A stretch of DNA of 64,000 nucleotides, taken from positions 6,213,001 through 6,277,000 of the forward strand of contig NZ_CP034444.1 in assembly GCF_003952385.1 (NCBI RefSeq), read 5' to 3'. Made by a program: the position numbers and the translations under genes. Numbering within the stretch: position 1 is the first letter of the stretch; each line of letters begins with the position of its first letter. This document shows positions 1 through 64,000 of the stretch, in pieces. The notes beneath the pieces were generated by a model. It made no database searches. It saw only the letters and a program-made list of their open reading frames with translations, and was not told the origin of the DNA. Source of the DNA: Mesorhizobium sp. M1D.F.Ca.ET.043.01.1.1 (GTDB lineage: Bacteria; Pseudomonadota; Alphaproteobacteria; Rhizobiales; Rhizobiaceae).

Positions 1-718
1 TGAATTCCTCGACCTCCGGCATCGGCTCGGTGAGCAGGTACATATGCTCCATCGCCAGCACCGGCAGCTCGACGCCGACCATGCGGCCGATCTCGCGCGC
101 CCACAGGCCGCCGCAGTTGACGACATGCTCGGCGTGGACCGTGCCCTGCTCGGCGACGACGTTCCAGGTGCCGTCGGGCTGCTGCGTCAGGTCGACGACG
201 CGGTTGCGCAACACGATCTCGGCGCCGAGTTTTTTCGCTGCCTTGGAATAGGCAATGGTCGTGCCTGAGGGATCAAGATGGCCTTCGACCGGGTCCCACA
301 TGGCGCCGACGAAATTCTTCTCGTCCATCAGCGGGAACATCGCTTTTGCTTCGGACGGTGTGATCAGTTCAGTGTCCATGCCGAGGTAACGGCCCTTGGC
401 GTGGGCGAGGCGCAAGAAGTCCATGCGCTCCGGCGTATCGGCCATCATCACGCCGCCGGTCAGATGCAGCGAGCAGGACTGGCCGGAAAGCTCCTCGATC
501 TCCTTGTAGAGCTGGACGGTATAAGCCTGCAGCTTGGCAACGTTCGGATCGCCGTTCAGCGTGTGGAAGCCCCCCGCCGCGTGCCAGGACGAGCCGGAGG
601 TCAATTCCGAACGCTCGATCAGCATAATGTCGGTCCAGCCGGCTTTGGCCAGATGATAGAGCACCGAGCAGCCCACGACGCCGCCACCGATGACAACCGC
701 TTTCACATGAGATTTCAT
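1..718 (-). CDS. FAD-dependent demethylating dehydrogenase (dimethylglycine/sarcosine dehydrogenase-like), N-terminal part
   Basis: The reading frame starts at ATG 718 (MKSHVKAVVIGGG) and runs off the left edge of the window, so only about 239 residues are visible. The N-terminus carries the dinucleotide-binding GGGVVGCS motif followed by the SELTSGSSWHAAG segment, typical of the DAO/dimethylglycine dehydrogenase family, which oxidatively demethylates N-methyl amines with FAD and often passes the one-carbon unit to folate. The C-terminal GcvT-like half that would distinguish a dimethylglycine or sarcosine dehydrogenase lies outside the window. The MttB-family methyltransferase just upstream on the same strand supports a role in methylated-amine or betaine breakdown. 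The exact substrate is inferred, not shown. Confidence 0.8.
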   Translation of the reverse strand, partial: MKSHVKAVVIGGGVVGCSVLYHLAKAGWTDIMLIERSELTSGSSWHAAGGFHTLNGDPNVAKLQAYTVQLYKEIEELSGQSCSLHLTGGVMMADTPERMDFLRLAHAKGRYLGMDTELITPSEAKAMFPLMDEKNFVGAMWDPVEGHLDPSGTTIAYSKAAKKLGAEIVLRNRVVDLTQQPDGTWNVVAEQGTVHAEHVVNCGGLWAREIGRMVGVELPVLAMEHMYLLTEPMPEVEEF

Positions 719-775
719 ACAGATAGGTCCGTTTTTGTAGGGGCCGAATTGAGTGAGCGGGATCTTCCCTGCGGA

Positions 776-823
776 GGGAGAGGAAAGGTGTCGGCTGGGA
801 TCGATTCGCGCCTTTCCTCTCCC
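776..823. repeat. 13-bp perfect inverted repeat between the MttB and dehydrogenase genes
   Basis: gggagaggaaagg at 776-788 is exactly complemented by cctttcctctccc at 811-823, with a 22-base spacer. It lies in the 181-bp gap downstream of the MttB-family gene on the minus strand. It is followed by further purine/pyrimidine-rich sequence that resembles dispersed intergenic repeats of Rhizobiales. It may act as a hairpin or a processing site, but it has no T-tract of a classic terminator. Confidence 0.4.
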
Positions 824-899
824 CCGTCGATCGGCGGAGAGGTGTCGAGCGAAGCTTGACGGAGTGGGGGTCGACTACGCATCAAACCAATATTGACGA

Positions 900-2477
900 C
901 TAAAAATCCGTCGGCGCGCCGCCTTCGGCGCGGCGCTTGTCGACGAAATCGTTGAGCTCCTCGCGGATGGCCGGATCCATATAGGGCTCCTCGTAGGCGG
1001 CAAGACGTTCCTTCCAGACCTTGTTGGTCCGTTCCAGCGCCGTCGGCGAGCCGGCTTCGGCCCAGGTCTCGAAATTGCGCCAGTCGGAAACGATCGGCGA
1101 GTAGAAGGCGGTCTTGTAGCGTTCCTGCGTGTGCTGGGTGCCGAAGAAATGGCCGCCCGGGCCGACCGACTGGATGGCGTTGAAGCCGAGCGCATCCTCG
1201 GAGAGGTCGAGCGGGGTGAGGAACTCGGCCACCATCTGCAGGAGGTCGATGTCGAGGATGGTCTTTTCGTAGGAGCAGCGCAGGCCGCCTTCCAGCCAGC
1301 CGGCGCCGTGCATCATCAGATTGCCGCCGCCCTGTATGGCGCCCCAGAGCGAGAAGACGCTCTCGTAGGCGGCCTGCGCGTCGACAGTGTTGGCGGCGCA
1401 GGTGTTGGAGGTGCGATAGGGGATGCTATAGCGGCGGGCGAGCTGGCCGCCGACGAGCTGCGCCTTCATGTATTCAGGCGTGCCGAAGGCCGGCGCGCCG
1501 GATTTCATGTCGACGTTGGAGGTGAAGCCGCCATAGCCGACCGGCGCGCCCTTCTTCACCATCTGCGCGAAGGCGATGCCGGACAGCGCCTCGGCATTCT
1601 GCTGCACCAGCGCGCCGGCGATGGTGACGGGGGCCATGGCGCCTGAGAGCGTGAATGGGGTCACGATCACGACCTGGCCCATGCTCGCCATCTGGATAAT
1701 GCCTTCCATCATCGGCACGTCGAGCTTGAGCGGCGAATTGGTGTTGATGATGGTGAAGACCGACGGCTCCTGCATCAGCTGCTCGCGGCTGACGCCGCGG
1801 GCGATGCGGGCGATCTCGATGCCATCGACATTGCGCTCCTTGCCGAGCGAATAGATGTGAAAGACCTTGTCGGTCAGCGTGGCGAGGTCGCGGATGCATT
1901 CGAGGTGCCGGACCGAGGGATGGATGTCGATCGGCTCGACCGGATAGCCGCCGGTGCACTGCAGGATGTTGTGCATCTGGGCCAGGCGCAGGAAGTTGCG
2001 ATAGTCAGCCTGGTTGCCGGGCCGCCGGCCGCGATCGAGGTCGGAGCAATTGGGCGCCGAGGCCATCATCGACAGGATGACGTTGTTGCCGCCGAAGCGC
2101 AGATTATGCGCCGGGTTGCGGGTATGGAGCGTGAATTCCGAGGGGCAGTGCGAAATCAGCTCGAGGATCAGATCGCTGTCGAAGCGCACGCGCTCGCTGC
2201 CTTCGCTGACGTCGGCGCCATGCGCCTTCATGATGCGGCGGGCTTCCTCGTGCAGCACGTCGACGCCGATCTCCCTCAGCACCCGCAGCGAGGCGAGATG
2301 GATCGATTCCAGCTCGTCGTCGGAAACAAGCCGGGTCGGCGTCAGTGGATTCTTCAACTGCCGGAAAGGCGGCTGCTCGAAGGCAGCCGATCCGCCGGCG
2401 CGCTTTCCCGCACGGCCGCCGCGGCGAGCGCGATCTGTTGCCAATGCCGGTTCGGCGGGATGAAGGGCGGCAGTCAT
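900..2477 (-). CDS. Trimethylamine methyltransferase (MttB) family protein, non-pyrrolysine type
   Basis: The 525-aa protein has the MttB-family TIM-barrel sequence, for example the VGPGGHFFGTQHTQERY segment near the C-terminus and the YGGFTSNVDMKSGAPAFG segment. The frame is continuous, with no in-frame amber codon, so it belongs to the large group of MttB homologues without pyrrolysine. The best studied of these demethylate quaternary amines such as glycine betaine and pass the methyl group to a corrinoid protein. Start ATG 2477 is chosen because family homology begins shortly after it. The frame stays open far upstream, antisense to the peptidase gene, which is an artefact of high GC. The neighbouring demethylating dehydrogenase on the same strand suggests a shared methylamine or betaine pathway. 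The true substrate is unknown. Confidence 0.85.
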   Translation of the reverse strand: MTAALHPAEPALATDRARRGGRAGKRAGGSAAFEQPPFRQLKNPLTPTRLVSDDELESIHLASLRVLREIGVDVLHEEARRIMKAHGADVSEGSERVRFDSDLILELISHCPSEFTLHTRNPAHNLRFGGNNVILSMMASAPNCSDLDRGRRPGNQADYRNFLRLAQMHNILQCTGGYPVEPIDIHPSVRHLECIRDLATLTDKVFHIYSLGKERNVDGIEIARIARGVSREQLMQEPSVFTIINTNSPLKLDVPMMEGIIQMASMGQVVIVTPFTLSGAMAPVTIAGALVQQNAEALSGIAFAQMVKKGAPVGYGGFTSNVDMKSGAPAFGTPEYMKAQLVGGQLARRYSIPYRTSNTCAANTVDAQAAYESVFSLWGAIQGGGNLMMHGAGWLEGGLRCSYEKTILDIDLLQMVAEFLTPLDLSEDALGFNAIQSVGPGGHFFGTQHTQERYKTAFYSPIVSDWRNFETWAEAGSPTALERTNKVWKERLAAYEEPYMDPAIREELNDFVDKRRAEGGAPTDF

Positions 2478-2696
2478 GAGAAGCCTCGTGCGAATGCGAA
2501 AGTGGCCGGCATAATGGACCGGCGGCAATCTCGCCGGTAAGGAGGCGGCGACCACTAGGGCGAGGGAAGCGACATGACGAAACGGCAGCAGGCTGGCCCT
2601 GGTCTGCCAACCAGGTTCGGGCGGCGTCGCTCTTGAATGTTCGTGCCGCGGACGCGATGTAGGCAGGGCCAGCCAGACGACATCCCGGAGAACCGC

Positions 2697-4817
2697 ATGA
2701 CCAGCACAATGACCAAACCCCAACCCGAGTTGGCGGCCGAGGACCCCTTCGTGTGGCTGGAAGATCGCAACGGCAAGGAAGCGCTCGACTGGGTTCATCG
2801 CCAGAATGCGGTGACGGTGGCCGAATTGCAGGGCGATCCCTCCTACCGGGCGGCATTCGAGACCGCGCTCGACCTGATGACGGCCGAGGACAACATCGCG
2901 GTCGGGGCGGCGCTTGCCGGCCACGTCTACAATTTCTGGCAGGACAAGACCAATGCGCTGGGCCTCTGGCGCCGGGCGACGGTCGCGTCCTACAAGACCG
3001 ACAAGCCGGACTGGGAAACGATCATCGATTTCGACCAGCTCTCCGCCAAGGAGGGCGTCAAATGGGTGTTCGGCGGGGCGAGCCGGCTCTATCCGGATTT
3101 CGACCGCTGCCTGCTCTACATGTCGCCGGACGGCGGCGACGCCAGCGAGATGCGCGAGTTCGACATCGCGACGAAGTCGTTCGTCGCGGACGGTTTTCGC
3201 GCTCCTGCCTCGAAGTCGGGCTTTTCCTGGCTGGACAAGGACACGGTGATCGTCTCGGCGGCGTTCGAGGAAGAAGACAAGACCCAGTCCGGCTATCCGC
3301 GCGTGATCAAGCTCTGGCAGCGCGGCACGAAACTGGAAGACGCAACGCCAATCTTCGAGGGCGAGAAGCAGCATCTCGCGGTCGGCGGCGGCGTGGAGTT
3401 CGACGGCGACAAGCGGCATGTGCTGCTTGGCAGAACAATCGACTTCTTCACTTCGCACAGCTTCCTGCGGCTGGCCTCGGGCGAGACCAGGCGCGTCCCG
3501 CTGCCCGACGACGCCACCGACACGGCGATCTTCAAGGGCCAGCTCGTCTTCGGCGTGCGCAGCTCGTGGACGGCCCCTGACGGCACAAGCTGCCTGCCCG
3601 ATGGGCTCTACTCGGTGGATTTCGACCGCTGGATCGACACCGGCACGTTCGGACCTTTCGAAACCGTGCTCGAGCCGGCGCACCGCGTCTCCATCGCCGG
3701 CCTCGCCAGGACACAGGACCGGCTGTTCATCAACCTGATGGACAATGTGCGCGGCAAGGTCGTCGTTTGCGATCGAACCGAGAATCATTGGTCGCTGAAG
3801 CCGGTCGGCCTGCCCGACAACGGCAATGTCGGCATCAGCCATGCCGACCATTTCGGCTCCAGCGTCTCCTTCTCCTTCACCGACTTCCTGACGCCGAGCT
3901 CGATCATCTGGTCGGACGATGATGGCGAGACGCTGCAGACGGTGAAATCGCAGCCGGCGCGCTTCGATGCCTCGCCCTATGTTTCCGAGCAGTTCGAGGC
4001 GCGCTCGAAGGACGGCACGATGATCCCTTATTTCGTCGTCCGCCGGCGGGATCAGAAAGGGGCGGCGCCGGCGCTGCTCTATGGCTATGGCGGCTTCGAG
4101 GTGCCGCTGTTGCCAGGCTATGCCGGCATCCGCGGCAGGCTTTGGCTGGACAAAGGCAACGCCTATGTGCAGGCCAACATCCGCGGCGGCGGCGAATTCG
4201 GCCCGGCCTGGCACCAGGCGGCTCTCAAGGGCAAGCGCCAGAAGGCCTTCGACGATTTCGCGGCGGTGGCGGAGGATGTGGTCAAGCGCGGCATCACCAC
4301 GGCTGCCCAGCTCGGCATCCAGGGCGGGTCGAACGGCGGCCTGCTTACCGGCGTGTCGCTGACGCAGCGGCCGGAGCTGTTCGGCGCCGTCATCATCGAC
4401 GTGCCCCTGCTCGACATGCTGCGCTACACCGAACTGCCGCCGGGCGCGTCCTGGATCGCGGAATATGGCGACCCGTCGAAGCCGGAGGAGGCAGCCTGGC
4501 TCGGCGCTTATTCGCCCTATCAGCATGTGGCGGCGGGGGTCGCCTATCCGCCGGTGCTGCTGATGACCTCGACCGCCGACGACCGTGTCCATCCGGGACA
4601 TGCGCGCAAGATGGCGGCGCGGCTGCAGGCCGCTGGTCGCGGCAAGACGCTGTTCTTCGAGGAAACCGAAGGCGGCCATGGCGGGCGCGGCGACCGCCGT
4701 CCGCAGGCCGCGCAGACGGCAATACGCTATGTCTTTTTGCAGCAGGCGCTGAGCATCGGACCGGAAAGTGGAAGCCGCCTATCGGACAACCCGATGCTCG
4801 ACCGGAAAACGCGGTGA
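2697..4817 (+). CDS. Prolyl oligopeptidase family serine peptidase (S9)
   Basis: A 706-aa protein with the S9A architecture: an N-terminal beta-propeller (starting EDPFVWLEDRNGKEAL) and a C-terminal alpha/beta hydrolase. The catalytic triad is visible as Ser545 in GGSNGGLL, Asp628/629 in TADDRVHP and His661 in EGGHGG. Such enzymes cleave short peptides, usually after proline. There is no signal peptide, so it is probably cytoplasmic. ATG 2697 is preferred because a GGAG ribosome site lies six bases upstream; a second ATG at 2709 is possible. It is transcribed divergently from the MttB-family gene across a 219-bp gap that must hold both promoters. Confidence 0.9.
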   Translation: MTSTMTKPQPELAAEDPFVWLEDRNGKEALDWVHRQNAVTVAELQGDPSYRAAFETALDLMTAEDNIAVGAALAGHVYNFWQDKTNALGLWRRATVASYKTDKPDWETIIDFDQLSAKEGVKWVFGGASRLYPDFDRCLLYMSPDGGDASEMREFDIATKSFVADGFRAPASKSGFSWLDKDTVIVSAAFEEEDKTQSGYPRVIKLWQRGTKLEDATPIFEGEKQHLAVGGGVEFDGDKRHVLLGRTIDFFTSHSFLRLASGETRRVPLPDDATDTAIFKGQLVFGVRSSWTAPDGTSCLPDGLYSVDFDRWIDTGTFGPFETVLEPAHRVSIAGLARTQDRLFINLMDNVRGKVVVCDRTENHWSLKPVGLPDNGNVGISHADHFGSSVSFSFTDFLTPSSIIWSDDDGETLQTVKSQPARFDASPYVSEQFEARSKDGTMIPYFVVRRRDQKGAAPALLYGYGGFEVPLLPGYAGIRGRLWLDKGNAYVQANIRGGGEFGPAWHQAALKGKRQKAFDDFAAVAEDVVKRGITTAAQLGIQGGSNGGLLTGVSLTQRPELFGAVIIDVPLLDMLRYTELPPGASWIAEYGDPSKPEEAAWLGAYSPYQHVAAGVAYPPVLLMTSTADDRVHPGHARKMAARLQAAGRGKTLFFEETEGGHGGRGDRRPQAAQTAIRYVFLQQALSIGPESGSRLSDNPMLDRKTR

Positions 4818-5030
4818 AGCTTGAATTCGTGGCCGTTGGCGGCTTAAGGTGCCGCCATGGTCCGCATCAGCACATCAGGCGCCTTCGGGGTCGCGGTGAC
4901 GCCGTCACCGCGCACGCTGCGCGCCGAGCTCTTGCGGCTGTGCGCCCGCATCGGCTATTCGCCGCCTGCCTTCCTCTGACGAATCCGCCCCGGCCGTTGC
5001 CGGATTGATTCAAGAGGAAAGATCAAATCC

Positions 5031-6410
5031 ATGACCTATCAGAACTATTCGCTGAAGCAGCTTCAGCAAATCGACGCCGCGCATCACCTTCATCCCTTCA
5101 CCGACCACAAGGAGCTGCGCGAGGCAGGCTCGCGCATCATCACCCGCGCCGACGGGCCGTTCATCTACGATTCGGAAGGAGCGGAGATCCTCGACGGCAT
5201 GGCGGGCCTCTGGTGCGTCAATGTCGGCTATGGCCGCGACGAGCTGGCGGACGCCGCTTATGCGCAGATGAAGGAACTGCCTTACTACAACTCCTTCTTC
5301 AAATGCTCGACGCCGACGCCGGTGCTGTTGTCGAAGAAGTTGGCGGAACTGGCGCCCAAGCATGTCAGCCAGGTCTTCTACGGCTCGTCCGGCTCGGAGG
5401 CCAACGACACGGCGCTGCGGCTCGTGCGCCACTATTGGGCGCTCGAAGGCAAGCCCGAGAAGAATCGCATCATCTCGCGCAAGATGGGCTATCACGGCTC
5501 GACCATCGCCGGCACCTCGCTCGGCGGCATGGAGCCGATGCACAAGCAGCTTGGCGGTGCGGTGCCCAACATCGTCCATGTGATGATGCCCTATGCCTAT
5601 GAGCTCGCGCTGCCCGGCGAGAGCGATCATGATTTCGGCATCCGCGCGGCCAAGGCCGTCGAGGACGCGATCCTCGAGGCGGGCGCCGACAAGGTCGCCG
5701 CCTTCATCGGCGAGCCGGTGATGGGCGCGGGCGGGGTGAAGATCCCGCCGATGAGCTACTGGCCGGAGGTGCAGCGCATCTGCCGCAAGTACGATGTGCT
5801 GTTGATGCTGGACGAGGTGATCACCGGCTATGGCCGCACCGGCGAATGGTTCGCGGCGCAGACCTTCGATGTGGAACCCGACACCATCACCACGGCGAAG
5901 GCGCTTACCTCCGGCTACCAGCCGCTGTCGGCGCTGCTGGTCGGTGACCGCATCACCAGGACGCTGGTCGAGAAGGGCGGCGAGTTCTATCACGGCTATA
6001 CCTATTCCGGTCATCCGGTGGCCTGCGCGGTGGCGCTGAAGAACCTCGAGATCATCGAGCGGGAAGGCCTGGTCGATCGCGTCAGGACCGACACCGGTCC
6101 CTATTTCGCGCAGGCGCTGCAGGAACACATCGCCGGTCACAGGCTGGTCGGCGAGGTCCGCTCGATCGGCCTGATGGGGGCGATCGAGATCGTCAAGGAC
6201 AAGGCGACCAAGGAACGCTACCTGCCGTCAGGCAGTGCTGCCGTCGTCGTGCGCGACCATGCGATCTCGCAAGGCATGATGTTGCGCGCCACCGGCGACA
6301 CGATGATCCTGTCGCCGCCGCTGATCTGGACGCGCGCCACGATCGACATGGCCTGCGAGCGCATCGCCAAGGCGCTCGATCTCGCCGACGCGGATTTGCG
6401 GAAGCGCTAA
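5031..6410 (+). CDS. Class III PLP-dependent aminotransferase (omega-amine:pyruvate type)
   Basis: A 459-aa class III aminotransferase. It shows the YGSSGSEANDTALRL cofactor-binding segment, the LDEVITGYGRTG motif with the aspartate that contacts the pyridine nitrogen, and the PLP lysine at K290 in TTAKALTSGY. The overall sequence (HHLHPFTDHKEL at the start, MAGLWCVNVGYG) resembles the putrescine/beta-alanine:pyruvate aminotransferase subgroup. This subgroup moves an amino group from a terminal amine or omega-amino acid to pyruvate. AGAGGAAAG lies just upstream of ATG 5031. The exact amine substrate cannot be read from the sequence. Confidence 0.88.
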   Translation: MTYQNYSLKQLQQIDAAHHLHPFTDHKELREAGSRIITRADGPFIYDSEGAEILDGMAGLWCVNVGYGRDELADAAYAQMKELPYYNSFFKCSTPTPVLLSKKLAELAPKHVSQVFYGSSGSEANDTALRLVRHYWALEGKPEKNRIISRKMGYHGSTIAGTSLGGMEPMHKQLGGAVPNIVHVMMPYAYELALPGESDHDFGIRAAKAVEDAILEAGADKVAAFIGEPVMGAGGVKIPPMSYWPEVQRICRKYDVLLMLDEVITGYGRTGEWFAAQTFDVEPDTITTAKALTSGYQPLSALLVGDRITRTLVEKGGEFYHGYTYSGHPVACAVALKNLEIIEREGLVDRVRTDTGPYFAQALQEHIAGHRLVGEVRSIGLMGAIEIVKDKATKERYLPSGSAAVVVRDHAISQGMMLRATGDTMILSPPLIWTRATIDMACERIAKALDLADADLRKR

Positions 6411-6420
6411 GCAAAAGCGC

Positions 6421-6444
6421 GGGCGCCCTTCATGGAGGGCGCCC
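6421..6444 (+). terminator. Hairpin downstream of the aminotransferase gene
   Basis: gggcgccc at 6421-6428 pairs with gggcgccc at 6437-6444 (the word is self-complementary) around an 8-base loop, ten bases after the stop codon. The position suits a transcription terminator. It lacks a T-tract, so it is only a candidate. Confidence 0.4.
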
Positions 6445-6489
6445 GGGATGGCTGATCCTTCTGCCTGCGGCGAAGCCATTCCATAACGC

Positions 6490-6517
6490 AAAAACCGCGC
6501 CCCAAACGGGAACGCGG
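6490..6517 (-). terminator. Candidate rho-independent terminator for mmsB
   Basis: Read on the minus strand, CCGCG (6517-6513) pairs with CGCGG (6499-6495) and is followed directly by TTTTT (6494-6490). Additional pairing is possible inside the loop (CCC with GGGG). It lies about 220 bases beyond the mmsB stop codon, so the AT-rich 3' region would be part of the transcript. Confidence 0.45.
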
Positions 6518-6737
6518 CTTTGCCAGATACGCATGGCGTTTCGCTACGAGAGACTTGCGAAACTTACGGGCTCCGGTACGCGAGACCTGATCCGGAGCGC
6601 CGGGCGGTTGCGATGTCCGCCTCGCAGTCCGTTTTAAAGGCACATCGTTACCGGTGCGTTATCGAGAGCTTAAGCAAATCTAAATTTGCCGGCTTTCTGT
6701 CGAAAAAATCCGCTAATAATTATTTTAAAGCAGGCGT

Positions 6738-7622
6738 TTAGCTTTTATCTCCGCGGAGGAAATTTATGATGCCGGAAAAATCGGCGCCGGCATTCCCTTG
6801 CGCGTTGAACAGCGCGTAGAGTTGCGTCGCCTCTGCGCCCAGAGGTGTCACCGCACCGGCGCTTTGCGCGGCCTCCTGCGACAGTTTCAGGTCCTTCAGC
6901 ATGAGGGCCGCGGCAAAGCCCGGCTTGTAGTCGCGGTTGGCGGGCGATGCCGGAACAGGTCCCGGCACCGGGCAGTAGGTGGTGAGCGACCAGCACTGGC
7001 CGGAGGAGGTGGAGGCGACGTCGAACAGCGCCTGATGCGACAGGCCGAGCTTTTCGGCGAGCACGAAGGCTTCGGCGACGCCGATCATCGAGATGCCGAG
7101 GATCATGTTGTTGCAGATCTTGGCCGCCTGGCCGGCGCCGTCGCCGCCGCAATGGACGATGCGTCCGGCCATCGGCTTCAGGATCGGTTCGGCGGCAGCG
7201 AACGCCGCGTCCGAGCCGCCCGCCATGAAGGTGAGCGTGCCTGCCGCGGCGCCGCCCGTGCCGCCGGACACCGGCGCGTCGATCGACGGCAAGCCGTGCT
7301 TCGCGGCAATCGCGTGCGCCTTGCGCGCCGATTCGACATCGATGGTCGAGGAATCGATGAACAGCGCGCCTTTCTTGGCCTTGGGCGCGATGTCCTCATA
7401 GACCGACAGCACATGCTTGCCGGCAGGCAGCATGGTGATCACCACATCGGCGTCTTTTACGGCGGCGACGGCATTGGCCATGACGGTAACGCCGTGTTCT
7501 TTCGCAATAGTCAGGTTCTCGGGAACGAGATCGAATCCCAGCACAGCATGGCCTGCTTTGACCAGGTTGGCGGCCATCGGGTTGCCCATATTGCCGAGGC
7601 CGATGAAGGCGATAGTGGTCAT
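6738..7622 (-). CDS. mmsB: 3-hydroxyisobutyrate dehydrogenase
   Basis: A 294-aa member of the beta-hydroxyacid dehydrogenase family. It shows the N-terminal Rossmann motif GLGNMGNPMAANL, the substrate-binding DAPVSGGTGGAAAGTLTFM signature and the catalytic lysine in GAGQAAKICNNMIL. It oxidises 3-hydroxyisobutyrate to methylmalonate semialdehyde in valine breakdown. The next gene upstream on the same strand is an acyl-CoA dehydrogenase of the isobutyryl type, which supports this role. The two are separated by a 7-bp tandem repeat that may interrupt or modify an original operon. Confidence 0.9.
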   Translation of the reverse strand: MTTIAFIGLGNMGNPMAANLVKAGHAVLGFDLVPENLTIAKEHGVTVMANAVAAVKDADVVITMLPAGKHVLSVYEDIAPKAKKGALFIDSSTIDVESARKAHAIAAKHGLPSIDAPVSGGTGGAAAGTLTFMAGGSDAAFAAAEPILKPMAGRIVHCGGDGAGQAAKICNNMILGISMIGVAEAFVLAEKLGLSHQALFDVASTSSGQCWSLTTYCPVPGPVPASPANRDYKPGFAAALMLKDLKLSQEAAQSAGAVTPLGAEATQLYALFNAQGNAGADFSGIINFLRGDKS

Positions 7623-7660
7623 AGCGGCGCTCCGTGCAGTTGGTGGTGAATGGTGAATGG

Positions 7661-7758
7661 TCAGTAGTCAGTAGTCAGTAGTCAGTAGTCAGTAGTCAGT
7701 AGTCAGTAGTCAGTAGTCAGTAGTCAGTAGTCACTACTCACTACTCACTACTCACTAC
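7661..7758. repeat. Heptanucleotide tandem repeat, (TCAGTAG)10 then (TCACTAC)4
   Basis: Ten perfect copies of TCAGTAG occupy 7661-7730. Four perfect copies of TCACTAC follow at 7731-7758. The second unit is close to, but not exactly, the reverse complement of the first, so the array looks like two facing blocks. Its right end contains the stop codon of the acyl-CoA dehydrogenase gene (cta at 7755-7757). The left end stops 38 bases before the mmsB start codon. Perfect short repeats like this usually change copy number by replication slippage. Confidence 0.95.
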
Positions 7759-8930
7759 TTTTCCCCTCGCCCGATCAGCGTGCGGGCAATGATGACGCGC
7801 ATGATCTCGTTGGTGCCTTCGAGGATCTGGTGGACGCGAAGGTCGCGCACCAGCTTCTCGATGCCGTAGTCGTGCAGATAGCCGTAGCCGCCATGCAGCT
7901 GCAGCGCCGAGTTGGCGACCTCGAAGCCGATATCGGTGACGAAGCGCTTGGCCATCGCCGACCATTTGCCGGCATCCGCCGCCTTGCGGTCGAGCTTCGA
8001 GGCGGCGGCGTAGAGGAAGATGCGGGCCGCCTGCAGCTCGGTCTCCATGTCGGCCAACCTGAACTGCAGCGCCTGGAACTGGTTGATCTTCGAGCCGAAG
8101 GCCTTGCGCTCGGCGGTATAGGCGAGCGCCTTGTCGAGCGCCGACTGCGCGCCGCCCAGCGAGCAGGCGGCAATGTTGAGCCGGCCGCCGTCGAGCCCGG
8201 CCATGGCGATGCCGAAGCCTGCGCCTTCGGTCGCAAGCAGGTTCTCGGCCGGCACCTTGCAATCCTCGAAGATCACCTGGCGGGTCGACTGCATGTGCCA
8301 GCCCATCTTGTGTTCGTTGGCGCCGAAGGAAAGGCCGGGCGCATCCTTGGGCACGACGAGGGTCGAGATGCCCTTCGGTCCATCGCCACCGGTGCGCGCC
8401 ATCACGACATAGAGATCGCTGTCGCCGGCGCCGGAGATGAACTGCTTCGCGCCGTTCAAGACATAGTCGTCGCCTGTCTTCACCGCCCGCGTCTTCAGCG
8501 CCGCGGCATCCGAGCCTGAGCCTGGCTCGGTCAGGCAATAGCTCGCCAGCCAATCCATCGAGGTCAGCTTCGGCAGGAAGCGCTGGCGCTGCTCGTCGCT
8601 GCCGAAGCGGTCGATCATCGAGGCCGCCATGTTGTGAATCGAGATGAAGGAGGAGAAGGCCGGGTCGGCGCGGGCGAGCGCCTCGAAGATCAGCACCGCA
8701 TCGAGGCGGCCGAGAGCCGAACCGCCGACATCGTCCTTGACATAGATACCGCCGAGCCCGAGCGGCCCGGTCTCGCGGATCACATCGGCGGGGAAGTGCT
8801 TGGCCCGGTCCCAGTCGAGCGCGTTCGGCGCGACGCGGTCGGCCGCGAAAGCCTCTGCCATCTCCTGGATGGCGCGCTGTTCCTCGGTGAGTTCGAATTG
8901 GCCAGTGCCCGCATCGACTGCCGCGTCCAT
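7755..8930 (-). CDS. Acyl-CoA dehydrogenase, isobutyryl-CoA dehydrogenase type
   Basis: A 391-aa flavin-dependent acyl-CoA dehydrogenase. It shows both family signatures: CLTEPGSGSDAAALKT in the middle domain and QLHGGYGYLHDYGIEKLVRD near the C-terminus. The catalytic glutamate is in ILEGTNEIMR. The N-terminus (FELTEEQRAIQEMA) and length fit the isobutyryl-CoA dehydrogenase group, which acts in valine breakdown two steps before the product of mmsB. The stop codon (TAG, 7757-7755) lies inside the heptanucleotide repeat, so slippage there could alter the 3' end but not the active site. Substrate assignment leans on the mmsB neighbour. Confidence 0.87.
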   Translation of the reverse strand: MDAAVDAGTGQFELTEEQRAIQEMAEAFAADRVAPNALDWDRAKHFPADVIRETGPLGLGGIYVKDDVGGSALGRLDAVLIFEALARADPAFSSFISIHNMAASMIDRFGSDEQRQRFLPKLTSMDWLASYCLTEPGSGSDAAALKTRAVKTGDDYVLNGAKQFISGAGDSDLYVVMARTGGDGPKGISTLVVPKDAPGLSFGANEHKMGWHMQSTRQVIFEDCKVPAENLLATEGAGFGIAMAGLDGGRLNIAACSLGGAQSALDKALAYTAERKAFGSKINQFQALQFRLADMETELQAARIFLYAAASKLDRKAADAGKWSAMAKRFVTDIGFEVANSALQLHGGYGYLHDYGIEKLVRDLRVHQILEGTNEIMRVIIARTLIGRGEK

Positions 8931-9068
8931 GGCGTGCTCCCTGTCGTTTCAGGCCTTGTGGCCTGTCGTTTTTGGCTTTGCGCAGCGATCAATCTAGACC
9001 AATGATGCCGCCGCGCAACCCGGGCCTCCGCGGACCGGCTGTGCATGGATTGATCAACGGAGCCTTGC

Positions 9069-9674
9069 GTGTCGACAGTTTTCGATCAGTTGCTGGACCG
9101 CTTCCATGGCTGTCTCGCAGGCGTCGACAGCGACCTGGTTTCGGACGCGGTCGCTCGCATCGACTGGGATATGCCGGTCCGTTCGCTCGATCCGCGTTGG
9201 CTTGATTGTCTCCGCTATCTCGACCGCATCGCCGAACTTGCGCCGCAGGACGTCAGGCCGCTGGCGCGATTCGTGGCCGACCACCGGGATGAGCTGCGCT
9301 GGGGGCAGACCTATACGGCGTCCGACTTTGGCCGGGCCTTTATCGACAATTACGGCTGGCTGGAGGTGTTCGGCACGCGCGGGCATTTCGTCAATGACGA
9401 TGTCGCGGCCGGCCTGCTGATCCTCGGGCCCGGCATCGTCTATCCCGACCATCACCACATCGCCGAGGAGATCTACATTCCGCTGACCGGCGGCACGGAG
9501 TGGCGAATGGGCGAGGGCGGCTTTCACGTTCGCGAAGCCGGAGAGGTTATCCACCACGCGTCCAACGTCAGTCACGCCATGCGCACGGGCAAGGAATCGT
9601 TGATGGCGCTCTATATCTGGCGCGGCGGACCGCTGGCGCAGAAGTCGACCATTGGCTCGGAGGGCAGGAACTGA
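9069..9674 (+). CDS. Cupin protein of the dimethylsulfoniopropionate (DMSP) lyase-like family
   Basis: A 201-aa protein with a C-terminal single-cupin fold. The first cupin motif reads YPDHHHIAEEIYIPLTGGTEW and the second ends in HHASNVSHAMRTG. These keep the His/His/Glu-Tyr/His pattern that binds metal in the DddL/DddQ/DddW group of DMSP lyases. An N-terminal helical region of about 90 residues is also typical of that group. The start is GTG 9069 with a GGAG about seven bases upstream. Its stop codon overlaps the cobQ start (TGATG), so the two proteins are probably made together. Family membership is likely. Lyase activity on DMSP is unproven, and another metal-dependent role is possible. 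Confidence 0.65.
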   Translation: MSTVFDQLLDRFHGCLAGVDSDLVSDAVARIDWDMPVRSLDPRWLDCLRYLDRIAELAPQDVRPLARFVADHRDELRWGQTYTASDFGRAFIDNYGWLEVFGTRGHFVNDDVAAGLLILGPGIVYPDHHHIAEEIYIPLTGGTEWRMGEGGFHVREAGEVIHHASNVSHAMRTGKESLMALYIWRGGPLAQKSTIGSEGRN

Positions 9675-11149
9675 TGGCCAAGGCGATCATGCTGCAGGGA
9701 ACCGGCTCGGATGTCGGCAAGACCGTGCTGGTGGCGGGGCTTTGCCGGGTGGCGAAGAAACGCGGGCTGAAGGTCAGGCCGTTCAAGCCGCAGAACATGT
9801 CGAACAACGCCGCCGTCGCCGATATTCCCGGCGACGACAGAGCGGGCGGCGGCGAGATCGGCCGCGGGCAATGGCTGCAGGCGCTGGCCTGCGGGGTCAG
9901 GCCGACCGTGCACATGAACCCGGTGCTGCTCAAGCCGCAGAGCGATATCGGCTCGCAGGTGGTGGTGCAGGGCAAGGTGTTCGGCGAGGCGCGGGCGCGC
10001 GACTACCAGGCGATGAAGGCCAGGTTGATGGACGCGGTGCTCGATTCCTGGGCGAAGGTCGGGGAGGGCGCCGACCTGGTGATTGTCGAAGGCGCCGGCT
10101 CGCCGGCCGAGATCAATCTCCGCAGCCGCGACATCGCCAATATGGGGTTCGCCACCCGCGCGAATGTGCCGGTCATCCTGGTCGGCGACATCGACCGCGG
10201 CGGCGTCATCGCCTCGGTCGCCGGCACGCACCTGATCCTGCCGGAGGAAGACCGGCGCATGATCGCCGGCTACCTGATCAATAAATTCCGCGGCGATGTC
10301 TCGCTGTTCGACGATGGTATCAGCGCGATCGGGAAATTCACCGGCTGGCGCTGCTTCGGCGTCGTGCCGTGGCTGAAGGCGGCCGCCCGGTTGCCGTCCG
10401 AGGATTCGGTCGTGCTCGAGCGTCTCGCCTCCGCCGAGAAGCGGGCGCTGAAGGTGGCGGTGCCGATGCTGGCCCGCATCGCCAATTTCGACGACCTCGA
10501 CCCCCTCAAGGCCGAGCCACAGGTCGAGGTGGTGTTCGTGCCACCGGGCAAGAAACTGCCCGAGGATGCCGGGCTGGTGATCATCCCCGGCTCGAAATCG
10601 ACCATCGGCGATCTGATAAAATTCCGCGAGAACGGCTGGGATCGCGACCTCGTCGCCCACCGCAAGCGCGGCGGCCATGTCGTCGGCATCTGCGGCGGCT
10701 ATCAGATGCTGGGTCGCATGGTGCGTGACCCCGACGGCATCGAAGGCCGCGTCACCGAAGCGGAAGGCCTCGGCCTGCTCGACATCGAAACGGTGATGGA
10801 GCCGGAAAAGACGGTGCGCAATTCAAGCGCCCGTTCGGTGCAGTTCGGCCTGCCGCTCGAGGGCTATGAGATCCATCTCGGCCGCACCACCGGTCCGGAT
10901 ACGGCGCGACCGTCGGCGATCATCAACGGCGTCGAGGACGGCGCGGTGTCGGCCGACGACAAGGTGATCGGCACCTATCTGCACGGGCTTTTTTCGGCGG
11001 ATGCCTTCCGCACCGCGTATCTTGAGAGCCTGGGCGTCAGCGGCGGCGGCGTCGACTATCGTGCCGACGTCGAGAAGGCGCTGGACGAGGTCGGGGCCGA
11101 ACTGGAGAGGCATCTCGACTGCGATGCGATTTTTTCGCTGTCGCGGTAG
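9674..11149 (+). CDS. cobQ: Cobyric acid synthase
   Basis: A 491-aa ATP-dependent amidotransferase that amidates four side chains of adenosylcobyrinic acid a,c-diamide in vitamin B12 synthesis. The N-terminal domain begins MLQGTGSDVGKTVLVAGL, the P-loop-like dethiobiotin synthetase fold, followed by RPFKPQNMSNNA. The C-terminal class I glutamine amidotransferase domain shows the nucleophile cysteine in VGICGGYQMLG and the histidine in GTYLHGLF. ATG 9674 is fixed by homology and by overlap with the stop codon of the upstream cupin gene. No other cobalamin gene and no obvious cobalamin riboswitch were seen nearby. Confidence 0.95.
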   Translation: MAKAIMLQGTGSDVGKTVLVAGLCRVAKKRGLKVRPFKPQNMSNNAAVADIPGDDRAGGGEIGRGQWLQALACGVRPTVHMNPVLLKPQSDIGSQVVVQGKVFGEARARDYQAMKARLMDAVLDSWAKVGEGADLVIVEGAGSPAEINLRSRDIANMGFATRANVPVILVGDIDRGGVIASVAGTHLILPEEDRRMIAGYLINKFRGDVSLFDDGISAIGKFTGWRCFGVVPWLKAAARLPSEDSVVLERLASAEKRALKVAVPMLARIANFDDLDPLKAEPQVEVVFVPPGKKLPEDAGLVIIPGSKSTIGDLIKFRENGWDRDLVAHRKRGGHVVGICGGYQMLGRMVRDPDGIEGRVTEAEGLGLLDIETVMEPEKTVRNSSARSVQFGLPLEGYEIHLGRTTGPDTARPSAIINGVEDGAVSADDKVIGTYLHGLFSADAFRTAYLESLGVSGGGVDYRADVEKALDEVGAELERHLDCDAIFSLSR

Positions 11150-11204
11150 GTCCTCCCGTCGATGCGCATACGCTTGCCATTAGCGAAAGCTTCCGTCGCA
11201 TCGT

Positions 11205-11377
11205 CATCCACGGGCTGAGCAAGGAGCGAAGCGACGCGGCGCAGACCCGAGGATCCATTCCGTGACGGGAAGGCGTTGCTACCGTGCAGATTCTGCTCCG
11301 CTGCGCCCTTCGATCGAGGTCACGGAATGGATCCTCGGGTCTTCGCGTCCGCTTCGCTCCCGCTCCGCCCGTGGATG
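11205..11377. repeat. Large palindromic intergenic repeat (about 170 bp)
   Basis: A perfect 24-bp inverted repeat occupies 11243-11266 and 11319-11342 (core gaggatccattccgtgac and its complement). The outer flanks continue the symmetry imperfectly: catccacgggc near 11206-11215 faces gcccgtggatg near 11367-11377, and ggagcgaagcg matches cgcttcgctcc. The whole stretch can fold into one long cruciform or hairpin. It lies in the 277-bp space between cobQ and the VOC gene, which converge. It has the look of a dispersed extragenic palindromic element, and no protein is encoded. Confidence 0.8.
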
Positions 11378-11426
11378 GCGAAGTTCAGGCGTTTTCGCCA
11401 GCCGCAAATGCCGGCGCCGATAGAAA

Positions 11427-11846
11427 CTACGCCTTCTCGCCAGCCTTCGGCCAGTAGGTGCCGAAGGACCAGACGTTGCCTTCCGGGTCGCGGCAGATGA
11501 ACTCGCGGCTACCGTAATCGCGGTCGACCAGTTCCTGGATGATTGTAGCGCCTGCCTTCTTGGCACCCGCATAGACGGCATCGGCGTCGTCGACGGCGAT
11601 GTAGATCGACTTGCCGCCACCACCGCCCGGCTCGCCGACCATCCTGCCGTAGTCGTCATCGCGTGCGGTGCCCAGCATGATCATCGAGGAACCCAAGGTG
11701 AGTTCGGCGTGATGGACGATATCGCCTTCGCCATAGCGGGCACGCAGTTCGAAGCCGAAGGCTGCGCATAGCCAGTCGATCATCCTGGCGGCGTCCCTGT
11801 AGCGCAAGGCGGGATAGATGCGAGGGGCTTCCGTTGCTGAGGGCAT
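11427..11846 (-). CDS. VOC superfamily (glyoxalase/bleomycin-resistance-like) protein
   Basis: A 139-aa protein with two beta-alpha-beta-beta-beta modules of the vicinal oxygen chelate fold. The first begins IYPALRYRDAARMIDWLCAAFGFE. The second ends with the common DPEGNVWSFGTYWP motif. Proteins of this PhnB-like subgroup have varied or unknown substrates. ATG 11846 is chosen because AAGGAG sits just upstream on the minus strand. It follows an AraC-type regulator on the same strand after an 84-bp gap, so the two may be co-transcribed and the regulator may respond to the compound handled here. Confidence 0.8.
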   Translation of the reverse strand: MPSATEAPRIYPALRYRDAARMIDWLCAAFGFELRARYGEGDIVHHAELTLGSSMIMLGTARDDDYGRMVGEPGGGGGKSIYIAVDDADAVYAGAKKAGATIIQELVDRDYGSREFICRDPEGNVWSFGTYWPKAGEKA

Positions 11847-11930
11847 GGCGATCTCCTTGTTGCGGTCGATGAACCCAGTCTCGACCATGGCCGCCCCAGC
11901 GTCTTGAAGAAATGTTACCTCGCCTGAGGT

Positions 11931-12764
11931 CTATATCAGCGCTGCGAGCGCGGTCGGCGTTTCGCCGGCGAGTTGGCGGAATTCGCGCACCAGATGCGCC
12001 TGGTCGGCATAGCCGCAGTCGGCGGCGATGCCGGCCCAGTCGTCCTCTTGCTGCTTCGATAGCGAAAACGCGCGGTTGAAGCGCACAATGCGGGACAATG
12101 TCTTCGGCCCGATGCCGATCGCGTCGGAAAATTTTGCCGCGAGATGCTTGCGGCTCCAGCCGATCTCTCCGGCAAGCGCCGAAATGCGGGTGCGGCCGCC
12201 CGACGCGACGAGCGTCCTGTGGGCCCAGGCGATTTCAGGCGAAAGCGCATTCGCCTCGGCAAGCCGATTGGCGATGAAGCCCTCGGCAATGGCAAAGCGC
12301 GTGTCCCAATCCGATGCTTCGCCAAGCCGTTCTCGCAATGCAGTGCCCTCGAAGCCCAGCGCATCGTCGAGGCCGACCATGCGATCCCGCAGCTCGCTCA
12401 TCGGCAGGCCGAAGAATTGTCTGGCGCCGAGCGGCGTGAAATTGACCTGAACGCAGCAGGAGCCGCCGAAGGATTCGATCACGACAGGACCGGCATAGAG
12501 GCCGGCTGCAAAGCTGGCGAAGCGGTCGTTGTCGCCCGGGTCGCGGCCAAGCCCGATGGCGAAGGCATCGGCGAAGCTGATCACCAGCGGCACGGTCAGG
12601 GAGGCATATTCGACGATACGGAAATGGCCGGGGCAAATCTCGCGATAGCCGCAGATATCGGTGACGATGCCCGCAAGCGCAGCCGCAGGCTGGCGCCGGA
12701 CCGTCTCAAAACGGAGGGCGGGAGAGCGATTGTCCCGTCGATAGCGCTCAGTCTCGTCGGACAT
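11931..12764 (-). CDS. AraC-family transcriptional regulator
   Basis: A 277-aa regulator with a C-terminal AraC/XylS double helix-turn-helix over roughly the last 95 residues (RISALAGEIGWSRKHLAAKF, then CGYADQAHLVREFRQLAG). The N-terminal ligand domain is of the kind often seen in regulators that sit beside VOC genes. ATG 12764 is preferred to an in-frame TTG two codons upstream. It probably controls the downstream VOC gene. Its effector is unknown. Confidence 0.85.
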   Translation of the reverse strand: MSDETERYRRDNRSPALRFETVRRQPAAALAGIVTDICGYREICPGHFRIVEYASLTVPLVISFADAFAIGLGRDPGDNDRFASFAAGLYAGPVVIESFGGSCCVQVNFTPLGARQFFGLPMSELRDRMVGLDDALGFEGTALRERLGEASDWDTRFAIAEGFIANRLAEANALSPEIAWAHRTLVASGGRTRISALAGEIGWSRKHLAAKFSDAIGIGPKTLSRIVRFNRAFSLSKQQEDDWAGIAADCGYADQAHLVREFRQLAGETPTALAALI

Positions 12765-12798
12765 CGCCAAAATCTAGCAGACCATGCTCCCAAATCAA

Positions 12799-12823
12799 AA
12801 GCGCCCGGCAGGGCCGGGCGCTT
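12799..12823 (-). terminator. Rho-independent terminator of the small membrane protein gene
   Basis: AAGCGCCCGG (12799-12808) pairs perfectly with CCGGGCGCTT (12814-12823) around a five-base loop. Read on the minus strand, the stem ends in GCGCTTTTG. It lies 25 bases after the stop codon of the small membrane protein gene and upstream of the AraC gene, so it separates the two units. Confidence 0.8.
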
Positions 12824-12848
12824 CGAGTTGCCAGAGATCTGCGAGTCT

Positions 12849-13019
12849 TTATGCGCCGCGCATAAGGCAACCGGCGGCAAGCACGATATAGGCGATGAGC
12901 ATGATCCATACCGACGCAAGAGGAATGAACGCAAGAAGGCCAAGAGCGGCAAGAAGGCCGATGATGGCGATGACCAACGAGATAATGAACACGACCTGGG
13001 TGGGTGCACTGAGATTCAT
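12849..13019 (-). CDS. Small two-helix membrane protein, unknown function
   Basis: A 56-aa hydrophobic protein with two predicted membrane helices: TQVVFIISLVIAIIGLLAAL, then FIPLASVWIMLIAYIVLAAG. A polar N-terminus MNLSAP precedes them. ATG 13019 has a strong GGAGGG ribosome site upstream, and a clear terminator follows the stop codon. These signals make it a real gene despite its size. No function is known. It follows the TauE/SafE permease gene on the same strand. Confidence 0.7.
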   Translation of the reverse strand: MNLSAPTQVVFIISLVIAIIGLLAALGLLAFIPLASVWIMLIAYIVLAAGCLMRGA

Positions 13020-13071
13020 GTCTGGTCCCTCCAACGTGATTCGCAACACCCGAATTCTACCAGCAGGGCCG

Positions 13072-13899
13072 TCACACACCAATTAGCTGGCGCAGGGGAT
13101 TGGCCGGATCGGCCAGGAGCTTGACCGCCAGCGCCACGCACACGACGACCAGCAGCGGTTTGATGAGCCGGGCGCCAACCCGGATGGCAAGGCTCGCGCC
13201 TATGCGGGCACCGAGGAATTGTGCCACGCCCATGATCAGACCGATCTTCCAGTCGATGACGCCGACGGCGGCGAAGACGACGAAGCCGCCGATGTTGGAG
13301 GCGAAGTTGAGCAGCTTAGTGTGCGCCGTCGCCTTCAGCACGCCGTAGCCGGCAAGAGTGACGAAGGCGAGCATCAGGAATGAGCCCGTGCCTGGACCGA
13401 ACAGACCATCGTACAGTCCGACGGCAGGCACGACCGTGAGCCCGAACAGAAGCGGAGACAGGCGTTCTGCGCGGTCGACGTCGTTCATGTTGGGCTTGAA
13501 CGCGAAATAGAGAGCGATCGCAATCAGGAGAACCGGCAAGAGGGCGCGCAGGAAATCGCCGGGCACGACCGTCGCCAGCAGCGCGCCGATGGCGCCGCCG
13601 ACGAGCCCCAGCAGCGCGGAAGGCAGCTGTCGACGCAGGTCGACCTGGCCGTTCGCGGCATAGTGGATCGTGGCCGAGCCGGAGCCGAACATGCCCTGCA
13701 GCTTGTTGGTGCCGAGCGCTGCGACCGGCGAGAAGCCCGCCAGGAGCAGCGCCGGGATGGTGATCAGGCCGCCGCCGCCGGCGATCGAATCGACGAAGCC
13801 GGCCGCGAAGGCGGCAGCAGTGAGCATCAGGACAGTCTGCAGGGTAAGGTCGATCATCGGGCTGTGGATCAAGGCGAGGAGGACGGCTGCTTCCATCAT
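13072..13899 (-). CDS. TauE/SafE (TSUP) family anion permease
   Basis: A 275-aa integral membrane protein with the TSUP signature near the N-terminus (GFVDSIAGGGGLITIPALLL) and the repeated half later (GLYDGLFGPGTGSFLMLAFV). About eight membrane helices are expected. The family moves sulfite, sulfonates or related organic anions across the inner membrane. ATG 13899 gives the longest form. A second start at 13857 (MIDLTLQT) also fits family N-termini, and neither has a strong ribosome site. The substrate cannot be inferred from the neighbours. Confidence 0.85.
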   Translation of the reverse strand: MMEAAVLLALIHSPMIDLTLQTVLMLTAAAFAAGFVDSIAGGGGLITIPALLLAGFSPVAALGTNKLQGMFGSGSATIHYAANGQVDLRRQLPSALLGLVGGAIGALLATVVPGDFLRALLPVLLIAIALYFAFKPNMNDVDRAERLSPLLFGLTVVPAVGLYDGLFGPGTGSFLMLAFVTLAGYGVLKATAHTKLLNFASNIGGFVVFAAVGVIDWKIGLIMGVAQFLGARIGASLAIRVGARLIKPLLVVVCVALAVKLLADPANPLRQLIGV

Positions 13900-14072
13900 G
13901 CCCGCCCAGTTTGCGCAAGATCGATTCCGCGCTGGATCGGTTCACCGTCTCACGGAAACGCCCAACCGCTCTATCCTTTGTTTTGACGCAATTCCGAACG
14001 GAAAACCGTTTCACATTTTTCCTGGAATTGCTCTAACAATCAGACTGGAATCGCAAGGGGAGGCTTTTGGCG

Positions 14073-14498
14073 ATGGCGCTGCTCGACCAGATACGCTCGA
14101 TCTTCGACGGCGACCCGGGCGTCCGCAAGGTGGCGGACGATCCGGTGCTGTCAGCAGAGCTTTTGATGCTGTTTCGCATGATCCTGGCCGACGGCTCGGT
14201 CTCGGAGAGCGAGATGGTCGCCTTCCGGCGCATCTGCAAGGAAGCCTTCGGCATTCCCGAAGCCTCGATCGACAGCGTCATCGAATATCTCAACGACTAC
14301 GGCTACGAGACCAACGGCTCGCAGGCGATCGCGCTGTTTCGCGATCTCGATGTCGAGCGGCGCAAGCTGCTTGCGCGCCATATGGCGGAGATCGCCAAGG
14401 CAGATTCAAAGCTGGCCGAGAGCGAAGTGAAGCTGCTGCGCCGCACGCTCGACCTGCTCGACATCAGCCCCGTCGATGTGGTCAAGCCAGAGAGCTGA
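14073..14498 (+). CDS. TerB-family (tellurite resistance-like) protein
   Basis: A 141-aa all-alpha protein with acidic-residue patterns of the TerB fold: ELLMLFRMILADGSVSESE, then KADSKLAESEVKLLRRTLDLL. In TerB these residues bind metal at the inner face of the membrane. Single-domain TerB proteins of this kind are common in Rhizobiales and need not give tellurite resistance. ATG 14073 follows AAGGGGAGG; a TTG two codons earlier is less likely. It converges with the peptide transporter operon, with 12 bp between stop codons. Confidence 0.75.
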   Translation: MALLDQIRSIFDGDPGVRKVADDPVLSAELLMLFRMILADGSVSESEMVAFRRICKEAFGIPEASIDSVIEYLNDYGYETNGSQAIALFRDLDVERRKLLARHMAEIAKADSKLAESEVKLLRRTLDLLDISPVDVVKPES

Positions 14499-14510
14499 AA
14501 GGCGCGCCGC

Positions 14511-16133
14511 TCACCCCTGTTCCTGCATGCGCCGCGCGATCGCGCGGTGAAGGTCGGGCGCAGCCGCGACCAGCGCCTTTGCGGCCTCCGAGCGCGGATG
14601 ATCGAGCACCTCGGCCGTCCTGCCTCGCTCGACGATCTTACCTTCATGCATGACCAGCACCTCGTCGGACATGGCGCGGGCAACGGTCAGGTCGTGCGTG
14701 ATGAAGAGGTAGGCGATCCCGAGTTTCTGATTGAGGTCGGCGAAGAGGTCGAGGATCTGGGCGCGGATCGAGACATCCAGCGCCGAGACTGGCTCGTCGG
14801 CCACGACCAGCTTGGGGCGGGTGATGATGGCGCGGGCGATCGACAGGCGCTGGCGCTGGCCGCCGGAGAATTCATGCGGGTATTTGTCCATGTCGCGCGG
14901 GCCGAGCCCGACTTCGTCGAGCGCATGCGCGACCATCTCGCGGCGCTCGATCCTGGCCGGTTGCTTCTCCAGAAGATGCAGCGGCTCGGCCACCAGCCTC
15001 TCGACCTTCTGGCGCGGGTCGAAGGAGCCGTAGGGGTCCTGGAATACCACCTGCATGTCGCGCCGGGCCGGCTTGAGCTCAGCCTCCGCCTTGCCGGTGA
15101 TGGTCTCGCCGCGAAACCGGATCGCGCCGGCTGTCGGCTTGTCCAGCGCCAGGATCATCCGGGCAAGGGTGGACTTGCCGCAGCCGGAACGGCCGACGAG
15201 GGCCATCGACTGGGCCGGCTCGATGGTCAGCGAGACGTCGTCGACGGCGCGGATCGGGTCTCCCGGTCTGAACAAGGATTTGCGCCGGCCCTGATAGTCC
15301 CGGCTGACGCTTTCGACCTCGAGCAAGGGTTTTGCCGAGCCGGCAAGGTGCGTCTTTGGCCGCGCCGGCACATGCATGGAAGCCAGCGCCAGCTCACGCG
15401 TGTAGGGATGCGACTGCTCCGACAGCGTGCGTGCGGTGTCGCCGGCCTCCATCACCTCGCCACGGCGCAGGATGGTCAGGCGATCGGCCATTTCGGTCAC
15501 CACCGCGAGGTCGTGCGAGATGAGCAGCAGGCCCATGCGGTTCTCGCTGACGAGGTCGCGCAGCAGGTCGAGGATCTGCGCCTGCAGCACCACGTCGAGC
15601 GCCGTCGTCGGTTCGTCGGCGATCAAGAGCTTCGGCTTCAGCGCGCAAGCGATGGCGATGACGACCCGCTGGCGCTGGCCGCCGGACAGTTCGTGCGGGT
15701 AGCGCGACAGCGGGAATCTCGCTACCGGCAGGCCGACGCGGTCGAGCATTTTTCGAGCGCTCTCCTCGGCCTCGGCGCGGCCAGCCTTGGTGTGCCAGCG
15801 AATGCCTTCGGCCACCTGCTCGCCAATCGTCTTGACCGGATTGAGCGCCGTCATCGGCTCCTGGAAAACCATGCCGATGTCGTCGCCGCGCATCGCGCAC
15901 ATCTGGTCTTCGCTCGCGCCGAGGATGTCGATGCCGTCAAAGGCGACGCGCCCATCGGCGCGCGCCAGATGCGGCAGCAGCCGCATCACGGTCAGCGCCG
16001 TCATCGACTTGCCGGAGCCGGATTCGCCGACCAGGCCGACCACTTCGCCCGGCGCGATAGCGAGATCGACGCCTTTGAGGATCGGCGTCTCGCCGATGAC
16101 AAGCGACAGGTTCTCGATCTCGAGCAGGCTCAT
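14511..16133 (-). CDS. Peptide ABC transporter, fused double ATPase subunit (DppD-DppF type)
   Basis: A 540-aa protein with two complete ABC ATPase domains in one chain. The first has Walker A GESGSGKS and signature LSGGQRQRV. The second has Walker A GRSGCGKS and signature FSGGQRQRLSIARAI. Each is followed by a Walker B LIADEPTTALD or VVADEPVSALD. This fusion powers dipeptide/oligopeptide importers that in other bacteria use separate D and F subunits. The start ATG overlaps the stop codon of the permease gene upstream (ATGA, 16130-16133), so translation is coupled. Confidence 0.93.
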   Translation of the reverse strand: MSLLEIENLSLVIGETPILKGVDLAIAPGEVVGLVGESGSGKSMTALTVMRLLPHLARADGRVAFDGIDILGASEDQMCAMRGDDIGMVFQEPMTALNPVKTIGEQVAEGIRWHTKAGRAEAEESARKMLDRVGLPVARFPLSRYPHELSGGQRQRVVIAIACALKPKLLIADEPTTALDVVLQAQILDLLRDLVSENRMGLLLISHDLAVVTEMADRLTILRRGEVMEAGDTARTLSEQSHPYTRELALASMHVPARPKTHLAGSAKPLLEVESVSRDYQGRRKSLFRPGDPIRAVDDVSLTIEPAQSMALVGRSGCGKSTLARMILALDKPTAGAIRFRGETITGKAEAELKPARRDMQVVFQDPYGSFDPRQKVERLVAEPLHLLEKQPARIERREMVAHALDEVGLGPRDMDKYPHEFSGGQRQRLSIARAIITRPKLVVADEPVSALDVSIRAQILDLFADLNQKLGIAYLFITHDLTVARAMSDEVLVMHEGKIVERGRTAEVLDHPRSEAAKALVAAAPDLHRAIARRMQEQG

Positions 16134-16999
16134 CGCTGTCGCCGCGATTTCGGATCGAGGATGTCGGCGATGCCGTCGCCGAGAAGGTTCAGTCCAAGCA
16201 CGGTGACGACGATCGCCATGCCGGGAAAGATCGCCATCCAGGGTGCGGTGACCATGCGGGTCTGGGCGTCGAACAGCATGCGGCCCCAGCTCGGCATCGG
16301 CGGCTGGGCGCCGAGGCCGACATAGGAGAGGCCGGCTTCAGCGAGGATGCCCAGCGCGAACTGGATCGTGCCCTGTACGAGCAGCAGTGTGGCGATGTTG
16401 GGCAGGATGTGCTCGACGGTGATCTCAGTCATGCCCTTGCCCGCGACGCGCGCGGCCAGGATGAACTCGCGCGGCCAGATCGCCAGCGCGCCGGCGCGGG
16501 CGACGCGCGCGAAGACCGGTATGTTGAAAATGCCGATGGCGATGATGGCGTTGACGGCGCCGGGGCCGAAGATGGCGGTGATCATGATCGCCGAAAGCAG
16601 CGCCGGGAAGGCGAAGACGAGATCGTTGATGCGCATCAGCGCCTCGTCGGCAATGCCGCCGCGCGCCGCGGCGAAGGCGCCGAGCGGCACGCCGACGCCC
16701 ATGCCGATGCCGACCGCGACCAGCGCCACGGCGATCGAGTTGCGGGCGCCGACCATGATCATCGACAGGATGTCGCGGCCGAAATGGTCGGTGCCGAACC
16801 AATGGGTCCACGTGGGCGCCTGCGTCTTGTCGGCGATCACCAGTCTGGTGACGTCATAGGGCGTCCAGACGAAGGAGGCGAGAGCGATCGCGGCTACCAG
16901 CAGCGTGATGGCGAAACCGACCAGGAATGAGCGGTTGCCGAAGGCCTTGGTCAGAACCGCGGCAAGCGTTTCCTCGGGCAGGTCGACGCGCATCGTCAT
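16130..16999 (-). CDS. Peptide ABC transporter permease (DppC type)
   Basis: A 289-aa inner-membrane permease of the DppC/OppC group, with the N-terminal DUF-like helix and the transmembrane domain carrying GTDHFGRDILSMIMVGARNS and the EAA-type loop near EFILAARVAGKGMTEI. ATG 16999 overlaps the stop codon of the upstream permease (ATGA). A long upstream open extension is only antisense noise. It works with the DppB-type permease, the double ATPase and the binding protein encoded in the same operon. Confidence 0.92.
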   Translation of the reverse strand: MTMRVDLPEETLAAVLTKAFGNRSFLVGFAITLLVAAIALASFVWTPYDVTRLVIADKTQAPTWTHWFGTDHFGRDILSMIMVGARNSIAVALVAVGIGMGVGVPLGAFAAARGGIADEALMRINDLVFAFPALLSAIMITAIFGPGAVNAIIAIGIFNIPVFARVARAGALAIWPREFILAARVAGKGMTEITVEHILPNIATLLLVQGTIQFALGILAEAGLSYVGLGAQPPMPSWGRMLFDAQTRMVTAPWMAIFPGMAIVVTVLGLNLLGDGIADILDPKSRRQR

Positions 17000-17943
17000 T
17001 GCCGGCCCCTGAGCCGCGGATCGACGACCGCATAGGAGAAGTCGACAAGCAGGTTGACGGCGATCACGGCGGCGACCAGGAGCATCACGACGCTCTCGAC
17101 GACGATCAGGTCGCGCTGGGTGATGGCCTGGAACACCAGCCGGCCGAGCCCCGGCAAATAGAAGACATTCTCGATGATGATGGTGCCGGCAAGCAGGAAG
17201 GCGAATTGCAGACCGAGGATGGTCAGCACCGGGATCAAGGCGTTGCGCAGGGCGTGACGCCAAAGCACCGCGCGGTAGGGCAGGCCCTTGGCACGGGCGG
17301 TGCGGATATAGTCCTCGCCCAGCACCTCGATCAGCGCCGAGCGGGCGACGCGCGCCAGGATCGCCGCTTGCGGCAGGGCCAGCGCGACGGCCGGCAGCAG
17401 CAGCGACTTCACCGCCGGCCAGGCTCCGGCTCCCCAGCCGGGAAATCCGCCGGCCGGCACCAGCCGCAGCCAGACGGCGAAGAGGTAGATCAGCATCAGC
17501 GCGAACCAGAAGTTCGGCACGGCGACGCCGAGCTGGGCGGCGCCCATGGCAAGCGCGTCGCCGGCACGGCCTTGCCGACTGGCAGAGAAAAGGCCGACCG
17601 GAATGGCGATTGCCGTCGACAGCGCCAGCGCGATAAGCGCCAGCGGCAGGGAAACCACGACGCGCTCACGCACGAGATCGATGACGGGAACCGAGTAAGT
17701 GTAGGAGCGGCCGAAATCGAGACTGAGCAGCCCGCCAGCCCAATGCAGGTAGCGCAGGGGAAGCGGCGCGTTCAGCCCCATCTGGTCGCGCAGGAGCTCG
17801 ACCTGGTCGGCGCTGGCGTTGAATCCGAGCATCAGGCGCGCCGGGTCGCCGGGCAGGATCTCCATCACCGCAAACACCACCATCGAGGCCAGCACGAGCG
17901 TGATGGCCGCAATGATGAAGCGCTTGAGGAGATAGGCGGTCAT
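16996..17943 (-). CDS. Peptide ABC transporter permease (DppB type)
   Basis: A 315-aa permease that starts MTAYLLKRFIIAAITLVLAS, as DppB/OppB proteins do. It has the conserved loop near YIRTARAKGLPYRAVLWRHALRN, the EAA motif that contacts the ATPase. It overlaps the next gene by four bases (ATGA). It is preceded by the binding-protein gene with a 29-bp gap, giving the usual order binding protein-B-C-DF. Confidence 0.92.
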   Translation of the reverse strand: MTAYLLKRFIIAAITLVLASMVVFAVMEILPGDPARLMLGFNASADQVELLRDQMGLNAPLPLRYLHWAGGLLSLDFGRSYTYSVPVIDLVRERVVVSLPLALIALALSTAIAIPVGLFSASRQGRAGDALAMGAAQLGVAVPNFWFALMLIYLFAVWLRLVPAGGFPGWGAGAWPAVKSLLLPAVALALPQAAILARVARSALIEVLGEDYIRTARAKGLPYRAVLWRHALRNALIPVLTILGLQFAFLLAGTIIIENVFYLPGLGRLVFQAITQRDLIVVESVVMLLVAAVIAVNLLVDFSYAVVDPRLRGRQ

Positions 17944-17972
17944 GGGAGGCGATCAGGCGATCGCGGCGGCTG

Positions 17973-19451
17973 TCAATCTGTCCACTTCACCTTGGTGAGG
18001 TCGTTGGCCTGGATCGGCGCGTTCTCCCACAGGCCCTGCAGCTTGGCGTCCCAGACCCCGACCTTCGGCAGTTCGTAGAGGAAGCCGACCACGGCATCGT
18101 CGGCGAGGATCTTCTGCGCCTCTCCCAGCAGCTCTTTCCGCTTCGCCTCGTCCGAGGTCAGGTTGAGCTTGGCGATGATGGCGTCGAAGGCCGGGTTGTC
18201 GTAATTGAAGTAGTAGTCCTTGCGCGAATAGATATCGATGTCGTTGGGCTCGGTGTGGGAGACGATGGTGAGATCATAGTCTTTCTTGGTGAAGACCTGA
18301 TCCAGCCATTGGGCCCATTCCACCGGCACGATCTCCAGGTCGATGCCGATCTCGCGAAGCTCGGAGGCGATGATCTCGCCGCCAAGCCGCGCGTAGGAAG
18401 GCGGCGGCAGCTTCAGCGTCGCCTTGAAGCCTTTCTCGAGACCTGCCTCCTTCAGCAGTTCCTTCGCCTTGTCGACATTGTGTGGATAGAGGCCGGTGAG
18501 GTCGACATAATCCTTGTTGGCGGGCGACATATGCGAGCCGATCGGCACGCCGAGGCCCGCCGAGGCGCCGTCGATGATCGCCTTGCGGTCGAGCGCGAAG
18601 GAGATCGCCTGCCTGACCTGGAGGTTGTCGAAGGGCGGCTTCTTGTTGTTGATCGCCAGGATGGTCTCGCCCTCGGTCGAGCCGATCACCACATGGAAGC
18701 GCGGATCGTCCTTGACCTGGGAGACGCTGTCGGGATCGAAGAAGGGGAAGGCCTGGATGTCGCCGGAAAGCAGTGCCGGCACGGCGGCCGCGGCATCAGG
18801 CACGATGCGGAACTCGACCTTGTCGAGAAAGACAGGCGCGCCCCAGTAATTGTCCGATTTCACCAAGCTGATCGACGAACCCTTGGCCCAACTCTGGAAT
18901 TTGAAGGGACCGGTGCCGATCGGCTTTTCCTTGTTGGTATCGGCCGATTTCGGCGACACCATCACCGCGTCGCCCCAGCCCATATTGTAGAGGAAGGAGC
19001 CTTGCGGGTTCTTCAGCGTGACCTTCACGGTCGCCGGATCGACGACGTCGACCTTGTCGATCTGCGCAAACAGGCCCTTTTGCGCGTTGACCGAATTGTC
19101 GGCGCGGGCGCGGTCGAGCGAGAATTTCACGTCGTCGGCGCCGAAGTCGCTGCCGTCGTGGAATTTCACGCCGGCATGCAGCTTGAAGGTGTAAGTCTTG
19201 CCGTCATCCGAGATGGCCCAGCTTTCGGCAAGGTCGGGCACCACCTCGCCGTTCGGGCCGATGCGGGTGAGACCTTCGAAGACGTTGGCGTAGAGCACCT
19301 CGTCGATCGCGGCGGCGGCGCCCGCGGTCGGGTCGAGATGAGGGGGTTCGAGCGGAATGCCGATAACGAGGTCGGTGCGCGCCGCAAACGCCGACGTGGC
19401 GGCGGCGAATGTCAGCACGGCCGCGGCGAAAATGGTCTTCCACAATTTCAT
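17973..19451 (-). CDS. Peptide ABC transporter substrate-binding protein (SBP family 5)
   Basis: A 492-aa periplasmic binding protein with a signal peptide (MKLWKTIFAAAVLTFAAATSAFA). The body is family 5, with PHLDPTAG, ESWAISDDGKTYTFKLHAGVKFHDG and RQAISFALDRKAII. It captures peptides or similar ligands for the permeases encoded downstream. ATG 19451 is preferred because GGGAG lies upstream and it places the signal peptide at the very start; an earlier ATG would add eleven residues. The ligand is unknown. The adjacent M20 peptidase suggests peptides or N-acyl amino acids. Confidence 0.92.
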   Translation of the reverse strand: MKLWKTIFAAAVLTFAAATSAFAARTDLVIGIPLEPPHLDPTAGAAAAIDEVLYANVFEGLTRIGPNGEVVPDLAESWAISDDGKTYTFKLHAGVKFHDGSDFGADDVKFSLDRARADNSVNAQKGLFAQIDKVDVVDPATVKVTLKNPQGSFLYNMGWGDAVMVSPKSADTNKEKPIGTGPFKFQSWAKGSSISLVKSDNYWGAPVFLDKVEFRIVPDAAAAVPALLSGDIQAFPFFDPDSVSQVKDDPRFHVVIGSTEGETILAINNKKPPFDNLQVRQAISFALDRKAIIDGASAGLGVPIGSHMSPANKDYVDLTGLYPHNVDKAKELLKEAGLEKGFKATLKLPPPSYARLGGEIIASELREIGIDLEIVPVEWAQWLDQVFTKKDYDLTIVSHTEPNDIDIYSRKDYYFNYDNPAFDAIIAKLNLTSDEAKRKELLGEAQKILADDAVVGFLYELPKVGVWDAKLQGLWENAPIQANDLTKVKWTD

Positions 19452-19567
19452 CGCTGAACTCCCATTGCTCAAAAACATGCTCAAGCCAGCGGATAGAAGC
19501 GTGATTTGGCCTGTGAGTAAATTGCGTTTCGTGCTGCCGGGCAGCGCCAGGGGAAATGTTTTCCGGA

Positions 19568-20845
19568 TCAGGCCGTCGTGCCGCGCAGCAGCTCATTGAG
19601 ACCGATCGCCATCACCTTGGCCGATTCCACCATGTCGGCGATGCCCACCCACTCGTCCGGCCGATGGGCGAGATCGAGGATGCCGGGGCCGTAGGCGATG
19701 CAGTCGTAGATGTGGCCGATGCGGGCAACGTGCTTCTGGTCGTAGGTGCCGGGCGAGATCACATAGTCCGGTTCGCGGTCGAAGACCTCCATGATGCCCT
19801 TCGCGACGGCTTTCGCGACCGGCGCGTCGCGCTCGGTCATCAGCGGCAGGACCTCCATCAGGTCGCGGATCTCGTAGTCGAACTTCTTCCGTTCGCGCTT
19901 CAGCCGTTCGAGTATGCCGGTGACTTCGCCCTTGACGGTGGCGAGGTCCTCCTCGAGCAGGAAGCGGCGATCGATGGTCAGCCGGCAGGAATCCGGCACG
20001 TTGGGCGAGGGCAGTCCGGGACGGAAGTCCTCGGTCTGGCCGCCATGGATGGAATTGATGTTCATGGTCGAGCGCCGGGCGCCCTCAGGCACCACCGGCA
20101 TCCGCGTCACCTTGCGGTCGAGCGCCGGAAACAGCTCGTCCTCGAAGGCCTGCAGCACGGCGCCCATGTGGCGCACCGCATTGTCGCCGAGGAATGGCAT
20201 CGAGCCATGCGCGATCTCGCCCTTGGTCTCGATCTCCGCCCACCAGACGCCGCGATGGCCGAGACAGATGCGGTCCTTGTTGAGCGGCTCTGGGATGATG
20301 ACGTGATCGACCTTCGGACTGGAGAAATAGCCGAGCTGCGCCAGATGCGCGACGCCGCCGAAGCCGCCGGATTCCTCGTCGACCGTGCCTGAAATCTCGA
20401 TGGCGCCGGGAAAGTCGGGATAGACCTCCATGAAAGCTTCCGCGGCGATGACCGAGGCGGCCAGCCCGCCTTTCATGTCGCAGGCGCCGCGGCCATATAC
20501 CCGGCCGTCCTTCACCTCGCCGGCGAAGGGGTCGACGGTCCAGCCGTCGCCGGCCTCGACCACGTCGATATGCGAATTGAAATGCACGCAGGCGCCGGGC
20601 GAGCGGCCGTCGAATCGGGCCACAACGTTGACACGCGGATAGCGGTCTGTGTCGCCGGGCGTGCCTTCGGCGCGGATGAACTTGGTCTCGAAGCCGAGCT
20701 TTTCCAGCCGCGCGCCGAGATATTCGGCGCATGGCCGGTAGGCCTCGCCGGGCGGATTGACGGTCGGAAAGCGGATCAGGTCGGCGGTCAGCGCGACCAG
20801 GTCGTCGACGCGGTCATCGACGGCCCGAAGGAGTCGTTCGTTCAT
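19568..20845 (-). CDS. M20 family metallopeptidase (ArgE/DapE/acetylornithine deacetylase-like)
   Basis: A 425-aa zinc peptidase. Metal ligands are visible in VHFNSHIDVVEAGDGW (His, Asp), in YGRGACDMKGGLAAS (Asp) and in SGTVDEESGGFGG (Glu, Glu), as in ArgE/DapE proteins. The family removes acyl or amino-acid groups from small amide substrates. It is the first gene of the peptide-transporter operon, 116 bp ahead of the binding-protein gene. That supports use of the imported compound as substrate. ATG 20845 is chosen by homology (MNERLLRAVDDRVDDL). Confidence 0.88.
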   Translation of the reverse strand: MNERLLRAVDDRVDDLVALTADLIRFPTVNPPGEAYRPCAEYLGARLEKLGFETKFIRAEGTPGDTDRYPRVNVVARFDGRSPGACVHFNSHIDVVEAGDGWTVDPFAGEVKDGRVYGRGACDMKGGLAASVIAAEAFMEVYPDFPGAIEISGTVDEESGGFGGVAHLAQLGYFSSPKVDHVIIPEPLNKDRICLGHRGVWWAEIETKGEIAHGSMPFLGDNAVRHMGAVLQAFEDELFPALDRKVTRMPVVPEGARRSTMNINSIHGGQTEDFRPGLPSPNVPDSCRLTIDRRFLLEEDLATVKGEVTGILERLKRERKKFDYEIRDLMEVLPLMTERDAPVAKAVAKGIMEVFDREPDYVISPGTYDQKHVARIGHIYDCIAYGPGILDLAHRPDEWVGIADMVESAKVMAIGLNELLRGTTA

Positions 20846-21100
20846 CGGCGGATTGAAAATGCAACGCGGCGCTTTTGCAAGCAGCCTTTCGCCGGTCGCC
20901 AGACAATGATCGAGGCAGGCTCTCAGGCTAAACCGTCGAGGGTGCGTGGCGTGCCAGCAACTATGGCGGGAAAATCGTTCAAATTCGCCGCATCGGATTG
21001 GCGGTTTCGTCAACAAGTGTGTGGTACTTAACGCACCTGCCGGCAAAATGATGGAAAAAAATCATGTGATGGCAGGGGGCAATCGAAGGGGTTTGATCGC

Positions 21101-21532
21101 ATGAAAAAGTTCGTTCTCATGGCAGCCGTGCTGGCAACAGCGTTGCTCGGCACGTCGATCGCAAGTCGCGCGGCCGCGCTGGTCGCCAACATCGATGTGT
21201 CATCGCAGACGATGACCGTCAGCAAATACGGCCAGGTGCTTTACCGCTGGAACGTGTCGACGGCGCGCAGGGGCTACTTCACGCCGCGCGGCAGCTACCG
21301 GCCGCAATGGACCGCGCGGATGTGGTACTCGCGCAAGTACGACAATTCGCCGATGCCGTATTCGGTATTCTTCCGCGGCGGCTACGCCATCCATGGCACC
21401 GGCGCCGTGAAGTATCTTGGGCGTCCGGCCTCGCATGGCTGCGTGCGCCTGCATACGGCCAATGCCGCGACCTTCTATTCGATGGTGAGGGAAGCCGGCT
21501 ACGGCAACACGCGAATCGTCGTCACTGACTGA
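21101..21532 (+). CDS. L,D-transpeptidase (YkuD domain)
   Basis: A 143-aa exported protein: an N-terminal signal peptide (MKKFVLMAAVLATALLGTSIASRAAA) and a YkuD domain. The catalytic site is in the motif pair AIHGTG and SHGCVRLHTANA, containing the active cysteine. Such enzymes form 3-3 cross-links in peptidoglycan, or link peptidoglycan to outer-membrane proteins in alphaproteobacteria. The protein is short, being little more than the catalytic domain. It stands alone, with a 255-bp upstream gap. Confidence 0.9.
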   Translation: MKKFVLMAAVLATALLGTSIASRAAALVANIDVSSQTMTVSKYGQVLYRWNVSTARRGYFTPRGSYRPQWTARMWYSRKYDNSPMPYSVFFRGGYAIHGTGAVKYLGRPASHGCVRLHTANAATFYSMVREAGYGNTRIVVTD

Positions 21533-21715
21533 AAACGGACCGGGGTGCCGGGGTCGCCGGGAGCAATTGCTGCCTGCCCCCTTTTTGGAGCGTTGCAGTA
21601 ATGCCTCACATGTGTCGAAAAGCAACGGCTTACGATGCCCTCAATAGTTGCGAAAGCTGGTCCGTGTCATAGAGCGGTGGTAAATGCGAGGCGTTAATTC
21701 TCACGCTTGGGGACT

Positions 21716-22561
21716 ATGATGTATCGATTTCTTTTGAGCGCTGCGATCGCGGCGACGGCAACTTCGGCTTTCGCCGCGGACGCGCCGGTTGTTCTGGACC
21801 AGGAACTGGCCCAGCCGCATATATCAGGTTATGGCGAAGTTTATCTCGGCGGTCTCTATTTCGCGACTCCCGGGGACGATGCAGACGGCACGACTGCCGG
21901 TGGCGCCGCTCGAATCAATTTCCCGATCGACGCCCGCTGGAACATCCAGACCGACGCGGTGATCGATTCGCTCTGGATCGAAGGCACGAACATCTACAGC
22001 TACGGCGGCGCGATTCATGGCTACTGGCGCGATCCGAGCTCGTATGCGCTCGGCGGCTTTGCCACGATCACCGGATATGGCGGCGACGAGTTTGTTAGCG
22101 ATGCGGATCTGTACACTTTCACCGTTGGCCCAGAGGCGCAGGCCTATTTCGGCAATGTGACACTCTACGGCCAAGTCTACTACGGCCAGTTGCGGGCCAG
22201 CGGCGAGTCCGAACATCTCGACAATTGGGGCGGCCGTGGTGTCGTGCGGTATTTCGCGCAGGACGATCTGCGCTTCGACGGTGAACTCGGCTTCTCGAGG
22301 CTGTCCGGCTTTGGCGGGCATTTCGATACTGTCACGGCAGCGTTGCAGGCCACCTATCGGTTCTCGGGGACCCCTTGGTCAGCGTTTGGCCGCTATCAAT
22401 TGGACCACCTGACCTTCTCGGAAGGTTCGGGCAGCGTGAACGTCCACAAATATGTGATCGGGCTGCGGGCAAGCTTCGGTTCCGACACGCTGCTCTCGGA
22501 AGACCGCAATGGCGCCACCATGGATACGTATCGACCCAACTTCACGATACCGTTCCTCTAG
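21716..22561 (+). CDS. Secreted protein with predicted outer-membrane beta-barrel character
   Basis: A 281-aa protein with a clear signal peptide (MMYRFLLSAAIAATATSAFAA, cleavage before DAPVV). The rest is a run of alternating hydrophobic/polar strands rich in Gly, Tyr and Phe (GYGEVYLGGLYF, NVTLYGQVYYGQL, ALQATYRFSG, YVIGLRASFG), which suggests a beta-barrel with roughly a dozen strands. No family could be named. ATG 21716 follows GGGG; a second ATG is the next codon. A strong terminator follows, so it is a single-gene unit. Confidence 0.75.
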   Translation: MMYRFLLSAAIAATATSAFAADAPVVLDQELAQPHISGYGEVYLGGLYFATPGDDADGTTAGGAARINFPIDARWNIQTDAVIDSLWIEGTNIYSYGGAIHGYWRDPSSYALGGFATITGYGGDEFVSDADLYTFTVGPEAQAYFGNVTLYGQVYYGQLRASGESEHLDNWGGRGVVRYFAQDDLRFDGELGFSRLSGFGGHFDTVTAALQATYRFSGTPWSAFGRYQLDHLTFSEGSGSVNVHKYVIGLRASFGSDTLLSEDRNGATMDTYRPNFTIPFL

Positions 22562-22596
22562 GAACTACTCTGCCAGTTCAGGTCGCCTGAAATCAG

Positions 22597-22626
22597 AGCC
22601 GCGAAGAGCGATCTTCGCGGCTTTTC
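22597..22626 (+). terminator. Rho-independent terminator
   Basis: agccgcgaaga (22597-22607) pairs perfectly with tcttcgcggct (22612-22622) around a gcga tetraloop, and is followed by a T-run. It lies about 35 bases after the stop codon of the beta-barrel-like gene. Confidence 0.9.
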
Positions 22627-22707
22627 CTTGCGCAGGCACTGCGCTCGGGCTGAGTTGATCGAGCCGGAGAACCGCGCTGAGCGATTTCTGAGATACGGCC
22701 CGGAGGC

Positions 22708-23697
22708 TCAGCCGGCCTCTTTGGCCAGCCCACGCCGATTGCGCCGGCGACCGCTCATTTCCCAGCGCTTGTGGAACCACATCCACTGTCCGGGATCCTC
22801 GCGCACCCAGCGCTCGACGACGTCGGCCAGCAGCTGGGTGGTGGCGTGGACATCGACGCTGCCGCTTTCGGTGCGGGGCAGGCTCAGCTTGTCTTCGATC
22901 TCGAGGCGGAACCGGTTTCCCGGCAGCCTGACGCAGCGCGCCGGATAGACATCGCAGTCATAGTGGCGGGCGAGCATGCCCAGCACCGGATTGCTCTGGC
23001 AGGGCCGGCCGAAGAAGGTCGTCTCGACGCCGTTGGTGAATTTCTGGTCGACAAGAACGCCGATATTGCCGCCGTTTTCCAGGATGGCGGCGAGCGCGAA
23101 TGACGCGCCGGTGGAAGACGGCAGCAAGCCTCCCATCGTCGAGCGGCGCGTCGAGTGGATATAGTCGGCGAGGTAGGGGTTGTTGGGCGGGCGGAACAGC
23201 GCCGTGATGTTCATGCCGAAGGTGGCGGCGGCGACCGGCAAAAGTTCGAAATTGCCGAGGTGGCCAGTGAACAGGATATGCGGCCTCTTCTCGCCGGCGA
23301 TCTCGACAAAATGGTCGACGCCGCGGACCTCGACCCGGCCCGGCTCGGCGGCATTCGGGTCGAAGTCGAAGAGGGCATCAAGGAAAATGTATTCGGCGGC
23401 AAGCCGGGCCATGTTGCCCCACATGTCGGACGCGATGGCCTCGATCTCGGCATCGCTCTTTTCCGGATAGGCGAGGCGCAGATTGTTGACGGCCACCCTA
23501 TGCCGCCCGACCATCGGCCCGATGCGGCGGGCGACGCGGTCGGCGAAGTTGAGCGCGCTGTCCGGCGGCAAAAGGCGCAGCAGCCCGATCATCGCCATGG
23601 CAAGCCGCGCGACCAGCCAATGCTCCATCTGGCGCAGCCGCCGGCCATAGCGGAACATGAAGTCCCGGCGGGCTTTCTTGAGCACCTTGCCGACCAT
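22708..23697 (-). CDS. lpxXL: Lipid A acyltransferase for very-long-chain fatty acid, LpxXL type
   Basis: A 329-aa LpxL/HtrB-family acyltransferase with the catalytic H-x4-E motif in FTGHLGNFELLP, and VDQKF further on. In rhizobia this gene ends the acpXL operon and attaches the 27-hydroxyoctacosanoyl chain from AcpXL to lipid A. The order and strand here match that operon, which is the basis for the specific name. ATG 23697 starts five bases after the stop codon of the preceding dehydrogenase gene and has a weak GAGG upstream. A membrane-associated N-terminus is expected. Confidence 0.88.
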   Translation of the reverse strand: MVGKVLKKARRDFMFRYGRRLRQMEHWLVARLAMAMIGLLRLLPPDSALNFADRVARRIGPMVGRHRVAVNNLRLAYPEKSDAEIEAIASDMWGNMARLAAEYIFLDALFDFDPNAAEPGRVEVRGVDHFVEIAGEKRPHILFTGHLGNFELLPVAAATFGMNITALFRPPNNPYLADYIHSTRRSTMGGLLPSSTGASFALAAILENGGNIGVLVDQKFTNGVETTFFGRPCQSNPVLGMLARHYDCDVYPARCVRLPGNRFRLEIEDKLSLPRTESGSVDVHATTQLLADVVERWVREDPGQWMWFHKRWEMSGRRRNRRGLAKEAG

Positions 23698-23702
23698 ATG
23701 CC

Positions 23703-24731
23703 TCAGGAAACGCGCAGGATGATCTTGCCGAAGACGTCGCGGCCTTCCATGCGCTTCAGCGCCGCGTCGATGTCGTCGAAGCCGACCTCGGTATCGACGA
23801 CCGGGGCGACAAGGCCGGCCGCCATCTTCTGCATGGCGTTGGCCATGTTTTCCATGCGGCAACCGAAGGAACCGAGCAGCTTCAACTGCTGCTGGAAAAG
23901 CTGCATCAGGTTGACCTGCGTCGACACGCCGGAGGTCGAGCCGCAGGTGACAAGACGGCCGCCGCGCTTCAAGGAGAGCATCGAGCCGGCAAAGGTGTCA
24001 GCGCCGACATGCTCGAAGACGACGTCGACGCCCTTCTTCTTGGTCAGCTTGCGCACGACGCCTTCGAAACGGTCCTCGCGGTAGTTGATGACATGGTCGG
24101 CGCCAAGCGCCTTCGCCTTGTCGATCTTGTCGTTCGAGCCGACCGTGGTGATGACGGTGCAACCCATCTTCTTGGCCAGCTGGATCGCGGCAGTGCCGAT
24201 GCCGGAGCCGCCGGCATGGACGAGGATGGTCTCGCCGGGTTCCAGCTTCGCGTTGTCGAACAGCATATGCTCGACCGTGCCGAAGGTGACGGGCGCGACG
24301 GCGGCGCCGATTTCCGTGACGCCGGGTGGCGCGGGCACCAGCAGGCGGGCCGGCAGGTTGATCTTCTCCTGCGCGAAGCCGTCGAGATGAAAACCGTGGA
24401 CGCCGGAGACATGCTCGCAGAGATTGTCGCGGCCTTGGCAGCAGGCGCGGCAAAGCCCGCAGGTGCGCGCGCCGTAGATCGACACCAGCTGGCTCGGCAG
24501 GAGGTTGGAGACGCCAGGCCCGACCGCCTCGACCTCGCCGGAGGCTTCGGCGCCGACGACCAGCGGCAGCTTGCGCTTGGCGAAGGCCATGCCGCGCCAG
24601 CCCCAGACGTCGATATGGTTCAGCGCCACCGCCTTGATGCGGAGCGTCACTTCGCCGAGCGAAGGCGGCGGGGGAGGCGGCAGATCCACCGTTTCAAGGC
24701 GGCGGTCCTCTATAAGTTGCAATGTGCGCAT
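23703..24731 (-). CDS. Zinc-type alcohol dehydrogenase-like protein of the very-long-chain fatty acid operon
   Basis: A 342-aa medium-chain dehydrogenase. It keeps the structural-zinc cysteines (CGLCRACCQGRDNLC) and the NAD(P)-binding glycine motif (GGSGIGTAAIQLA). The first catalytic-zinc position reads LNHIDVWGW, without the usual cysteine, as in quinone-reductase-like members. In Rhizobium this is the adh2XL position of the acpXL operon, between fabF1XL and lpxXL. Its likely job is a reduction step in making the 28-carbon hydroxy fatty acid. That is an inference from context. Confidence 0.85.
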   Translation of the reverse strand: MRTLQLIEDRRLETVDLPPPPPPSLGEVTLRIKAVALNHIDVWGWRGMAFAKRKLPLVVGAEASGEVEAVGPGVSNLLPSQLVSIYGARTCGLCRACCQGRDNLCEHVSGVHGFHLDGFAQEKINLPARLLVPAPPGVTEIGAAVAPVTFGTVEHMLFDNAKLEPGETILVHAGGSGIGTAAIQLAKKMGCTVITTVGSNDKIDKAKALGADHVINYREDRFEGVVRKLTKKKGVDVVFEHVGADTFAGSMLSLKRGGRLVTCGSTSGVSTQVNLMQLFQQQLKLLGSFGCRMENMANAMQKMAAGLVAPVVDTEVGFDDIDAALKRMEGRDVFGKIILRVS

Positions 24732-24769
24732 TTGGCCTGTCGGTGCTGTGGAAGCGGAAAAACGTCCGC

Positions 24770-26050
24770 TTAGACCGGTTCCCGCGCCATGACAAGGCAG
24801 GTGTTCTGGCCGCCGAAGCCGAAGGAATTCGACAGAACCGTGCCGACCTCGGCATTGCGCTTCTTGTTGGGCACCACGTCGAGCACGATCGCAGGATCGG
24901 GATTGTCATAGTTGATGGTCGGCGGAATGACGCTTTCGCGCATCGTCATCAGCGAGAATGCGGCCTCGACGGCGCCCGCGGCCGACAGCGTATGGCCGAT
25001 CATCGACTTGTTCGACGAGATCGGCATCGAGCCGGTCCGCTCGCCGAAGACGGTCGACAGCGAGAGATGCTCCATCTTGTCGTTTTCCGGCGTCGAGGTG
25101 CCGTGCGCGTTGACGTAGTCGATCTCGTCTTCGCCGAGGCCCGCATCGGCAAGCGCGGCACGGACCGCGGCAATCGCCGGCGAACCGTCCGGCTTGGAGC
25201 GGGTGCGGTGGAAGTCGTCGGCCTTTTCGCCGCAGCCGCGCATGATGCCGAGGATGGTCGCGCCGCGGGCAAGGGCCGCCTCCAGCGATTCCAGCACCAG
25301 CGCGCCGGAGCCTTCGGCAAGGACAAAACCGTCGCGGTCCTTGGAAAAGGGTTTCGAGGCCTTTTCCGGGATATCGTTGTGGGTAGAGAGCGCCGAAAGC
25401 AGCGAGAAGCGGATGAGCGCCTCGGCCGTCGCGGAGCCATCGGCACCGATCGACAACGCCTTGTCGCATTCGCCGCGGCGGATCGCCTCGACACCGAGCT
25501 GGATCGCGGTGGCGCCGGAAGCGCAGGCAGTCGACAGCGTGATCGGCAGACCGCGCGTGCCGAAACGGTCGGCGAGGCGATCGGCGATCGAGCCGAACTG
25601 GGTGGTCTCGAAAATTTCCAGCTCCTTCAGCCCGCGCGCGACCCTGAGCAGCCTTTCGGAACCGCTTTCCTTCTTGTCGGAATTGTAGAGCGAGAAGCGG
25701 TCGGCCCAGTCGAGCTCGACCGGCGGCGAAGCGAGGAATAGCGGTCCGCTGAAATCGCCGCTGTCGAGGCCGGCTTCCGCCACCGCTTCCTGCGCGGCGG
25801 TCTCAGCCAGCTCGTAGGTGAGGGGGCTGGCACCCTTGGAGCTCGACGGCAGGAAGTCGACCATACCGGAGATGCGGGTGTTCAGATGATCGACCGGAAA
25901 GCGGGTGATCGGGTGGATACCGGATTTGCCGGAGGTCAGCGCCGCCCAGTTGTCGGCCTTGCCAACGCCGAGCGACGTCACAACGCCGATGCCGGTGACG
26001 GCGACGATCGGCCTGCCCATGTGATCGCGGAGATTGGCCATGCTTTTCAT
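24770..26050 (-). CDS. fabF1XL: Beta-ketoacyl-ACP synthase II-like, FabF1XL
   Basis: A 426-aa condensing enzyme with a complete Cys-His-His active site: cysteine in LSTACASGATAIQLG, histidine in VNAHGTSTPENDKME and histidine in NKSMIGHTLSAAGAVEA. It elongates the chain carried by AcpXL during very-long-chain fatty acid synthesis. The start is uncertain among ATG 26050, ATG 26041 and an in-frame TTG at 26065. 26050 is used because GAAGG lies upstream. The gene follows fabF2XL almost directly, which fits formation of a heterodimer with it. Confidence 0.88.
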   Translation of the reverse strand: MKSMANLRDHMGRPIVAVTGIGVVTSLGVGKADNWAALTSGKSGIHPITRFPVDHLNTRISGMVDFLPSSSKGASPLTYELAETAAQEAVAEAGLDSGDFSGPLFLASPPVELDWADRFSLYNSDKKESGSERLLRVARGLKELEIFETTQFGSIADRLADRFGTRGLPITLSTACASGATAIQLGVEAIRRGECDKALSIGADGSATAEALIRFSLLSALSTHNDIPEKASKPFSKDRDGFVLAEGSGALVLESLEAALARGATILGIMRGCGEKADDFHRTRSKPDGSPAIAAVRAALADAGLGEDEIDYVNAHGTSTPENDKMEHLSLSTVFGERTGSMPISSNKSMIGHTLSAAGAVEAAFSLMTMRESVIPPTINYDNPDPAIVLDVVPNKKRNAEVGTVLSNSFGFGGQNTCLVMAREPV

Positions 26051-26061
26051 TTGCCTTCGCT

Positions 26062-27252
26062 TCAAGCGGCTTTGACCAGCCCAAGGCCTTCGAATTGGTG
26101 ATAGCCGATGGCCGTTGCAAGGACTGCTGCGGGAGCGCCATCGAATGGCCGCTCCACTGTTGCATCGAAGACAGGGTAGGGAGCCTTGCGATCGACGGCG
26201 AGCGCGGCGAGCGCCACGGCGAAGGGAAACTGCGCTTCCTTCATGTGCCCGGTCAGCGTCGAGAGAGCGCGCACGGCGAGTGCCGGGCGGGCGTCGAGCG
26301 CCGCCTTTTCGGCCGCCGTGGCGGCATGGGCGCCTGACGCCCCGGAAATCGTCAGCAGCTCACCGGCAGGCAGAGCCGTCTGCTCGATCAGCGCGGCGAT
26401 TTCCGAATTCAACTCGCCGCGCCGACGCCTGGCCCGGCCGGAAACCACGGGACCGAGCTCCGCATAGATCTTGCGGCCGCGGCTAACCGCGTGCTCGCGG
26501 TGCTCCAGCACCAGGAAGGCGCCGCCAGAGCCCGTCACCACGCCGCCGCCCTCGGCGCCCTGCCGCTGCCAGACCGGCCGCCAGGGGCCGCGATGCAGAT
26601 AACCGGCGAGCTCATAGCCCAGCAGCATGTCGGAATGTTCGGTCTGGAACGCGCCGCCGACCAGCACATGGGTCGACTGGCCGGAGCGAATGCGCGCGGC
26701 GGCCGTCTCGACGGCGGAGACGCCGGCGCCTTCCTCGCCCATGAAGGTGCGGGAGGACCCGGTGACCTTGTGGACGATCGAAATATTGCCCGCGAGCAGG
26801 TTGGAAAGCTGGGCGAGGAACAGCGTCGGCCGCAGTTCCGTGGTCAGCTTCTCGTTGAGCAGCACGTCGCGGTCGTTGCGGCTCTCGGAGGCGGCAAGGA
26901 TCGCGCTGTCGACAGCCTCGTCGCGCTCGCCGCCGCCGGCCGCCACCACCATGTCCATGGTGGCGCAGAGCTCGTCATTGCCCTTGATGCCGGCGTCGTC
27001 CAGCGCCAGGCCGGCTACATAGGTGCCGAGCCGCTGCCAGGTTTCCATCTGGCGCTGGTCGCCGCGCTTGGCGATCTGCAGGTTCCAGTCGATCTCGGGC
27101 AGCGGATGGATGGTATAAGGCGCAAAGCGCGTCGCATCGAGCACCGGCTCAACACCCGGGCGGGTCAGCTTCTGCCAATGTGCGTCCGGTCCTTCTCCCA
27201 GCGAGGAGACAAGGCCGATGCCGGTGATGACGACGTCGCGCGGGCTGCTCAT
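26062..27252 (-). CDS. fabF2XL: Beta-ketoacyl-ACP synthase homologue lacking the catalytic cysteine, FabF2XL
   Basis: A 396-aa protein with the ketosynthase fold (start DVVITGIGLVSSLGEGPDAHW). Where active enzymes have TACASG, it reads KVTGSSRTFMGEEGAG, without cysteine. Where they have the HGT histidine, it reads SGASGAHAATAAEK. Only the last histidine (TLTGHMKEAQ) is kept. It is therefore probably not a condensing enzyme by itself. It resembles the chain-length-factor (KS-beta) partner of type II polyketide synthases and likely pairs with FabF1XL. It is placed directly after acpXL, with a 46-bp gap in which no fabZ-type dehydratase fits. Confidence 0.85.
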   Translation of the reverse strand: MSSPRDVVITGIGLVSSLGEGPDAHWQKLTRPGVEPVLDATRFAPYTIHPLPEIDWNLQIAKRGDQRQMETWQRLGTYVAGLALDDAGIKGNDELCATMDMVVAAGGGERDEAVDSAILAASESRNDRDVLLNEKLTTELRPTLFLAQLSNLLAGNISIVHKVTGSSRTFMGEEGAGVSAVETAAARIRSGQSTHVLVGGAFQTEHSDMLLGYELAGYLHRGPWRPVWQRQGAEGGGVVTGSGGAFLVLEHREHAVSRGRKIYAELGPVVSGRARRRRGELNSEIAALIEQTALPAGELLTISGASGAHAATAAEKAALDARPALAVRALSTLTGHMKEAQFPFAVALAALAVDRKAPYPVFDATVERPFDGAPAAVLATAIGYHQFEGLGLVKAA

Positions 27253-27298
27253 GAGCGGCTTTGTGGGTCGAGCTGGAGGCTGGTCAAGATCGCGCTCG

Positions 27299-27580
27299 TC
27301 AGGCGGCCTTGGCCGCGACCAGCGCGTCGATCTTGGCGCACAGGTTCTTCATGACGAAGTAGTCGTCGGTCGAGGCCTTGCCGTCATTGACCTCCTGCGT
27401 CCACTTCTCCAGCGGCACCTTGATGCCGAATTCCTTGTCGATGGCAAAGACGATATCGAGGAAATCGAGGCTGTCGATGCCGAGATCGTCGATGGTGTGG
27501 CTTTCGGGCGTGATGGTGTCGATATCGATCTCGCTGGTGTCGGCAATGATCTTGGCGACTTTCTCGAACGTGGTGGACAA
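27299..27580 (-). CDS. acpXL: Specialised acyl carrier protein for very-long-chain fatty acids
   Basis: A 93-aa carrier protein almost identical in pattern to rhizobial Acp[40 protein letters not shown] split around the phosphopantetheine serine (in GIDSLDF), then [13 protein letters not shown]. It carries the growing C28 hydroxy acid that ends up on lipid A. The start is taken as TTG 27580, with AAGGAAGAG just upstream. It gives the family length of 92-93 residues. No ATG lies near, and the next upstream ATG would add an unrelated extension. This is the first gene of the operon; its promoter must lie within 27581-27700. Confidence 0.92.
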
Positions 27581-27708
27581 GGGCTCTTCCTTCGGGTTGC
27601 GGGCGGAATCTGTCCGCATCTTGTTTGGGCGCTGTCTAATCGGTTTTTCCCGGCAGGAAAAGGCCTGTTGCGCCGGGCGCAAATGGGTAGAGGCCGCGTG
27701 AAACGCAA

Positions 27709-27739
27709 GAAGGGCCGCCGGTCGGCCCGGCGGCCCTTC
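27709..27739 (-). terminator. Rho-independent terminator of the slipin gene
   Basis: gaagggccgccg (27709-27720) pairs perfectly over 12 bp with cggcggcccttc (27728-27739) around a seven-base loop. It lies 20 bases beyond the slipin stop codon. On the minus strand it ends in a short pyrimidine run (CTTCTT). Confidence 0.7.
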
Positions 27740-27758
27740 CCGTTAACCTTAAGTCAGC

Positions 27759-28904
27759 TCAGCTCTCGCGGAGCTTGACCAGGTCGTTCAGCAGCCCGCC
27801 CGTACCGTTATGGACAGTGAGCCGCTCGACCTTGCCGGCGATGGCTTCGAGAGCCTCGAGCTCCTTCAGCCGCAGCATCACCGGGTTCTCGGCCATCACC
27901 TTGGCCGTGTTGAGCAGCGAACGCGTGGCGTTCGTCTCCTCGCGGCGGCGGATGACGTTGGCCTCGGCCTGCTTCTCGGCCGAAACCACCTGGTTGAGGA
28001 TCTCGCGCATCTCGCCCGGCAGGATGACATCCTTGAGCGCGATATCGCTGACCTCGAGGCCGATCGCGGCCATGTCAGCACGCACCTTGGCGGCCGCCTC
28101 CTCGTCGACGGTGACCTTCTTGTCGAGGATCTGGTCGAGCGTGAGCGCGCCAAGCGTCTTGCGGAAGGCGTACTGCAGGGCGCGGTAAAGGGCTTCCGCG
28201 AAGTCCTTCACCGTGCTCACCGCCGTCACCGGATCGACGACCCGGTATTCGGCCGCGATGTTGACGCGGATGGTCACGCGATCCCTGGTCAACATTTCCT
28301 GCCCGGCGACATCAAGCGACTGGCGCTTGAGGTCGACGACCTTCACCTGGACCATACGTCCGACATTCCAGAAGGCATGCACGCCCGCGGCAAGGGTGCG
28401 GGCGTAGACGCCGTCCACGAAGAGCAGCCCGACCTGGCCGTCCACGACCGAATGCAGGAACATGTGTTCCGTCTTCCGGGCCTGGCCGATCCGGCGCATC
28501 AAGGCCGGATCGACGGCGAGATCGGCCGCCGTGTCGACAGACGTCACCTTCCAGGGGCCGGCATCCGTCCACAGCACGAGCTTGCGGTCCGGAATGAGAA
28601 CGGCATGGAGGGCGCCATCGCGCTCGATGACGGCAATGTCGGTGCGCCCGGTGCGGACGACGGTGAAGTGACGCGCGGCTACATCCGGGAGCTTGTCGAA
28701 CAATGCCTTCTCGTATGCCGAAACGAATTCCGGGTTCTTCAGGTCGTGCCTGGAGATTTCCAGGTTGCCGCGCCGGTTGGCGAGCCAATGCTCGCCCGGC
28801 ATCAGGACAGCCTGGATCTCGCCCTTGTAGAGGGCGACGGCACGCTCATTTTCCTTCACGAGGACGCGCTGGCGTCCAAGAAGCTTTTCGAGAATCGTCT
28901 TCAT
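27759..28904 (-). CDS. Slipin (stomatin/prohibitin SPFH-domain) family protein
   Basis: A 381-aa protein of the SPFH group. It begins MKTILEKLLGRQRVLVKENERAVALYKGEIQAVL and carries the band-7 core around VKVVDLKRQSLDVAGQEMLTRDRVTIRVN, followed by a coiled-coil-prone EKQAEANVIRRREE segment. Bacterial slipins oligomerise at the inner membrane and scaffold proteins or proteases; the precise role is unknown. It lacks a long N-terminal membrane helix, so membrane contact may be peripheral. ATG 28904 has GGGAGTAAAG upstream, a good ribosome site. It stands alone between a terminator and the tRNA-like genes. Confidence 0.85.
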   Translation of the reverse strand: MKTILEKLLGRQRVLVKENERAVALYKGEIQAVLMPGEHWLANRRGNLEISRHDLKNPEFVSAYEKALFDKLPDVAARHFTVVRTGRTDIAVIERDGALHAVLIPDRKLVLWTDAGPWKVTSVDTAADLAVDPALMRRIGQARKTEHMFLHSVVDGQVGLLFVDGVYARTLAAGVHAFWNVGRMVQVKVVDLKRQSLDVAGQEMLTRDRVTIRVNIAAEYRVVDPVTAVSTVKDFAEALYRALQYAFRKTLGALTLDQILDKKVTVDEEAAAKVRADMAAIGLEVSDIALKDVILPGEMREILNQVVSAEKQAEANVIRRREETNATRSLLNTAKVMAENPVMLRLKELEALEAIAGKVERLTVHNGTGGLLNDLVKLRES

Positions 28905-29272
28905 TGTCTTTACTCCCGTCGGGCATGGCCCCATGCGAGGCGTCACGTCATGCGTCGATCGTCCTTTCGTTTCTCGTTTCACATCGTCTGTTCACAGTTC
29001 CGGGCACGAATGATCCGGAGACCGGTGGCATCAATCCGTAGCGGGCCTTCGGGAGCGGATCGCGGGGCGGCAAAGCGGGCGCTGGAGCCCGAAGGCTCCG
29101 TTGCCGGCACTGTCGCGCCTTGATCGTCACCGCGGGCCTGGCCGCGAGGCGATGGCGCAGGACATCGCGGGCCGGTGGGGCCGAAGCCGTGCCGTCCTTT
29201 GAAGCCTTCGCATTCCGGTCCCCGGACCGATTTTCCAGATAACACCGTGACAGGGTGGCTTGGCTTGGAAGG
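28905..29272. other. Intergenic region downstream of the tRNA-like genes
   Basis: This 368-bp stretch holds the slipin promoter region and the 3' flank of the tRNA-like genes, which read towards it. A short hairpin (cggtc 29216-29220 with gaccg 29225-29229, then attttcc) lies about 45 bases from the tRNA-like pair. The rest shows no open frame with a ribosome site and no named element. Confidence 0.45.
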
Positions 29273-29346
29273 CCAATGGAGAAGGATTCGAACCTTCGAC
29301 CGTCAGATTATGAGTCTGATGCTCTACCCAACTGAGCTATCCGTGG
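29273..29346 (-). tRNA. tRNA-like gene, anticodon CAT, degenerate acceptor stem
   Basis: On the minus strand the D arm (GCTC AGTTGGGTA GAGC), anticodon arm (TCAGA CTCATAA TCTGA) and T arm (GAAGG TTCGAAT CCTTC) are all perfectly paired and canonical in size, with anticodon CAT. The acceptor stem is not canonical: CCACGGA faces TCCATTGG. It pairs only as CCA/TGG and GGA/TCC, with a small internal mismatch. The first three bases are the CCA end of the neighbouring tRNA-like gene. No CCA is encoded at its own 3' end. It could be an elongator Met or Ile2-type tRNA in decay, or a functional unusual tRNA; the sequence alone does not decide. Confidence 0.55.
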
Positions 29347-29417
29347 TGCAGACAGCAGGAGTCGAACCTGCGACCTCCGGATCCAAATCCGGCGCTCTTC
29401 CGCTGAGCTACATCCGC
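29344..29417 (-). tRNA. tRNA-like gene with an atypical 6-base anticodon loop (TGG, Pro-like if canonical)
   Basis: On the minus strand: acceptor GCGGATG/TGTCTGC (seven pairs, three of them G-T wobbles), D arm GCTC AGCGGAA GAGC, T arm GCAGG TTCGACT CCTGC, discriminator A and an encoded CCA. The anticodon stem CCGGA/TCCGG encloses only six bases, TTTGGA, instead of seven. Counting from the conserved T33, the anticodon would be TGG. The body otherwise resembles ordinary bacterial tRNAs. The CCA end is shared with the tRNA-like gene that follows. Whether it is charged, and with what, cannot be told. Confidence 0.55.
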
Positions 29418-29646
29418 GATCCCAATCCCCGAAACGGCGCCGCACACAGCTCGGCAAAGCCGGCTGCGCGGGCGGAGACGAAAGCTCCAACCGTTGTGCT
29501 CGCTTCGGTTTTCGTGACCGGGAGCGCGCCTATAGACCCTGCGACGGGTTGTCGCAAGCGGCATTGTCGCGGCGGATTTGGGGCTTCTTTCGGCAGTGGC
29601 ATTTCTGCAACAGTTGCAACCATCGCCTGTATCAGGCTCGCGGCTG

Positions 29647-30195
29647 TCAGAAAGTGACGCGGCCAAGCACCCTTAGGCCGTCGCCCTGCGGCTCGACCAC
29701 CACCGCTTCGCCTTCGCGCGGCGCGACGCCGGTCAGCGCCACGATGTTCTCCAGATGGGTGACCAGCACCAGATTGTCGGAACCGGAATAGCCGCGGATT
29801 TCCTTCAGCGTCGCCTCAAGCTGTGCGGCCTTCCCGGCGGGATCGGCCTTCAGGAGGTCGAGCGGCGCGAAGGGTTCCGGTTCCGCCTCGAAGGCGATGC
29901 GGGCGGTGTCGAGGCAGCGGCAGTAGCGGCTGGAGAGGACCCGCTCGATGGGCGCCGCGCGCGCCGCGAAGAGGGCGCCGATGCGACTTGACTGCTGCTT
30001 GCCGCGCTCCGACAGGTTGAGCTGAGTGGCACAATTGCCGATGTCGAAATTCGCCGGGTCGGTGGTTCCGGTGACGAAGGCGTGGCGAAGCAGCACGATA
30101 TGGGCGCCGTCGCGCAACAGCGCCCAGCCCGCGTCGGTCGCGTGGGCGAGGGTCGGAACGGCAAGCAGGAAAAGCGCCAGGGCGAGTCGCAGCAT
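29647..30195 (-). CDS. Exported histidine phosphatase family protein
   Basis: A 182-aa protein with a signal peptide (MLRLALALFLLAVPTLAHA) and a small histidine phosphatase domain: the phosphoacceptor histidine in IVLLRHAFVTG, the following arginine in SSRYCRCLDTA and the second histidine in LVLVTHLENI. Periplasmic location is expected. ATG 30195 has AAGGA upstream. The frame is open further upstream, but the signal peptide fixes the start. The substrate is unknown. The gene stands between the tRNA-like pair and a divergent permease gene. Confidence 0.82.
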   Translation of the reverse strand: MLRLALALFLLAVPTLAHATDAGWALLRDGAHIVLLRHAFVTGTTDPANFDIGNCATQLNLSERGKQQSSRIGALFAARAAPIERVLSSRYCRCLDTARIAFEAEPEPFAPLDLLKADPAGKAAQLEATLKEIRGYSGSDNLVLVTHLENIVALTGVAPREGEAVVVEPQGDGLRVLGRVTF

Positions 30196-30349
30196 GAGAA
30201 GTCCTTGTGGCGGCCGGGGAGGCCGGGGCCAAGAGGCATATAGGGACCGCAAAGCTGGGTGAAAAACAAGCGGAGGACCCGTCGGATGGTCGGTGAGCGG
30301 TTAGGCTGGTCGATTGCACCGCGGTCGGGGCTCGCCTATCACGGGAAAG

Positions 30350-31300
30350 ATGTCCCCGCTTGTTGCAACCGTCCTCTTCGTCTTCAGTCTCGTCGCGCTC
30401 GGCTATCTCGCCGGGTTCACCGGCTATCTGAAGCCGGCAAGCGGAGAGGGCATATCCGAATTCGCCGTCAACGTGGCGATGCCGCTGCTGCTCTTCCAGA
30501 CCATGGTGAAGTCCGATTTCCACGGCGTGGCGCCGTGGTCGCTGTGGGGCGCCTATTTCGCGGCGGTCGCCGTCACCTGGGCCGCCGGCCATCTGGTGAC
30601 GACGCGCATCTTCGGCCGGGATGCCCGCGCCGGAATCGTCGGCGGCGTTTCCTCGGCCTATTCCAATGTCGTGCTGCTCGGGGCGCCTTTCATCCTCGGC
30701 GTTTTCGGCCCGAGCGGCTTCGAGGTCCTGTCGCTGCTCGTCTCCATCCACCTGCCGGTGATGATGATGGCCTCGATCGTGCTGTTCGAGATGTTCGGCC
30801 GTGGCGGCGGCGAACCGGTGCACCCGCTGCGCGTCATCCGGAATTTTCTGAGGCGGCTGTTCTTCAATCCGCTGATCGTCGGCATCCTGGCGGGGCTTGC
30901 CTGGCGCTTGACCGGCGCGCCGCTGCCGGCGCTGATCGGGCGACTGGTCGACGCCCTCGCCGCTACGGCGGGACCGGTGGCGCTGTTTGCGATGGGCCTC
31001 AGCCTGTGCCGCTTCGGCATTTCCGGCAACGTCCGGCCGGCTCTGGCGCTCTCGGTGCTCAAGCTCTTCCTGATGCCGGCGCTTGTCCTTCTTCTCGTCT
31101 GGTTGCTCGGCCTGCCGCCGCTGACGGCAAAGGTGGCCGTGGTGGCGGCGGCGCTGCCTTCCGGCATCAACTCCTATCTCATCGCCGTCCAGTTCAACAC
31201 CGGCCAGGCGCTGGCGTCGAACCAGATGACGATCGCCACGGCAAGCGCGGTGCTGACCACGTCGTTCTGGCTGACGGTGGTCCTGCACGTATTTGGCTAG
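30350..31300 (+). CDS. AEC family transporter (auxin efflux carrier-like permease)
   Basis: A 316-aa membrane protein with about ten helices in two halves. Typical features are the early SEFAVNVAMPLLLFQTMVKS segment and the late LPSGINSYLIAVQFNTG segment. Bacterial AEC proteins export or import small organic acids such as malate or malonate. ATG 30350 follows GGGAAAG closely. The longer frame upstream overlaps the promoter region shared with the phosphatase gene. Confidence 0.85.
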   Translation: MSPLVATVLFVFSLVALGYLAGFTGYLKPASGEGISEFAVNVAMPLLLFQTMVKSDFHGVAPWSLWGAYFAAVAVTWAAGHLVTTRIFGRDARAGIVGGVSSAYSNVVLLGAPFILGVFGPSGFEVLSLLVSIHLPVMMMASIVLFEMFGRGGGEPVHPLRVIRNFLRRLFFNPLIVGILAGLAWRLTGAPLPALIGRLVDALAATAGPVALFAMGLSLCRFGISGNVRPALALSVLKLFLMPALVLLLVWLLGLPPLTAKVAVVAAALPSGINSYLIAVQFNTGQALASNQMTIATASAVLTTSFWLTVVLHVFG

Positions 31301-31310
31301 GTATGGCGGT

Positions 31311-31338
31311 GTTCAGGTAATGCGGGCCTGACCTGAAC
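31311..31338 (+). terminator. Candidate hairpin downstream of the AEC permease gene
   Basis: gttcaggt (31311-31318) pairs with acctgaac (31331-31338) around a 12-base loop, starting ten bases after the stop codon. No T-tract follows, so this is only a possible terminator or RNA hairpin. Confidence 0.3.
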
Positions 31339-31516
31339 CTCGGCACACCCTTCCGGTGACTTGCTGCTCGCCTTTGCTGGCCTAACCCCTATATGCCATC
31401 TTGTGATTGCTTGCCGGGCTTTCCCTAGGTAAGAGCAATGCGCCAGCGTGCGGCCTTGCACGCCCATCGAATATCCAGAAAAACGGCCGATCAGCGCGCC
31501 GAACGGAGGCCAGACC

Positions 31517-32974
31517 ATGCTTCAGAAAACCAGTCATTTCATGCGCCAGGCCAATCTCATCAACGGCGAGTGGGTGCAGGCCGACAGCGGCCAGACGGTC
31601 GACGTCAACAACCCCGCCACGGGCTTGAAGATCGGCACCGTGCCGAAGGCCGGCAAGGCCGAGACGCGCCGCGCCATCGAGGCCGCAGAGGAAGCATTCA
31701 AGAGCTGGCGCAAGACCACCGCGCTCGAGCGCTCGAAGCTCTTGCGCAAGCTGCACGACGCCATGATGGACAATCAGGACGTGCTCGCCGAGCTGTTGAC
31801 CATCGAGCAGGGCAAGTCGCTGTTTGAATCGAAGGGCGAGATCGGCTCGGCCGCCGCCTACATCCTTTGGTTCGCCGAGGAGGGCCGCCGGACTTATGGC
31901 GACATCGTGCCGTCGCCCTGGGGCGACCGCCGCATCCTGGTGACCAAGGAGCCCGTCGGCGTCATCGCCGCCATCACGCCGTGGAATTTCCCGTCCTCGA
32001 TGCTCGCCCGCAAGCTCGGGCCGGCGCTGGCCGCCGGCTGCACCGCCGTGGTCAAGCCAGCCTCGCAGACGCCTTATTCGGGCCTCGCCTGGGGCGCGCT
32101 TGCCGAGGAAGTCGGCTTCCCCAAGGGCGTCATCAACATCCTGACCGGTTCGGCCGCCGAGATCGGCGACGAGATCTGCGCCAACCCGCTAGTCAAGAAG
32201 ATCACCTTCACCGGCTCGACCGAAATCGGCAAACTTCTCATCCAGAAGTCGTCGGTGACGGTCAAGAAAGTGTCGATGGAACTCGGCGGCAATGCGCCGT
32301 TCATCGTCTTCGACGACGCCGACATCGACCGCGCCGTGGCCGGCGCCATCACCGCCAAGTACCGAAATTCGGGCCAGACCTGCGTCTGCACCAACCGCTT
32401 CCTCGTGCAGGCCGGCGTCTATGACAAGTTCGTCGACAAGCTGGTCGTCGCCAGCAACAATCTGAAGGTCGGGTCCGGCCTCGAAGAGGGCGTGCAGCAG
32501 GGACCGCTGATCGACGACAAGGCGGTCGAGAAGGTTGAGGAGCTGATCGCCGACGCGACGTCGAAGGGCGGCAAGGTTGTGGCCGGCGGCAAGCGCCACG
32601 CGCTCGGCGGCTCGTTCTTCCAGCCGACGGTGATCGCCGATGCGACGCCGAAGATGCGCTTCATGAAGGAGGAGATCTTCGGCCCGGTCGCTCCGGTGTT
32701 CAAGTTCGACACCGAGGAAGAGGCGATCGCGCTCGCCAACGACACCGAATTCGGCCTTGCCTGCTATTTCTACACCGGCGATCTCGGCCGCGCCTTCCGC
32801 GTCATGGAAGGGCTGAAATACGGCATGGTCGGCGTCAATGAAGGCCTGATCACCACGCCCGAGGCGCCGTTCGGCGGCGTCAAGGAATCCGGCCTCGGCA
32901 AGGAAGGAGGACATCAGGGCATCGAGGACTATCTCGACACCAAATATGTCTGCATCGGCGGCCTCGGCCTCTGA
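31517..32974 (+). CDS. gabD: NAD(P)-dependent succinate-semialdehyde dehydrogenase
   Basis: A 485-aa aldehyde dehydrogenase with the general-base glutamate in VSMELGGNAPFIVFDD and the nucleophilic cysteine in NSGQTCVCTNRFLVQ. The NSGQTCVCTNR and GLKYGMVGVNEGLIT segments are characteristic of GabD-type enzymes, which oxidise succinate semialdehyde to succinate in the GABA pathway. ATG 31517 has ACGGAGG upstream. No GABA aminotransferase is adjacent. A terminator-like hairpin follows. Confidence 0.9.
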   Translation: MLQKTSHFMRQANLINGEWVQADSGQTVDVNNPATGLKIGTVPKAGKAETRRAIEAAEEAFKSWRKTTALERSKLLRKLHDAMMDNQDVLAELLTIEQGKSLFESKGEIGSAAAYILWFAEEGRRTYGDIVPSPWGDRRILVTKEPVGVIAAITPWNFPSSMLARKLGPALAAGCTAVVKPASQTPYSGLAWGALAEEVGFPKGVINILTGSAAEIGDEICANPLVKKITFTGSTEIGKLLIQKSSVTVKKVSMELGGNAPFIVFDDADIDRAVAGAITAKYRNSGQTCVCTNRFLVQAGVYDKFVDKLVVASNNLKVGSGLEEGVQQGPLIDDKAVEKVEELIADATSKGGKVVAGGKRHALGGSFFQPTVIADATPKMRFMKEEIFGPVAPVFKFDTEEEAIALANDTEFGLACYFYTGDLGRAFRVMEGLKYGMVGVNEGLITTPEAPFGGVKESGLGKEGGHQGIEDYLDTKYVCIGGLGL

Positions 32975-32992
32975 CCACCATCCATGGGAGCA

Positions 32993-33015
32993 GGGCAGGC
33001 GTTTAGCCTGCCCTT
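32993..33015 (+). terminator. Terminator-like hairpin after gabD
   Basis: gggcaggc (32993-33000) pairs perfectly with gcctgccc (33006-33013) around gttta, followed by tt. It lies 18 bases after the gabD stop codon and before galM. Confidence 0.6.
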
Positions 33016-33073
33016 GCCGGAGTTGGGACAGCCGGCCGAAGTCCATTGATCAACTGACGTTTCGGGCACAACG

Positions 33074-34093
33074 ATGAAGGACGGCGAGGTCTTCGGCACC
33101 ACACAGGCGGGCGAGCCGGTTCGCCGTTTCACCATCCGCGGCGGTGGGCTGACCGCCAACATCATCGGGCTCGGCGCGATCGTCCAGGATCTCAGGCTCA
33201 CCGGCCACGACGCGCCGCTGGTGCTGGGCTACGACCGGTTCGAGCCCTATGAGACCGATCGCGCCTATTTCGGCACCGTCGTCGGCCGCTTCGCCAACCG
33301 CATTCGCGACGGCCGTTTCACCATCGCCGGCAAGCGCTACCAGACGGAGCGCAACTTCCTCGACAAGCACACGCTGCACGGCGGCTCGGAAGGCTATTTC
33401 CACCGGCCATGGACCGTTTCGCTGCACGGACGCGATTTCGTGACGCTGACGCTGCACGATCCGGACGGCACGATGGGCTTTCCAGGGGCGCTGGACGTCA
33501 CCTGCACCTACCGGCTGAAGATCCCCGGCACGCTCAGCATGGAATTGACCGCGACCTGCGAGGAGCCGACACTCTGCAACCTGGCGCAGCACTCCTACTT
33601 CAACCTTGAGGACGGCGGCGCGGGCGACATCCTCGACCACCGGCTTATGCTCAACGCAGGCGCCTACACACCGGTCGATGGCGAGATGATCCCGACCGGG
33701 GCGGTGAAGCCGGTCGACGGCACGCCCTATGATTTCCGTCAGGCGCGGCCGCTGCGCATGGAGACGGAAGGCGAGCAACTCCCCTACGACGTGAATTTCT
33801 GCCTCGCCTCCAGCCGCGGACCGCTTCACCAGGCCGCCTGGGTGCAAGGGGCCAATTCGGGCGTCGAGATGGAAATCTGGACCACCGAACCCGGCCTGCA
33901 GCTCTATATCGGCCAGTATGTCGCGCCGTCTTCGCCCGGGCTGGATGGCCGGCATTACAAGCCGTTCTCCGGCTTTTGCCTCGAAGCGCAGGCCTGGCCG
34001 GACGCGCCGAACCGGCCTTATTTCCCGCAAGCCACGCTGTGGCCTGGGCAAATCTATCATCAGGTTACGGAATACCGGTTCCGGCTCCCCTGA
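33074..34093 (+). CDS. galM: Aldose 1-epimerase (galactose mutarotase)
   Basis: A 339-aa mutarotase with the family motifs GRFANRIRDGRF, the substrate histidines in KHTLHGG and AQHSYFNL, and the catalytic glutamate in FCLEAQAWPDAPN. It interconverts alpha and beta forms of free hexoses. It is followed tail-to-tail by a sugar kinase gene with one base between stop codons. The two may serve sugar or sugar-acid use but are on opposite strands. Confidence 0.9.
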   Translation: MKDGEVFGTTQAGEPVRRFTIRGGGLTANIIGLGAIVQDLRLTGHDAPLVLGYDRFEPYETDRAYFGTVVGRFANRIRDGRFTIAGKRYQTERNFLDKHTLHGGSEGYFHRPWTVSLHGRDFVTLTLHDPDGTMGFPGALDVTCTYRLKIPGTLSMELTATCEEPTLCNLAQHSYFNLEDGGAGDILDHRLMLNAGAYTPVDGEMIPTGAVKPVDGTPYDFRQARPLRMETEGEQLPYDVNFCLASSRGPLHQAAWVQGANSGVEMEIWTTEPGLQLYIGQYVAPSSPGLDGRHYKPFSGFCLEAQAWPDAPNRPYFPQATLWPGQIYHQVTEYRFRLP

Positions 34094-34094
34094 C

Positions 34095-35015
34095 TTAGCC
34101 GTCGAAAGCAGCTCTAAGCGTCTCGAACGGAGCCAAGGCGCCGCGCACCTGCACGACGGCGGCGGCCACGCGATGCGCGCGCCGAGCGGCATCGGCAGGC
34201 GCATGGCCGGCGAGCCGGGCGGCGAGATAGCCGCCGTTGAAGGAATCACCGGCGCCGGTGGTATCGACGGGCGCGGCGACATGCACGGCGTCGACTGTTT
34301 CCGAGGCGCCGTTCGCAACAATCAATGCCGGCTGCTCGCCGTTCTTGACGACGACCTCACCGACCAGCTGGCCGAGCCGCGTTGCGGTCGCCTGCGGCGC
34401 CTCGTCGCCGAACAGCATCTGCTCGTCGGGAAACGTTGGCAGCGCGATGTCGGCGACCGCGAGCGCTTCCAGGATCGCTGCCTGCGCGGCCTCGCGGCTC
34501 CGCCAAAGCCTGGGGCGGTAGTTTGGATCGAAAGCGACAAGCGAGCCGGCCGAGCGGGCCGCCGCAACGGTCGCAAGCAGGGTCTTGCGCGCGGCCTCAT
34601 CCAGAATTGCCAGGGTGATACCGGAAAAGTACACAAGCGCCTGGTTTTCAAGGCTTTTCGCCAGCGCGGCCGGATCGGAGGCGAGCTGGCGGGCCGCCGC
34701 GTCGCTTCGCCAGTAGGTGAAGGCGCGCTCGGCTCCGGTGAGCGTGATGGCGTAAAGCCCGGGCCTGGCGCCGGCAATGACCGGGCTGTTGCCGATGCCG
34801 ACGCCGTTCTGGGCGAAGAAGTCGATCTGATCGCGCGAGAACGGATCGTCGCCGAAGGCCGAGACATAGGTCGCCGGCCGGTTCGGGCTCAGCGCATGCA
34901 ATGCCCACAGCGTGTTGAAGGTGTCGCCGGCAAAGCCCATGCGCCAGTTCGGCCCTGTCTGGCTCGACAGTTCGAGCATGCATTCGCCGATCGAGGCGAT
35001 ACCGTTGGCAGCCAT
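34095..35015 (-). CDS. kdgK: PfkB-family sugar kinase, 2-dehydro-3-deoxygluconokinase type
   Basis: A 306-aa ribokinase-family protein with the C-terminal DTTGAGDSFNGGYLA motif holding the catalytic aspartate, and the N-terminal GEcMLELS and FAGDTFNTLWAL segments typical of KdgK. It would phosphorylate 2-keto-3-deoxygluconate in the Entner-Doudoroff route from uronic or gluconic acids. ATG 35015 is preferred because AGGAGG lies upstream. Other PfkB sugars cannot be excluded. Confidence 0.8.
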   Translation of the reverse strand: MAANGIASIGECMLELSSQTGPNWRMGFAGDTFNTLWALHALSPNRPATYVSAFGDDPFSRDQIDFFAQNGVGIGNSPVIAGARPGLYAITLTGAERAFTYWRSDAAARQLASDPAALAKSLENQALVYFSGITLAILDEAARKTLLATVAAARSAGSLVAFDPNYRPRLWRSREAAQAAILEALAVADIALPTFPDEQMLFGDEAPQATATRLGQLVGEVVVKNGEQPALIVANGASETVDAVHVAAPVDTTGAGDSFNGGYLAARLAGHAPADAARRAHRVAAAVVQVRGALAPFETLRAAFDG

Positions 35016-35171
35016 GCGGTGATTTCCTCCTAAGAGTTTGTTGCTGTAGCTTTTTGCGGCCGGCAGCGCCATGCTTGGCTAGGGCCGAATTTTGCGCCAG
35101 AAGCGATTTCCCACAGGCGGGGCGGGATGCGGCAAGCCGCCCGTGACGTTATCAGCCGAAGAGGAACCGGT

Positions 35172-35615
35172 TTGGCATCGATATGGCGTTACATTCTTAC
35201 GGGCCTCGGTCTGACCGCCCTTTTGGTCGGCATCCTGGCGGTCGTCTATCTGACGGCGCCGCAGTCGGCGCCGGGACCCGACACGTCGCGTTCCAAGAAG
35301 ACGGCGAGCGGCCTGTTTGTGGCGAGCTTCGAGCCGGAGCGCGGCGTCGTCCGGCACGGCGAGCTGCAGTCCTGGCTGCTGACGCTGAAAACCGCCGCGG
35401 GCGCGCCGGTGGAGGGTGCCGCGATCACAGTTTCCGGCGGCATGCCGCAGCACAATCACGGCCTGCCGACCAGCCCGCAGGCGACCGACTATCTGGGCGA
35501 GGGGCGCTACAGGATAGACGGCGTGAAATTCACCATGAGCGGCTGGTGGCAGCTGCGCTTCGCCATCTCGGCGGCGGCGGGTTCCGATTCCGTCGTCTTC
35601 AACATCGTGTTGTGA
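35172..35615 (+). CDS. Membrane-anchored FixH/YtkA-like protein
   Basis: A protein of 147 residues (162 if the ATG at 35127 is used) with one N-terminal membrane helix (WRYILTGLGLTALLVGILAVV) and a periplasmic immunoglobulin-like domain. The domain contains SGGMPQHNHGLPTSPQA, a His/Met-rich loop typical of YtkA/FixH-like domains that may bind copper. TTG 35172 is taken because AGAGGA lies seven bases upstream; ATG 35127 is an alternative. It is followed after seven bases by a di-haem peroxidase-like gene, so the two probably form an operon with a shared redox or metal-related role. Confidence 0.7.
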   Translation: MASIWRYILTGLGLTALLVGILAVVYLTAPQSAPGPDTSRSKKTASGLFVASFEPERGVVRHGELQSWLLTLKTAAGAPVEGAAITVSGGMPQHNHGLPTSPQATDYLGEGRYRIDGVKFTMSGWWQLRFAISAAAGSDSVVFNIVL

Positions 35616-35622
35616 GCGGGCG

Positions 35623-36831
35623 ATGAGGCGTCTCGCCCGTGTCGCAAGCATCGCGGTTCTGGTCGCGCTCAGCTTGCTTAGCGGCTGCGGCAAGCCCGAG
35701 TTCAGCGACGCCGAGAAGAAGACAATCGCCTCGCTGGCGCTGAACACGCTGCCGGCGCTCAAAGCCGACACCACGAACCGGTATGCCGACTTGCCGGCCG
35801 CGGCGGCGCTCGGATCGACGCTGTTCTTCGATGTCGGCATGAGCCGCGATGGCACGGTTTCCTGCTCGACCTGCCACAAGATCGACCGTCAGTTCCAGGA
35901 CGACCTGCCGCAGGCCGTCGGCGTCGGCCGCACCAACCGGCGCACCATGCCGCTGGCCGGCGTGGCGCGCGATCCGTGGTTCTTCTGGGACGGTCGCCGC
36001 GACAGCCTTTGGGCGCAGGCGCTGACGCCGCTCGAAAATCCGCTGGAGCAGGCCGGCAATCGCGCCGCCTTCGCGCACTACATCAAGAACCGGTTCGGCG
36101 AGCGCTACGAGCGCATCTTCGGACCACTGCCCGATCTCTCCGCCGTTCCAGCCGATGCCAGCCCGCTCGGCACAGAGGCCGAGAAGGCGGCGTGGAACGC
36201 CATGCCGGCCAGCGAGCAAGAGGACGTCAACCGAGTCTTCGCCAATATCGGCAAGGCGATCGCCGCCTTCGAGCAGTCGATCGATCCGCCGCAGACGCGC
36301 TTCGACCGCTTCGCCATCGATCTTGCGACCGGCGCCAAGCCTGAGAGTGACGCGGCGTTCTCGCCGGAAGAGATCCTTGGGCTGAAGCTGTTCATCGGTA
36401 AAGCCAATTGCGTGACCTGCCACAACGGGCCACGCTTTACCGACAATTCTTTCCACAACACCGGCGTGCCGCCAGTGAAGGACCTGCCGCCGGACCGTGG
36501 CCGGGTCGATGCGGTGGCTCAAGTCGAGGCCGATCCGTTCAACTGCTTCGGCAAGTTCCGCGACGGCGACGCCGGCGCCTGCCGTGAGTTGCGCTTCATG
36601 GTGAAGGATGGCGAGCAGCTTGTGCGCGCCTACAAGACGCCCTCGCTGCGCGGAGCTGCCTCGCGTGCACCCTACATGCATGCGGGGCAGTTTTCCTCTC
36701 TCGATGAAGTGGTGGCGCATTATTCGAAGGCAGCGCCCAGCGACGAAGGCGTTTCGGAAGTCCACCCGCTCAATCTGTCGGACCGCGAGCGGTCGGCGCT
36801 GGTGGCGTTTCTCAAGACACTGGCCGAGTAA
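35623..36831 (+). CDS. Di-haem cytochrome c peroxidase / MauG family lipoprotein
   Basis: A 402-aa protein with a lipoprotein signal (LSLLSGCGKPEF) and two CxxCH haem-binding motifs: CSTCHKID near residue 85 and CVTCHNGPRF near residue 265. The segments NRRTMPLAGVARDPWFFWDGRRDSLWAQA (split) and RAYKTPSLRGAASRAPYMHAG are typical of MauG/CcpA-like proteins. These reduce peroxide or carry out oxidative protein modification in the periplasm. The FixH/YtkA-like partner encoded just upstream may assist metal or haem handling. Confidence 0.88.
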   Translation: MRRLARVASIAVLVALSLLSGCGKPEFSDAEKKTIASLALNTLPALKADTTNRYADLPAAAALGSTLFFDVGMSRDGTVSCSTCHKIDRQFQDDLPQAVGVGRTNRRTMPLAGVARDPWFFWDGRRDSLWAQALTPLENPLEQAGNRAAFAHYIKNRFGERYERIFGPLPDLSAVPADASPLGTEAEKAAWNAMPASEQEDVNRVFANIGKAIAAFEQSIDPPQTRFDRFAIDLATGAKPESDAAFSPEEILGLKLFIGKANCVTCHNGPRFTDNSFHNTGVPPVKDLPPDRGRVDAVAQVEADPFNCFGKFRDGDAGACRELRFMVKDGEQLVRAYKTPSLRGAASRAPYMHAGQFSSLDEVVAHYSKAAPSDEGVSEVHPLNLSDRERSALVAFLKTLAE

Positions 36832-37284
36832 CTAGCGATCCTTGACCGTTTCCATCGCCACGAAGGTAGACGTCTGCGCCACGTGGGGGAGGGCGGAGAT
36901 GCGCTCGCCGAGCACGCGGCGATAGGCGGCAATGTCGGTGGTGCGGACTTTCAGGAGATAGTCGAAGCTCGACGCCATCATGTGGCATTGCTCGATCTCC
37001 GGCACGCCTTGCACAGCGCGGTTGAAGGCGTCGAGCGCGGCAGAGCGCGTGTCGGAAAGCTTCACCTGCACGAAGGCGACATGGCCTTCGCCCATGCGTT
37101 CGCGGTCGATGATGGCGCGATAGCCCCTTATATAGCCGTCCTTCTCCAGCCGCTTCACGCGCGCCTGCACCGGCGTCTTCGACAGGCCGACCTTCAAAGC
37201 CAGCTCGGACATGGAAAGCCTGCCGTCACGCCCGAGCGCGGACAGGATGTTGCGGTCGATGCGGTCCAATTGGTCTTCAGTCAT
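36832..37284 (-). CDS. putR: Lrp/AsnC-family regulator, probable proline-responsive activator of putA
   Basis: A 150-aa Lrp-type protein: an N-terminal helix-turn-helix (MSELALKVGLSKTPVQARVKRLEKDGYI) and a C-terminal RAM ligand domain. It is divergent from putA across 164 bp. In Agrobacterium and Rhodobacter a gene of this type and position, PutR, activates putA in response to proline. Because this PutA lacks its own DNA-binding domain, a separate regulator is needed, and this is the obvious candidate. The specific name rests on position and family. Confidence 0.8.
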   Translation of the reverse strand: MTEDQLDRIDRNILSALGRDGRLSMSELALKVGLSKTPVQARVKRLEKDGYIRGYRAIIDRERMGEGHVAFVQVKLSDTRSAALDAFNRAVQGVPEIEQCHMMASSFDYLLKVRTTDIAAYRRVLGERISALPHVAQTSTFVAMETVKDR

Positions 37285-37448
37285 CGAAATGGCGGTCGAA
37301 ATGACGAGGGTTTGGCCTATATGATAGATCGTTCGGACTATCTTGTCGATTTCTTTGGACCGACTGAAATTCGCAGCTGTGCTAGCTTGCGCCAATCGGT
37401 CCGGTGACCGCCAGACCGCTCCCCAACGCTTGCTTTCATGGACCCGAC

Positions 37449-40400
37449 ATGCCGCTCGATGCCATCCGCCAGCAGATCCGCGCCAATTACCTGCCCGACG
37501 AAGACGAGGCCGTGAAGCGCCTCTCCGCGGCGGCCGGGCTTTCGGCAGAGGAGCGCAAGGCGATTTCGGCCCGCGCCGCCGATCTGGTGCGCGCGGTGCG
37601 CGGTTCGACCGACCCTCGGCTGATGGAGGTCTTTCTCTCGGCCTATGGCCTTTCGACCAAGGAGGGCGTGGCGCTCATGTGTCTGGCCGAGGCGCTGTTG
37701 CGCGTGCCCGATGCCGAGACGATGGACGATCTCATCGCCGACAAGATCGCGCCGCATGACTGGTCGGCGCATTCGGGCAGCTCGAGCTCAATCTTCGTCA
37801 ACGCCTCGACCTGGGCGCTGATGCTGACCGGCCGCGTGCTCGACGAAGGCGAGGGCGGCATCGAAGGCACGCTGCGCGCCATGGTGAGACGGCTCGGCGA
37901 GCCGGTCATCCGCAAGGCGGTGGCGGCGGCGATGCGCGAAATGGGCGAGCAGTTCGTGCTCGGCCGCACCATTGCCGAGGCGGTAAAGCGCGGCCGGCCG
38001 ATGACGCAGAAAGGCTATCTTTATTCCTTCGACATGCTGGGCGAGGCGGCTCGCACCGAAGCCGATGCGCTGCGCTACCACCGGGCCTATGCGGATGCGA
38101 TTTCGGCGCTGGATTCCGGCTCGAACGGACCCGACATTCGCTACAATCACGGCATTTCGGTCAAGCTCTCGGCGCTTCATCCGCGCTACGAGGTAGCCCA
38201 GAAGGAAAGGATGCTGCCGGTGATGGCCGAGCGGCTTCTGTCGCTTTCGCTCGCCGCGCGGCATTCGCGCATGGGGCTCAACATCGATGCCGAGGAGGCA
38301 GACCGGCTCGATCTGTCGCTCGGCGTCATCGAGCGCGTGCTGGCCGAGCCGGAGCTCGCTGGGTGGGACGGTTTTGGCGTCGTCGTCCAGACCTATGGCC
38401 CGCGCGCGGCCTTCGTCATCGACTGGCTCTATGCGCTTGCGAAGAAATACGACCGCAACATCATGGTGCGGCTGGTGAAAGGCGCCTATTGGGACACCGA
38501 GATCAAGCGGGCGCAGACGCTTGGGTTGCCCGGTTATCCGGTCTTCACCCGCAAGACCAACACCGACGTCTCCTATCTCGCCTGTGCGCGAAAGCTGCTG
38601 TCGATGACCGATCGCATCTATCCGCAATTCGCCACGCATAACGCGCATACGGTCGCCGCCATCCTGTCGATGGCAAAGGACCGCGATTCCTTCGAGTTCC
38701 AGCGCCTGCACGGAATGGGCGAATCCCTGCACGAGACGGTGCGCAAGTCTGAACGGACGCGCTGCCGCATCTACGCTCCGGTCGGTGCCCATTCCGATCT
38801 GCTCGCCTATCTGGTGCGGCGGCTCCTGGAAAACGGCGCCAACTCCTCCTTCGTCCACCAGCTGACCGACGAGGAGGTCGAGCCGGAGGAGATCGCTCGC
38901 GATCCGCTGGCGACGGTGGAAAGCCAAGGTCCGGCAGCCAATCCAGCGATCGCGCGTCCTGCCGCGATCTTCGGCGCCAACCGGTGCAACTCCAAGGGGT
39001 TCGACATCACCGATCCGGTGACGCTCGCAGCCATTGACAGGGCAAGGGCGGAGTTTGCCGGAGCGGACCGCTGGCATGCCAAGCCGATCACGCGCGCCGC
39101 CGGCTACGGCAAGCAGCGCCAGATCGTCAATCCGGCAAAGCCCGACGAGATTGTCGGCACGGTGCATGAGGCGGCGGCCAAGCAGGTCGCGACCGCCGTG
39201 CGCATCGCCGCCGATGCGCAACCGGCCTGGGCGAAGCGCCCGGTTGCCGAGCGCGCCGCGATCCTCAACCGCGCCGCCGATCTTTACGAGGCCAATGCGG
39301 CCGAATTCTTCGCTTTGGCCACCCGCGAGGCCGGCAAGTCGCTGGCCGACGGCGTCGCCGAGGTGCGCGAGGCGGTCGACTTTCTGCGCTATTACGCTGC
39401 CGAGGCGGCGAATGCCGAAGCGGGTACGCAAGCGCGCGGCGCGATCGTCTGCATCTCGCCCTGGAATTTCCCGCTGGCGATCTTCACCGGCCAGATCGCC
39501 GCGGCGCTGGTCACCGGCAATTCGGTGATCGCGAAGCCCGCCGAACAGACGCCGCTGATTGCTTTCCGTGCCGTCGAGATGCTGCGCGAGGCCGGTGTGC
39601 CGGAGGATGTCATCCAGCTTCTGCCGGGCGACGGGCCGTCGGTCGGTGCGCCGCTCACCGCTGATCCGCGCATCGCCGGTGTCTGCTTCACCGGCTCGAC
39701 CGAGGTCGCCAAGCTGATCGAGAAGCAACTGGCCGAGACCGCGGCGCCCGACGCCATGCTGATCGCCGAGACCGGCGGACTCAACGCCATGATCGTCGAT
39801 TCCACCGCGCTGCCCGAGCAGGCGGTGCGCGACATCCTCGCTTCCGCCTTCCAGAGCGCCGGCCAGCGCTGCTCGGCGCTGCGCGTGCTCTATGTCCAGA
39901 AGGACGTCGAGAAGAAGATGCTGGAAATGCTGAAGGGCGCGATGGAGGCCCTCAATGTCGGCAATCCCTGGCTTATCTCGACCGATGTCGGCCCGGTCAT
40001 CGATGAAGAGGCGCAGGCCTCGATCAGCGACTATTGCTCGAAGAAGGGGCTGGAGGGCCGGCTGATCGCCAAGCTGGAAGCGCCGAAGAACGGACGCTTC
40101 GTCGCGCCGCACGTCTTCCGGGTCAAAGGCATCGAGGAGATGGAGCGCGAGGTGTTCGGCCCGGTGCTGCATGTCGCGACTTTCGACGCCGACGATATCG
40201 ATGCGGTGATCGCCGCCATCAACCGCAAGGGCTACGGCCTGACCTTCGGCCTGCATACCCGCATCGAGGGCCGCGTGCAGCATTTCGTCGACGGCATTCA
40301 TGCCGGCAACATCTATGTCAACCGCAACCAGATCGGCGCCGTCGTCGGCTCGCAGCCTTTCGGTGGCGAAGGGCTGTCGGGCACCGGGCCGAAGGCCGGC

Positions 40401-41057
40401 GGGCCGCATTATCTGCGCCGCTTCCGCAAGGGACCGGAGGCCGGCACGGAAGTTGGCGAAGGCCACAAGGTGACGGCGACCGAGCTCGCAGACAACCTGC
40501 CGGATCCGACGCTGGGCGGCTGGTCGACCCGGCCGGATCGGGTGGCGATCCTGAGAAAGCATCTGCGCGGCAAGGGCGCCGCTGCGATCGCGGCAGCGGC
40601 TAGCCTCGATTTCGGCCAGGTCGACCTGCCGGGCCCGACGGGCGAAGCCAACACGCTGTCGCTGGCGCCGCGCGGCCGGGTGCTCTGCCTCGGGCCGGAC
40701 GCCGAGACGCTGCTTTCCCAGACGATCCAGGCTTTGGCCGCCGGCAACGCGGTGCTGGCGGTGGCGCCTGGCGCGCCGGCGGTGCTGTCGGCGCTGACCG
40801 GCAAGGGACTGCCGCTTGCTGCAATCGACGGCCGTCCGGATCCGGTCGAGGCGCGGGCGCTGAAGGTCGACGTCGTCGCCTTCTCCGGCACGCCGGAAGC
40901 GGCGCGCATCGTGCGCAGGGTGATCGCCGAGCGCGCCGGGCCGATCGTGCCGCTGGTCAGCGAGGTGCTCAACCCGGCGGCCTACGCGCATGAGCGCGCT
41001 GTCTGCGTCGACACGACGGCGGCTGGCGGCAATGCCAGCCTGCTGGCAGCGGCCTAG
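37449..41057 (+). CDS. putA: Bifunctional proline dehydrogenase / L-glutamate gamma-semialdehyde dehydrogenase
   Basis: A 1202-aa PutA. The N-terminal flavin-dependent proline dehydrogenase barrel covers roughly residues 90-480 (VRLVKGAYWDTEIKRAQ, FATHNAHTVAAIL). The aldehyde dehydrogenase domain covers about 540-1000, with glutamate in LIAETGGLNAMIV and the nucleophile cysteine in SAGQRCSALRVLYV. A non-catalytic C-terminal aldehyde-dehydrogenase-like tail follows. There is no N-terminal ribbon-helix-helix domain. It converts proline to glutamate at the inner membrane, passing electrons to quinone. ATG 37449 is used; GTG 37404 is an alternative. Confidence 0.95.
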   Translation: MPLDAIRQQIRANYLPDEDEAVKRLSAAAGLSAEERKAISARAADLVRAVRGSTDPRLMEVFLSAYGLSTKEGVALMCLAEALLRVPDAETMDDLIADKIAPHDWSAHSGSSSSIFVNASTWALMLTGRVLDEGEGGIEGTLRAMVRRLGEPVIRKAVAAAMREMGEQFVLGRTIAEAVKRGRPMTQKGYLYSFDMLGEAARTEADALRYHRAYADAISALDSGSNGPDIRYNHGISVKLSALHPRYEVAQKERMLPVMAERLLSLSLAARHSRMGLNIDAEEADRLDLSLGVIERVLAEPELAGWDGFGVVVQTYGPRAAFVIDWLYALAKKYDRNIMVRLVKGAYWDTEIKRAQTLGLPGYPVFTRKTNTDVSYLACARKLLSMTDRIYPQFATHNAHTVAAILSMAKDRDSFEFQRLHGMGESLHETVRKSERTRCRIYAPVGAHSDLLAYLVRRLLENGANSSFVHQLTDEEVEPEEIARDPLATVESQGPAANPAIARPAAIFGANRCNSKGFDITDPVTLAAIDRARAEFAGADRWHAKPITRAAGYGKQRQIVNPAKPDEIVGTVHEAAAKQVATAVRIAADAQPAWAKRPVAERAAILNRAADLYEANAAEFFALATREAGKSLADGVAEVREAVDFLRYYAAEAANAEAGTQARGAIVCISPWNFPLAIFTGQIAAALVTGNSVIAKPAEQTPLIAFRAVEMLREAGVPEDVIQLLPGDGPSVGAPLTADPRIAGVCFTGSTEVAKLIEKQLAETAAPDAMLIAETGGLNAMIVDSTALPEQAVRDILASAFQSAGQRCSALRVLYVQKDVEKKMLEMLKGAMEALNVGNPWLISTDVGPVIDEEAQASISDYCSKKGLEGRLIAKLEAPKNGRFVAPHVFRVKGIEEMEREVFGPVLHVATFDADDIDAVIAAINRKGYGLTFGLHTRIEGRVQHFVDGIHAGNIYVNRNQIGAVVGSQPFGGEGLSGTGPKAGGPHYLRRFRKGPEAGTEVGEGHKVTATELADNLPDPTLGGWSTRPDRVAILRKHLRGKGAAAIAAAASLDFGQVDLPGPTGEANTLSLAPRGRVLCLGPDAETLLSQTIQALAAGNAVLAVAPGAPAVLSALTGKGLPLAAIDGRPDPVEARALKVDVVAFSGTPEAARIVRRVIAERAGPIVPLVSEVLNPAAYAHERAVCVDTTAAGGNASLLAAA

Positions 41058-41159
41058 GGTGTATTGATATTCAGATTATGCCGGCGTGCGAACGGCGGCT
41101 TCCTCGCTTCCGGAAACCACCATTCTCGGCTCGGCCCGACCTGGATCTCAACACACCCT
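41056..41159. repeat. Imperfect inverted repeat abutting the putA stop codon
   Basis: agggtgtattgatattcag (41056-41074) faces ctggatctcaacacaccct (41141-41159); the arms differ at three positions in 19. The left arm begins on the last two bases of the putA stop codon (TAG, 41055-41057). The element fills most of the gap between convergent putA and the haem monooxygenase gene. It looks like a dispersed extragenic repeat and could act as a bidirectional terminator. Confidence 0.6.
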
Positions 41160-41194
41160 CACCGTCGGCGGAGATTGGGTTTGCGCGCTAGAAG

Positions 41195-41509
41195 TCAGGC
41201 GCCCTCGACGACCGAAAAACCCTCGAACTGAGGGTGGCCGAGATAGTGCACCTCCGAGGTGCCGGCGTTGCGGTGGGCGGCGCGGAAATTCTCCGACTTC
41301 GTCCAGGCGACAAAATCGTCCTGGCTGGCCCAGACGGTGTGCGAGGCAAACAGCGTGTAGCCCTCGGTCTCGTTGACCGCGCCGCGCAGCAGATGGAATT
41401 CCCTGAAGCCCTTCATGTCGGAGAGGCTGGAATCGCGGTTCTTCCAGACATCTTCGAAGGCTTCCTCCGAGCCGTTCTGGACCTTGAAGCGGTTCATGGC
41501 GATGTACAT
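41195..41509 (-). CDS. IsdG-type haem-degrading monooxygenase (antibiotic biosynthesis monooxygenase fold)
   Basis: A 104-aa ferredoxin-like protein. The three catalytic residues of IsdG-family haem oxygenases are present at matching spacing: Asn6 (in MNRFKV), Trp69 (in FVAWTKSENF) and His79 (in AAHRNAG). This supports true haem ring opening with iron release in the cytoplasm. It is similar to HmuQ/HmuD of Bradyrhizobium. It is the last gene of the hmuR-tonB unit, 58 bp after tonB. Fe supply from haem taken up by the neighbouring transporter is the likely role. Confidence 0.85.
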   Translation of the reverse strand: MYIAMNRFKVQNGSEEAFEDVWKNRDSSLSDMKGFREFHLLRGAVNETEGYTLFASHTVWASQDDFVAWTKSENFRAAHRNAGTSEVHYLGHPQFEGFSVVEGA

Positions 41510-41567
41510 TGGTTTTTCCTTTCGAAATGGATGAATCCTGACGGTTAAGACGGCTTCAGCGGTGGCC

Positions 41568-42665
41568 TTAAAAGGGGCCGATCCGCGCTTTGAACAGCCA
41601 ACTTGACCTTCCGGTCTCGGGTGGAATGGGAGGAAAGGGGGCTTGCTTGCGCACCAGCGTCAGGGCGAATTCATCGAGCTCGGGAGATCCTGAGCTTTCG
41701 GCGAGCTGCAAGTCGCTGATGCTCCCGTCCGCTGCGACGATGAAAACCACCCTGGCATTGTTGCGAGCCTTGGCCTGGACCGATTTCGAAACGCGACGGT
41801 TGGCACGGGCAAGCTTCTTTTGAATTTCGCCGCTGTAGCGGGATTCCAGGGCACTGCCGGCAGCCGCCTTTATCTTGCCCTTGCTGGCGATGACCGGCGC
41901 ATCGCGCGCATCGCCATCCGCTGTTTCCGTGCCGCGCGTTTCAACGGGTTGGCCTGACCCTGCCGATCCGGCTGGTGCGTTCGGCACGGCGGCCGGGACC
42001 GGCGGCTGCTCGGGCTCGGCAGGGCCCGCTTCGGCGCTTTGAGGTTCGATCGCGGCCGTCGGCTCGCTGTCCGCGGGAACACTCTGATCGTCTTGGCGCA
42101 GTGCGGCGGCCGCCAGGATATCCGGCGTGGGGGTCGGCTCTTTAGCGGTTTCTGCCTTGGGCTGGGGCGTCACCGGTTCGCTTGCCGATTGCAGCGCTTC
42201 GGCTGGCGGAGTCGGCTCGACGGTCCGCGGTTTCACCGGCTGCGGATCCGGCACCAAGGTTACATCCAGCGCGCCGGACGCGGCGTCATTCAAGGCGCTG
42301 CCCTGGGCGTCGGCGCCTGACTGGTCAGTGCCCTCGGCCTGGATCGCGTCCAGGGAGTCGAACGTTCCGGCGGGCGCGATCAGAAACGCCGCCGCCGCGG
42401 CGCCATGGAGCAGGCCGGAGGCGATGATGGCCACCGGCCATTTGCGCCGCCCGGCCGTTTGCCGCGGCTGCACAACCTGCTCGGCCGGCGTGACCGCCAA
42501 TTCGCTGCCTGCGTCGGAGGGGTGATCGATGTCCTGCATATCTGGCGCCGAGACCTGCCGCGCGCGATAGGGACTTGTCAAATCAAGATCGGTTGCCGGC
42601 CATCGCGCCGGACCGGTGGCAGGCCACACCATGGCATCTCGCCGGAGAGCCCTATGCAATCCCAT
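41568..42665 (-). CDS. tonB: Energy-transducing protein TonB
   Basis: A 365-aa TonB: a membrane helix (WPVAIIASGLLHGAAAAAFLIA) that keeps the SxxxH pair used to couple to ExbB/ExbD, a long proline/glutamate-rich periplasmic spacer, and a C-terminal TonB domain (NARVVFIVAADGSISDLQLAESSGSPELD). It delivers energy to the outer-membrane receptor HmuR encoded upstream. ATG 42665 begins two bases after the preceding stop codon and gives an N-terminal cytoplasmic stretch of about 75 residues, longer than usual. ATG 42539 (MQDIDH) would give a more usual length. Confidence 0.87.
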   Translation of the reverse strand: MGLHRALRRDAMVWPATGPARWPATDLDLTSPYRARQVSAPDMQDIDHPSDAGSELAVTPAEQVVQPRQTAGRRKWPVAIIASGLLHGAAAAAFLIAPAGTFDSLDAIQAEGTDQSGADAQGSALNDAASGALDVTLVPDPQPVKPRTVEPTPPAEALQSASEPVTPQPKAETAKEPTPTPDILAAAALRQDDQSVPADSEPTAAIEPQSAEAGPAEPEQPPVPAAVPNAPAGSAGSGQPVETRGTETADGDARDAPVIASKGKIKAAAGSALESRYSGEIQKKLARANRRVSKSVQAKARNNARVVFIVAADGSISDLQLAESSGSPELDEFALTLVRKQAPFPPIPPETGRSSWLFKARIGPF

Positions 42666-42667
42666 CT

Positions 42668-43105
42668 CTAGACCCCGAATGCGATTCCGGTCTTGGTTGA
42701 GGTCTTCAGCCCGCGCATGCACGTAGCAGGCTCGACGCCGGTTCCGGCGCATTCCGTCGCGCTGTTGATCAGCACGCGGTCGATCCTTCCGCAATCGGCG
42801 CCGGAGAGGTCGAAGCGCGTGACCTTCGTCTTGCCGGCCTGCAGGTCCTTGAAGTCGAGCACGGTGAGGCGATCAACGACGCCGGCCTCGTTGAACAGGG
42901 CGATCTCGAACGCCGCTTTCGACAGGTCGGCGCCGAGCGCGTTGTTGACAACGAAGGTCAGCCTACAACCCTTGTCGGAAGGCTGCGCCGCGTTGAGGTC
43001 GAGGTTTAGGGTCGGGGCCGGCGCGGATTGAGCCCACGCCGGCGCCGGGCCGAGCGACATCGCCAGCGCCGAGGTCAGGAGACGAAGCGATGTCGTCAAG
43101 TTCAT
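42668..43105 (-). CDS. Small exported protein of the haem receptor operon, unknown function
   Basis: A 145-aa protein with a signal peptide (MNLTTSLRLLTSALAMSLGPAPAWA) and a predicted all-beta domain. It has three cysteines (GCRLTF, DCGRID, ECAGTGVEPATCMRG together give four in the mature part), perhaps two disulfides. It lies five bases after hmuR and two bases before tonB, so it is firmly within the operon and probably acts in the periplasm with the receptor or TonB. I do not recognise a named family. Confidence 0.8.
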   Translation of the reverse strand: MNLTTSLRLLTSALAMSLGPAPAWAQSAPAPTLNLDLNAAQPSDKGCRLTFVVNNALGADLSKAAFEIALFNEAGVVDRLTVLDFKDLQAGKTKVTRFDLSGADCGRIDRVLINSATECAGTGVEPATCMRGLKTSTKTGIAFGV

Positions 43106-43110
43106 GATCC

Positions 43111-45261
43111 TCAGCCTCCGAAGCGCATGGTTGCCGCCAATTTCAGCGTGACGCCGGGTTCGTAGAGGACCGCGGTCGTGCTTCCGTTGAGCGGGTTGGT
43201 GTATTTGACGTCGAACAGGTTGTCAGCGCGGAGGTCGACCTTGAGGTTGTCCGTCGCCTGGTAGCTGGCGAAGGCGTTGACCAGCGTATAGTCCTTGGCC
43301 ACCGGATTGCCCTTGGGCTTGCCGTTGTATTGCACTTCGCCGCCAACCGTCAGCTTGTCTTCGAGGAAGCGCAAGCCAAGCTGCGCCGTCACCTGGGAAG
43401 AGGGGATGGTGGCGAGGTCGGCCCGCTCGCCTTCATAAGAGACGGTGTGGCCATTGATGATGGAGGCCGAAAGCCCGGCGTAGCCCCAGCCGGCGTCGTA
43501 GACGCTTTCCAATTCGAAACCGTTGATCTTGGCCTTGGCGAAATTCTGGTACTGGAAGCAGATCGGGATGCCCGGGCCGAACGGGCAGCCGCTGGTGGGG
43601 TCGAAGGCAGAGAGCGTGACGCCGTCGATATAGTCTTCGACATTGTTGTTGAAGTAGGCGGCTTTGAGCCGCAGAGCGTCGCCGCCTTCGAAAATGTCGT
43701 TCTGCTTGTAGTTGACCCCGAACTCGACAGTCTTGCCGGTTTCAGGCTTGAGATTGGGGTTGGGCAAGAACGGGAAGGTGACGCCCGCCGGATGGTTGCC
43801 GCTGATCAGCGTCTCCGTCAGCGAGGGCGAGCGGTAGCCTTCCGCATAGGTGCCATAGAACTGCAGGCCGGCGAGGCCGGCGCTTTCGAAGGGCGAGACG
43901 CCGACGGTGATACGCGGCGACAGCCGGTCGCCGGATGTTTTATGATCCGAGTCCTTCAGGCTATAGCTGTCGTAGCGCAGGCCGGTGATGACCTCGAGCC
44001 ATTCCCAGGTCAGCTTGTCCTGGACATAGGCGCCCGAAACGTTGCGCTTGCCTGACGGCGTGTAGAAGCTGTCGCCGCCGGCCGTGCCGCCCGTCTCGAC
44101 GTCGTCGCCGACCCAATCGCCGCCATAGGTCAGCTCATGCGCGACGCCTGCGGTCTCGAAGCGCGAGGTATTCCAGATATCGATGCCGGTCGTGCCGACG
44201 TCGAAGGTCGACAGCGAACCGGCCGGCAGTACCACGGGAAGGCCGGTGACCGGATCGAACCGGTTCTGCGGAACGAGCGTCGTCAGATCGAGAGCTGTCT
44301 TGTTGTAGGAGGCGTTGATGTGGAGATCGAGCCAACTCTTGGCGTCGTCGGTGATGTTGTAGCGGGCGGTGAAGGTGTTCGACTTGAGGTCGACGTCGTT
44401 CGCTGGGACGCCGCCGCTCGTCTCCGTCCAGCCGTCGCTCGATCCGACCCAGCCCAGCTTCAATTCGCTGTTTTCGCTTGGACGGATGGTGGTCTTGAGC
44501 AGGCCGCTCAGCACGTCGAAGCCGGTGCCGGCAACGGTGTCGCCGCCGCCGTTTTTGTAGTCGCCGTAGTCGCGGTAGACGATGTTGCCCAGCGCGTCCC
44601 AGTTCTCGTTGAAGCGGTAGGCGCCGCTGGCGCTGGTGGTCCAGCCCTTGCCGTTGCTTTCATAGCGCCCGGTGACGGAAGCGGCCCAGCTTTCCTCTGG
44701 CTTGAGGAAATCCCCGGCGTCCTTGGTATCGAAGAAGACGACGCCGCCGATGGCGCCGGAGCCATAGGTGTTGGCGACCGGGCCGCGGATCACGTCGACC
44801 GATTTGATGAGCTCCGGGTCGACATAGAAGGTCGATTGCGTGCCGTGGTCGGAACGCTGGAAATCCTGCCTGGCGCCGTCGACGATCACCGCGACGCGGC
44901 CGAAATCCTGCAGGCCGCGGATGTTGATGCTGGAGCTGACGCGCCGCGCGTCGGCCTGCACGGTGACGCCGGGAACGCCAAGCAGCATCTCGTTCGGCGT
45001 GGTCGCCATGCGGCGCTCAAGCTGCTCCCTATCGACATGGCTGGCCGAGGCCAGCGACTGGATCGCCGTCTCGCCGGTGCGGCTGATGACCAGGATCTTG
45101 TCGAGCAGCGTCGAGTCGCCTGCAGGCTTCTCGTCAGTCTTCTTCGGTTGATCCGTTTGCTGTTCTGCCGCCGGCTGAGTGCCCTGTTGCGCTTTGGCCG
45201 TCGGCATGCAGAGCGCGATTGCCGCCGCGCCGGCCAGTAACGCGGCCATTCCCTTCGCCAT
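43111..45261 (-). CDS. hmuR: TonB-dependent haem/haemoglobin receptor
   Basis: A 716-aa outer-membrane receptor with a signal peptide (MAKGMAALLAGAAAIALCMPTAKA), a TonB box region (DKILVISRTGETA), a plug domain (SSINIRGLQDFGRVAVIVDGARQDFQR, split) and a 22-strand barrel ending LKLAATMRFGG with an aromatic-containing C-terminus. The plug sequence matches the TonB-dependent haemoglobin/transferrin/lactoferrin receptor group. ATG 45261 has GAGGGA upstream. It is divergent from hmuP across a 245-bp control region containing an IRO-type operator. Confidence 0.92.
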   Translation of the reverse strand: MAKGMAALLAGAAAIALCMPTAKAQQGTQPAAEQQTDQPKKTDEKPAGDSTLLDKILVISRTGETAIQSLASASHVDREQLERRMATTPNEMLLGVPGVTVQADARRVSSSINIRGLQDFGRVAVIVDGARQDFQRSDHGTQSTFYVDPELIKSVDVIRGPVANTYGSGAIGGVVFFDTKDAGDFLKPEESWAASVTGRYESNGKGWTTSASGAYRFNENWDALGNIVYRDYGDYKNGGGDTVAGTGFDVLSGLLKTTIRPSENSELKLGWVGSSDGWTETSGGVPANDVDLKSNTFTARYNITDDAKSWLDLHINASYNKTALDLTTLVPQNRFDPVTGLPVVLPAGSLSTFDVGTTGIDIWNTSRFETAGVAHELTYGGDWVGDDVETGGTAGGDSFYTPSGKRNVSGAYVQDKLTWEWLEVITGLRYDSYSLKDSDHKTSGDRLSPRITVGVSPFESAGLAGLQFYGTYAEGYRSPSLTETLISGNHPAGVTFPFLPNPNLKPETGKTVEFGVNYKQNDIFEGGDALRLKAAYFNNNVEDYIDGVTLSAFDPTSGCPFGPGIPICFQYQNFAKAKINGFELESVYDAGWGYAGLSASIINGHTVSYEGERADLATIPSSQVTAQLGLRFLEDKLTVGGEVQYNGKPKGNPVAKDYTLVNAFASYQATDNLKVDLRADNLFDVKYTNPLNGSTTAVLYEPGVTLKLAATMRFGG

Positions 45262-45382
45262 CGACCGGTCCCTCTGACTCGGTCGTCCCCAATTCGCCAA
45301 CCCCATGCCCCAACTCCAGTTTTTCAGGCTCGATGCTGGCTGGCGCGGGGCTCGCTCGCATTTTTGATCACGTCCGGCGTCT

Positions 45383-45404
45383 TAAATGTTGACTCATTTA
45401 GTCC
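45383..45404. promoter_or_regulatory. Palindromic operator-like site in the hmuR/hmuP control region
   Basis: TAAATG (45383-45388) faces CATTTA (45395-45400), and overlapping this GACT-cattt-AGTC (45391-45403) forms a second small palindrome that nearly matches TGA-N9-TCA (last base differs). The site is 38 bp from the perfect IRO-type site. Candidate for RirA, Irr or HmuP-dependent control. Confidence 0.4.
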
Positions 45405-45427
45405 GGTAATGCACTGACTAGTAAACA

Positions 45428-45442
45428 TGACTATTCGAGTCA
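45428..45442. promoter_or_regulatory. IRO-type box (TGA-N9-TCA), probable RirA operator
   Basis: TGACTattcgAGTCA at 45428-45442 is a perfect 5-bp palindrome and fits exactly the TGA-N9-TCA core of rhizobial iron-responsive (IRO) boxes bound by RirA. It lies between the divergent hmuR and hmuP starts, 65 bp before the hmuP ATG. Function is inferred from the motif and from rirA being encoded at the end of the same cluster. Confidence 0.6.
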
Positions 45443-45506
45443 AGAATTGAATCGGCAATTTACGGAGCGCTTGGCCAGGTGGCCGGCACAGCAGAAGGAC
45501 CGACCG

Positions 45507-45713
45507 ATGAACACGCACAATCCCAACGACTTTCGCTATCGCGTCCGCCGTTCAGACGACACGCAGATGCGCTACGACCGGGTGCCGATGGCGGTGCGCA
45601 CGCTCTCCAGCAACACGCTTTTCCAGGGCGAGCACGAGATCGGCATCGAGCATCACGGCGCTCTCTACCGCCTGAAGATCACCCGCCAGGGCAAGCTGAT
45701 CCTCAACAAGTGA
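45507..45713 (+). CDS. hmuP: Hemin uptake protein HmuP/HemP
   Basis: A 68-aa protein whose C-terminal half (LFQGEHEIGIEHHGALYRLKITRQGKLILNK, split here only by description) is the whole HemP/HmuP domain. In Bradyrhizobium, HmuP is a co-activator that works with Irr to switch on hmuR. ATG 45507 follows AGAAGGAC. It is the first gene of the hmuPSTUV unit and is divergent from hmuR, as expected for a regulator of both. Confidence 0.93.
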   Translation: MNTHNPNDFRYRVRRSDDTQMRYDRVPMAVRTLSSNTLFQGEHEIGIEHHGALYRLKITRQGKLILNK

Positions 45714-45760
45714 CCGGCCACCGGCAGGCGAATAGGCATCAAGCATTACAGGTGGACGAC

Positions 45761-46822
45761 ATGGATCAGCGCGTGAAGCCGTCGCCGGACGAGATCCGGC
45801 GGGCGCGGGAAGACAATCCGAAGATGCGCGAGCGCGATCTCGCGGCTCAACTCCGCATTTCGGAAGCGGAACTGGTCGCGGCGCATTGCGGCCATGGCGC
45901 CGTTCGCATCGAGCCGCGCGTCAACGACCTGCTGACCGGCCTCGACGCGGTCGGCGAGGTGATGGCGCTCACCCGCAACGAAAGCGCCGTTCACGAGAAG
46001 ATCGGCGTCTACGACAAGATCGTCACCGGCAACCACAATGCCATGGTGCTCGGCGAAAACATCGACCTGCGGATCTTCCCGAAAGCGTGGGCGCATGGCT
46101 TTGCGGTCGAGAAGCGTGACGGGGGTGAGATCCGCCGCAGCCTGCAGTTCTTCGACGCGACCGGCGAGGCCGTGCACAAGGTGCATCTGAGACCGGCCTC
46201 GAACCTCTATGCCTACCAGAAGCTGGTGGCGAGCCTTGAATCGTCGAACCAGGAACCAGCGGTCGCGATCGGCTCAAGCGTGTCGGAAGGCAAGGACGAA
46301 AACCAGGGCGCGGTTGCCAGCATCGACGATCTGCGCGATCGCTGGAGCCGGATGACCGACGTGCATCAGTTCTTCGGCATGCTGAAGACGCTGAAGCTCA
46401 GCCGCCGCGAGGCGGTGCGCATGGTCGGCCAGGACTATGCCTGGCTGCTCGACAACGATGCCGTCAACGCCATGTTCCACCACGCCGCGGAAGGCGAGAT
46501 GCCGATCATGTGCTTCGTGGGAAATCGCGGCTGCATCCAGATCCATTCCGGTCCGATCAAGTCAGTCAAGCCGATGGGGCCGTGGATCAACGTGCTCGAC
46601 GAGACCTTCCACCTGCATCTGAGGACCGACCACATGCATGAGGTCTGGGCGGTGCGCAAGCCGACCAAGGACGGCCATGTCACCTCGCTCGAGGCCTATG
46701 ACGCAAACGGCAGCATGATCATCCAGTTCTTCGGCAAGCGCCACGAGGGCGAGGGCGAGCGCGAAGACTGGCGCTTCCTCGCCGAGAACCTGCCCCGCAT
46801 CCCCAGCCCGACCGCTGCATAA
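45761..46822 (+). CDS. hmuS: Hemin-degrading / haem-handling factor HmuS
   Basis: A 353-aa protein with the tandem HemS/ChuX fold. Conserved segments are GAVRIEPRVNDLLTGLDAVGEV and, in the second repeat, MCFVGNRGCIQIHSGPIKSVKPMGPWINVLDETFHLHLR (split around GCIQIHSGP). HmuS-type proteins receive imported haem in the cytoplasm and help its breakdown or delivery. Here an IsdG-type monooxygenase is also encoded nearby, so HmuS may act mainly as a carrier. ATG 45761 follows AGGTGGA. Confidence 0.92.
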   Translation: MDQRVKPSPDEIRRAREDNPKMRERDLAAQLRISEAELVAAHCGHGAVRIEPRVNDLLTGLDAVGEVMALTRNESAVHEKIGVYDKIVTGNHNAMVLGENIDLRIFPKAWAHGFAVEKRDGGEIRRSLQFFDATGEAVHKVHLRPASNLYAYQKLVASLESSNQEPAVAIGSSVSEGKDENQGAVASIDDLRDRWSRMTDVHQFFGMLKTLKLSRREAVRMVGQDYAWLLDNDAVNAMFHHAAEGEMPIMCFVGNRGCIQIHSGPIKSVKPMGPWINVLDETFHLHLRTDHMHEVWAVRKPTKDGHVTSLEAYDANGSMIIQFFGKRHEGEGEREDWRFLAENLPRIPSPTAA

Positions 46823-46833
46823 GGCAAGACCCG

Positions 46834-47727
46834 ATGCGTGTTGTTTTCAGTTTCCGCCCGGCGCTGGCGCCGTTGCTCGGCGCTCTGCTTGCCTTCGCCG
46901 TTCTGCCTGCGAAAGCCGATGACGGTAAGCTCGTCTTTTCAGACACCTCGCGAATCGCCTCCATCGGCGGCTCCATCACCGAGATCGTCTACGCGCTTGG
47001 CGAAGAGGGGCATCTCGTCGCCCGCGATTCGACCAGCAATTTCCCGCGAGCCGCGCTCGAGCTGCCCGATGTGGGCTACATGCGTGCGCTGTCGCCGGAG
47101 GGGGTGCTGTCGGTCAACCCGACTGGAATCCTCGCGCTGCATGGCAGTGGCCCGAAGGAAGCGGTCGATGTGCTGAAGAAGTCGAGCGTGCCCTTCATCG
47201 AAGTGCCGGAACACTACAGTCGTGAAGGCATCCTCGAAAAGATCCGCGCCGTCGGCAAGGCGCTCGGCGTCGATGCCAAGGCCGAGACGCTGGCCGCCGA
47301 GATGGACGCGAAGCTGAAGTCGGTCGAGAAGCGGACGGCTTCGATCAAGGAGCGCAAGCGCATCCTGTTCGTGCTGTCGACGCAGGGCGGCAAGATCCTG
47401 GCCGCTGGCAGCAACACCGCCGGCGACGGTATCATCAAGCTGGCCGGCGCGGTCAACGCGGTCGAAGGCTTCTCCGGCTACAAGCAGATGTCCGACGAGG
47501 CGATCGTTACCGCCAGGCCGGACGTGATCCTGACGATGAAGAACGCAGGGCCGCCGATTTCGGAAGACGAACTGTTCGCAAATCCCTCGATCGCCTCGAC
47601 ACCCGCGGGTGCCGCCCGCAAGGTGATCAGCATGGACGGCGGCTATCTGCTCGGCTTCGGGCCGCGCACGGCCGAGGCCATCCACGACCTTGCCGTCTCG
47701 CTTTACGGCAATCAGGTCGCGGACTGA
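46834..47727 (+). CDS. hmuT: Haem ABC transporter substrate-binding protein HmuT
   Basis: A 297-aa periplasmic protein with a signal peptide (up to LPAKA, about residue 28) and the class III binding-protein fold of HmuT/PhuT: RIASIGGSITEIVYALGE, VGYMRALSPEGVLSVNPTGILA and PDVILTMKNAG. The tyrosine in the VGYMRALS loop corresponds to the haem-iron ligand of the family. It starts 11 bases after hmuS. Confidence 0.93.
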   Translation: MRVVFSFRPALAPLLGALLAFAVLPAKADDGKLVFSDTSRIASIGGSITEIVYALGEEGHLVARDSTSNFPRAALELPDVGYMRALSPEGVLSVNPTGILALHGSGPKEAVDVLKKSSVPFIEVPEHYSREGILEKIRAVGKALGVDAKAETLAAEMDAKLKSVEKRTASIKERKRILFVLSTQGGKILAAGSNTAGDGIIKLAGAVNAVEGFSGYKQMSDEAIVTARPDVILTMKNAGPPISEDELFANPSIASTPAGAARKVISMDGGYLLGFGPRTAEAIHDLAVSLYGNQVAD

Positions 47728-47733
47728 ACAGTC

Positions 47734-48834
47734 ATGGCCGAACAGTCGATCGCCGGCGCGGCGGGCAGGGTGACGGCAGCCGAAGGCGACCGCTCGGCTC
47801 GGGCAAGGATCGTTATCCTGCTTTTGTCGCTGGCGCTCGCACTGTCCATGTTCCTGTCGCTGACCTCAGGCGCCTCCGACGCGTCCGCCGTTCGTGTCAT
47901 CCGCGACTGGCTCACCGGAGCCGTGCCGGCCGATGCGGCGCTCGCGGCCCGCGACCAGCTGATCGTCTATGACGTCCGCATGCCGCGCGTCCTGCTCGGC
48001 GTGCTGATCGGCGCGGCTCTCGCCGTCTCCGGCGCGGTGATGCAGGGATTGTTCCGCAATCCGCTTGCCGATCCGGGCCTGATCGGCGTCTCCGCCGGAT
48101 CGAGCCTCGGCGCGGTGGCGATCATCGTTCTTGGCACGACCTGGCTTGCCCCTGCCACCTTGGCTCTCGGCACGCTCGCCTTGCCGCTCGCGGCATTCTT
48201 CGGCGGCCTTTCGGTGACCTTGCTGCTTTATGCCATCGCAACGCGCCAGGGCCGGACCTCGGTCGCCACGATGCTGCTCGCCGGTCTCGCGATCGGCGCC
48301 CTTGCGATGGCACTCACCGGCATCCTGATCTTCATGGCCGACGATAGGCAATTGCGCGACCTGACCTTCTGGCAGCTCGGCTCGCTCGCCGGCGCGACAT
48401 GGCCGAAGATCGGCACCGTCGGCCCGGTGATCGTGCTGGCGCTGGCCGCGATGCCGTTCCTGTCGCGTGGCCTCAACGCGCTGGCGCTCGGCGAGGCGAC
48501 CGCCGGCCATCTCGGCATTCCGGTGCAGCGGCTGAAATACACTGCCATCGTCGGAGTGTCGGCGGCGGTCGGCGCGTCGGTCGCCGTCGGCGGCGGCATC
48601 GGCTTCATCGGCATCATCGTGCCGCATCTCCTGCGCCTCGCGATCGGTCCGGACAATCGTTACCTGCTGCCGGCCTCGGCCTTGCTCGGCGCCTCGCTGC
48701 TGCTGCTCGGCGACGCGGTCGCCCGCACCATCGTCGCTCCGGCCGAGCTGCCGATCGGTATCGTCACGGCAGTCGCCGGCGCGCCGTTCTTCCTGTGGAT
48801 CCTGCTGCGCAAGCGCGGCATCGTCGATTTGTGA
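47734..48834 (+). CDS. hmuU: Haem ABC transporter permease HmuU
   Basis: A 366-aa FecCD-family permease with about ten membrane helices. It shows VYDVRMPRVLLGVLIGAALAVSGAVMQGLFRNPLADPGLIGVSAGSSLG (typical N-terminal signature, RMPR and NPLADP) and later GGIGFIGIIVPHLLRL, the loop that contacts the ATPase. It starts seven bases after hmuT. It has an unusually long polar N-terminus of about 30 residues before the first helix. Confidence 0.93.
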   Translation: MAEQSIAGAAGRVTAAEGDRSARARIVILLLSLALALSMFLSLTSGASDASAVRVIRDWLTGAVPADAALAARDQLIVYDVRMPRVLLGVLIGAALAVSGAVMQGLFRNPLADPGLIGVSAGSSLGAVAIIVLGTTWLAPATLALGTLALPLAAFFGGLSVTLLLYAIATRQGRTSVATMLLAGLAIGALAMALTGILIFMADDRQLRDLTFWQLGSLAGATWPKIGTVGPVIVLALAAMPFLSRGLNALALGEATAGHLGIPVQRLKYTAIVGVSAAVGASVAVGGGIGFIGIIVPHLLRLAIGPDNRYLLPASALLGASLLLLGDAVARTIVAPAELPIGIVTAVAGAPFFLWILLRKRGIVDL

Positions 48835-48841
48835 GCTGCCG

Positions 48842-49630
48842 ATGATCGAAGCACGCGACATCTCGGTAGCGATCGGCGGCAAGCGCATCGTCTCGCATGT
48901 CAACTTCGCGGCGAGGCCGGGCGAAGTGACGGCCATCGTCGGGCCGAACGGTTCGGGCAAGACGACGCTGCTCAAGGCGCTGACGTGCGAGCTTTCCCAT
49001 TCCGGCACGGTCGCTCTCAACGGCCGCGATCTGTCCGCCATGAAGCCCGTGGAGGCCGCGACGCTGCGCGCGGTGCTGCCCCAATCCACGACCCTCTCGT
49101 TCCCCTTTACCGTGCGCGAGATCGTGCGCCTCGGCCTGATCGGCGGCCGTTCCGGCGTGCTGCCCGGCGAAGATGCGCGCCTGCCCGAGCGGGCGCTGGC
49201 GCGCGTCGATCTCGAGGGTTCTGCCGGACGTTTCTATCAGGAGCTTTCCGGGGGCGAGCAGCAGCGGGTGCAGCTTGCCCGCGTGCTCTGCCAGGTCTGG
49301 GCGCCGGTGCTGGAGGGCAGACCGCGCTACCTGTTCCTCGACGAACCGGTCTCCAGCCTGGACGTCAAGCACCAGCTCATCATCATGAACATCGCCCGCG
49401 ACTTCGCCCGGCGCGGCGGCGCGGTGGTGGCGATCCTGCACGACCTCAACCTAACAGCCATGTATGCCGACCGCATTTTCGTGCTGCATGGCGGCCAACT
49501 GGCGGCCGCCGGCTCGCCAACGGACGTGCTCAACGACGAGCTGATTGAAAAAGTGTTCGACTGCCGCCTCAAGGTCGGTGCGCTGCCGGCCGCGAATATG
49601 CCGTTCGTGCTGCCGCAATCGGCGGCCTAG
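48842..49630 (+). CDS. hmuV: Haem ABC transporter ATP-binding protein HmuV
   Basis: A 262-aa ABC ATPase: Walker A GPNGSGKTT, signature LSGGEQQRVQLARVL, Walker B YLFLDEPVSSLD and switch histidine in AILHDLNLTAMYADR. It is the motor for HmuTU haem import. It starts eight bases after hmuU and is the last gene of the unit, ending next to rirA, which runs the other way. Confidence 0.94.
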   Translation: MIEARDISVAIGGKRIVSHVNFAARPGEVTAIVGPNGSGKTTLLKALTCELSHSGTVALNGRDLSAMKPVEAATLRAVLPQSTTLSFPFTVREIVRLGLIGGRSGVLPGEDARLPERALARVDLEGSAGRFYQELSGGEQQRVQLARVLCQVWAPVLEGRPRYLFLDEPVSSLDVKHQLIIMNIARDFARRGGAVVAILHDLNLTAMYADRIFVLHGGQLAAAGSPTDVLNDELIEKVFDCRLKVGALPAANMPFVLPQSAA

Positions 49631-49631
49631 G

Positions 49632-50093
49632 TCATGCGGCGGGAGCGCGCTGCTCCAGGAGGTCGATGCCGAGCAGGTGGCGCACGCTCGGGCGCGCGGC
49701 GACGAGGTCGGCGATCGTGTAGCGGGACAGCACGGCAAAGAAGGCGTTGAGCGCTTCGCGCAGCGCCGAATTCAAGGCGCAGCTGTCGACCAGCGGGCAT
49801 TCGGCGGCGTCGTTCTCGAAGCATTCGGCCATGGCGAAGCTCTCCTCAGTGACACGCACGACATCGAACAGGCTGATCTGCTCGGCCGGGCGGCCGAGCC
49901 TGACGCCACCATTCCTGCCGCGCACCGTCTCGACCAGGCCGGCCTCGACCAGCGGCTGCAGGATCTTGAACAGGAACAGCTCCGACACGGAATAGGCGGC
50001 GGCGATCTCCGGGATGCGGCTCAGCCTGTCGGTGTTCGCGGCACAATACATCAGGATGCGCATCGCATAGTTGGTCTGGCGCGTGAGCCGCAT
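49632..50093 (-). CDS. rirA: Rrf2-family iron-responsive regulator RirA
   Basis: A 153-aa Rrf2 protein with an N-terminal winged helix (MRLTRQTNYAMRILMYCA, VSELFLFKILQPLVEAGLVETVRGRNGG split) and three cysteines at 91, 99 and 105 (AECFENDAAECPLVDSC) that hold an Fe-S cluster. Spacing and surrounding sequence match rhizobial RirA, which represses iron-uptake genes through IRO boxes when iron is sufficient. Its position beside the hmu genes, one of which has an IRO-type box, fits. An Irr-like palindrome lies about 45 bp upstream. Confidence 0.94.
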   Translation of the reverse strand: MRLTRQTNYAMRILMYCAANTDRLSRIPEIAAAYSVSELFLFKILQPLVEAGLVETVRGRNGGVRLGRPAEQISLFDVVRVTEESFAMAECFENDAAECPLVDSCALNSALREALNAFFAVLSRYTIADLVAARPSVRHLLGIDLLEQRAPAA

Positions 50094-50137
50094 GGTAGTC
50101 CTCGCGAAAACATTAGCTTAGGCCGAATATGGCCCAT

Positions 50138-50158
50138 AGTTTGGAACAATTCCAGACT
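50138..50158. promoter_or_regulatory. Irr/ICE-like palindrome upstream of rirA
   Basis: AGTTTGGAA (50138-50146) faces TTCCAGACT (50150-50158) around caa, with one mismatch in nine. The layout TTxGAAnnnTTCxxA resembles the iron control element bound by Irr. It lies 45-65 bp upstream of the rirA start codon. In Agrobacterium, Irr represses rirA under low iron, so such a site is expected. Confidence 0.45.
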
Positions 50159-50305
50159 GCACCGCCACATAGCTGAATAATCGTGTCAACTTTTTGTGCA
50201 TGCCGGCGCGTATCGGCGACCCGATATGTCCCACACGCTTTGGGCGAGCGTTTCGCATGCGCAAGTCCTAGATAGATGCGGGTGCAAACAGGAAACGGCC
50301 TTTCC

Positions 50306-51601
50306 ATGTCACAGTCAGCTCCGGCCCTCACGCCGGTTCGATTCGACGCCGATGCGCAGGCAAAGCTCTCGGCATTGCGGCGGACCAAGTTCACCGCCGC
50401 CGCGGCGCTTGGCCTGTGCATCCTTGTCTTCGCGCTCGCCAAATCCTTCGAGGGCAGCCATCCATGGCTCGGCTTCGTCGCCGCCTTCGCCGAGGCAGCG
50501 ACCATCGGCGGGCTCGCCGACTGGTATGCGGTCGTTGCCCTATTCAGGCGGCCGCTCGGCCTGCCGATCCCGCACACCGCCATCATCCCGGAGAACCAGC
50601 ACCGCATCGCCGACAATCTCGGCCGCTTCATCGAGGCCAATTTCCTCGCACCGGAGCCGGTGCGCGAAAAGCTCGCCGAGGTCGACTTTGCGGCTTTGGT
50701 CGCCGACTGGCTGGTCGATGCAGAACGCGCCGCCGGGCTGTCGCGATTCGTCGCCCGGCTGGTGCCTCAGACCCTCACCGCCGTGGAGCAGTCCGGGCTG
50801 CGCGACTTCGTCACCAGTCGCATGCTGGAGCAGATCGAGAAAGTGCCACTGGCGCCTTTAGCGTCCGAGCTTTTGTCGGCGCTCACCGACGATCGCCGTC
50901 ATCAAAAACTGTTCGACGAGTTCACCAGGGTGGTCGGGCGTTTTCTCAACGACGAGAAGGCGCTGGCGACGATGCGCGAGAAGATCCGCGAGGAACTGCC
51001 GTCGCTCTTCAACCTGTTTCGCGCCGACGCCTATCTCCTGAAGAAGATCGTCGCTTCCGCCGGATCGCTGCTCGAGGAGGTGCGGGCCGATCCCAACCAT
51101 CCGATGCGCGCCGAATTCGACCATTTCGCGCTCGCTTTCATCGAGCGGCTCAGGACATCCAGGCAATATGCAAGGCGTGCCGAGAAGCTGAAGCGCGATT
51201 TCCTGGGCCGCCCGGAAGTCAGGGCGCTGGCCGGCGATACCTGGGCAAGCATGCGCCTGTTCATCGAGCAGGACGCCAATGCGCCCAACTCGATGATCCG
51301 CAAGCATCTCGCCAACATGTTCGTCGAGGTCGGCCGGCATCTGGCCGACGATGCGCAGATCAGAGCCGACATGAACCAGGGTTTTGTCGTCGCGCTCGCC
51401 TCGTTCGTCGAGAACCAGAAGAGCGGCGTGTCGAAATTCATCGCCGACCAGGTCAAGCGCTGGGACCTGGGCCAGCTGACGCGGCTGATTGAGGCGAACA
51501 TCGGCAAGGACCTGCAATATATCCGCTTCAACGGCATGGTGATCGGCGGCCTGGCCGGTTTGGTACTCTATACGGCCGAGCGGCTGTTTCTCCTCAATTG
51601 A
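50306..51601 (+). CDS. DUF445 family membrane protein
   Basis: A 431-aa protein of the DUF445/YjiN group: an N-terminal pair of hydrophobic helices (FTAAAALGLCILVFALAKS, then FVAAFAEAATIGGLADWYAVVALF) with the conserved GGLADWYAVVALFRRP segment, a long helical middle, and a final helix at the C-terminus (GMVIGGLAGLVLYTAERLFLL). The role is unknown; the structure suggests a protein anchored in the membrane at both ends. ATG 50306 follows AGGAAA. Confidence 0.85.
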   Translation: MSQSAPALTPVRFDADAQAKLSALRRTKFTAAAALGLCILVFALAKSFEGSHPWLGFVAAFAEAATIGGLADWYAVVALFRRPLGLPIPHTAIIPENQHRIADNLGRFIEANFLAPEPVREKLAEVDFAALVADWLVDAERAAGLSRFVARLVPQTLTAVEQSGLRDFVTSRMLEQIEKVPLAPLASELLSALTDDRRHQKLFDEFTRVVGRFLNDEKALATMREKIREELPSLFNLFRADAYLLKKIVASAGSLLEEVRADPNHPMRAEFDHFALAFIERLRTSRQYARRAEKLKRDFLGRPEVRALAGDTWASMRLFIEQDANAPNSMIRKHLANMFVEVGRHLADDAQIRADMNQGFVVALASFVENQKSGVSKFIADQVKRWDLGQLTRLIEANIGKDLQYIRFNGMVIGGLAGLVLYTAERLFLLN

Positions 51602-51668
51602 CGCGGACCGGGCGCGCACTATTCTCCCTAACGGGCGCCGCAAAAGCGGCAGATCGGGAGGCGATGAG

Positions 51669-52097
51669 ATGGCAAGACAACCGGAATCCGATTCTTTCTT
51701 GGACATCTTCAGCAGGTTCGGCCGCGACCTGAAGCTGCCGACGGTCGATGTCCAGGCGATCCTCGATCATCACCGCAAGAATCTCGAGGCCCTGGAGAAG
51801 TCGGCCAGGGCAAGCGCCGCCGGGGCGTCGTCCATTCTGTCGAGGCAGCACGAAATGGTGCAGGAGGCGCTCGGCGAAATCACCCGGATGGCGCGGAACT
51901 ACCAGGTCCCGGGCAATCCGCAGGAGTTGATGACAAGGCAGGTGGATTTCGCCAGGAAATCCTTCGAGACGACGCTGAAGAATGCCGGCGAGGTCGCCGA
52001 CCTGGTCCGCAAATCCGGCACCGAATCGATCGAGATCCTGCGCGACAGGATCAAGGATGCGATGGCGGAAATCCGGGCGGGCTACGACGGGAAGTGA
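51669..52097 (+). CDS. Phasin family protein
   Basis: A 142-aa amphipathic helical protein with the phasin pattern: VDVQAILDHHRKNLEALEKSARASAAG, then LMTRQVDFARKSFETTLKNAGEVADLV (both shown in part). Phasins coat polyhydroxyalkanoate granules or, in some alphaproteobacteria, act as granule-associated regulators. The next gene encodes a MaoC hydratase that could feed 3-hydroxyacyl-CoA to polymer synthesis, which supports the call. GGGAGG is found upstream of the start. Confidence 0.82.
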   Translation: MARQPESDSFLDIFSRFGRDLKLPTVDVQAILDHHRKNLEALEKSARASAAGASSILSRQHEMVQEALGEITRMARNYQVPGNPQELMTRQVDFARKSFETTLKNAGEVADLVRKSGTESIEILRDRIKDAMAEIRAGYDGK

Positions 52098-52233
52098 ACC
52101 AGCGGCGCGTGGTCTCGCGTTCCCAGCTTGCGGCGAAACCGTCAACTCCAAGAGCGAAATCGCGCCTCCGCGAATTGACAGGAGCCGCCGGTTCATGGTC
52201 GGGAGACTGGCAGAAGCCACTGGGAAAGCAGGA

Positions 52234-52731
52234 ATGACGGAAAATCGGCCGAGGACGCCGCCGACCTTCGAACAGTTGCGGACAATGGCCGGCCAGGAGA
52301 TCGGCGTGTCGGATTGGACCACGGTCGACCAGCAGCGCATCGACCAGTTCGCCGAGTGCACCGGCGACCATCAATGGATCCATGTCGATCCCGAGCGTGC
52401 GAAACGGCAGAGCCCGTTCCGCACCACGATCGCGCATGGCTATCTGACGCTGTCGATCATCGGCGCGCTGGCGCTGGAGATGGGCATCGTGCCGGAGAAC
52501 ACGCAGGCCGCCTTCAACTACGGCTTCGACAAGGTGCGTTTCCTGGCGCCGGTGAAGTCCGGAGCGCGCATCAGGCTGCGCACGACGCTGCTCTCCATGG
52601 AGGATCGCGGCCCGGGGCAGTACCTGATGAAGGCTGCGAACACCGTGGAGATCGAAGGCGAGCAGAAGCCGGCGCTGACCGCCGAGACGCTGGTGATGAT
52701 GTACGAGCGCCGCAAGCGGGCAGCAACCTGA
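52234..52731 (+). CDS. MaoC-family (R)-specific enoyl-CoA hydratase
   Basis: A 165-aa hot-dog-fold protein with the hydratase 2 motif: the catalytic aspartate and histidine lie in FAECTGDHQWIHVDPERA, and the following SPFRTTIAHGYLTLS is typical. It hydrates 2-enoyl-CoA to (R)-3-hydroxyacyl-CoA, a precursor for polyhydroxyalkanoate. The phasin gene just upstream is consistent. ATG 52234 matches family N-termini; an earlier in-frame ATG near 52195 would add about 13 residues. Confidence 0.85.
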   Translation: MTENRPRTPPTFEQLRTMAGQEIGVSDWTTVDQQRIDQFAECTGDHQWIHVDPERAKRQSPFRTTIAHGYLTLSIIGALALEMGIVPENTQAAFNYGFDKVRFLAPVKSGARIRLRTTLLSMEDRGPGQYLMKAANTVEIEGEQKPALTAETLVMMYERRKRAAT

Positions 52732-52749
52732 GCCGCAGGCCGCGCTCCC

Positions 52750-54147
52750 TCACTTTGCCATCGCTTTTTCGAGCACCCTGAAGATTCGCTCATCTCCGCA
52801 TTGGGCGACGTTGAAGCGCATGAAGCGGCCGGCGCTGTGCGACAGGCTGAAGGCATTGCCGGGCGCCAGCACGACATTTTCCGCCAACGCATTGCGGGCG
52901 ACATCGGCAGCGTCGATGCCGTCGGGCAGGCGGCACCACAGGAACATGCCGGCCGGCTGGTCGATCCAGGGCATGATGCCCATCCCTTTCAACCTACCGG
53001 CGGTCTCGACCATGGCGCGCGACAGGCGAGCGCGCAACTGCTCGACATGCTTGCGGTAGCTGCCGTCCTTCAGAAGGGTCAGCACCAGTTCCGAGGAGAG
53101 CCGCCCGCCGCCGAAAGAGGTGGCGATCTTGAGGTCGGTCAGCCCTTCCATCCGGTCGCGGGGCGCGGCGATGAAGCCGCAGCGCACCGAAGCCGACAGC
53201 GTCTTGGAGAAGGAGCCGATCTGGACGACGCGGCCGAGGCCGTCGAAGGCCGCAAGCCGCGGCGCCGGCGCGTGCTCGAAATCGGCGAAGATATCGTCCT
53301 CGATGATGGCGAGGTCCGATTGGTCGGCGAGCTTCAGCAGCCGGTGCGCAACGACCGGCGACAGCACCGCGCCGGTCGGGTTGTGGAGCGCCGAATTGGT
53401 GATGTAGACGCGCGGTCGATGCTCGGCGAGCGCCTGCGCGAACAGGTCGATATCGGGTCCGGCCGGCGTCATGGGGACGCCGACGACCTTCGCCCGATGG
53501 GCGCGAAGCAGCGCGTGGAAATTGAAGTAGCAGGGATCGTCGACCAGCACGGTATCGCCAGGCTCGAGCAGGAAGCGGCATAACAGGTCGATCGCCTGCG
53601 TGCCGGATTCGGTGAGCATGATCTGGTCGGGCGAAGCCTCGACGCCATGCGCCGCAAGGCGGCGGGCAAGCAACTGCCGCAGCGCCGGCAGGCCAAGCGG
53701 CGTGCCGTAGTCGGCAAGCGTCGCGTCATCGGCTCGAGCGGCTCCGCGCAATGCCCGGCGCAAGGCGGCCTGCGGCATCCAGGAGGCCGGCAGCCAGCCG
53801 CAGCCCGGCTTCAGGATATCGTCGGTTGCCTCCAGTGATTGCCGCGAGACCCAGAGCGGATCGACGGCGCGATCGAGCCGCGGGCCGATCTCGGCCAGGG
53901 ACAGCGGCGCCAGCGGGCCGGCTGCGTAGAAGCCCGAACCCGGCCGCGAGCGGATCGCGCCTTCCGCCGCAAGCCGCTCATAGGCTTCCACGACGGTCGA
54001 TTTCGATACTTGCATCGCGCCGGCGAAGGCGCGGATCGACGGCAGGCGCGCGCCCGGTGTCAGGATTCGCGCGGCGATCCGCTGCCGGATAGCCGCCATC
54101 ACCGTTTCGACAAGCGTTCCGCCAAGAGTCGGGTCCGGCGTGTCCAT
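52750..54147 (-). CDS. MocR-type regulator (GntR helix-turn-helix fused to aminotransferase domain)
   Basis: A 465-aa fusion. Residues about 10-75 form a GntR winged helix (RIAARILTPGARLPSIRAFAG, STVVEAYERLAAEG). The remainder is a class I aminotransferase fold with the PLP lysine in QIGSFSKTLSASVRCGF. Such MocR proteins sense PLP with an amino compound and control adjacent genes. It is divergent from an EamA exporter gene across about 100 bp, so control of that exporter is likely. ATG 54147 is used; ATG 54168 is an alternative. Confidence 0.88.
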   Translation of the reverse strand: MDTPDPTLGGTLVETVMAAIRQRIAARILTPGARLPSIRAFAGAMQVSKSTVVEAYERLAAEGAIRSRPGSGFYAAGPLAPLSLAEIGPRLDRAVDPLWVSRQSLEATDDILKPGCGWLPASWMPQAALRRALRGAARADDATLADYGTPLGLPALRQLLARRLAAHGVEASPDQIMLTESGTQAIDLLCRFLLEPGDTVLVDDPCYFNFHALLRAHRAKVVGVPMTPAGPDIDLFAQALAEHRPRVYITNSALHNPTGAVLSPVVAHRLLKLADQSDLAIIEDDIFADFEHAPAPRLAAFDGLGRVVQIGSFSKTLSASVRCGFIAAPRDRMEGLTDLKIATSFGGGRLSSELVLTLLKDGSYRKHVEQLRARLSRAMVETAGRLKGMGIMPWIDQPAGMFLWCRLPDGIDAADVARNALAENVVLAPGNAFSLSHSAGRFMRFNVAQCGDERIFRVLEKAMAK

Positions 54148-54249
54148 CTGTACTTCTCTGCAGACCATTACAGTTTTGTAGAATTGTACCCCATTGTCTC
54201 TGGCAAGACCATGCCCCGCGCCGGTACGGAAATGCAAACGGAGCGGATG

Positions 54250-55113
54250 ATGGACAAGAGTTTTGACGGCTGGCTCAGTGGCTTCATCGGCGTGCTGATC
54301 TTTAGCGGATCGCTGCCGGCGACGCGCGTGGCGGTGATGGATTTCGACCCGACCTTCCTGACGTCGGCCCGGGCGGCAATCGCCGGCCTGCTCGGGATCG
54401 CGATGCTGCTTTTGTTCCGCGAGAAGCGTCCGGAGCGAGGAGATCTGGTCTCGCTGGTCGTCGTCGCGCTGGGTGTTGTGGTCGGCTTTCCGCTGCTGAC
54501 GGCGCTGGCGCTGAAGCATGTCACCTCGGCGCATTCGATCATTTTCGTGGGCCTGCTGCCGCTGGCAACCGCGATCTTCGGTGTGCTGCGCGGCGGCGAC
54601 CGTCCGCGCCCGGCCTTCTGGCTGTTCTCGTGCCTGGGAAGCGCCTTGGTCGCCGGCTTTGCCCTGGCGCAAGGCGTGACCTCATCGCCAGTCGGCGACG
54701 GCCTGATGCTCGGCGCCATCATCGTCTGCGGGCTGGGTTACGCAGAAGGGGCTAAGCTGTCGCGCAAGCTCGGCGGCTGGCAGGTGATCTGCTGGGCCTT
54801 GGCGCTGTCGCTGCCGGTGATGATGGCGTTGAGCTTCGCGACGCTGCCGCCATCCTTCGCGGCCATCGGTTCGGGCGCGTGGATCGGCCTCGCCTATGTC
54901 TCGCTGTTCAGCATGCTGATCGGCTTCGTCTTCTGGTACCGCGGCCTGGCCCAAGGCGGCATCGCCGCCGTCGGGCAGTTGCAGCTTCTGCAGCCCTTCT
55001 TCGGCCTGGCGCTGGCGGCGACGCTGCTGCACGAGCAGGTCAGTTCGCTGATGGTGGTCGTTACTCTGGGCGTCGTGGCATGCGTGTTCGGCGCGAAGAA
55101 GTTTGCGCAGTAG
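54250..55113 (+). CDS. EamA-family transporter (DMT superfamily)
   Basis: A 287-aa protein with ten membrane helices in two EamA repeats (GVLIFSGSLPATRVAVMDFDP at the start, GLAYVSLFSMLIGFVFWYRGLAQGG in the second). It probably exports amino acids or other small metabolites. ATG 54250 is preferred because GGAG lies six bases upstream; the adjacent ATG 54247 and ATG 54211 are possible. The divergent MocR-type regulator and repeated TGTAC/TGTAG words in the shared gap suggest ligand-controlled expression. Confidence 0.85.
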   Translation: MDKSFDGWLSGFIGVLIFSGSLPATRVAVMDFDPTFLTSARAAIAGLLGIAMLLLFREKRPERGDLVSLVVVALGVVVGFPLLTALALKHVTSAHSIIFVGLLPLATAIFGVLRGGDRPRPAFWLFSCLGSALVAGFALAQGVTSSPVGDGLMLGAIIVCGLGYAEGAKLSRKLGGWQVICWALALSLPVMMALSFATLPPSFAAIGSGAWIGLAYVSLFSMLIGFVFWYRGLAQGGIAAVGQLQLLQPFFGLALAATLLHEQVSSLMVVVTLGVVACVFGAKKFAQ

Positions 55114-55117
55114 GCTC

Positions 55118-56161
<1,044 letters not shown>

Positions 56162-56218
56162 GGAAGTGCTTTCATACGTCTCAGTTCAAAAGGCAGTGCG
56201 GGCTTAAGGTGTCCGAAG

Positions 56219-56698
56219 CTAAGGTGACGACGGCGGATGGTCGAGAAGCGGCTGCCGTTTGAGAAACCACTCGTCGGCTTGGGCATCCCACGGCCAAATG
56301 CCGGAGGTTGTTGGAAAAATTAGCTGCATAACCCGGAAATCCGGACCGTCGTAGAACCAGATATCCCAACCGAAGTATTCGGGATAGTGGTCCGGATGGA
56401 CCGCGCCGAACTGACAGTCGAAGCCGCCTCCCAGAAAACCCGAGGCTCGCTCTCCGACGCTGAACCTCTCGCCGCTACGCACTCGTCGGCAATACTCATT
56501 GATTATGGTCTGCGAAAGCTCCGGCTTCAGACCGATGACAACAAGTTCAGGGGCTTTGAAATTGTGCTCTATCCCCACCGAATAAGCGAATGGAGGATGC
56601 TCGTCCTCCTCCAGCACACAAAGGATATGGCAGCCATACTCCTCAATATCGCCGAGAGTCTTGGCCTCGTCCGGGTCCCTGGCTTCTCTATTCCGCAT
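56219..56698 (-). CDS. DUF4262 family protein
   Basis: A 159-aa protein with the DUF4262 pattern: CHILCVLEEDEHPPFAYSVGIEHNF near the start and FGAVHPDHYPEYFGWDIWFYDG later. No function is known for the family. It overlaps the 3' end of the isomerase gene by 11 bases, which points to co-transcription. ATG 56698 is selected by the family N-terminus (DPDEAKTLGDIEEYGCHI). Confidence 0.8.
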   Translation of the reverse strand: MRNREARDPDEAKTLGDIEEYGCHILCVLEEDEHPPFAYSVGIEHNFKAPELVVIGLKPELSQTIINEYCRRVRSGERFSVGERASGFLGGGFDCQFGAVHPDHYPEYFGWDIWFYDGPDFRVMQLIFPTTSGIWPWDAQADEWFLKRQPLLDHPPSSP

Positions 56699-57338
56699 CG
56701 ATCTGATTCTCCGGCGCTGCCTTGCGGAAAGCCGGCAGCGCCATGCAGGCGGCATGGATGCGCGAGATCACCGGGTAGGGCGCCATATCGACACCGAAGC
56801 GAGCGTTATTGGTGACCTGGGCGGCGAGACAGATGTCGGCAAGGCCGGGTGCGTCGCCGTGACAGAAGGTGCCGGTCTCGGCCGATGAAGCGAGAATCGT
56901 CTCAAGCGGCTGGAACCCTTCGTTCACCCAGTGGCGGAACCAGTTGACGACATCCTCGTCGCCGGCGCCGAACAGCGTGCGCAGCGAGGTCAGCACACGC
57001 AGATTGTTCACCGGGTGGATGTCGCAGGCGATCATCTGCGCCAGCATCCGGACGCGGGCGCGTCCCAGCGCGTCCTTCGGCAGAAGCGGCGGCTCGGGTG
57101 CGATCTCGTCGAGATATTCGATGATCGCCAGCGACTGCGTCAAAAGCGTGCCGTTGTCGAGCACCAGCGCCGGCACCAGCCCTTGCGGATTGACCGCGAG
57201 ATAGGCGGGCTCGAGGTGCTCGCCATGGCGCAGATGATGCGCCACATAGGTATAGCTCAGCCCCTTCATTTCCAGCGCGATCCGCACCCGGTAGGAGGTG
57301 GAGGAGCGGTAGTAGTTGTGAAGGACGAGGTCGCTCAT
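56688..57338 (-). CDS. maiA: Maleylacetoacetate isomerase
   Basis: A 216-aa zeta-class glutathione transferase. The glutathione site is in NYYRSSTSYRVRIALEMKG, and NPQGLVPALVLDNGTLLTQSLAIIEYLDE follows as in MaiA. It converts maleylacetoacetate to fumarylacetoacetate in the homogentisate branch of tyrosine and phenylalanine breakdown, or acts on maleylpyruvate in the gentisate route. It begins four bases after an FAH-family hydrolase gene, which would catalyse the next step. Confidence 0.88.
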   Translation of the reverse strand: MSDLVLHNYYRSSTSYRVRIALEMKGLSYTYVAHHLRHGEHLEPAYLAVNPQGLVPALVLDNGTLLTQSLAIIEYLDEIAPEPPLLPKDALGRARVRMLAQMIACDIHPVNNLRVLTSLRTLFGAGDEDVVNWFRHWVNEGFQPLETILASSAETGTFCHGDAPGLADICLAAQVTNNARFGVDMAPYPVISRIHAACMALPAFRKAAPENQIDAE

Positions 57339-57342
57339 CGGA

Positions 57343-58041
<699 letters not shown>

Positions 58042-58149
58042 GGGCTGTCTCTTGTCTGGCATGAATCGTCCGCACATTCGGCCGATTTCGACGGTCGGGC
58101 AAGGCTCTATAGCCGCAAACGGGTTGGCCCTGTCGTTTCACCGACAATA

Positions 58150-58179
58150 CCCTGTACCAATAGGGCCCTGTACCATTGG
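58150..58179. promoter_or_regulatory. Direct and inverted repeats upstream of the response regulator gene
   Basis: ccctgtaccaat (58150-58161) is repeated as ccctgtaccatt (58166-58177), start to start 16 bp. The same region contains the inverted pair ccaat (58157-58161) and attgg (58175-58179). It lies about 80 bp upstream of the response regulator start, before an AT-rich gatatataatt stretch. It is a plausible operator, perhaps for the regulator itself. Confidence 0.4.
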
Positions 58180-58255
58180 GCGATATATAATTGGCAATAA
58201 TCTGGCCATGGTCGCGGGACTATCCTGTGCCGGACGAAATCGAACCGATGCCATC

Positions 58256-58939
58256 ATGACCGCCGTCAACGAGCGCGCCCGCTTCCTGATCATCGACGAC
58301 CATCCGCTGTTTCGCGAGGCTCTGCACAGTGCCGTGCAGATGGCCTATCCGGATGTCGACACGGTCGAGGCGCGCTCGATCGCCGAAGCGATCGATCTTC
58401 TTGCCGATGCAAAGCCGTTCGACCTGGCGCTGCTCGACTTGAGCATGCCCGACGTGCACGGCTTCGAAGGGTTGCTGCAGCTCAGAACCCGCTACCCGCG
58501 GCTGCCGGTGGTGATCGTGTCGGGCTATGAAGAGCCGAAGATCATCTCCGAGGCGCTGTCCTATGGCGCGGCCGGCTTCATCCCGAAATCGGCGCGCAAG
58601 AGCGACCTCGCCGCCGCCATCCGCTCGGTGATGGAGGGCGCCGTCTATGTGCCGGAAAACTACGAAGGCCAGCCGCCCGACCCCGACAGCACCGACCGCG
58701 CCGACATGGTGCAGCGCCTGGCCAGGCTGACGCCGCAGCAATTGCGCGTGCTGCAGATGCTGCGCCAGGGCATGCTCAACAAGCAGATCGCCTATGAGCT
58801 GCAGGTGGGCGAGACCACGGTCAAGGCGCATGTCTCGGAGATTTTGCGAAAGCTCAATGTGTATAGCCGCACGCAAGCGGTGATCGAGGTGTCGAAGCTG
58901 GACAATGCGGAGCTGTTTCGGGATCAGGCGGGGTTTTGA
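58256..58939 (+). CDS. NarL/FixJ-type response regulator
   Basis: A 227-aa two-domain regulator. The receiver domain has the acidic pair in FLIIDDHPLFREAL, the phosphoacceptor aspartate in LALLDLSMPDVHGFEG and the lysine in GFIPKSARKSDL. The C-terminal LuxR helix-turn-helix runs LTPQQLRVLQMLRQGMLNKQIAYELQV. It converges with a hybrid histidine kinase gene only nine bases away, its likely partner. Start ATG 58256 agrees with the family; ATG 58208 is possible. Confidence 0.9.
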   Translation: MTAVNERARFLIIDDHPLFREALHSAVQMAYPDVDTVEARSIAEAIDLLADAKPFDLALLDLSMPDVHGFEGLLQLRTRYPRLPVVIVSGYEEPKIISEALSYGAAGFIPKSARKSDLAAAIRSVMEGAVYVPENYEGQPPDPDSTDRADMVQRLARLTPQQLRVLQMLRQGMLNKQIAYELQVGETTVKAHVSEILRKLNVYSRTQAVIEVSKLDNAELFRDQAGF

Positions 58940-58948
58940 TGATCAACC

Positions 58949-60301
58949 TCAAGCCAACAAATGCGCCAGCAGCGCGCGTAGCTGCGCCGGCTTCAGCGGC
59001 TTGCGCATCAATTCGATGCCGGCGGCCCGCGCCGCCTTGGCGACCGGTTCGGAACCGTCGGCGGTAACGATCAGCGCCGGCACGGGGCGGCCGAGATAGT
59101 CGCGGACTTCGGCGATGGTCGCGGTGCCGAGGTCGCCGCCGTCGAGATGCTGGTCGGCAATGACAATGTCGGGGACCCAGGCGGTATCGCCCAAGAGGTC
59201 GAGCGCGTCGTCGGTCGAAGTGGCGGCGCGCACCAGGCATTGCCAGCGCTCGAGCAGCGAGGTCATCGCGGAGAGCACGTCGGTGTCGTTCTCGACCAGC
59301 AGCACCTTGGTGCCGAACAGGCCATAGCCGCGCGGCCTTTCCATATCGGCGCTGCCTGTTGCAGGCTCAGCCGCGGCGCTCATGCCGACCGGCACGTCGA
59401 TGTGGAAGATGGTGCCGCGTCCTACTTTTGAGGAAAAAGTGACTGGGTGTCCGAGGGCAGCCGCCATGCGGCGGACGATGGCGAGGCCCAGCCCCAGCCC
59501 TCCCGCCAATCCGCCATCGGCGAGCGTGGAGATGCCGCGGTGGAATTCCTCGAACACCGCCTCGCGCTGGTCGTCGGGGATACCGCAGCCGGTGTCGGCG
59601 ACGTCGATGCGGATGGTGTCGCCGCGATGCCTGGTGCCGACCAGCACGCCGCCGGAGCGGGTGTAGCGCAGCGCGTTGGAGAGGATGTTCTGCAGGATGC
59701 GGCGCAGCAGCGTGCGGTCGGAGCGCACGATCACGTTGACCGGCCGGAATTTCAGCGAGAGGCCCTTCTTTTCCGCCTCGGGCAGGAAGTCCGAGCGCAG
59801 CGAGGAAAACAGCGTCTCCAGGCTGACGTCGCCGATCTCCGGCTGCACCACGCCGGCGTCGAGCTTGGAGATGTCGAGCAGCGTGCGCAGCAGGTCCTCC
59901 ATCGTCTCCAGCGAGCGCTCGACCTGACGGACGAGCTTTTTGCCCTCCTCGCTGGTCTGGACTTCCGCAAGCGCTGAGACCGACAGATGCGCGGCGTTGA
60001 GCGGCTGCAGCACGTCGTGGCTGGCGGCGGCGAGGAACCTGGTTTTGGAAAGGTTCGCCAGTTCGGCGGTTTCCTTGGCGGCGACGAGATCGATGTTCGA
60101 CCGCTCCAGCCGGCGCAGCGTCGCGTGCAGTTCCTCGGTGCGGGTGCGCACCCGGTTTTCCAGCGAGATCGCGGTCTGGAACAGCGAGAAGGCATTGCCC
60201 TGCTGGTCCATCGAGCGCTCGACGCGGCTGACGAGCGCGGCGTTGATCTTCTTCAGCTTTTCGAGGTCGTCTATGTCGCGGAGCGGCATGGCAGCCGTCA
60301 C
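58949..60301 (-). CDS. Hybrid sensor histidine kinase with C-terminal receiver domain (NahK-like)
   Basis: A 450-aa protein: an N-terminal coiled coil (about residues 10-70), a HisKA/HATPase core with the phosphorylated histidine in AAASHDVLQPLNAA, the N box LQNILSNALRYT and glycine boxes DTGCGIPDD and GGLGLGLAIV, then a receiver domain (VLLVENDTDVLSA, aspartate in DIVIADQHLD). The SHDVLQPLNAA H-box is that of the NahK/ErcS' group. No input domain is fused, so sensing probably comes from the FIST protein, whose stop codon overlaps this GTG start by four bases (GTGA). ATG 60289 is an alternative start. Confidence 0.87.
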   Translation of the reverse strand: MTAAMPLRDIDDLEKLKKINAALVSRVERSMDQQGNAFSLFQTAISLENRVRTRTEELHATLRRLERSNIDLVAAKETAELANLSKTRFLAAASHDVLQPLNAAHLSVSALAEVQTSEEGKKLVRQVERSLETMEDLLRTLLDISKLDAGVVQPEIGDVSLETLFSSLRSDFLPEAEKKGLSLKFRPVNVIVRSDRTLLRRILQNILSNALRYTRSGGVLVGTRHRGDTIRIDVADTGCGIPDDQREAVFEEFHRGISTLADGGLAGGLGLGLAIVRRMAAALGHPVTFSSKVGRGTIFHIDVPVGMSAAAEPATGSADMERPRGYGLFGTKVLLVENDTDVLSAMTSLLERWQCLVRAATSTDDALDLLGDTAWVPDIVIADQHLDGGDLGTATIAEVRDYLGRPVPALIVTADGSEPVAKAARAAGIELMRKPLKPAQLRALLAHLLA

Positions 60302-61611
60302 TCGGCCGCCTGGCGCTCGCCGAAGGCGATGCCGGTAAAAGTCTGGTTGAGATGCATCGAGCGATACTGCTCGCCATAGGTGCCGAAGCCGATGACGTTG
60401 TTGGTGCGATAAAGCTCGGAAATGTCGCGGAAGACCTGGCGGTTGCGTGCGTCGAGCCGGCGCAGCACGCAGTCGAAGCCGAGGATCATGTCGATGCCGC
60501 CGAGCTTGTCCTCGACATCCTGCAACGCGGCGCGCGTTGCTTCCACCATGTTCTTGGGCTGGGCGATGGACAGAACCACACCGTCGTCGATGGCGCAGAA
60601 AAAGGACAGCGAGCCGTCGGCATGCATGCGCTGGATCGAGCGGCAATAATATTCGCCGCCCACCTTCACCACCACGGGGTGCGAGGCGAAGCTCAAGGGC
60701 GTCAGCGTTTGCGGAACGATGCCGACGGAAGCGGCGTATTCCTCGGCCGCGTTGGTGGCGTTGAATTCGCGCACGATGCGATGGTCGGGATCGGACTCCG
60801 TCACCACCAGCTTCTCGTCGGTGGGAATGAAGTTGTCGGTCTTGAAGACGTGGAACGGGATTTCGGTCGCGATCAGCACGACGATGGCGCTGTCGGACGC
60901 AAACTTGCCGTTGCAGATCAGCCGGGTCGTTTCGAATTTCAGGTCGTCGCCGGCGGAGCCGCCGATCAGCGGGATATCGTCCAGTCCCCAATGGATGGCC
61001 GAAGTCACCGCTTCCTCGGCATAGGAAAGCCCGTCGATGAAGCAGAGCGCGAACACGCTTTTCGCCCGCTTATGGTCGGCGCGGCCGCGCAGCAGCCGCC
61101 GCAGCGCCGCGACCTCGCCGGTGATCCTGTCCATGCCGGAGGAAGAGAGGTTTTCGACCATGGTGCTGACGGTCGAAAATGATGCCGACGGCAAAAGCAG
61201 GGCAAGCACATGGCCTTCCTCAAGCCCTTGCGGCGTGATCTCGCCGGCGGTCGAGCAGCCGGCATAGGCCAGCGAAGGCGCATGCAGCTTCAGCGAATGC
61301 GTCAGTGCCGATGCGTCGACAAGGCTTTGGGAGAAGAAGAGCAGCGCGAAGCCGGCGTCGACTGCGGCGGCTTCGGCCGCGATTGCCCGGGCAAAGGCGT
61401 TTGTATCGGGCTCATCCGTGGTGAGCGCCGAGAGGCCGCATGCGTAGCGCGTGCTCGAACTGGCCAGCTTGCCTTCTCCCGCATTCCTCCAACGCTGTTT
61501 TTCGTGCGTGTCCCTATGCGTGTTCGGCACGCGTGCGTCGAGGGCATCTTTGCCTTCAATACATGTTTTGGCAATGGGCCGGGCACTGCTACCGCACAGC
61601 GCCTTGGCCAT
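60298..61611 (-). CDS. FIST-domain sensor protein (NosP-like)
   Basis: A protein of about 437 residues with FIST N ([24 protein letters not shown] onward, [15 protein letters not shown]) and FIST C ([43 protein letters not shown] in part) domains. FIST proteins bind small ligands. The NosP branch binds haem and nitric oxide and controls NahK, a hybrid kinase encoded next to it in Pseudomonas. The same gene pair occurs here with translational overlap. Start ATG 61611 is uncertain; true homology begins about 55 residues later. Haem binding is not shown by the sequence. Confidence 0.8.
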
Positions 61612-61745
61612 GGCCGAAAGTACAATTGGCGGAATGCCGGCCGCGCTGTTTCTTACCCATTGTGCGGTATGAGGATAACGCACAGCCGATGCATCAGCGC
61701 GGCATCGGCAACGTGATGGCCAAGGTTACGCCCAGGGGAGGTTGC

Positions 61746-62246
<501 letters not shown>

Positions 62247-62254
62247 GGCTGAGC

Positions 62255-62338
62255 GAGTAGCGAATAGGGAGTGGCGAATAGTCGGTTCCTTCCGACAGCC
62301 CTTCGCTCCACCCGTTCACTACTCCCTATTCGCTACTC
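62255..62338. repeat. 18-bp perfect inverted repeat inside the coxS-coxL operon
   Basis: gagtagcgaatagggagt (62255-62272) is exactly complemented by actccctattcgctactc (62321-62338). Inside the loop a second hairpin, gtcgg-ttcctt-ccgac, lies at 62281-62296. It fills nearly all of the 122-bp gap between the small and large subunit genes. It contains ctactcactac at 62333-62343, a word also present in the 7-bp array at 7731-7758. Confidence 0.85.
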
Positions 62339-62368
62339 ACTACGCGCTATTTTCGGGAGGAATTTCTG

Positions 62369-64000
62369 ATGGGTATCGAAGGTGTCGGCGCTCGCGTGGC
62401 GCGCAAGGAAGACAAGAGGTTCATCACCGGCGGCGGCCGCTATGTCGACGACATGGTGGTTCCCGGCATGAAGCATGCCGTGTTCGTGCGCAGCCCGCAC
62501 GCGCATGCGCAGATCAAGAAGATCGATGTGAAGAAGGCTCAGGCGATGCCTGGCGTCGTCGGCGTTCTGACCGGCAAGGAGCTCAAGGCCGACGGGATCG
62601 GCAACCTCATCTGTGGCTGGATGATCCACTCCAAAGACGGCACGCCGATGAAGATGGGCGCGTGGTCGCCGCTCGCGGTCGACAAGGTGCGCTATGTCGG
62701 CGACGCCGTCGTCATCGTCATCGCCGACACCAAGGGCCAGGCGCGCGACGCGGCCGAAGCGGTCGAGATCACCTACAAGGAACTGAAGGCGGTGGTCGAG
62801 GCGACCAAGGCCCTCGAAAAGGGCGCGCCGCAGATCCATGCCGAAGCCGAGAACAATCTGATCTTCGACTGGGAACTCGGCGACGGCAAGGCAACCGACG
62901 CCGCGATCAAGTCGGCGGCCCATGTCACGCGCATGAAGATCGTCAACAACCGGCTGGTGCCGAATGCGATGGAGCCACGCGCGGCTCTCGGCCACTACGA
63001 CAAGGCCGAGGACCACTATACCTGCTGGACGACGTCGCAGAACCCGCATCTCGCTCGGCTGGTGATGAGCGCCTTCTACAATGTCGCGCCGGAAAACAAG
63101 CTGAGGGTCATCGCGCCCGATGTCGGCGGCGGCTTCGGCTCCAAGATCTACATCTATCCGGAAGAGATCGTCTGTCTGTGGGCCTCGAAGAAGACCGGCG
63201 TGCCGGTCAAATGGGTCGCCGACCGCACCGAGAGCTTCCTCTCGGACGCGCATGGCCGCGACCATGTCTCGACGGTGGAGATGGCCTTCGACAAGGACAA
63301 CCGGATCACCGGCCTCAAGGTCGACACCATTGCCAATCTTGGCGCCTACATGTCGCTGTTCTCGTCATGCGTGCCGACGTATCTTTACGCGACGCTTCTG
63401 TCGGGCCAGTACGACATCCCGGCGATCCACGCCAATGTGCGCACCGTCTACACCAACACCGCGCCGGTAGACGCCTATCGTGGGGCCGGGCGTCCGGAAG
63501 CGACCTATCTTCTGGAGCGAACGATGGAGACGGCCGCGCGCGAGCTTGGCGTGTCGCCGGCGGAATTGAGACGCAAGAACTTCATCACGTCCTTCCCGCA
63601 CCAGACGCCGGTGATCATGAACTATGACGCGGGCGACTATAGTGCCTCGCTCGACGCGGCGATGAAGACCGCCGACTATGCCGGCTTCACCAAGCGGCGG
63701 GCGGATGCCGCCAAGCAGGGCAAGCTGCGCGGCATCGGCATGAGCTGCTATATCGAGGCTTGCGGCCTCGCGCCGTCGGCGGCGGTCGGTTCGCTCGGCG
63801 CCGGCGTCGGGCTGTGGGAGTCGGCGGAGGTGCGCGTCAATGCCGTCGGCACGATCGAGGTGCTGACGGGCTCGCACAGCCATGGCCAGGGCCACGAGAC
63901 GACCTTCGCGCAGTTGGTCAATCAGCGCTTCGGCGTGCCGATCGACTCGGTTTCCATCGTCCATGGCGACACCGACAAGGTGCAGATGGGCATGGGCACT
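62369..64000 (+). CDS. coxL: Form-II CO dehydrogenase-like large subunit (xanthine dehydrogenase family, molybdopterin-binding), partial
   Basis: The frame begins at ATG 62369 after CGGGAGGAATT and continues to the right edge (544 codons, about two thirds of the usual 770-800). It starts MGIEGVGARVARKEDKRFITGGGRYVDD and carries the molybdenum-cofactor segment APDVGGGFGSKIY. The active-site loop reads AYRGAGR at 369-375, the form-II type, not the AYxCSFR loop of proven form-I CO dehydrogenases. Form-II enzymes may oxidise other substrates. The medium (flavin) subunit is expected beyond the edge. Confidence 0.92.
   Translation, partial: MGIEGVGARVARKEDKRFITGGGRYVDDMVVPGMKHAVFVRSPHAHAQIKKIDVKKAQAMPGVVGVLTGKELKADGIGNLICGWMIHSKDGTPMKMGAWSPLAVDKVRYVGDAVVIVIADTKGQARDAAEAVEITYKELKAVVEATKALEKGAPQIHAEAENNLIFDWELGDGKATDAAIKSAAHVTRMKIVNNRLVPNAMEPRAALGHYDKAEDHYTCWTTSQNPHLARLVMSAFYNVAPENKLRVIAPDVGGGFGSKIYIYPEEIVCLWASKKTGVPVKWVADRTESFLSDAHGRDHVSTVEMAFDKDNRITGLKVDTIANLGAYMSLFSSCVPTYLYATLLSGQYDIPAIHANVRTVYTNTAPVDAYRGAGRPEATYLLERTMETAARELGVSPAELRRKNFITSFPHQTPVIMNYDAGDYSASLDAAMKTADYAGFTKRRADAAKQGKLRGIGMSCYIEACGLAPSAAVGSLGAGVGLWESAEVRVNAVGTIEVLTGSHSHGQGHETTFAQLVNQRFGVPIDSVSIVHGDTDKVQMGMGT

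Follow-up and report, generated by a model that had tools for sequence, protein, structure and literature searches.

Tandem tRNA-like RNAs with changing anticodon loops beside an SPFH gene in Mesorhizobium and other bacteria: a possible anticodon bait

Introduction

What are two tRNA-like sequences for when one of them carries a six-base anticodon loop, the other has a broken acceptor stem, and the two follow each other without a gap and share a single CCA? Such a pair lies on the minus strand of a 64,000-nucleotide stretch of the Mesorhizobium sp. M1D.F.Ca.ET.043.01.1.1 genome, the whole of which we call the window and from whose first letter all positions are counted. A first-pass annotation, made from the letters of the window, had offered three options: recently dead tRNAs, tRNAs that are edited or trimmed, and non-translational tRNA mimics. 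Here we compare the locus across the genus and across a wide range of bacteria, and find that the pair belongs to a unit with a gene of the SPFH superfamily, whose proteins form rings.

Results

Two tRNA-like RNAs share a CCA on the minus strand

Both ARAGORN and the Rfam tRNA model called the tandem, gap-free pair at 29273-29417 on the minus strand, with the overlap at the CCA (29344-29346) that had been annotated. ARAGORN named 29271-29346 on this strand as tRNA-Met(cat) and 29344-29417 as 'tRNA-???' with a two-letter anticodon, which is its mark of a short loop. The Rfam tRNA scores of the two RNAs, 61.7 and 60.3 bits, lie inside the range of the 49 Rfam tRNA matches of the same genome (30.8-80.1 bits). 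Among the Rfam families, only the generic tRNA model matched in the window and none of the other known RNA families did; folding energies were ordinary (z of -0.15, -0.98, -0.34 and -0.91). The features of the locus are as follows.

29347..29417, minus strand: tRNA-like RNA 1 (ARAGORN, Rfam tRNA), with its CCA at 29344-29346 common to RNA 2
29382..29387, minus strand: six-base anticodon-like loop of RNA 1, TTTGGA, differing between relatives in an invariant stem
29273..29346, minus strand: tRNA-like RNA 2, with a broken acceptor stem (ARAGORN, Rfam tRNA, folding)
29308..29314, minus strand: anticodon loop of RNA 2, CTCATAA, with the triplet CAT, differing between relatives
29260..29276, minus strand: free-standing anticodon stem-loop mimic, TTGGC-CTTCCAA-GCCAA, with the loop form CT-NNN-AA
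29216..29229, minus strand: GC-rich CGGTCC-GG-GGACCG hairpin, read by eye, in the stretch from the RNAs to the SPFH gene
29418..29587, minus strand: leader or promoter region upstream of RNA 1, strongly conserved (most columns at least 90% identical across the genus loci that were aligned)
27759..28904, minus strand: SPFH/Band-7 (slipin-like) gene, encoding N-terminal beta modules, an SPFH domain and a long helix (Pfam Band_7, 1.3e-29)
27761..29588, minus strand, ends approximate: present/absent cassette of leader, two tRNA-like RNAs, stem-loop hairpin and SPFH gene (empty-site comparison)

Each RNA has a cloverleaf with D and T arms. In RNA 1, the six-base loop TTTGGA (29387-29382) indeed sits in a perfect CCGGA/TCCGG stem, and an acceptor stem is present, with 93.4% of cells paired in the genus alignment. 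The D, anticodon and T arms of RNA 2 are perfect, as had been noted, with the caveat that the minimum-energy fold redraws the D arm. A full acceptor stem is absent from RNA 2, which pairs there only in two 3-bp blocks. Both annotated blocks, CCA/TGG and GGA/TCC, do pair in the window, and the inner GGA/TCC is retained, position by position, in 52, 51 and 52 of the 52 distinct rows, the one exception being a gap; the outer CCA/TGG, however, is not conserved, several relatives having CGG. The 3' bases of the outer block fit the separate hairpin TTGGC-CTTCCAA-GCCAA (29276-29260), and NCCA precedes RNA 2 in 41 of the 53 same-genus loci described below.

The RNA pair and an SPFH gene form one present/absent unit

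Across 90 same-genus genomes (this one and 89 others), the RNA pair occurs in 53. The SPFH gene accompanies it in 52 of them; the one left, G019, has a contig that stops just past the pair. The remaining 37 genomes lack the pair, and in all nine of these that we examined, the genes flanking the cassette, an acyl-carrier-protein-side gene and a histidine-phosphatase gene, are neighbours, with no tRNA called. Since the flanking genes adjoin in empty genomes, the leader, the RNAs and the SPFH gene constitute one present/absent unit of about 1.83 kb. In L150, flanking matches stop at window position 27760 and restart at 29589; in other genomes the limits lie slightly further out. An SPFH gene of 32% identity (L065), located elsewhere in one pairless genome (G071), was not counted as a relative; at the named same-genus locus L141, the SPFH protein is 91% identical. 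In four of the 52 genomes (G043, G045, G057, G077), the SPFH frame is split or contains a stop and the tRNA-like pair is present.

The AlphaFold2 model of the SPFH protein, for which the start codon was picked by eye, has a mean pLDDT of 88.8. Going by structure only, and by rows for the major vault protein, its N-terminal repeats, which were also modelled on their own, may resemble those of that protein; a relation to vaults by sequence was sought and none was found. Downstream of the cassette, 23703-27682 holds a ketoacyl-synthase and an acyl carrier protein gene. A further synthase gene and one like an alcohol dehydrogenase were read there by eye, and the group resembles the rhizobial acpXL very-long-chain fatty acid cluster.

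Outside the genus, too, tRNA-like RNAs accompany the SPFH gene

From 563 loci scanned out by an SPFH alignment, the best 80, all named, were kept; these 80 span Alpha-, Beta- and Gammaproteobacteria, Acidobacteria and Verrucomicrobia. For the 77 of them with at least 900 nt of upstream sequence (L077, L124 and L145 were left out), ARAGORN called a same-strand tRNA within 900 nt upstream in 67, compared to 2 of 75 and 1 of 74 control stretches. The other 10 carry D- and T-arm words upstream, bringing tRNA-like elements to 77 of 77. Two adjoining ARAGORN copies were found in 27 loci, and 16 of these 27 first copies have a two-letter anticodon. In six other families of the order, a tRNA-like RNA lies upstream of the SPFH gene in L059-L063, and none was present upstream of L064, a more distant SPFH relative in the order.

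The form of the RNA differs between lineages. ARAGORN gave the first mimic a stop-codon anticodon (tta) in L066 and L078. In Burkholderia, we read by eye a minihelix as the first RNA (L157, L160, L161) and a GAAA tetraloop in place of the RNA 2 anticodon loop (L157, L161). In the slipin operons of E. coli and Citrobacter (L155, L156, L163, L164), the upstream RNA is, also by eye, only a T-arm-like hairpin, preceded by a site of sigma-54-like appearance. A stop codon lies within the slipin gene of L164, where IS4 also breaks the nucleotidyltransferase gene. Of 5426 E. coli genomes, 1624 contain DNA resembling the Citrobacter copy, at 60-80% identity and counting the match alone, intactness aside.

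Several cassettes (L134, L136, L138, L139, L144, L166) stand beside 2 to 25 further tRNA calls. One of these, L166, is on a 94-kb contig of a viral collection, with 8 tRNA calls on its 5-kb locus. A phage origin was considered and rejected: SPFH matches numbered 0 in 50,697 phage records, and viral contigs gave four relatives, one of them L166.

Wherever ARAGORN called the RNAs, they lie on the same strand as the SPFH gene, about 260-750 nt upstream of it; in the window, the SPFH start is about 370 nt downstream of RNA 2. Our scan, which covered promoters of the sigma-70 type and intrinsic terminators, found neither at its thresholds between the RNAs and the SPFH gene of the window, made no terminator call at the hairpin 29216..29229, and found no sigma-70 consensus match in the leader (29418..29587). 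A strict sigma-54 pattern was absent from -900 to -300 of the 77 loci; sites resembling sigma-54 promoters were seen by eye upstream of L155-L157. This shared strand and spacing, the lack of such matches between RNAs and gene in the window, and the joint presence or absence of the unit would suit a cis-acting sensor: the SPFH mRNA would begin with the RNA as its 5' leader, and cleavage or binding of the RNA would switch SPFH expression. However, the scan was limited to two signal types and the mimics could equally act in trans once cut out, and we consider this reading improbable.

Stems are kept and anticodon loops change

The rows of the genus alignment were excised by a pattern in which the fixed stems are spelled out; all 53 loci passed it. 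Among the 52 distinct rows of the alignment, no change occurs in the D and anticodon stems of either RNA or in the T stem of RNA 2. Variation, partly compensated, is seen in the third hairpin and, within RNA 1, in the acceptor and T stems. Altogether 97.2% of stem cells are paired, covariation is.113 as against.018-.042 when the structure is slid, and both-side stem changes amount to 57 cells compared to 23.5 in shuffles, a figure inflated by related rows.

Loop 1 takes 19 distinct sequences in the 53 loci, 42 of them with six nucleotides and 11 with five, and loop 2 takes 17, with seven nucleotides in 52 loci; U33 is present in 43 of these 52, and in RNA 2 of the window. Orthologous anticodons thus differ among the 53 loci. 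The length of five or six nucleotides in all 53, together with the retained inner GGA/TCC block of RNA 2, disposes of a sequencing error, to which the odd loop or acceptor might have been put down, and editing or trimming is not needed to account for the loop because its length is itself conserved. A flip of the loop into a Trp-like one, which the first-pass annotation had suggested, is found in none of the 19 distinct loops.

The same annotation had held that ordinary covariance-model scores would tell against an unusual reading, and formally the two scores are ordinary; here the comparison across genomes overrides them. Scores of 60-62 bits within the tRNA range of the genome are the one thing that speaks for ordinary or decaying tRNA genes, to which we attach next to no weight: orthologues differ in their anticodons, loop 1 is never of full length, the stems are kept in 53 loci, and the pair follows the SPFH gene into bacteria only distantly related to the genus. 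Of the options first offered, recent death is contradicted by this conservation, and non-translational mimicry is supported by a pair that is kept across the genus and, with SPFH, well outside it, its stems kept or covarying and its anticodons changing.

The second anticodon triplet changes faster than four-fold sites in close pairs

We compared rates in 23 disjoint pairs of genus loci, drawn from a subset like the 47 of 53 loci in an all-pairs table. In the close set of 17 pairs with four-fold divergence below.15 (triplet 2 usable in 16), triplet 2 shows 11 substitutions in 48 sites (.229), compared to 333 in 3775 four-fold sites (.088), a 2.6-fold excess with a binomial p of.0026 if sites are taken as independent; four-fold sites may be slowed by codon bias. 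Loop 1 (.139) and the loop of the mimic hairpin (.171) also lie above the four-fold rate, and the spacer (.065) and leader (.049) lie below it. The D-loops are fast as well, at.221 and.176 by edit distance, and the 3' half of RNA 1 reaches.201 over all 23 pairs. The all-pairs table agrees with the close-pair pattern. Changes in the loops are clumped, and one pair at a four-fold divergence of.005 differs in every loop, which indicates that recombinational exchange contributes; the modules of RNA 1 look mosaic.

Similarly, in a Bradyrhizobium sample of 25 loci, 23 with seven-nucleotide loops, triplet divergence over all pairs was.32 at a four-fold divergence of.16,.52 at.27 and.58 at.35, with stems at.02-.07 and 17 distinct loops in the 23 loci; in the two closest pairs the triplets are identical.

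Within loop 2, positions 34 and 35 are the most variable. A37 hardly varies in either genus, the same holds for A38 in Mesorhizobium, and U33 is mostly kept. Position 32 has a diversity of.5, varying between pyrimidines in Mesorhizobium; position 36 has.24 there versus.58 in Bradyrhizobium, where position 38 is also variable (.42). The free stem-loop mimic is stricter: diversities at positions 32-38 are.04,.04,.21,.35,.31, 0 and.04 (45 seven-nucleotide loops of 53 loci), so that only 34-36 vary. The CT...AA hairpin loop is present in 43 of the 53 same-genus loci and missing in 10. Among the 77 wider loci, a CT-NNN-AA hairpin occurs in 28, compared to 0.44% of shuffles, and is missing in 49; the 28, one of which (L141) is within the genus, have 12 distinct loops. 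The distinct triplets fall in the bacterially used set in 18 of 20 cases versus 72% by chance (p.051), which is only suggestive.

We read these patterns, which are those of aligned sequences, as probable anticodon mimicry with changing anticodons, recombination being one likely route of change. The clumped changes, the fast D-loops and RNA 1 3' half and the mosaic-looking RNA 1 modules would also be expected if constraint were relaxed and diverged copies recombined, the triplets being under no selection. That account is unlikely in our judgement, as it sits poorly with the near-fixed A37, the mostly kept U33 and the constancy of frame in the stem-loop mimic, and with a triplet rate above the four-fold rate in close genus pairs and most Bradyrhizobium bins.

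Some relatives lie next to RNA repair genes

RtcB is encoded in 12 of the 80 relatives' loci, directly downstream in two; rtcR adjoins a Citrobacter relative, an RNA-repair nucleotidyltransferase (RlaP) adjoins an E. coli relative, and tRNA arrays adjoin several others. No RtcB match was found in the Mesorhizobium genome itself. A PADLOC search, whose library is without RNAs, returned 0 families for four SPFH proteins.

These neighbours raise the alternative that the RNA is a scaffold or cofactor of RNA repair, the SPFH platform gathering repair enzymes and damaged tRNAs, with loops that vary as nothing binds them. The lack of anticodon arms in E. coli-type copies would agree with this, as would P. 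aeruginosa PaFlo8, which is embedded in the rtc locus according to PMC13086221. However, loops that nothing binds should drift neutrally and lose A37 and the mimic frame; those observed change faster and retain both, and the genome studied here has no RtcB match. We regard the repair scaffold as somewhat unlikely.

Discussion

Taking together the single unit, the co-occurrence, the kept structure, the fast loops and the kept A37 and hairpin frame that emerge from comparison, we infer a bait role: the structured RNA, two tRNA mimics plus a free stem-loop, may display changing anticodons as a bait or sensor on an SPFH platform. We favour this reading tentatively, at rather less than even confidence. 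The ring-forming habit of the SPFH superfamily is the basis of the platform idea. The RNA, acting either on its own or as a leader at the 5' end of the SPFH mRNA, would not decode codons; its changing anticodons would be presented to anticodon-loop-reading factors as a decoy or tripwire, and the SPFH protein would hold the RNA or act upon its cleavage. The targets would most likely be anticodon-cleaving toxins or immune nucleases, and anticodon nucleases are the best-known candidate anticodon-reading factors in bacterial conflict. More doubtful, though possible, is the broader proposal of a widespread ribonucleoprotein: an SPFH ring would bear a bait array of anticodons, its stems fixed and its loops, chiefly at the anticodon letters, diversifying fast under an arms race against toxins or immune nucleases that read anticodons. 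Both bait readings lose ground through the fast change of the D-loops and of the 3' half of RNA 1, and through a loop 2 frame that is only partly fixed. Anticodon display would moreover not be needed in every lineage, given that the E. coli/Citrobacter and Burkholderia copies are without ordinary anticodon loops.

The association itself has a precedent. In 2016, Burroughs & Aravind (NAR 44:8525) reportedly described RNA repair systems in which an SPFH/Band-7 module comes with its own cognate tRNA-like RNA. The present loci are alike in that SPFH adjoins a tRNA-like RNA (52 of 53 in the genus, 77 of 77 more widely) and in the links of relatives to RtcB, RtcR and the nucleotidyltransferase. Compared to those modules, they may differ in the tandem mimics, the loop 1 of five to six nucleotides, the variable triplets and the stem-loop mimic, and in a host genome that has no RtcB match.

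Other systems are partly similar. The bacterial Y RNA YrlA has a tRNA-like domain beside RNA repair genes, and the authors of a study of a YrlA-type system float competitive inhibition of an anticodon nuclease. The Rfam YrlA model had no match in the window at its gathering score. A sub-threshold match of 38.9 bits (cut-off 69) at L063:6676-6828 runs across the T arm of the first RNA and the D arm of the second. Y-RNA-type modules could perhaps have arisen from the junction of tandem tRNA mimics.

In Anabaena, PMC10272220 and PMC9938897 state that deletion of TrcR raises a tRNA array, rtcB and a slipin gene together, a likeness in that slipin, rtcB and tRNA array are under common regulation; unlike here, the genes are called tRNAs, and the term 'tRNA-like' is absent from PMC10272220. 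The Bacillus cereus pseudo-tRNA tRNAOther is a tRNA-like gene that is said to be non-functional in translation (PMC3399842, abstract part), and the same part, in contrast to the situation here, mentions neither an SPFH partner nor variable anticodons.

None of the papers listed by full-text searches, which do not cover the 2016 study, deals with variable anticodons in tRNA mimics linked to SPFH. The variable anticodons and the stem-loop mimic therefore look new, and SPFH with a tRNA-like RNA is reportedly already described.

For annotation, our comparison is a warning: where a tRNA-Met, -Asn, -Phe or stop-anticodon gene is called shortly before a slipin gene of this kind, it may be non-translational. 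If the bait reading is true, an unexplained SPFH subfamily of many bacteria would gain a partner RNA, and bacteria would possess RNA decoys with anticodons that evolve as antigens do, from whose bait sequences unseen anticodon nucleases could be inferred.
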